From a virus, in IMG/VR virus record IMGVR_UViG_3300028909_000082, positions 1 through 20,389 of that record: a stretch of 20,389 nucleotides of DNA; one strand, given 5' to 3'. The notes under the pieces were generated by a model. That model was not told where the DNA came from. It was given only the letters and a program-made list of their open reading frames with translations, and searched no databases. Both the position numbers and the translations under genes were made by a program. This document shows, piece by piece, positions 1-20,389 of this stretch. Within the stretch, counting starts at the first letter, position 1. Each line of letters begins with the position of its first letter.

Positions 1-1178
1 GAGAGTTGCGCCTTGATCGTGTTCGCCTGATTGGTGAGCGGGCCGGTCAATTCGCTCGCTTTATTTGCGAGATATGCCACCTGTCGCACCGCGAGCCATT
101 GCGGGATGTCGGTGTTGTTGTTGATTTCGTCGGTCAGCTTCGTCACGGCCGCATTGATGCTATTCACTCCGGTGAGGGCGTTGATGTACTGCGTCTGAAG
201 CTGCGGGACGCCGAATTGTGCATTGAGCGCGTTGAATGTTGCCGGATCCGAAGCAATGGCGCTATCGATCGTTGGATCTCCGCCCGATACCGCCGAAGGA
301 GATACATTGTAGGTCGTTCCTCCCGGAGTCGAGGGTGCGGCCGTTGCCGAGGAGATCTCGTCATTGATCGCAGACTGGAGCTTGGCGATCGTATCTGCTG
401 CGGTCGGTGCGTCCATCGATCCGTCCGAGAGTCCCGACTCTACGCTTGCGAGGCTCGAAGTGATCGAGCCGAGATCGAAAGAAGAGGGAACGCTTCCCGC
501 ACTGAATGAAGGCAGGCCGGTCCCGGTTGATACGGTGGGAGTTGTCGGCCCCACGTTCACGTTCGCGCCGGGTTGCGCGGAAGGACTCGTCACTGCCGTG
601 ATATCGCTTGCGGACTGTCCGCTCGATCCATCTGCGGCCGCAGCAGCGTATGCCGGTGATACCGGACCGGATGGCGTGGAATAATTCGTTGTAGTTTGAT
701 TCTGACCCGGCAATGAACTCACGAGCTTGAATCCTCCAGCATCTTGAACGTACATATTGCCCTGCGCATCCTGCCATGCCGTTCCGCCCTGCGGAGTTTT
801 CGTCTGTGTGAGGCCTGCAGGAGTGCCGTATCCAGTGAAAGGAATGTATGCAGGAGCGGATGCTGGCGCAGCGCTCGAACTTGGCGCCGGTGCTACCGGT
901 GCGGCAGGAGGTTTCGGCTTAGAGGGAGATGCTGGCGGATTACTCAATGTCTTTTTTGTGGTTACCGAATCCGGGGCAGAAACGGCGGGAGCGGTCGCGC
1001 TTGCGGCTGCGGGGATCTGTGGAGCAGGGGAGAATGTCATATCACCGGCATTAAGTGCTGGCGCTGCGAACGGCACAGAGGATCCAGCAGAGGGAGAGCT
1101 TCCGACCATCGTTGATCCGGGAGAGCTGATGCCTCCACCACCGAAAATCGATTTGATCCAACTCGTTATTTTGTCCAT
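1..1178 (-). CDS. Long Ala/Ser/Pro/Thr-rich protein, 3' end outside window
   Basis: From the ATG at 1178 the frame is open to the window edge (392 codons, no stop), so the C-terminus is missing. The start context AATTAAAACAATG matches that of the gene starting at 12383. The N-terminus is MDKITSWIKSIFGGGG. Residues about 20-120 are low-complexity Ala/Pro/Ser. A small ordered block follows (GTAWQDAQGNMYVQDAGGFKLVSS), then more Ser/Thr/Pro. The last about 100 visible residues become helical (QTQYINALTGVNSINAAVTKLTDEINNN; LAVRQVAYLANKASELTG). It could be an ejection, internal-virion or tape-measure-like protein; the sequence does not decide. Several plus-strand frames here are shadows. Confidence 0.8.
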   Translation of the reverse strand, partial: MDKITSWIKSIFGGGGISSPGSTMVGSSPSAGSSVPFAAPALNAGDMTFSPAPQIPAAASATAPAVSAPDSVTTKKTLSNPPASPSKPKPPAAPVAPAPSSSAAPASAPAYIPFTGYGTPAGLTQTKTPQGGTAWQDAQGNMYVQDAGGFKLVSSLPGQNQTTTNYSTPSGPVSPAYAAAAADGSSGQSASDITAVTSPSAQPGANVNVGPTTPTVSTGTGLPSFSAGSVPSSFDLGSITSSLASVESGLSDGSMDAPTAADTIAKLQSAINDEISSATAAPSTPGGTTYNVSPSAVSGGDPTIDSAIASDPATFNALNAQFGVPQLQTQYINALTGVNSINAAVTKLTDEINNNTDIPQWLAVRQVAYLANKASELTGPLTNQANTIKAQL

Positions 1179-1204
1179 TGTTTTAATTATATATCATTTA
1201 TATT

Positions 1205-2173
1205 TTATCCGAGAATGTCGAGGGTGAAATTGAGTGTCGTATTCGCAAATCCCGACCCGATCTGCGTGAAGAATACGTTCACATTTTGCGGCGTCGTCAC
1301 GATCCATGCCCGCATGCCGTTTCCGCCGAGGATGAAATAGCACACATATCCATAAGGCAGAAGCCATACCGTCGCTCCGTTTAATTGAGTGACCGCAGGC
1401 ATCAGAGGCAATCCCAATGCCTGTCTTTGCACAGTGAGCGTTGTCGTTCCGCCTCCGGAAAGCACTCGCATTATTTCTGAATGCACCGAGCCTATCGTGC
1501 CAGCCGGAGGTTGATTTCCCACCTGTATATATTGTCCGTTCGCAATGTTCGTCCCAGATGTCACGCTAATTGTTGTTGCGGTCGTCGACGTAATCGCCGC
1601 AGATAGAGTCGTGATGCCATTGTATGCTGGTGCGCTTGCGGTTCCTGGTTGAAGGATAGCGAACTCGAAGATCTGCCGCGATGTGTTGTTGGTCGTAGGT
1701 TTTGGGGATTCATAGATGCCATTCGATATGCCGATTGTGGTCGTGCCGATCACGAAGCTCGCGTTCATGGCGATCTTTAGAGGTACGTGGTTCAGCGGAT
1801 TAAGATAGGTAAAAGGATTGAGCGAATTGTCTACGACGGCGCCGTTCGCATGGAGTGCCGGGACCGTGCCGAACTGGCCCCGAAGGATCGTGAGGCTTGT
1901 CGTAGTGCCTCCGGCGGTCACTTGGACGATTTCGTCATCGATCAGCATATAGGTCGTGTTCAAAATGTTGATCGCTGCGGCCACCGTGATGGCAGTCTGC
2001 GTGATCGAGGTTATCGCCGCGCTCAAGGTCGTTGCACAAGCGGCACCTCCCGTTGTGAACATCGGCACGGATCCATACCCGCTATTTGATTGGAGCGTGT
2101 TGATCTTCAGGCTGTTCACCTGCGCAAAAAGGAAGTCTATTTGTTCTTGGAGGTCTTCGAGTTCGTTAGGCAT
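1205..2173 (-). CDS. Beta-module virion protein, 322 aa
   Basis: A short N-terminal coiled coil (ELEDLQEQIDFLFAQVNSLK, residues 4-23) could trimerise the protein. Two copies of a beta module follow, at residues 49-115 and 189-272. Both begin TTLSAAITS, then have alternating Thr/Val strands and a GG-TTT-LT-x-R turn (GGTTTSLTILRG; GGGTTTLTVQRQ). The same module ends the upstream 621-aa protein. The C-terminal part (VCYFILGGNGMRAWIVTTPQNVNVFFTQIG) is beta-rich. The architecture suggests a fibre or tail-tip component. It overlaps the upstream stop by 8 bases. Confidence 0.72.
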   Translation of the reverse strand: MPNELEDLQEQIDFLFAQVNSLKINTLQSNSGYGSVPMFTTGGAACATTLSAAITSITQTAITVAAAINILNTTYMLIDDEIVQVTAGGTTTSLTILRGQFGTVPALHANGAVVDNSLNPFTYLNPLNHVPLKIAMNASFVIGTTTIGISNGIYESPKPTTNNTSRQIFEFAILQPGTASAPAYNGITTLSAAITSTTATTISVTSGTNIANGQYIQVGNQPPAGTIGSVHSEIMRVLSGGGTTTLTVQRQALGLPLMPAVTQLNGATVWLLPYGYVCYFILGGNGMRAWIVTTPQNVNVFFTQIGSGFANTTLNFTLDILG

Positions 2174-4031
2174 CGAGGGCTTTGATTATTTTTCTCATCC
2201 CGACTGCGGTGAGCTGTGGGGCTACGCTTAGATCTACCACATTGACACCGCTCGTATGAAGGTATTGTATCGTGCCATTTGTGCCGCGCGTAACGGTGAG
2301 CGTAGTCGTTCCACCTCCCGATACGATCGTCATCTGCTCTTGGTCGATGCTGATGATGTCGCCGTTTACAAACCCAGTCCCAGAGGTGATGACCACGGTC
2401 GTCGCAGAGGAGGTGATAGTGCCGTTCAGGGTCGTCACCACGGATTGCCTCGATGTGAATGCTACCTGCCACTGGAATAGCTTCTTGTTGAGGGCGCCGG
2501 TCGGGCGCATGATCGAGAATACCTGGTTGAGGGTATTCATGATGCTATTTCCGGCCTGCACCATGGTCGTATAGGTCGTCCCATAATCGAATGCGAAGTT
2601 GAGCTGGAGCGAACAGCCGCGCGGGATCGGATAGGATTGCATATATGCCCGGATGAGGTCTTTCGGGTTCATTGGCTCGCCGTCGTCATCCCACGTGCTG
2701 GTGAATATCGCTTGAGAGCTTCTGTTGGCGATCGCCGGGTCGCAGATCGCGCAATTCGTCGCGTTCGTTCCCTGCGTGAAATAGCCGGTCTGGAATGCGG
2801 CGAAGATTTTCTGTCCGAAGCAGTAGGCCGCGAAGGGTACCATTTGGCTATAGTCTGCGGTGCTGAATCGTTTTGCGAGCCAGAGCGCGAACGGACTCTT
2901 TGAGTCGAGCTGGCCCAGCGCATAGAGCGCGGTCTTGTCGAATTTCCACAATGCAAAGTACAGGATGTCGTCTTTCACGAATACCGACTTTGAGGGAGAT
3001 ACCGGCACCACCCAGTTGACGCCGTGGTTTCCGGTCGCTCCTATCCACAGCGTCTGGTTTGGAAGCTGGACGTTTTGGATCTGAATGTTCGGATATGCCT
3101 TGCAGAGGGCGCCCACGGTCGGCGCATTCAGGTAGAACAGCTTCATTTTGCCGCCAGCGGTGCAGCAGATCGTCACCGTCTGCTTGAAGTTATATATCCA
3201 CTGGGGTCCGCCCATAGGGACCGGGATCTGATCGGTATATTGAGGAGATACGCCGTCCCAGATGAAGATCACCGACTTGTTCGAGATGAGGTCGCTTGTC
3301 TCCGCGAGAATGAAGTAATACTGCCCTGCCTGGCAGATGTCGATGGCCACGTATCCGGTAGGAAGCGCGAAGGCTTTCTCGTTGAAGTTCGGGCCGGTCG
3401 ATGTGCTGCCCGGATCAATCGTTGAAATATAATTGCCTGCCGCGATATAGGTGATCGTATTGATCTCCCTGAAGGAGATATGCCCCATATTCGAGGTGAG
3501 TGTCGAGAGCGTCCATACGGTCGTCGCAATGTTTCCCGATGCCGTATAGCGCGTCACCACGTTTTGTCCGGTGATGAAGTAGACCGCGAGCGTAGGAGTG
3601 GTTGCGCCGCTTTCGATCTCATAATGCACGGCTGATCCCGAGATGGGGTTTGCCACAAGAGGCGCGTTTGATCCCACCGACGTCCATCCGCTCGCCGTTG
3701 GCGTTCCAATCGCCGTATTATAAAAAACCTGCGCATAGGTGTTGCCATTGTTATCGCCTCCGACGGCATAGCCGGTCCCCAAAAGAGGATCTTCGCAGTA
3801 GGAATGGAATGCTTGGTTTGCCGGCACGGTAGCATCTGCGGAGAATACCTGCGCCGGGCGTACGAAGTTCGCGTTTTCGAGGATATCAAGCTCCTCGATC
3901 GCCAATCCACCGCCAGCGATCGCTGACTTGTCATCGCGCTGAAGGCCACCGGCGAATTGCGAGTATACTTTCTCGCTATCAGTGCCTGTGCTTTTTGGAT
4001 CCTTTGTGGTTGTCGTTCCTTTTTTTGCCAT
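2166..4031 (-). CDS. Large tail-hub-like virion protein, 621 aa
   Basis: The N-terminus is Thr/Lys-rich and disordered, followed by QFAGGLQRDDKSAIAGGGLAIEELDILENANFVRPAQ. This opening is typical of long phage proteins with repeated beta blades (propeller-like tail tube, stopper or needle-side proteins of podovirus-like tails). The body has many strand-turn units with Trp/Tyr/Asp (FIWDGVSPQYTDQIPVPMGGPQW, DILYFALWKFDKTALYALG). Residues about 532-600 are a distinct beta module, with TITSSATTVVITSGTGFVNGD and GGGTTTLTVTRGTNGT, that recurs twice in the next protein. The assignment to tail hub or stopper is inference from layout. The start has a TAACATG context with no SD. The stop overlaps the next gene by 8 bases. 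Confidence 0.7.
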   Translation of the reverse strand: MAKKGTTTTKDPKSTGTDSEKVYSQFAGGLQRDDKSAIAGGGLAIEELDILENANFVRPAQVFSADATVPANQAFHSYCEDPLLGTGYAVGGDNNGNTYAQVFYNTAIGTPTASGWTSVGSNAPLVANPISGSAVHYEIESGATTPTLAVYFITGQNVVTRYTASGNIATTVWTLSTLTSNMGHISFREINTITYIAAGNYISTIDPGSTSTGPNFNEKAFALPTGYVAIDICQAGQYYFILAETSDLISNKSVIFIWDGVSPQYTDQIPVPMGGPQWIYNFKQTVTICCTAGGKMKLFYLNAPTVGALCKAYPNIQIQNVQLPNQTLWIGATGNHGVNWVVPVSPSKSVFVKDDILYFALWKFDKTALYALGQLDSKSPFALWLAKRFSTADYSQMVPFAAYCFGQKIFAAFQTGYFTQGTNATNCAICDPAIANRSSQAIFTSTWDDDGEPMNPKDLIRAYMQSYPIPRGCSLQLNFAFDYGTTYTTMVQAGNSIMNTLNQVFSIMRPTGALNKKLFQWQVAFTSRQSVVTTLNGTITSSATTVVITSGTGFVNGDIISIDQEQMTIVSGGGTTTLTVTRGTNGTIQYLHTSGVNVVDLSVAPQLTAVGMRKIIKALDA

Positions 4032-4032
4032 G

Positions 4033-4362
4033 TTATTTTTTCGGAATCCTCTCGTCGATGATGGTCGAGAGCGTCGCCACGTTCACCCGAACGTCCCCTA
4101 TGATTTTATTGATTTCGTCGATCTTCACCTCGAGGGTATGAATGTGATTGTTACTCTGGAGAAGAAGGCCTTTGAAATTCTCTTGCATCGCCTCGAATCG
4201 GCTATCTACCGAGTTCGTCTGTGTCTTCACCTCTTGCGCGAGCAGTGCGGCTTTTTTATCCTCTGCGATCTGCGGATTCCTGAAGTATTGGTATATGCCA
4301 AAAATGACGCCCAGAATCCCAAGCACGAACATCATATCTTGAAGAATAGTGGAGGTGGTCAT
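4033..4362 (-). CDS. Single-pass membrane protein with coiled coil, 109 aa
   Basis: I chose the ATG at 4362 (MTTSTILQDMMF), which sits one base after the upstream TAA in the recurring TAAAATG arrangement. An in-frame ATG at 4398 would overlap the previous gene by 35 bases. Residues about 8-27 form a transmembrane helix (QDMMFVLGILGVIFGIYQYF). The rest is a soluble, largely helical coiled-coil segment with heptad-like spacing (VDSRFEAMQENFKGLLLQSNNHIHTLEVKIDEINKIIGDVRVNVATL). Possible roles are a holin-like or spanin-like protein or a virion membrane-contact protein. No cysteine lipobox is seen. Confidence 0.72.
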   Translation of the reverse strand: MTTSTILQDMMFVLGILGVIFGIYQYFRNPQIAEDKKAALLAQEVKTQTNSVDSRFEAMQENFKGLLLQSNNHIHTLEVKIDEINKIIGDVRVNVATLSTIIDERIPKK

Positions 4363-4363
4363 T

Positions 4364-4813
4364 TTAGTTTGGCTGGGATGGAATGTTTTGCGGACCAAGA
4401 TTGTCTTTCGGGCGGAATGTCCAGGTGGTGATATTTTTCGGGCGGAAGTTCCATTGGCCGGGGATCGATACGATGAATTTTGTCAGTCGGTTTACTGAGT
4501 ACATCATGTTCACGCTCAAATTGAAGATATAGACCAAGATTTTTGGCGTCAGTGTAGTGAAGCGGCTGGCGGCATTCATCATGTTGACCACCAAGATTTT
4601 CATATTGCCGGTCGTAAGGACCGCGAGGCGAGACGCATTGTTCATCATCGAGACCGAGAGATTGAAAAAGAACTGCATCTGCTGCCCGAACAGCGTCGTG
4701 AGCCTCGAGGCGGCGTTCATCATCGTCACGGTGAGAGCGAAACTATAATTTTGCACGAAGGGCATTTTGCCGATGTGCGCCTTGATAGGAAATGCTCTAC
4801 CGTGACGTGCCAT
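4364..4813 (-). CDS. Repeat protein with MMNxASRL units, 149 aa
   Basis: I recognise no family. Four imperfect units beginning with MM occur at residues 31, 56, 78 and 103: MMNAASRLTTL, MMNNASRLAVL, MMNAASRFTTL and MMYSVNRLTKF. They are separated by hydrophobic strand-like stretches (FFFNLSVS, KILVVN, VYIFNLSVN), so the period is 22-25 residues. Near the C-terminus are two short repeats, WNFRPKNI (121-128) and WTFRPKDN (131-138). The N-terminus is basic. The regular strand-turn spacing could build a beta-solenoid or a trimeric fibre shaft. The start lies two bases after the previous TAA (TAAAAATG). Confidence 0.7.
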   Translation of the reverse strand: MARHGRAFPIKAHIGKMPFVQNYSFALTVTMMNAASRLTTLFGQQMQFFFNLSVSMMNNASRLAVLTTGNMKILVVNMMNAASRFTTLTPKILVYIFNLSVNMMYSVNRLTKFIVSIPGQWNFRPKNITTWTFRPKDNLGPQNIPSQPN

Positions 4814-4815
4814 TT

Positions 4816-5535
4816 TTAGAAGTAATTAGATCGTTTCACCGACTGGTTTATATTAATTGGCGGGATAGAAAGAGAAGAGGGTGCTGGGGCGATTGATATA
4901 AGACTTCCATCCCAAAATCCCGAGTTGCCAGTAACACTCATCGAATAACTTCCGGCAGGATGTATAACGCCGTTGCTATCTCCGAAAAGTGTTCCTGATC
5001 CAATGGCGGTGCTACTTTGTCGCAACGTTGTCCCCGTGCTTGCTGAAATTGCTGGCCCTTGGTTATTAAAAAATAGTCCTATTGCCCACGAGTTGTCTGC
5101 GGCAGTGGTGATACTTGTGCTAAACGTACTTCCCGAAGTTGCATTACTGTTTGTTGTGCTGTCAGGCTCGCCGGTTTGTTTTACTCCGGTATAAGATCCG
5201 CAATATACGATTTCGCGCGACGCTCCCGAACCGCTTCCGGTGCTGGGGATCGTCACCGATACCGTATTCGATCCCGTCGGTGGATTGAGGAGATACCCTA
5301 CCCACATATAGCATTGTGCTCCGAGAAAACTTGCGGAGGTATTTGTGAGCGCCTGCCCACCGTAGCTAACAGCCGATGGCGATTGATGGTTTGACCCAGC
5401 GTTATCTCCAGTCTGAATGGCGATCACTAAAATCCCGTTCGCGTTTGAATTGACGGTATAGGAAAAAGTAAAAGCAACACCGGCGGCTTGCGATGTGCTG
5501 TTTCCCTGACCTGAATTATCTAGTGCGATTGCCAT
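4816..5535 (-). CDS. Beta-rich virion protein, 239 aa
   Basis: The protein is Ser/Thr/Gly/Asn-rich with almost no charge, typical of phage fibre or decoration beta-sandwich proteins. The N-terminal region reads ALDNSGQGNSTSQAAGVAFTFSYTVNSNANGILVIAIQ, followed by SAVSYGGQALTNTSA and a jelly-roll-like body (NTVSVTIPSTGSGSGASREIVYCGSYTGV). The pattern 'AFTFSYTV...NGILVIAI... V.YGG..LT' recurs in metagenomic phage virion proteins. The last about 20 residues (SSLSIPPININQSVKRSNYF) form a separate tail. The ATG at 5535 has an A-rich SD-less context. The exact place in the virion is unknown. Confidence 0.72.
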   Translation of the reverse strand: MAIALDNSGQGNSTSQAAGVAFTFSYTVNSNANGILVIAIQTGDNAGSNHQSPSAVSYGGQALTNTSASFLGAQCYMWVGYLLNPPTGSNTVSVTIPSTGSGSGASREIVYCGSYTGVKQTGEPDSTTNSNATSGSTFSTSITTAADNSWAIGLFFNNQGPAISASTGTTLRQSSTAIGSGTLFGDSNGVIHPAGSYSMSVTGNSGFWDGSLISIAPAPSSLSIPPININQSVKRSNYF

Positions 5536-5563
5536 AGTGGTATTTTTCTATTCTTATCCGACT

Positions 5564-5583
5564 CCCCCCGCTTTTGCGGGGGG
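5564..5583 (-). other. GC-rich hairpin between two virion genes
   Basis: CCCCCCGC/GCGGGGGG form an 8-bp stem with a 4-base loop. No T run follows on the minus strand; on the plus strand ATTTTCC follows. It is probably an mRNA-stabilising or pausing hairpin, or a weak terminator against antisense transcription. Confidence 0.5.
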
Positions 5584-5595
5584 GATTTTCCATCG

Positions 5596-6096
5596 CTAGA
5601 CTTCGACGATGACGTAACAGTAAGCGTTCACTGCCGCGCCGGCGGTCACGCGGATGCGGAGCGCGGATGCGGCGTTAAGCATAGGCTCACGTCCCAGCGG
5701 GAATTGCTTCACGTACTGGTTTGACGGAGCGACGAGCTGATAATCAAGCTCGCGCGTTGCCGTGATCGAACCTTCTGCGGTCGATGTATATCCGGTCGCG
5801 GTCGTTCCGACTGACACATAGGCAGTCGTTGGATCTTGTTCGAGTGGATTGAGGCGGGTGATATCTTGTGCCACGGCAGCAGTCACGGTGGCGAATACCG
5901 TCCCTGTCTCGACCAGCTCGCACTCGATCGGGGTTGCGGCGGCCGATCCATCGAATGAGATACCCCATTCTACGACTTTTCCGGTGACGCCCGAGTTGAG
6001 TTTCAGCTGAAGCATCGTCTTGATCGCCGTTCCGGTCGTTACTTTCACCGGGGCTGCGGTTGTTGGCATTGCGCCGTTTTGGTAAAGAAGAAGCAT
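5596..6096 (-). CDS. Virion structural protein, 166 aa
   Basis: This beta-rich protein has the pattern KTMLQLKLNSGVTGKVVEWGISFDGSAAATPIECELVETG, a TTAYVSVGTTATGYTS middle and a C-terminal FPLGREPMLNAASALRIRVTAGAAVNAYCYVIVEV. Proteins with this layout are frequent among phage structural genes of unknown exact place. The first ATG (6096) is preceded by AAAAAAATATC. A second ATG nine codons later (MPTTAAPVKV) is an alternative start. It lies between two other beta-rich virion genes, which supports a tail or fibre role. Confidence 0.72.
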   Translation of the reverse strand: MLLLYQNGAMPTTAAPVKVTTGTAIKTMLQLKLNSGVTGKVVEWGISFDGSAAATPIECELVETGTVFATVTAAVAQDITRLNPLEQDPTTAYVSVGTTATGYTSTAEGSITATRELDYQLVAPSNQYVKQFPLGREPMLNAASALRIRVTAGAAVNAYCYVIVEV

Positions 6097-6128
6097 GATA
6101 TTTTTTTAATGTTTTATTTTTTTCGACC

Positions 6129-6698
6129 TTAGTAATTTACCGTCCATACGATCTGAAGTTGGACGCCATTCGTGAGGGTAGCCTGGCTCGAAAGGTTCGC
6201 TTCGACGAACAGGTTGCCGCTCGATGCCGCATCCAAGAGAGCTGCCGAGTTGATGTTTGTCGGAGTTGCTCCGCAGGTGAAGGTATTGCTCACCGTGTAT
6301 GATGCCGCACCGTCGAGAGAGCTGGGGCCAGTGTAGCTTCCCTGCGTTCCAAGGGTTCGCGCGAGGCCGGAGTTTGCTGTTTCACCGGAGAGCGTGGTAT
6401 CACCGGCCGCCGGCGTGAGGACGGTCGGCGAGAGCGCGATGTACTTCGGCGGGAGAGGCGACGTGATGCTGTTCAAGCTCGTCCCGGTGATAAGCGATCC
6501 GATGAGGTCGGCGCCCTTATTCACGCGCGAGTTGAATGAAGGCATGGTGTTCAGGAATAGATCGCGGATCGTGAGATGCTGTCCCACTGGCCGGATGATC
6601 TTCGCTTTGATCCGGTTATATCCCTTGACTCCGAAATAGAAACCGATTGCAGGCCCTACATAGGGCAGATGAAGAATGAAGTGTGTGATTTTTTTCAT
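6129..6698 (-). CDS. Virion structural protein, 189 aa
   Basis: The N-terminal 50 residues include a hydrophobic/basic segment (MKKITHFILHLPYVGPAIGFYFGVKGYNRIKAK). The remainder is beta-rich and Thr/Ser/Gly-rich. It has the phage pattern YIALSPTVLTPAAGDTTLSGETANSGLARTLGT, then SYTVSNTFTCGATPTNINSAALLDAASSGNLFVEANL, ending LQIVWTVNY. That 'T.L.GE....GLAR..GT ... TFT......I..A.L.DAASSG.LF' pattern is common in conserved phage structural proteins annotated as tail or virion proteins. A shorter start at residue 52 (MPSFNSRV) would remove the hydrophobic segment. The first ATG follows AATAAATCT with no SD. Confidence 0.75.
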   Translation of the reverse strand: MKKITHFILHLPYVGPAIGFYFGVKGYNRIKAKIIRPVGQHLTIRDLFLNTMPSFNSRVNKGADLIGSLITGTSLNSITSPLPPKYIALSPTVLTPAAGDTTLSGETANSGLARTLGTQGSYTGPSSLDGAASYTVSNTFTCGATPTNINSAALLDAASSGNLFVEANLSSQATLTNGVQLQIVWTVNY

Positions 6699-6715
6699 AG
6701 ATTTATTGTTATTTT

Positions 6716-7468
6716 TTATTCGATACTCTCGGGACGCATGCCGACGACGTCCGGCTTATCTTTGTCGCGTGTTCCGGTCGCATGCGCGAGGCTTTGAACG
6801 ATCGCATTGGCTTGTGCTACATAGCCAGCGCCCTTCGCCTCCTGTCCGTTCGCGCTCAGATAATCATCGGCCATGAACAGGCAGAGAGCATCGTGAAAGT
6901 TTGAATCGAACCCTGGCACGGTGGTATCGGCAGTGCCATAGCTCGCAGGAACGGCGAATTGCGTTGTCGACCTTGCGACCCATACCTTGAGTCCGTTTGT
7001 CATGGTGCAGGATATCCCATTGTCGGCGGCTGGCTTCAGCCAGAGAGAATTGCCGATCAGCGCGTATTCGCCCGGCAGGCCCGGAATGTTGTTGTAATAA
7101 TCGAAGTCCATACCAGTCTCGCGTTCGATTTCGAGGGGATCGATCTGGTTCAGGGGTTCCCAATTGCCATTGATGTCGAGGATCGAGACGCCTTTGATCT
7201 GAAGGATCGTCGAGCCGAGGCTATAGTCGGTCTGTCCGCTCACGAGATTCGTTGTGGCGACCGGAAGCGAGGTCTGGTTGGTGTCGTCCCACGTCCAAAT
7301 GTCCGAAGCCTTCCACAGTGCGGTGGCAATCTTTGCAAGGGCAAGATTTGCCGATGCGGTGACGTCGGTCAGCGCCCAATCGGCGCTATGGTCGAGCGAA
7401 TCTCCGAACGTCTTGAAGAATGTTCGCTGGATGATGCCTTGATGGTTAGTGGGATCGCTCCATTGCAT
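6716..7468 (-). CDS. Probable head-tail adaptor / tail-proximal structural protein, 250 aa
   Basis: I start at the ATG at 7468 (MQWSDPTNHQGIIQRTFF). An in-frame TTG at 7492 would lie inside the terminator stem and is unlikely. The N-terminal part is helical (SADWALTDVTASANLALAKIATALWKASDIW). A beta-rich part follows with the pattern VSGQTDYSLGSTILQIKGVSILDINGNWEPLNQIDPLEI, then LPGEYALIGNSLWLKPAADNGI and a C-terminal helix (FHDALCLFMADDYLSANGQEAKGAGYVAQANAIVQSL). This helix-beta-helix layout with 'YxLP.. I..V.. D.NG.W..L' resembles adaptor or tail-accessory proteins of many phages, but I have no signature that fixes the family. It is the first gene of the tail-side module. Confidence 0.68.
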   Translation of the reverse strand: MQWSDPTNHQGIIQRTFFKTFGDSLDHSADWALTDVTASANLALAKIATALWKASDIWTWDDTNQTSLPVATTNLVSGQTDYSLGSTILQIKGVSILDINGNWEPLNQIDPLEIERETGMDFDYYNNIPGLPGEYALIGNSLWLKPAADNGISCTMTNGLKVWVARSTTQFAVPASYGTADTTVPGFDSNFHDALCLFMADDYLSANGQEAKGAGYVAQANAIVQSLAHATGTRDKDKPDVVGMRPESIE

Positions 7469-7481
7469 GGTTTTGGTGGAT

Positions 7482-7509
7482 AAAAAAAGCAACCCCGACA
7501 GGGGTTGCT
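7482..7509 (-). terminator. Intrinsic terminator before adaptor gene
   Basis: A 9-bp GC-rich stem, AGCAACCCC/GGGGTTGCT, with the loop TGTC is followed by a run of T (7488-7482, minus strand). This is the most canonical rho-independent terminator in the window. It lies in the middle of the late operon, so read-through or conditional termination would set the level of the tail genes. Confidence 0.82.
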
Positions 7510-7527
7510 CGCCGTAGCTTCAGCAAC
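7488..7527 (-). promoter_or_regulatory. Leader element copy 1: overlapping hairpins upstream of adaptor gene
   Basis: On the minus strand GTTGCT (7527-7522) can pair with AGCAAC (7509-7504) around the loop GAAGCTACGGCG. AGCAACCCC (7509-7501) can alternatively pair with GGGGTTGCT (7496-7488). The shared arm makes the two hairpins mutually exclusive. The core GCTGAAGCYACGGCGAGC (7524-7507) matches the element at 17472-17455, while the arms differ by compensating changes. It fills the gap between the 131-aa gene stop (7535) and the adaptor start (7468). The design fits an attenuator or antitermination site; the trigger is unknown. Confidence 0.65.
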
Positions 7528-7534
7528 TATAGAT

Positions 7535-7930
7535 TTATTCTAACTCCCGGTAGAGGGGTGTCAAGTACTCCACGATCGCCACCTTTCCTTTGATGCTCTG
7601 TTGGATCACCCCGAGCTGCTGGCGCCACACCTGCGACTGCGCAGTGCTGATGATCAGCTGCTTGCTGTAATACTTTTCCATGATGTAGTCGCGCTGGAGG
7701 CCGTCGAGGTTCGCTTGGATGATCGAGCCGATCGTATCCTTGCGGCTCATAACCTTGCCCACGATCTCTTGCGGGATCTGGTACTTATCCACAAGCGCTT
7801 GGCACGGATCGTTCAATGCGTCCTGCTCTTTCTGTGCTACAGATTTTGCAGGAGCTTGAGATACTCCGGTAGGAGTGCCGTCCAATTTTCGGACTGTGCC
7901 TTCTTTATCAACTTTGAGGAAGTCTGCCAT
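7535..7930 (-). CDS. Hypothetical helical protein, 131 aa
   Basis: The family is not recognised. The first 40 residues are polar and probably disordered. The rest is helical with charged and aromatic positions (CQALVDKYQIPQEIVGKVMSRKDTIGSIIQANLDGLQRDYIMEKYYSKQ). The ATG at 7930 has the A-rich, SD-less context AAAAATATATGG. It overlaps the glycosyltransferase gene by 94 bases. Its TAA is followed directly by the leader element at 7482-7527, so it ends the head-plus-sugar transcription unit. Head completion or virion association is possible from position only. Confidence 0.68.
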   Translation of the reverse strand: MADFLKVDKEGTVRKLDGTPTGVSQAPAKSVAQKEQDALNDPCQALVDKYQIPQEIVGKVMSRKDTIGSIIQANLDGLQRDYIMEKYYSKQLIISTAQSQVWRQQLGVIQQSIKGKVAIVEYLTPLYRELE

Positions 7931-8832
7931 ATATTTTTATTATACCATTCGTCTATTTTTTGTGCGACCTTTGCCGGATCGATATCCGCATACTCGATTC
8001 GCTTCTTGATATCCACCGATAGCTCGCGGCGGATCGGGATGAGCCACTCCGGCTCGAGGATCTTGTTTTGCGGGTCCATATCGGGCATCAATGTCGGCAT
8101 ACCTGCCGCCATTGCTTCCCTCATGGGGAGGCATTGCCCGGAATGCTTTCGAGGGATCACGAGAACGTCGCCGTCGGCATACATATCCCAGTAGTGCTTC
8201 GCTTCTCCCCTGATCTCGGCGCGTTTGTCTTTTGTCTTCAGGCCGCCCGCTTGGTCGTAGATGATGAACTTCGCCGGGCTTTTCACCAAGGGAATCACGC
8301 GGAGGAATAGTTCCGTTCCGTTCCGGTCCATATACCCGCGGTGGCCTGCGATGTGGACGAACGTCTGCGCCGTTTTGATCTCCCGCGCTTTCACGCGATC
8401 GGTATTGATGGGGAACGGTAGCACCTTTTTGGGATTCGGTACGTCAGCTTCATGCCATGGCGTCGGCAGCAGGAAGAGATCGGGGCGATTGATGCCGGTG
8501 CATACGTCGAGGTATTCGTAATTCACGCGCAGGATCGTTTTCACGCCGGCGCGGTGGCATATCGAGAAGAAGAACGGATGATAGCCAGTCTCGATTGCGA
8601 ACACCACGTCGAGTCCTTCGAGCCATGTGCGGATCTCATGCTCGCTCGGTACGCCCCTGATCACGGTCGAGCCAGGGAATCGCTCGGGGTGCTGCTTCTT
8701 GTATCCGATCATGAGCGTCATGATCTTGTCCGGCTTCACATGCTCAACGAACTCCATAGACTCGACGCCGAGTCCGGTATCATCGCACCGGGCAATGAAT
8801 CCTATTCGCTTATTGGTTTTTGCGCGTTCCAT
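7837..8832 (-). CDS. Glycosyltransferase, GT4-like GT-B fold
   Basis: I chose the ATG at 8832 (MERAKTNKRIGFIARCDDTG, 331 aa), since the fold begins right there and the upstream 19 residues lie inside the previous gene. The N-terminal domain has the IGFIARCDDTGLG entry strand. The C-terminal domain has DVLVIPRKHSGQCLPMREAMAAGMPTLMPD, the (S)G-xx-LP-xx-EAMAxGxP signature of GT4-type enzymes. It should transfer a sugar from a nucleotide-sugar donor. It closes the four-gene sugar cassette. Its last 94 bases overlap the next gene in another frame; both ends look genuine. Confidence 0.88.
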   Translation of the reverse strand: MERAKTNKRIGFIARCDDTGLGVESMEFVEHVKPDKIMTLMIGYKKQHPERFPGSTVIRGVPSEHEIRTWLEGLDVVFAIETGYHPFFFSICHRAGVKTILRVNYEYLDVCTGINRPDLFLLPTPWHEADVPNPKKVLPFPINTDRVKAREIKTAQTFVHIAGHRGYMDRNGTELFLRVIPLVKSPAKFIIYDQAGGLKTKDKRAEIRGEAKHYWDMYADGDVLVIPRKHSGQCLPMREAMAAGMPTLMPDMDPQNKILEPEWLIPIRRELSVDIKKRIEYADIDPAKVAQKIDEWYNKNIWQTSSKLIKKAQSENWTALLPEYLKLLQNL

Positions 8833-9469
8833 GGAGGTAGAAGATAACCTCATGCCATACCCCTTCGCGCAGATCGAACCACTGCGCAAGCCGGTCCCGG
8901 AATTTCATATAGTCCTCGATGTTCGTGACGAAGCCATGCACTTCCATCGAAAATGCTTTGATGTCTTTCACGCGATCGCTTTTCATGATCTCGAACTCGC
9001 TACCTTCGCAGTCCATCTTCAGGAAGTCCACCTCGTCCCAGCCTTCCATCGCCTCGTCGAGCGTGATCGCCGGGACCTTCACGGATGCGTTTGCGTCGCG
9101 GGCGAATATGGCCGAATGGGCGCCCAAATTCTCCGAACAGCTGTCATAGAGGGTAATTTCGCCATGGTTTGACCAGACGGCGTCGTTATAGGGGGTCACA
9201 GTGGCCTGGAAATCGTTCAGGGCGATGTTTTCGAGCATAGTGGCGTAGTTGTCGGGATCCGGCTCAAAAGACCTCACAGAAGCCCCTTTTGATGCCGCGA
9301 ACACCGTAAAGCTCCCGAGTTGCGCCCCGATGTCGATCACCTTGTCGCCCGGCTTGATCGTGTCGCCATAGACCTTCTGTGCGCACACCTCTTGGATGAT
9401 CGCCTCGTCGGTCGAGTTTCGAACGAGCCACTTCAGATCGAATGCGTCATGTCGATATTTTTCTTTCAT
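8810..9469 (-). CDS. FkbM-family methyltransferase (second)
   Basis: I place the start at the ATG at 9469 (MKEKYRHDAFDLKW, 219 aa), which overlaps the previous stop as ATGA; the in-frame ATG at 9511 would extend back into the previous gene. Motif I is VIDIGAQLG (residues 44-52), the acidic loop is SFEPDPDNY, and the FkbM motif is VDFLKMDCEGSEFEIM (residues 148-162). It is clearly homologous to the preceding methyltransferase but diverged, so the two may methylate different hydroxyls of the same sugar or different sugars. It overlaps the next glycosyltransferase by 23 bases. Confidence 0.92.
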   Translation of the reverse strand: MKEKYRHDAFDLKWLVRNSTDEAIIQEVCAQKVYGDTIKPGDKVIDIGAQLGSFTVFAASKGASVRSFEPDPDNYATMLENIALNDFQATVTPYNDAVWSNHGEITLYDSCSENLGAHSAIFARDANASVKVPAITLDEAMEGWDEVDFLKMDCEGSEFEIMKSDRVKDIKAFSMEVHGFVTNIEDYMKFRDRLAQWFDLREGVWHEVIFYLHGTRKNQ

Positions 9470-10089
9470 TGCTTTTTGGTTGCCCAGATGTAAGGGAGCG
9501 ACGAGTCCCACTTGTTTTGCTTCAGCTGAATATCAAAATATGGCCGCAGGATATCGAGGAATCCCTCGAGCGGCTTCACCGGGTGGAACTCCATCACGAT
9601 CTTTTGGATTTTCGCCATCGTCTCGGGTGAGGCGGCTTCGAATATCTCATGCTCTGCGCCTTCGCAGTCCATCTTGATCATATCGATGCGGTCCAGGTCC
9701 TTACAGATCTCGTCGAGGGTGATGCTTGCCACCTTGATCTTGCCGGCGCCAATATCTCCCACGATCCTATGGCCTCCGATATTCACCGGGTTGAGGTAGA
9801 GAGTGCGGCCGCCCTCATCTCCCGCTACGGCCATCTTGAATGCCGAACCGCTTGCGAATATGAAGTCATTGGCTTTGACCTGCGCCACCAGCCGGTCGTA
9901 GTTGTGCGGCTCGGGTTCGAATGCGTACACTTTCGCGCTCGCCTGGAGGGCATAGAGCGTGAAGTAGCCGATGTTTGCCCCGATATCGAGGACAATCTGG
10001 CCCGGCTCCGGCTGTTCGCCGTAGACTTTATCCACCCATATCTCGTCATAGATGCCTTGCTCTTTGTCGTCTTGGATATCGAGGATCAT
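9466..10089 (-). CDS. FkbM-family methyltransferase (first)
   Basis: The 207-aa SAM-dependent methyltransferase has motif I VLDIGANIG (residues 33-41), an acidic ribose-binding loop at AFEPEPHNYDRL and the FkbM hallmark IDMIKMDCEGAEHEIFE (D141-x-E-G). Family members typically O-methylate sugars or polyketide hydroxyls, so methylation of a glycan made by the neighbouring glycosyltransferases is likely. The ATG overlaps the upstream stop, and its stop (TGA) overlaps the next ATG, so three genes are translationally coupled. The length is slightly short but complete, with all motifs present. Confidence 0.92.
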   Translation of the reverse strand: MILDIQDDKEQGIYDEIWVDKVYGEQPEPGQIVLDIGANIGYFTLYALQASAKVYAFEPEPHNYDRLVAQVKANDFIFASGSAFKMAVAGDEGGRTLYLNPVNIGGHRIVGDIGAGKIKVASITLDEICKDLDRIDMIKMDCEGAEHEIFEAASPETMAKIQKIVMEFHPVKPLEGFLDILRPYFDIQLKQNKWDSSLPYIWATKKQ

Positions 10090-11099
10090 GTTTTGTATGG
10101 ATCAATTTTTTTGCCCGCGATGACCTTGAGGATCTGCTCTGCCCGGTTCACGAAGGTCTTGTGCTTCGAGACGTACTCCATGCCTGCCGCGCGGATCCGT
10201 TCTCGCTCCGTCGGGTGCGCGAGATAGTAATCGATCTTGCGCTTCAGCCCTTCGAAGTCTCCGTAATCGTATGGCACGAGATGCTTGCCATATTCGAACT
10301 CTTTCTCGAGTCCTACCACTTTCGGATGGATGGCGAACCCGCCGCGCCCGATCGTTTCGTACACCCGGTTGCTCCAGTACTCGCGGCTGTTCAGGCTGTC
10401 GCAGACCACCACCTTTGCCGATGCGTAGACGTCATTCAGGTCTTTTCCGAACACCATGATCTTGTGGCCCGGATCCTCGTTGCCAATCACGTCGCCGAAC
10501 AGTTTGAAGCGGTCGCCATAGGTCTTCTTGAGGAAGTCCACCAGCTTGCGCCGGTACGGCCATTCCTTCAGGTAGTGATAGGTTCCGACAAACGCCACAT
10601 CACATGCGTATTCCTCTTTGGCGGTACCCATTCCACATTCAGCCCCGTATACCGCTGCAGGAAGATAGTGATGCCTGATCCCACGAGCTTCGAAGATATC
10701 ATCGTGGCCTCCGTCGACAGTAAATACGTAGTCTGCCCGCCAAAATGGATTATTTGCCATTCCCATGGCACGGTTAAGCCCGAGATAGAGGTCAAGAGTG
10801 TAAGAAACTGATCGGATGCCCAGCTTGGTAAAGTCGAACGGCATGCCGAATGTTCGCTGGTAGAAGACCGTATCGCATCCGACAGCAGCATCTCTTATCG
10901 CTTTTTCGCTACAGTTTTTTTCGCTGATCCTGACGACTTCGATGCCGAGTTCTTCGAGGCTTTTCGAGAGGTGGGTTTCGGTGAGGTAGTCGGCGAAGAA
11001 GTTGCCGATGTAGAGGACCTTTCGGACTCGGGGAGATGCTCCATCAGATGTTCCGTCAGCGATTCCGGGCTTTCCGCCACGTGGCCGCATGTTAGGCAT
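10086..11099 (-). CDS. Glycosyltransferase, CgeB-like (Glyco_trans_1_2 type)
   Basis: The 337-aa GT-B-like enzyme has an N-terminal Rossmann strand at VRKVLYIGNFF (residues 25-35) and a C-terminal nucleotide-sugar domain with NRVYETIGRGGFAIHPKVVGLE (residues 244-265). It ends with the YYLAHPTERERIRAAGMEYVSKHKTF pattern seen in CgeB/DUF3880-type glycosyltransferases. It should transfer a sugar from a nucleotide donor; donor and acceptor cannot be told. The first about 24 residues look unrelated to the family and overlap the zinc-finger coding sequence. Only the ATGs at 11099 and 11090 can start it, since no later start codon precedes the fold. The stop overlaps the next methyltransferase by 4 bases. 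It is the first gene of a four-gene sugar cassette. Confidence 0.88.
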   Translation of the reverse strand: MPNMRPRGGKPGIADGTSDGASPRVRKVLYIGNFFADYLTETHLSKSLEELGIEVVRISEKNCSEKAIRDAAVGCDTVFYQRTFGMPFDFTKLGIRSVSYTLDLYLGLNRAMGMANNPFWRADYVFTVDGGHDDIFEARGIRHHYLPAAVYGAECGMGTAKEEYACDVAFVGTYHYLKEWPYRRKLVDFLKKTYGDRFKLFGDVIGNEDPGHKIMVFGKDLNDVYASAKVVVCDSLNSREYWSNRVYETIGRGGFAIHPKVVGLEKEFEYGKHLVPYDYGDFEGLKRKIDYYLAHPTERERIRAAGMEYVSKHKTFVNRAEQILKVIAGKKIDPYKT

Positions 11100-11296
11100 T
11101 CGAGTGGGTTCTTGTCTTGATTTTCCGGTAGTTCGACTCCCACTCCGGATTCGCCTTCCTGCGCGGCCACCGGGCCGAGGATCTCGAAGTTCAGGCCGGC
11201 TTCGATATTCCGCTTGATGCCCACGAGTTCGCTCTCTCCCACCACGACCACTGTGCCGTGGGGATTCTTCACGTAGAAATTATTTTTATCCTTCAT
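10895..11296 (-). CDS. C2H2 zinc-finger protein with Ser/Thr/Lys tail, 133 aa
   Basis: The N-terminal 45 residues form a beta-type segment (NFYVKNPHGTVVVVGESELVGIKRNIEAGLNFEIL), followed by a linker. A perfectly spaced C2H2 zinc finger then appears: C67-x2-C70-x12-H83-x3-H87. The last 40 residues are Ser/Thr/Lys-rich and end KKTVAKKR. The last 205 bases are also coding in another frame for the N-terminus of the glycosyltransferase. The Ser/Thr/Lys tail coincides with the sugar-enzyme Rossmann start and so may be overprinted sequence. The start overlaps the co-chaperonin end by 11 bases. The function is unknown; nucleic-acid or protein binding through the finger is inferred. Confidence 0.75.
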   Translation of the reverse strand: MKDKNNFYVKNPHGTVVVVGESELVGIKRNIEAGLNFEILGPVAAQEGESGVGVELPENQDKNPLECLTCGHVAESPESLTEHLMEHLPESERSSTSATSSPTTSPKPTSRKASKNSASKSSGSAKKTVAKKR

Positions 11297-11561
11297 GATT
11301 TTGTGGAATGATTGCCATTACATCATCTTCGGAGATCACGCCGTATGTCACGCCTTCAAGCTCGATCTCCTCGGGTGCATATTTTTTATAATATACCACG
11401 TCGCCAACACTCACGGCAATGCAGAGAGGCCCGGCATACTTCACCGTTCCTTTCGTGCCGCTCGGTTCGTCCGCGCCGGTGATGATGATCCCGGACTTGC
11501 TCTTGTTTTCGACCGCAAGAGGTTCGACGAATAGGTTGTTGCGCAATGGTTTGATCGTCAT
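11286..11561 (-). CDS. GroES-like co-chaperonin (Cpn10 family)
   Basis: The 91-aa protein aligns by eye along its whole length with GroES. It has the N-terminal strand IKPLRNNLFVEPL, the mobile loop ENKSKSGIIITGADEPSGTKG with the hydrophobic tripeptide III (residues 25-27) that binds GroEL, a core VGDVVYYKKYAPEEIELEGVTYGVISEDD and the closing strand VMAIIP. GroES is normally about 95-97 aa, so this is near full length. In T4 and RB49-type phages a phage GroES replacement (gp31, CocO) works with host GroEL to fold the capsid protein. The gene's place two genes after the capsid gene supports the same job here. No phage GroEL is seen in the window. Confidence 0.93.
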   Translation of the reverse strand: MTIKPLRNNLFVEPLAVENKSKSGIIITGADEPSGTKGTVKYAGPLCIAVSVGDVVYYKKYAPEEIELEGVTYGVISEDDVMAIIPQNHEG

Positions 11562-11959
11562 TTTTTCGGTATGCGCCGGTTCATTCGTGCCATCATCGGA
11601 TCGTTCTTGCTCGGCGCCGGCAAGAGTCCTTTTCTGATCGCTATTTGGATCTTGGTATCCATGCAGAGCGACAGTTCGCGCTCGAATAGCTCATTGACCT
11701 CGGACGCTTTCTGCGGGGTCATTTTCCCGCCCACGATGAGCTGACGCAACACCGCTTTTTTGTCTTCGGGAGTGCTGCGCGATTCAAGAAGCTCCATGGC
11801 CGTGTTGATCGTCGAGTAGTCCGTCGTGTCTTTCGTGAGGCCGGTGCGGATCTTCTTCGATACGACGTCCCAGCATTCGTTGTTGATGCAGATCAGCCGA
11901 TCCCGGACCTTGCGGTCGAGACCTCCGCCGATATTCGGCATTGTCGTCATCTCCTTCAT
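11558..11959 (-). CDS. Hypothetical helical protein, 133 aa
   Basis: The family is not recognised. It has a short Gly-rich N-terminus, a mainly helical body (DKKAVLRQLIVGGKMTPQKASEVNELFERELSL) and a basic C-terminus ending RMNRRIPKK. Three in-frame ATGs compete. The one at 11959 lies one base after the upstream TAG, matching the compact habit of this operon. The ATG at 11941 is preceded nine bases earlier by AAGGAG, the clearest SD-like sequence in the window, and would give 127 aa (MPNIGGGLDRK). The stop overlaps the co-chaperonin start by 4 bases, so the two are coupled. Confidence 0.65.
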   Translation of the reverse strand: MKEMTTMPNIGGGLDRKVRDRLICINNECWDVVSKKIRTGLTKDTTDYSTINTAMELLESRSTPEDKKAVLRQLIVGGKMTPQKASEVNELFERELSLCMDTKIQIAIRKGLLPAPSKNDPMMARMNRRIPKK

Positions 11960-11960
11960 G

Positions 11961-12383
11961 CTAGTCGACGGAGAGTTTCGAGCGGATGCCGCCGTTGCGC
12001 ATCTCCTCGATCAGCTCCGGATCGCCCATGTACACTTTCGTGTTGCGGGGCGGCCGTTCAAAGTGACCTTTTGCTGCCGTGTATTCGGCTCGCTGGGCAT
12101 CGTTATTGGCCTTATTGAACACCAAGTTTGCCTTTTCGATGTCGCGCTCGAGCTTCGCCGGGATCGTCTGTTTGGCGTTGATGAGCTGGGTCCGCTGCGC
12201 CATCAATACGGCGAGCGCATTGCGCGGCACCTTCGTCATCTCCCGATAGATCTGCCCATTGGATACTCCCATGAGCTTCCAGCGAGGTTCGTATTGCGCA
12301 TAGGGCTGCCATGCGTCTTTTTCCGTGAACTGGACGATGTTGCCGTCCGGCTTTCGGAACCAATATAGCTTTTGGAATTTCAT
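11961..12383 (-). CDS. Hypothetical protein after capsid gene, 140 aa
   Basis: I chose the ATG at 12383 (MKFQKLYWFRKPDGN) over an upstream in-frame ATG at 12509. The upstream 42 residues have a non-protein-like composition and run through the structured gap, and the chosen start has the context CTTAAAACAATG, nearly identical to the start at 1178. The protein has a beta-like N-terminus, a long charged helical middle (LAVLMAQRTQLINAKQTIPAKLERDIEKANLVFNKANNDAQRAEYTAAKGHF) and a C-terminal VYMGDPELIEEMRN element. I do not recognise a family. The position suggests a head-completion or capsid-associated role. Confidence 0.68.
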   Translation of the reverse strand: MKFQKLYWFRKPDGNIVQFTEKDAWQPYAQYEPRWKLMGVSNGQIYREMTKVPRNALAVLMAQRTQLINAKQTIPAKLERDIEKANLVFNKANNDAQRAEYTAAKGHFERPPRNTKVYMGDPELIEEMRNGGIRSKLSVD

Positions 12384-12398
12384 TGTTTTAAGTGTACC

Positions 12399-12413
12399 AT
12401 GGCTAGTTTTTCC
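12399..12413 (+). repeat. Inverted repeat arm 2: downstream of capsid gene
   Basis: ATGGCTAGTTTTTCC on the plus strand lies between the capsid stop and the next start (12383). In the minus-strand transcript this reads GGAAAAACTAGCCAT, exactly complementary to the capsid start region about 1 kb upstream. Confidence 0.9.
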
Positions 12414-12424
12414 TGTGCATGCGA

Positions 12425-12488
12425 GGCGAGAGAGTTTGTGTGCGCAACTCTCGCCCCACCACCACAAACTGCTGTGGCAGGGCGCACA
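12425..12488 (-). ncRNA. Foldable untranslated segment after capsid gene, possible pseudoknot
   Basis: The 125-base gap 12384-12508 holds nested structure. GGCGAGAGTT (12455-12446) pairs with AACTCTCTCGCC (12436-12425), with a 2-base bulge, around the loop GCGCACACA. Part of that loop, GCGCACA (12445-12439), is complementary to the upstream TGTGCGC (12488-12482), which would make a pseudoknot. Between them CCACA/TGTGG (12477-12462) can form a small hairpin. No T tract follows, so it is not a normal intrinsic terminator. It may protect or cut the mRNA or control translation of the capsid gene or the next gene. The folding was judged by eye. Confidence 0.45.
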
Positions 12489-12508
12489 AGAGATAGGGTC
12501 ACGACTCA

Positions 12509-13447
12509 CTAGGAGACCGTGGCGGTATCGGAAACTGTAATGACCACACCGAACGGATCGCGGACGACGATCGTACCGAAGATGATGTCAGTCACGATCA
12601 AGAGGCCGAGGTTCTCAAGGAGATACTCGCTCTGAACGCGGACTTTCGAACCACCTGGGGTCTGAATGCCGAAGCCGAATGCGTTTTTGTGGGCCAACAG
12701 GTTACGGTAGCCTCCCAAGTTATCCACGACGTTCGTCGAGACATAGATCGGGATGTTATAGATCTCGCCGCGGAGGCCGTTCGAATGGGGTTTGCCATTG
12801 ATCGTGCCTGATTCCACAACGGAGCTATTGTCCCGGCTATTCAACGAATAGGCCTGGTAATACTTGGTGATCGCCGCCGCCTGGTTCCAAAACACGTTCG
12901 GATGGAGGAAGAACGCGAGGTTCCCGAACTCCGTGTCGTCGAGGTTTTGGGCTTCGATGTTGGCGATCGCCTGGCGGGCTTCCTGATCCGTGAAGGCTGC
13001 GGCGCTGTTCGTGATCAAGTTCGTCGAGAGCGAGGACCAGAGGCCAAAGAGGGAGACCTCGAGGGCGTTCATAGTCGTCTTTCTCATCTGATTCGCGTAC
13101 TCTACGTTGAAATTGAAGCTCTTTTGGAGCTGGGCAATATCCTTGTCGCCTGCGAGGGCGGCAACGTAGTTGTGCGTGTTGATCGCGAGCTGCACCTTCA
13201 CCTGTGCCGGATCCGCGAGTGTGACCTGGGCGCCCTGCGTCGACTGCGTCTGCACCGAGAACGTGTTGGTGTAGAGGTTCGCAATGTCGAACGTCGAGCC
13301 GCCTTCAGTCGCGTACTCGCTCAAATCGAGGAAGAAGTTGGATGCGACGGTCGACGCGAACATCTGTTCGAGTACGATCGGGGTCCAAATTTCCGGGATG
13401 GAAGCTGCGAGGTTGGCTGCTGTAAACTGACTGGAAAAACTAGCCAT
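12509..13447 (-). CDS. Major capsid protein (HK97-like fold, probable)
   Basis: The 312-aa protein follows scaffold. It has the typical capsid opening (ANLAASIPEIWTPIVLEQMFASTVASNFF), a glycine-rich E-loop-like stretch, a spine-helix region (NVEYANQMRKTTMNALEVSLFGLWSS), the peripheral-domain pattern FFLHPNVFWNQ and a C-terminal strand set (GLLIVTDIIFGTIVVRDPFGVVI). This matches coat proteins annotated in many uncultured tailed phages. It forms the icosahedral shell. The ATG at 13447 has no SD (AACTTAAAATG). The first 15 bases of the gene reappear inverted 96 bases past its stop (12399-12413), so the start region could pair with the mRNA's own 3' part. A GroES-like gene lies two genes downstream. 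Confidence 0.92.
   Translation of the reverse strand: MASFSSQFTAANLAASIPEIWTPIVLEQMFASTVASNFFLDLSEYATEGGSTFDIANLYTNTFSVQTQSTQGAQVTLADPAQVKVQLAINTHNYVAALAGDKDIAQLQKSFNFNVEYANQMRKTTMNALEVSLFGLWSSLSTNLITNSAAAFTDQEARQAIANIEAQNLDDTEFGNLAFFLHPNVFWNQAAAITKYYQAYSLNSRDNSSVVESGTINGKPHSNGLRGEIYNIPIYVSTNVVDNLGGYRNLLAHKNAFGFGIQTPGGSKVRVQSEYLLENLGLLIVTDIIFGTIVVRDPFGVVITVSDTATVS
13433..13447 (-). repeat. Inverted repeat arm 1: start of capsid gene
   Basis: ATGGCTAGTTTTTCC on the minus strand comprises the first five codons of the capsid gene. It is a perfect 15-base match, in opposite orientation, to 12399-12413. Confidence 0.9.
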
Positions 13448-13467
13448 TTTAAGTTGTTAAAGATGGG

Positions 13468-14049
13468 TTATTCTTCGCTACCCCCTTGTTTTCCCTGAAC
13501 ACGCTTCTCGAAGACAGATCGAGCATTATCGATGACCGCTTTCTGCCGATCGGCAGGGGTCTTCGCATCGCTGTAGCCCGGAATCTCGTCGTTAGACAAG
13601 ATCGAACCAACGCGACTGCTCGGGGGGGGTGTACCGTCCCGACCGCGGGTCTGCTTTCTTTGCGCCTCGATGCCGGCTTTGAGGATGGGGTTAGCCATCA
13701 GCGCTGCGGGCGTCAGTTTCATCTCCTTCGCCAGTTTGGCGATATTGATGATCTCTGCGTTGGAATAGCCGTCACCTTGCAGGGTGATCAGCTCCATCGT
13801 AGTGATTGGCGCTTCCTCCGAGTTGGATGCCGGAGGCGTGACTTTGTGGTCACCATTCTGCGGAACCTGCTCGTTACCCTTATCGTCCTTCGGTTTTTCT
13901 TCCGTCTTTTTGAGACGTGCGAAAATTTGCGTATTCAGCTTTTTCACCGTTTCCAAGTCGGTGGCCTCGTTATTTTGTTTGATGAGATCTTCGAGGCTTG
14001 GCTCACTGCCATTGTTACCGTTGGCATTCGGGGTTTTTTCGTTCTCCAT
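13468..14049 (-). CDS. Scaffolding protein (probable)
   Basis: The 193-aa protein lies immediately upstream of the capsid gene, the usual place for phage scaffold. It is hydrophilic. It has an Asn/Glu-rich N-terminus (MENEKTPNANGNNGSEPS), a charged predicted helical segment (LEDLIKQNNEATDLETVKKLNTQIFARLKKTEE), a disordered linker, a second helical part (NAEIINIAKLAKEMKLTPAALMANPILKAGIEAQRKQ) and a C-terminal charged helix. It has no cysteine. Scaffolds direct procapsid assembly and are later removed. The assignment comes from context and composition. A run of eight C (minus strand) encodes the TPPPS linker. The start follows a TAA by one base, with no SD. Confidence 0.75.
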   Translation of the reverse strand: MENEKTPNANGNNGSEPSLEDLIKQNNEATDLETVKKLNTQIFARLKKTEEKPKDDKGNEQVPQNGDHKVTPPASNSEEAPITTMELITLQGDGYSNAEIINIAKLAKEMKLTPAALMANPILKAGIEAQRKQTRGRDGTPPPSSRVGSILSNDEIPGYSDAKTPADRQKAVIDNARSVFEKRVQGKQGGSEE

Positions 14050-14139
14050 TTTAAGAGATGGTTACTCGATTTAGCGTCGACGTTCGAAGATCGACGGAGG
14101 TTTTAAGAGATCCTCGACTCACAGGGATGACTCCCTGTG
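14049..14139 (-). promoter_or_regulatory. Repeat-rich stretch upstream of scaffold/capsid genes
   Basis: Three signals cluster here. An 8-bp perfect inverted repeat, CACAGGGA/TCCCTGTG, with a 4-base loop lies at 14120-14139. A 20-base imperfect palindrome centred on TTCGAA with GTCGA/TCGAC arms lies at 14076-14095. A direct repeat, TTTTAAGAGAT, lies at 14049-14059 and 14101-14111 (plus strand). The hairpin has no T tract, so it is not a normal terminator. It could be an operator or an RNA-processing site controlling the highly expressed scaffold and capsid genes. Confidence 0.35.
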
Positions 14140-14173
14140 CCATGAGCGCCTTGGCCGGTTTTATTCCGCCCAT
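14051..14173 (-). CDS. Possible 40-aa ORF before scaffold gene
   Basis: A frame from the ATG at 14173 encodes about 40 residues (starts MGGIKPAKALMAQGV) and stops with TAA one base before the scaffold ATG (TAAAATG). That is the same stop-start spacing used by accepted genes here. However, the same bases contain a perfect hairpin, a palindrome and a direct repeat, so the stretch may be regulatory instead of coding, or both. No family is recognised. Confidence 0.35.
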   Translation of the reverse strand: MGGIKPAKALMAQGVIPVSRGSLKTSVDLRTSTLNRVTIS

Positions 14174-14197
14174 GGTACAGAGAGCCAGACCTGCCGT

Positions 14198-14500
14198 TTA
14201 TATTCGATTGACTTTGCGCTTCACTGCACCTTTCGGTCCTTGCGAATGCATCTTACGGCCGCCTCCGGTCGTGGTTGATGCGGGAACTCCCGGCATAGCA
14301 CCTTGGCGACCAGATCGTGTCGCTTGCGCGGCCTTCCGATTGCCAGATCCTTTCGTGATGCCCGGCGCCTTGTGACCGGTAAGCTTCGAGGCTGCTTGGT
14401 ACGTCTTCCCCTTGGTGATCGCACCTGCCGGCTTCGTGCGTCCATTGCCGGTCATCTTGTTGAATGCTCTCTTTGCCTGTTTTGATCCTGCTGTTTCCAT
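14198..14500 (-). CDS. Small highly basic protein, 100 aa
   Basis: This is the third consecutive basic protein, rich in Lys, Gly, Thr, Ala and Arg, with almost no acidic residues. It opens with GSKQAKRAFNKM, similar to the C-terminal GSKNMKAAKSAFNRM of the upstream protein. It has repeated Gly/Lys turns (KPAGAITKGKTYQAASKLTGHKA) and a basic tail (GAVKRKVNRI). The start ATG at 14500 (preceded by ATCAAAACC) has no SD. It probably binds DNA or RNA or is disordered inside the capsid; the family is not recognised. Confidence 0.68.
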   Translation of the reverse strand: METAGSKQAKRAFNKMTGNGRTKPAGAITKGKTYQAASKLTGHKAPGITKGSGNRKAAQATRSGRQGAMPGVPASTTTGGGRKMHSQGPKGAVKRKVNRI

Positions 14501-14513
14501 GGTTTTGATGGTG

Positions 14514-14768
14514 TTAGGATTTCCGACCTTTTTTATTCATCCGATTGAACGCCGATTTTGCGGCCTTCATGTTTTTGCTGCCCTTCTGCTGGGCATCCAC
14601 TGGCGCAGCTCTCAAGCTGACCATTGCAAGCCTGCGTCTGGGCGCACCCTTCGCAGGATACTTCCCAGATCGCACTTCTGTTCCGCCGGGCGTTCCGGGA
14701 GCATGCGGCACTTTCGTGAGCTGCTTTCCGGTCTGTCCTTTGGATCCTTTCGGTGTGTGTTTTGCCAT
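14514..14768 (-). CDS. Small highly basic protein, 84 aa
   Basis: This Lys/Gly/Pro/Arg-rich protein starts MAKHTPKGSKGQTGKQ. It contains an Arg cluster (GAPRRRLAM) and ends with GSKNMKAAKSAFNRMNKKGR. The C-terminal segment resembles the N-terminus of the next protein (GSKQAKRAFNKMTGNGRTK), which hints at duplication or a shared binding element. It is compactly spaced, 4 bases after the previous gene. A nucleic-acid-binding, histone-like or scaffold-associated role is inferred from charge only. Confidence 0.68.
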   Translation of the reverse strand: MAKHTPKGSKGQTGKQLTKVPHAPGTPGGTEVRSGKYPAKGAPRRRLAMVSLRAAPVDAQQKGSKNMKAAKSAFNRMNKKGRKS

Positions 14769-14772
14769 GATC

Positions 14773-15021
14773 TTATGCGATCATTTTTTTATTCAATCGC
14801 GGACGAGGCGATCGACGTCGAGCCGGCTTCTGCATAGGCGTTGGGCGCATGCGGCCGGGCGGATTGATCTTCATCGGAGACGCACCGGGTTTCATCTTCG
14901 GTGCGGCCGGTCCTGTCTTCGGCGTGTAGCCGGAATTGGGAACCTGATTTTTTGGCAGTCCAAGATTCGGGTTATATCCCTTCATGGATCCAGCATCAGA
15001 TTCGCTTGGTAGTTTTGCCAT
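14773..15021 (-). CDS. Pro/Lys/Arg-rich small basic protein, 82 aa
   Basis: This is a low-complexity, strongly basic protein with little predicted fold. The N-terminus is Asn/Gly/Pro-rich. The C-terminus is Arg/Lys/Pro-rich (KPARRRSPRPRLNKKM). Residues 43-56 (MKPGASPMKINPPG) nearly duplicate a motif in the portal C-terminal tail (MKPGASMPKIAPPG). The ATG at 15021 is preceded by AAAAATAAT, the A-rich start context of this genome. It is the first of three consecutive tiny basic proteins. Packaged DNA-condensing proteins are one possibility and disordered scaffold or portal-binding peptides another. No enzyme motif is present. Confidence 0.68.
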   Translation of the reverse strand: MAKLPSESDAGSMKGYNPNLGLPKNQVPNSGYTPKTGPAAPKMKPGASPMKINPPGRMRPTPMQKPARRRSPRPRLNKKMIA

Positions 15022-15044
15022 ATTATTTTTATTCTAAGACTTTT

Positions 15045-15332
15045 CTATTTCCACACAACGGTGATGTCCTGGTTCGCGCCGGAGGTCACGATCGTGATGC
15101 CATTCTGCATTGAGACGCCATACTCGACTGCGTTCGGTCCGATTGCGGTCAAGACCGAGGCCTGCGTAATCGTCCCGAGTTTTGCGCCGCTTCCGACTTT
15201 ATTGTTGTAGATCGTCACCACGCCGTTTGCGAGCGGGGTATTGATGATGACCTTGATCAGCTTCGACCCGGTCGTCGATACGATGGTCGTCGTCTGGGTC
15301 GTGATATTGGTGAAGTTATAATTGTCGTCCAT
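15045..15332 (-). CDS. Small beta-rich virion protein, 95 aa
   Basis: The sequence is Thr/Ile/Val/Gly-rich with alternating strands. It has the pattern found in many small phage structural proteins: an N-terminal TTTIVSTTGSKLIKVIIN, a middle VTIYNNKVGSGAKLGTI and a C-terminal GITIVTSGANQDITVVWK. The general pattern 'nucleate, VTIYDN-like, GLTIVTSG, DITVxY' recurs in phage decoration or fibre-associated small proteins. I infer a capsid-surface or head-fibre role from that resemblance and from its place among head genes. The start ATG at 15332 has no SD (AAAACATCACTATG). Confidence 0.72.
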   Translation of the reverse strand: MDDNYNFTNITTQTTTIVSTTGSKLIKVIINTPLANGVVTIYNNKVGSGAKLGTITQASVLTAIGPNAVEYGVSMQNGITIVTSGANQDITVVWK

Positions 15333-15344
15333 AGTGATGTTTTA

Positions 15345-15590
15345 TTATCCGAAATCTTCCTGTGTTTTTCCTACTTCCTGCCCCGGCTCGACCCGCTCCG
15401 AGAGCTTGACCGGGTTGATGAAGTACTTCCGTATTGCGACAATGGCAATCTTTGCGCTTTCGAACTCCTCCTTGGAGAGATGCTCGAGGTCACCGATCTC
15501 CGCGATCACCTTCTCGCAGTATTCTAGGTGCGCGGCTTTCATCGCGCGATAGGTGTTCAGAACCTGTGTATTGAGAGGGGTTAGTTTCAT
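15345..15590 (-). CDS. Hypothetical helical protein, 81 aa
   Basis: The start overlaps the portal stop (ATGA), supporting coupled expression. The sequence is mostly one or two amphipathic helices (TYRAMKAAHLEYCEKVIAEIGDLEHLSKEEFESAKIAIVAIRKY) with a short polar C-terminus. I recognise no family. The position directly after portal is often taken by small head-assembly or portal-associated proteins, but nothing in the sequence proves this. Confidence 0.68.
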   Translation of the reverse strand: MKLTPLNTQVLNTYRAMKAAHLEYCEKVIAEIGDLEHLSKEEFESAKIAIVAIRKYFINPVKLSERVEPGQEVGKTQEDFG

Positions 15591-17413
15591 AGTTGTTTGC
15601 TGGTTGGCCCGGCGCCGACTGCAGCGGGGGCGTTATTGCCTCCCGGCGGCGCAATTTTAGGCATCGATGCGCCGGGCTTCATCGGAGCGTTCGGATCTGG
15701 CTGGCCTGCGCCTGGTCCTTGCGGTTGCTGCGCCTGCGGAGAGTTCGCCTGCTGGGTCATTTGCTGCTCGAGCATATCGAGTTCGGCCGGTTGCATGCCG
15801 CTGAACTCGAGGATCTTGAATGCGATCGCTCTCGTAGCTTTATTCTGAAGCACTGCCGGATTTTGCGCAATGAGCGTGAGGAACTGCTGGAGGATCGGCG
15901 TCATGCCTTGGAGGTCTTTGTTCTCGCCGGTGATCACGATCTCGAGTCGCGCGACGAGGTTCTCGTAGAACGATGCCGGGATCTCCATGCCGTGGTTGTT
16001 CCGGTTGCGGAGCGCTTTCTCGATGCGCATGGATTCCTTCGCGCGTTCATCTTGGCTCGGCATGAACCCGGTCTTTTTCACGTACGCGAGCGCGGCATTA
16101 TTCACCTGCGCTTCGACGATGAATTTCGTGAACTGATCGATGTCCGCATACGATCCCACGAAGGTGAACATGTGCTTGCGCTTCTTGTCGTCCTTGAAGC
16201 TCGGGAGGATGTCGTTCATGAGGAGCTTACGGAGGAAGATACCGAGGTTCTCCTGCTTCTTTTTGTAGTAGCTCGCTGTGTTCGACTGGAGCCACGCTAT
16301 GGCCTGTTTGTTCGGCTTGCCGCCCATTCCCGCAGGATCGCTTGAGAACGCCTTCTGGGAGGCGTTTTTGTCCCACCGCGCGTTGTTCTGGCTGAATGCC
16401 GAGAGGTCGGTGTTGTCGCTTTGCACCATCTTGAGGTCGCCCTGCGTTTTGATGAGCTGCCCGATCTGCATTTCACGTATCACGTTCCCTCCGAGGCTGT
16501 CGTCGTCGGTCGTGAAGATCTTGAGCGCCTTCAGATACAGTCCTTTCAGCTCGAGGTAGCCAGTCTCATTGTCATGACGCTGATTGTCGGCGAGGTATTC
16601 CATCTCTCCGCCTCCGAGCCACCTGCCAGCGACGTTGCTCCATTTCAATTCCCGGTATGGCAGTTCATCCACTTCGTCGCTGTAGAGCTTGATCGGAGGG
16701 AATGCCATGTTGTCCGGCTGGTTGATGTTCGCTTCGATGCCGAATGTGCTGCCGCCGCTCGATGCGTTCGGACGGATCACCCAGGCATACCACGTGCGCT
16801 TATAGCCTTCTTCTTCCATTGTGTAGTATTCATAAATATCGTAATCCTGCTTGCCGATCTTGAAGAGGCGTTGCACTTCGTTCTTATCCCATTCCTTGTG
16901 ACGGAGAATCTCGCCGCGGCTCATGCGGTGAAGCTCGCCCACGAACCCGGAATCTTTGAGCCACTTGTTGCTCGGATCCATGCGGAGGTTTTCTATCGGC
17001 ACGATCGAGACGCCGATCGATTCGCCGACGCGCTTATGCTTCTTGATCACCACATGCCCGAATTTCGGGTATTGCTCGACGATATCGTTCAGGAGGCTAT
17101 CGAAGTCGTTCTCGGTCAGCCATTGGCGAAGCTCGCGCTCCATCACCCATGTGGATAGCTCGCTTTGCTTCGGTATGCCGATCAGCTTGATCATCGAGGT
17201 GTTCACGTCGACGTTCTTCGAGGCCATCTCCGAGAGTGGCCGCGATGTGTGCATCCAGTATTTGTACTTTCCTTGCGAGTCCTGCGTTCCGCCTTTGAAC
17301 TTTCCCTCCCAGTGGCGATCGATCTGGCGGATCGTATCGGGGAGGTTATGCCCATACCCGCCCGGCATGGTGACCGTGCGCGTATATTTGTTCATGTCCT
17401 TCAGAAAGCTCAT
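15587..17413 (-). CDS. Portal protein
   Basis: The 608-aa protein follows the terminase and has the size and pattern of phage portals. It has an alpha/beta N-terminal wing region (for example YPKFGHVVIKKHKRVGESIGV and a Tyr-rich strand near IYEYYTMEEE). A helical clip/stem region follows (LADNQRHDNETGYLELKGLYLKAL and SYYKKKQENLGIFLRKLLM). The C-terminal crown is helical (LQQFLTLIAQNPAVLQNKATRAIAFKILEFSG), as seen in portal proteins of podovirus-like phages. The dodecameric ring forms the DNA channel and docks terminase. The tail after residue about 555 is Gln/Pro-rich and contains MKPGASMPKIAPPGG (residues 578-592). A near copy of that motif occurs in the basic 82-aa protein encoded at 14773-15021. 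The ATG at 17413 has no SD. The stop overlaps the next gene by 4 bases. The call rests on position and pattern rather than a single signature motif. Confidence 0.9.
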   Translation of the reverse strand: MSFLKDMNKYTRTVTMPGGYGHNLPDTIRQIDRHWEGKFKGGTQDSQGKYKYWMHTSRPLSEMASKNVDVNTSMIKLIGIPKQSELSTWVMERELRQWLTENDFDSLLNDIVEQYPKFGHVVIKKHKRVGESIGVSIVPIENLRMDPSNKWLKDSGFVGELHRMSRGEILRHKEWDKNEVQRLFKIGKQDYDIYEYYTMEEEGYKRTWYAWVIRPNASSGGSTFGIEANINQPDNMAFPPIKLYSDEVDELPYRELKWSNVAGRWLGGGEMEYLADNQRHDNETGYLELKGLYLKALKIFTTDDDSLGGNVIREMQIGQLIKTQGDLKMVQSDNTDLSAFSQNNARWDKNASQKAFSSDPAGMGGKPNKQAIAWLQSNTASYYKKKQENLGIFLRKLLMNDILPSFKDDKKRKHMFTFVGSYADIDQFTKFIVEAQVNNAALAYVKKTGFMPSQDERAKESMRIEKALRNRNNHGMEIPASFYENLVARLEIVITGENKDLQGMTPILQQFLTLIAQNPAVLQNKATRAIAFKILEFSGMQPAELDMLEQQMTQQANSPQAQQPQGPGAGQPDPNAPMKPGASMPKIAPPGGNNAPAAVGAGPTSKQL

Positions 17414-17426
17414 GTGTGTTGTGGGT

Positions 17427-17457
17427 AATAAAATAGCGCACCTCGTTTGGGTGCGCT
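17427..17457 (-). terminator. Possible intrinsic terminator before portal gene
   Basis: An 8-bp stem, AGCGCACC/GGTGCGCT, with a 7-base loop is followed on the minus strand by ATTTTATT. The T tract is interrupted, so termination may be partial. It sits after the packaging genes and before portal, and forms the second hairpin of the leader element. Confidence 0.5.
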
Positions 17458-17475
17458 CGCCGTGGCTTCAGCGCT
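17435..17475 (-). promoter_or_regulatory. Leader element copy 2: overlapping hairpins upstream of portal
   Basis: On the minus strand GCGCT (17474-17470) can pair with AGCGC (17457-17453) around a 12-base loop, GAAGCCACGGCG. The same AGCGCACC (17457-17450) can instead pair with GGTGCGCT (17442-17435). The two hairpins share one arm and exclude each other, as in a transcription attenuator. The core GCTGAAGCYACGGCGAGC (17472-17455) is identical, apart from Y, to the element at 7524-7507, while the paired arms differ between the copies and keep pairing. It lies in the 82-base gap between the 75-aa gene and portal. Its regulatory role is inference. Confidence 0.6.
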
Positions 17476-17495
17476 TATGAGATAACTTTAGCACT

Positions 17496-17723
17496 CTACT
17501 CTCTGCCGTCAAGAGGCACGAACTCTTGATGCGTGATCACGATATCGACAATTTTGCCGCCTTGCCGCACGGAGACCTTGAGCGTCGATAGCGGCACCAG
17601 TTTCCGGTACGCCATGACGAGCCGCATTTCGTCTTTCGAGAGCGCGTCCTGAAGCACCTGGATATTCTCCAGTTCTTCGGCCGGCGTTTTCTGTTTTGGG
17701 AATCCCGATACGTTGCCGCTCAT
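17496..17723 (-). CDS. Hypothetical protein, 75 aa
   Basis: I do not recognise a family. The start ATG overlaps the terminase stop (ATGA), which supports the gene by coupling. An N-terminal Pro/Lys-containing segment is followed by a predicted helix (EELENIQVLQDALSKDEMRL) and a C-terminal beta-like segment (STLKVSVRQGGKIVDIVITH). It is the last gene before the leader element at 17435-17475 and so probably closes the packaging transcription unit. No cysteine cluster, membrane segment or signal peptide is seen. Confidence 0.7.
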   Translation of the reverse strand: MSGNVSGFPKQKTPAEELENIQVLQDALSKDEMRLVMAYRKLVPLSTLKVSVRQGGKIVDIVITHQEFVPLDGRE

Positions 17724-19135
17724 TCGAATGAGTCTTTTTTACGATCCTCGGCACTGTACTGATTATTGCCTCGGAAGGTGTTTTGCCCGAGCAGGCGGCC
17801 GACCTTGTCGCCTACGGTTGTTGCCACGGCATGCGATGCTTGGGGCCTGCTCATGAGGCCATAGCGTGCTGCGTCCGGTGCGTGATCTTCGCCGTCGGAG
17901 TCGCAGTCTTCCACGTTCTTGTCGTCGTAAATGAGCGAGGGCAGTGTGCGGATCAGGTTCGGACACGTTTCGCATACGAGCATCCTTGGGGAGAGGACGC
18001 CGTTCACCATCGCCGGCGCCAGATATTCGCGCATGACCGTCCATCCGGGTATGCGCCGGTTGTCTCCTTTCTGCATAATGATCGTCCTTTTGCGGATCAG
18101 CTGATACTCGGCCGCCATGATGTCTGCACCGCTCAATTCGTGGTCATTTTCGCCCTTCTTGGCCCAGATAGCGGGATCGCAGACCATGTACACGATTTCC
18201 TCGTCGAGAGGCGTCATAGCGCAGATTTCGGCCATCAATGCCCGATAGGTGAGGCCGGTCTTGTACAGCTCACGGTAGAAGATCGCGCGACCGAACTCGT
18301 CGACGTAGAACCAGAGCGCACAGGACGGCGCCGCATAGCCATAGTCCACACAGATATATTTCTTGTGGTAGCGCAGAGGCATCTTCGGCGTGATGACGTG
18401 GAGATCCCGCCGCCATTCTTTGAAGTATTGCCCTTGGAACACATCCCAGTCGCCCTCGAGGAACGCCCGTCGCAGCACTTCCGGCATCGATTCCAATGTG
18501 CGCATGTAGTCGCCGGTGATATACGGATTGTCGCTCGCTTTCGCCGCCACGTACATGAACTGGTCGCTTTCCTTTTCGTTCGGGTCGTAGATGCGATCGA
18601 GCCACATCTGCTTCACCCATTGCGATCCCTTCCCGCCCGGATTGGTTGCCGCGATGAACTTCGGATGCTTGATGCCTTTCCAGCGGAGACGAGTGCGGAG
18701 GAAGTCGAACGTATTGCGATCGTTCTTCGTCAGCTCGTCCACAGCGATCGCGGCGAACTCGCTCGATTGATATTTGCTCGCGTCGTCGAGGTTTCTGAAT
18801 GCGATCGTGCCGCCGCCCCACCGCTTCTTCAGCGTGAAGTTGTGGTCGGTAGCGTTGTACGTTCCCAGCTCGGGCGGGAACTCATGCTTGATGCGCGATA
18901 TGTGCCGGTCCTTGAGGCTTGGGAAGTCTTCACAGAAGAGAGCGACTGTCGGATGCCGAACGCCGTTGATCGCCCAATACACAAGGAGCTTTACGAGCAT
19001 CCACCTGAGCCAGTATGACTTTCCGCCGGCCATTGCGCCGCCATAGAGCAGGTACTTGAAGTCGTACACCAATCCCTCGGCGCGTGTCTGCTTCTCGGTG
19101 AAATTGGAGATCTTATCGATATCAAGCTCGCGCAT
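17720..19135 (-). CDS. Terminase large subunit (TerL)
   Basis: This is the 471-aa packaging motor with ATPase and nuclease domains. The Walker A motif is GGAMAGGKS at residues 32-40. The Walker B motif is IAVDE with D133/E134. The coupling motif is ATNPGGKGS near residues 163-171. The C-terminal RNase H-like nuclease has candidate metal-binding acids at D264 (ICVDYG), D320 (VCDPAIW) and D418/D421 (DHAPDAARYG). The length is normal for the family, and all motifs are intact. It drives ATP-dependent translocation of DNA through the portal and cuts the concatemer. The ATG lies inside the last codons of the zinc-ribbon gene (14-base overlap). The stop overlaps the next start by 4 bases (ATGA), so translation of the packaging genes is coupled. 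A 411-codon frame on the opposite strand is a compositional shadow. Confidence 0.97.
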   Translation of the reverse strand: MRELDIDKISNFTEKQTRAEGLVYDFKYLLYGGAMAGGKSYWLRWMLVKLLVYWAINGVRHPTVALFCEDFPSLKDRHISRIKHEFPPELGTYNATDHNFTLKKRWGGGTIAFRNLDDASKYQSSEFAAIAVDELTKNDRNTFDFLRTRLRWKGIKHPKFIAATNPGGKGSQWVKQMWLDRIYDPNEKESDQFMYVAAKASDNPYITGDYMRTLESMPEVLRRAFLEGDWDVFQGQYFKEWRRDLHVITPKMPLRYHKKYICVDYGYAAPSCALWFYVDEFGRAIFYRELYKTGLTYRALMAEICAMTPLDEEIVYMVCDPAIWAKKGENDHELSGADIMAAEYQLIRKRTIIMQKGDNRRIPGWTVMREYLAPAMVNGVLSPRMLVCETCPNLIRTLPSLIYDDKNVEDCDSDGEDHAPDAARYGLMSRPQASHAVATTVGDKVGRLLGQNTFRGNNQYSAEDRKKDSFE

Positions 19136-19283
19136 TGGTTTTCTTTTTGATTATTTGCTTGAAGAGCGGGCAGTCCTTGTTCCAGCACACACGCGTATAG
19201 CGCTTTTTTCCGGTGCGCGTGACCGGTGCCTCGAGGTATATTCTTCCGAGCCTTATTTGGCAGTGTGAGCAGTATCGTGTCAT
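19122..19283 (-). CDS. Small zinc-ribbon-like protein, 53 aa
   Basis: Reading the minus strand from the ATG at 19283 gives a 53-residue protein starting MTRYCSHC and ending in a Lys-rich tail. It has four cysteines in two knuckles, C5-x2-C8 and C33-x4-C38, about 24 residues apart, as in small treble-clef or zinc-ribbon proteins. The remainder is strongly basic, so nucleic-acid binding is likely. The frame fills the gap between the DUF5681 gene and the large terminase gene exactly: it begins two bases after the upstream stop and overlaps the terminase start by 14 bases. That packing and the paired cysteines argue that it is real despite its size. Its function is unknown; a packaging accessory factor is possible. 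Confidence 0.72.
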   Translation of the reverse strand: MTRYCSHCQIRLGRIYLEAPVTRTGKKRYTRVCWNKDCPLFKQIIKKKTNARA

Positions 19284-19285
19284 GG

Positions 19286-19669
19286 CTATATTTCTTTCTT
19301 TTTGTCCGGGCCGCGCAGGAACACCGCGAGATCATCGTCTTCGAACCCGAGCGTTTGTTTCGACCGGCCGTCAATCTTGTCCCATATCTCGAGCAGCACC
19401 GTCGTGTTGCCTTCGGCGATCGCTTTTGTGAGGAGCTTCTTGAGGATCGCTTCAGCGTAGGTGATCTTCGAACCTTCAGGCGTTTTCTCGAGCGTCTCGA
19501 GGAGCATTTTCGTTATCGAGACGCCTTTCGGCCGGCCGCTTGGATTTCCCGATTGGCCGGGAAGGAATAGCCCAGTTTTGGGATCACGAACTCCATCCTG
19601 CTCTTTCCTGATGGCAGGGTTGGTATTTTTAGGCGTCTTTTTCGATTTTTTGCCGATTTTCTTTTTCAT
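19286..19669 (-). CDS. DUF5681-family protein, possible small terminase subunit
   Basis: The 127-aa product starts with a very lysine-rich segment. It then carries the DUF5681 hallmark around residues 30-49 (KTGLFLPGQSGNPSGRPKG), followed by a helical region ending in EIWDKIDGRSKQ. DUF5681 proteins are commonly found directly upstream of large terminase genes in phages and prophages and have been proposed to act as the small terminase (DNA-recognition) subunit; that role is inference here. The stop codon TAG is followed after two bases by the ATG of the 53-aa zinc-ribbon gene, so the two are probably translationally coupled. No separate helix-turn-helix small terminase is visible in the window, which strengthens this candidate. 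Confidence 0.82.
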   Translation of the reverse strand: MKKKIGKKSKKTPKNTNPAIRKEQDGVRDPKTGLFLPGQSGNPSGRPKGVSITKMLLETLEKTPEGSKITYAEAILKKLLTKAIAEGNTTVLLEIWDKIDGRSKQTLGFEDDDLAVFLRGPDKKKEI

Positions 19670-19898
19670 TCTCGTCGATATTCTTATTGATCACCGTCAG
19701 AGGATCAGGCACGTATTGCACGCCCTCGATCTTCTTCGGATTGAATCCCCAGGGCAGATGATATTCCCTTTGACCTTCTCTCGTCGGACACTGCATCATC
19801 TCCTCGAATTCTTTGTGCGGGCGACACTTTATGAGAATCGTTCCTTTGCCCGGATCTTTAGAGAGGACTATATGCTTCTTGATGCAGGTGATGGTCAT
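19629..19898 (-). CDS. Hypothetical protein, 89 aa
   Basis: I do not recognise this family. The protein has an N-terminal beta-rich part containing two cysteines (C5, and C25 in IKCRPHKEFEEMMQC) with a third at C37. A proline-containing middle follows (HLPWGFNPKK), then a highly charged Lys/Glu/Asn C-terminal helix. The start ATG at 19898 is preceded by an A-rich stretch (CGGAAAATG) and no SD, as is usual in this genome. The gene overlaps the start of the DUF5681 gene by 41 bases, and the charged tail lies in the overlap. Its position between a methyltransferase and the terminase genes suggests a packaging or DNA-related accessory role, but that is only context. Confidence 0.65.
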   Translation of the reverse strand: MTITCIKKHIVLSKDPGKGTILIKCRPHKEFEEMMQCPTREGQREYHLPWGFNPKKIEGVQYVPDPLTVINKNIDENEKENRQKIEKDA

Positions 19899-19910
19899 TT
19901 TCCGATAGAA

Positions 19911-20389
19911 TTATTTTAATTTCTTCGCCGTTTTTTTCGTTAAATTCTCCCACCGCTTTATGATGCGATCACAGAACTTGGGATCGAGTTCCATCGCACG
20001 ACCTTTTCTCCCGAGCTGTTCGCATGCTATGAGCGAACTCCCGGATCCGCAGAACACATCCAGCACGATATCTCCCTTCTCGCTCGATCGCTTTATCGCG
20101 CGTTCGGAGAGTTGCACTGGCTTCTGCGTCGGATGGATATAGGTCTTCGGGTCGTCGCGCTTTTCGTACCACCAATCGAGATGCTGCGCGAAGCGGGCTT
20201 TGGGGAGATCCCATAGCTCCGTGAATTTCGAAAATGCGAGATCCTGATAATGCTTCTTGTCCTTCTTCCATCCCACCATGCAGGGTTCGCTTAGACGCTG
20301 ATACAGGAGGCTTGGCGCCCATGTGGGGCCGTTCTTTAGCCAATGCACCGTCTGGCTCCACTTCCATCCGGCCCCCCCCCATGCCTCGA
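19911..20389 (-). CDS. DNA methyltransferase, C-terminal part (5' end outside window)
   Basis: The reading frame stays open to the window edge, so the N-terminus is missing and 158 residues are visible. A GTG at 20348 is an internal codon, not a credible start, because related sequence continues upstream. Near the C-terminus are the HPTQKP signature and the SAM-binding motif DVFCGSGSS followed by ELDPKFCDRIIKRW. This order (target region, then HPTQKP, then the FxGxG motif at the C-terminal end) is that of beta-class N6-adenine or N4-cytosine methyltransferases (N6_N4_Mtase family). The catalytic (D/N/S)PPY motif would lie upstream and is not seen. It probably methylates phage DNA, either to evade restriction or to mark DNA for packaging. 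A run of nine G (minus strand) lies in the visible coding part. It is followed 12 bases later by an 89-aa gene and then the terminase genes. Specificity cannot be read. Confidence 0.88.
   Translation of the reverse strand, partial: EAWGGAGWKWSQTVHWLKNGPTWAPSLLYQRLSEPCMVGWKKDKKHYQDLAFSKFTELWDLPKARFAQHLDWWYEKRDDPKTYIHPTQKPVQLSERAIKRSSEKGDIVLDVFCGSGSSLIACEQLGRKGRAMELDPKFCDRIIKRWENLTKKTAKKLK

Follow-up and report, generated by a model that had tools for sequence, protein, structure and literature searches.

A 3′ complement of the capsid start codon and a candidate pseudoknot RNA family behind the capsid gene of uncultured phages

The hok mRNA contains a 3′ fold-back inhibitory element that folds onto the 5′ part, and the finished mRNA is silent. 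In the RNA phage MS2, the long-distance (Min Jou) pairing closes the replicase start, which is opened by ribosomes that translate the upstream gene. The structured RNA Mu-gpT-DE follows a phage gene for a major head protein. It corresponds to RF03012 (PMC7657543). The icaR mRNA of Staphylococcus aureus undergoes 3′UTR-5′UTR pairing at its translation start region, for which hok is given as a parallel (PMC3868564). OppZ and CarZ are 3′UTR-derived RNAs that pair with their own mRNA and inhibit translation (PMC7398697). Very few cases are known in which direct 3′-to-5′ pairing controls a bacterial-type mRNA, and the literature searched held no report of such pairing on the capsid gene of a DNA phage.

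We analyzed a 20,389-nt stretch of viral DNA, IMG/VR record IMGVR_UViG_3300028909_000082, hereafter the window. The major capsid protein gene (12509–13447, minus strand; 312 aa; stop codon at 12509–12511) matches PHROG 267, major head protein, with an E value of 7e-9. Its first 15 nt, comprising the AUG and codons 2–5 (ATGGCTAGTTTTTCC; 13433–13447, minus strand), are designated arm 1. Arm 2 (GGAAAAACTAGCCAT in mRNA sense; 12399–12413, minus strand) is the exact complement of arm 1; it begins 95 nt beyond the capsid stop, with 15 nt left between it and the next ATG. Judging from the sequence, both arms are on the same strand and in the same gene run. The ATG shortly 3′ of arm 2 belongs to a gene of unassigned function (11961–12383, minus strand; 140 aa). 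Upstream of the capsid gene, the ORF list contains a gene in the scaffold-gene position (13468–14049, minus strand), whose putative role is suggested by position alone and which has no Pfam or PHROG matches.

The initial annotation had noted exact 15-bp inverted copies at 12399–12413 (plus strand) and 13433–13447 (minus strand), and these are indeed present, one of each in the record. The match extends to 17 of 18 positions, and the record holds no further copies of the 15-mer with up to two mismatches (0.01 expected from shuffles). An exact 15-bp inverted pair anywhere in 20 kb is mildly unusual (about 0.2 by our own estimate). Its placement at the start codon and in the trailing gap of the same gene had been judged hard to attribute to chance, and it does exceed chance expectation, because a 15-nt run was reached in 0/3000 dinucleotide shuffles of the 125-nt gap of the window. 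The capsid is 100% identical in five further IMG/VR contigs (L001–L004 and L007), all of which have both arms and an identical gap. Energy ranking with RNAduplex failed to single out the arms; GC-rich stretches dominate this ranking, and therefore exact-run and global-fold tests were used.

Searches for the near clade comprised four capsid alignments against IMG/VR, one GTDB scan and 297 genomes of the phylum of L031, and these collections yielded only three independent lineages. The second lineage (L005 and L006, from IMG/VR) has capsids 87 and 86% identical to that of the window, and the third (L031), a contig putatively binned as Bryobacteraceae, has a capsid 91% identical. The nucleotide identity of the capsid gene between lineages is 74–81%, four-fold sites are 44–56% identical (51–56% for the two sister lineages), and the terminases of the window and L005 are only 58% identical. 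Homologs of the next gene (11961–12383) are present in L005 and L031, with an extra small ORF lying between in L031. The upstream stop is separated from the capsid ATG by 20 nt in the window, 8 nt in L005 and 20 nt in L031, and the distance from the end of arm 2 to the next ATG is 11–23 nt across the three lineages.

Both sister lineages retain the pairing. The arms of L005 (ATGGCCAGTTTCACT at the capsid start and ATGGAAACTGGCCTTTG in the gap) share a 10-bp core, or 15 bp with one bulge; the 10-bp match has a p value of 0.002 in gap shuffles, and 3 of the 15 positions are unpaired. The arms of L031 (ATTTCATATGGCCAGTTTTTCC versus GGAAAAACTGGTTGTGTGGGAT) form 22 contiguous pairs including G-U, a run that was reached in 0/3000 shuffles. 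When the 15 columns of the arms were aligned for the three lineages, 93% of cells paired, compared with 36–55% when the partner was slid. Two-sided compensation is found in 3 of the 15 pairs (capsid positions 6, 12 and 15), and 21 of 500 trials with shuffled letters reached equal covariation counts, three rows having low power. The changes in arm 2 of L031 produce G-U pairs in the sense of the capsid mRNA and C-A mismatches on the opposite strand, so that the signal of the arms is sense-strand RNA pairing, neither a DNA repeat nor an opposite-strand RNA. Furthermore, arm 2 is kept in L031 although the next gene there is a different small ORF; therefore, arm 2 goes with the capsid gap and not with the downstream gene. 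Loss or free variation of the second arm in close relatives had been named by the initial annotation as grounds for rejecting a function; relatives at 87–91% capsid identity co-vary this arm and show no free variation, and only those at 47% or less are without it.

The partition-function folds of the entire capsid mRNA (approximately 1190 nt, or 1.2 kb) were calculated for each lineage. The helix probability in the global fold was about 0.87–1.0 for the window, 0.86 for L005 (core) and 0.94 for L031. The expected number of start-to-gap pairs was 15.5, 14.2 and 20.1, respectively, whereas 48 controls (capsids of distant relatives and other window genes) had a mean of 1.4 and a maximum of 11.8. 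The maxima with shuffled gaps, in 25 trials each, were 5.0 for the window, 16.6 for L005 and 11.7 for L031. The global folding of L005 is marginal on its own, with 1 of 25 shuffled gaps above its level. The helix between arms 1 and 2 is thus the predicted equilibrium fold. Taken together, the comparative and computational data show that the capsid start pairs with its own 3′ gap on the sense strand, and that compensatory and wobble changes preserve this pairing across three diverged lineages.

Among about 25 gene starts examined in the window, none is preceded by a Shine-Dalgarno sequence of at least 5 nt and one by a sequence of 4 nt, and A-rich stretches precede the starts. The near absence of Shine-Dalgarno sequences together with the A-rich stretches suggests a host that initiates without them. 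Initiation without a Shine-Dalgarno sequence depends strongly on an open start. Since no strong Shine-Dalgarno is found in the window, start accessibility should matter, and the openness of the start should strongly govern initiation on its genes. Covering the AUG of such a capsid start would give direct control over the output of shell protein.

With moderate confidence, we propose that a 3′ fold-back arm in the trailing gap pairs with the capsid AUG and codons 2–5 and thereby controls capsid output. Folding back over about 1 kb, the gap arm would base-pair with the start codon and codons 2–5; this helix would hide the AUG and lower new initiation on a finished or read-through transcript (cf. 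icaR, PMC3868564). The first rounds of translation precede the synthesis of arm 2, and the lock would therefore act only later. Ribosomes ending on the upstream gene 8–20 nt before the AUG may, speculatively, open the helix, and this opening might couple capsid synthesis to the upstream gene. It is equally speculative that transcripts whose 3′ end forms, by termination or cleavage, at the structured element preceding arm 2 would lack the arm and be translated freely. The initial annotation had suggested that long-range pairing could close the capsid ribosome-binding region. The pairing is well supported by the compensatory changes, the sense-strand G-U pairs and the high helix probability, and what it closes is the start, since the arm covers the AUG and codons 2–5; there is no Shine-Dalgarno sequence there for the term ribosome-binding region to describe.

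As in fold-back of the icaR/hok type, the 3′ region of the capsid transcript is complementary to its own start region, and the changes in L005 and L031, two-sided or to wobble pairs, indicate that the pairing is kept by selection, within three lineages only. In both icaR and the capsid mRNA, a 3′ segment pairs with its own start region across the coding sequence. While the UCCCCUG motif of icaR covers the Shine-Dalgarno sequence, the phage arm covers the AUG and first codons of a gene lacking one, and its function is inferred. The capsid arm also resembles hok in having a 3′ element that folds back on the 5′ part, but no toxin-antitoxin system or antisense RNA was seen, and the start codon itself is the pairing partner of arm 2. 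The likeness to MS2 consists in long-range pairing that closes a start and would be opened from the upstream gene; unlike in MS2, the mRNA is that of a DNA phage, the partner comes after the closed gene, and the coupling is putative. The proposed capsid clasp would add a variant to known 3′ fold-back control.

The gap also contains a structured RNA immediately 5′ of arm 2. We examined the 127 nt after the capsid stop in 95 distinct relatives, by eye and then by program. An H-type pseudoknot was present at p ≤ 0.01 in 79 of the 95, and a three-helix pseudoknot scoring at least 45 was detected in 76 of 95 relatives versus 0 of 475 shuffles. The three-helix form consists of a closing helix P1, a hairpin P2, and P3, which joins the P2 loop to the P2-P1 joint. 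P1 is often AATTGTT...AACAATT immediately before the next ATG, and it often includes the A-rich stretch right before the ATG of the next gene. The relatives with pseudoknots include L018–L033 and L079–L158, and their stem sequences are very variable.

A variant occurs in the window, L005 and L031: P3 joins the loops of two hairpins, P2 and P4, and arm 2 follows. In the window, this kissing-hairpin variant spans 12427–12482 on the minus strand (p = 0/100 shuffles), with nearly the same spacing in L031. All its strands are on the minus strand: P2 is formed by CCCTGCCAC (12474–12482) and GTGGTGGGG (12454–12462), and P4 by CGAGAG (12448–12453) and CTCTCG (12427–12432). The 5′ strand of P3, in the P2 loop, is AGTTTGTG (12463–12470; ATTTTGAG in L031 and ATTTAAG in L005), and its 3′ strand, in the P4 loop, is CACAAACT (12433–12440; CTCAAAAT in L031 and CTTAAAT in L005).

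Mu-gpT-DE and the capsid gap both represent structured RNA 3′ of a phage major head protein gene. In contrast to Mu-gpT-DE, no match to the Rfam 15 covariance models up to an E value of 5 was obtained in the window, and the loci of ten relatives gave only two unrelated chance-level matches, which are below the curated cut-off and located elsewhere in the loci. A limited literature search found no description of a capsid-gap pseudoknot, and the pseudoknots behind these phage capsid genes look like an undescribed RNA family. Our broader proposal is tentative: a wide group of uncultured phages possibly has an undescribed three-helix pseudoknot control element behind the capsid gene, the closing helix of which takes in the A-rich stretch before the next start in most members, and in the present clade this element may have been rebuilt as kissing hairpins plus an arm clasping the capsid start codon, setting the structural-protein ratio at the RNA level. 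The family-wide pseudoknot provides a large natural alignment for testing control of structural-protein ratios by RNA structure.

The kissing hairpins bear on an alternative in which a stable RNA, cut from the capsid 3′ gap and protected by this structure, pairs in trans with the capsid start as negative feedback. The complementarity of the arms is equally usable in trans, in each of the three lineages the compact element lies immediately 5′ of arm 2, and OppZ and CarZ set a precedent (PMC7398697). OppZ and CarZ resemble the capsid case in that an mRNA is paired by sequence from its own 3′ end, but they are processed, separate RNAs, whereas the capsid arm is known here from sequence. Arm 2 falls on the 3′ flank of the structure, which would leave such an RNA without a defined 3′ terminus, and we consider this reading unlikely. 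The antisense RNA suggested by the initial annotation survives solely in this same-strand form, because an opposite-strand RNA would have the same sequence as the capsid start and not its complement.

It is also doubtful, and in our judgment improbable, that the pairing acts on stability, as an RNase III-type cleavage site, or on the start of the next gene in place of capsid repression. A helix of 15–22 bp is within the size that RNase III can cut, the 3′-5′ pairing of icaR is cut by RNase III (PMC3868564), and the next ATG follows closely after arm 2 in each of the three lineages. On the other hand, its partner is always on the capsid AUG itself, which favors a role in initiation, and the next gene in L031 is unrelated.

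A functionless chance match retained through common descent is very unlikely. It could draw on the small number of lineages, only three, and on the marginal global folding of L005 on its own, but divergence has reached about half of the four-fold sites and the remainder of the gap while the pairing persists with two-sided and wobble changes, and the shuffle tests in each lineage argue against it. A DNA-level feature, either the recombination arms inverting the capsid gene that the initial annotation had suggested or a protein-binding site in two orientations, could appeal to the exact inverted repeat in the window but is extremely improbable, since this repeat shrinks to at most 10–11 bp in the sisters, where the pairing needs G-U pairs, one orientation is shared by all near-clade contigs with no inverted capsid seen, and the conserved flanking repeats and both orientations of a DNA inversion switch were not found. 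An inverted coding copy was also considered for the plus-strand ORF from 12399 (MASFS...) and rejected, as the counterpart ATG is absent in L005 and L031.

The proposed fold-back arm is limited to the near clade. In the other 74 distinct capsid loci tested, the longest complementary runs are 4–10 nt, and no strong helix is seen in L165 (45% capsid identity), the nearest outgroup whose start is readable. A tblastn search with the window capsid gave zero matches in cultured phages. The cultured phage Pf-WMP3 was reached through a distant match to the L024 capsid; its gap has a complementarity of only 5 nt and no arm, and by eye it contains an ordinary terminator hairpin and no pseudoknot of this kind.

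Several minor observations were made at these loci. In L031, a strong nested hairpin (GATTGTTCGCTG...CAGCGAGCAATC) at 1195–1260 precedes the gene upstream of the capsid gene. On the plus strand of the window, 12497–12520 over the capsid stop, CACGACTCACTAGGAGACC looks like a T7 promoter core shortened by a small deletion; it is absent from L005 and L031 and is probably due to chance. Terminase relatives carry other capsids, and in L053–L062 and L064 the large terminase matches that of the window only over approximately residues 1–234, as if the gene were split or interrupted by a frame change, an intein or an intron, and the break falls at a similar position in many contigs. The tail genes and the capsid region of the window are separated by a block (7837–11099) of glycosyltransferase-like and FkbM-type methyltransferase-like genes, as judged by eye from the translations; this block is kept in L005.
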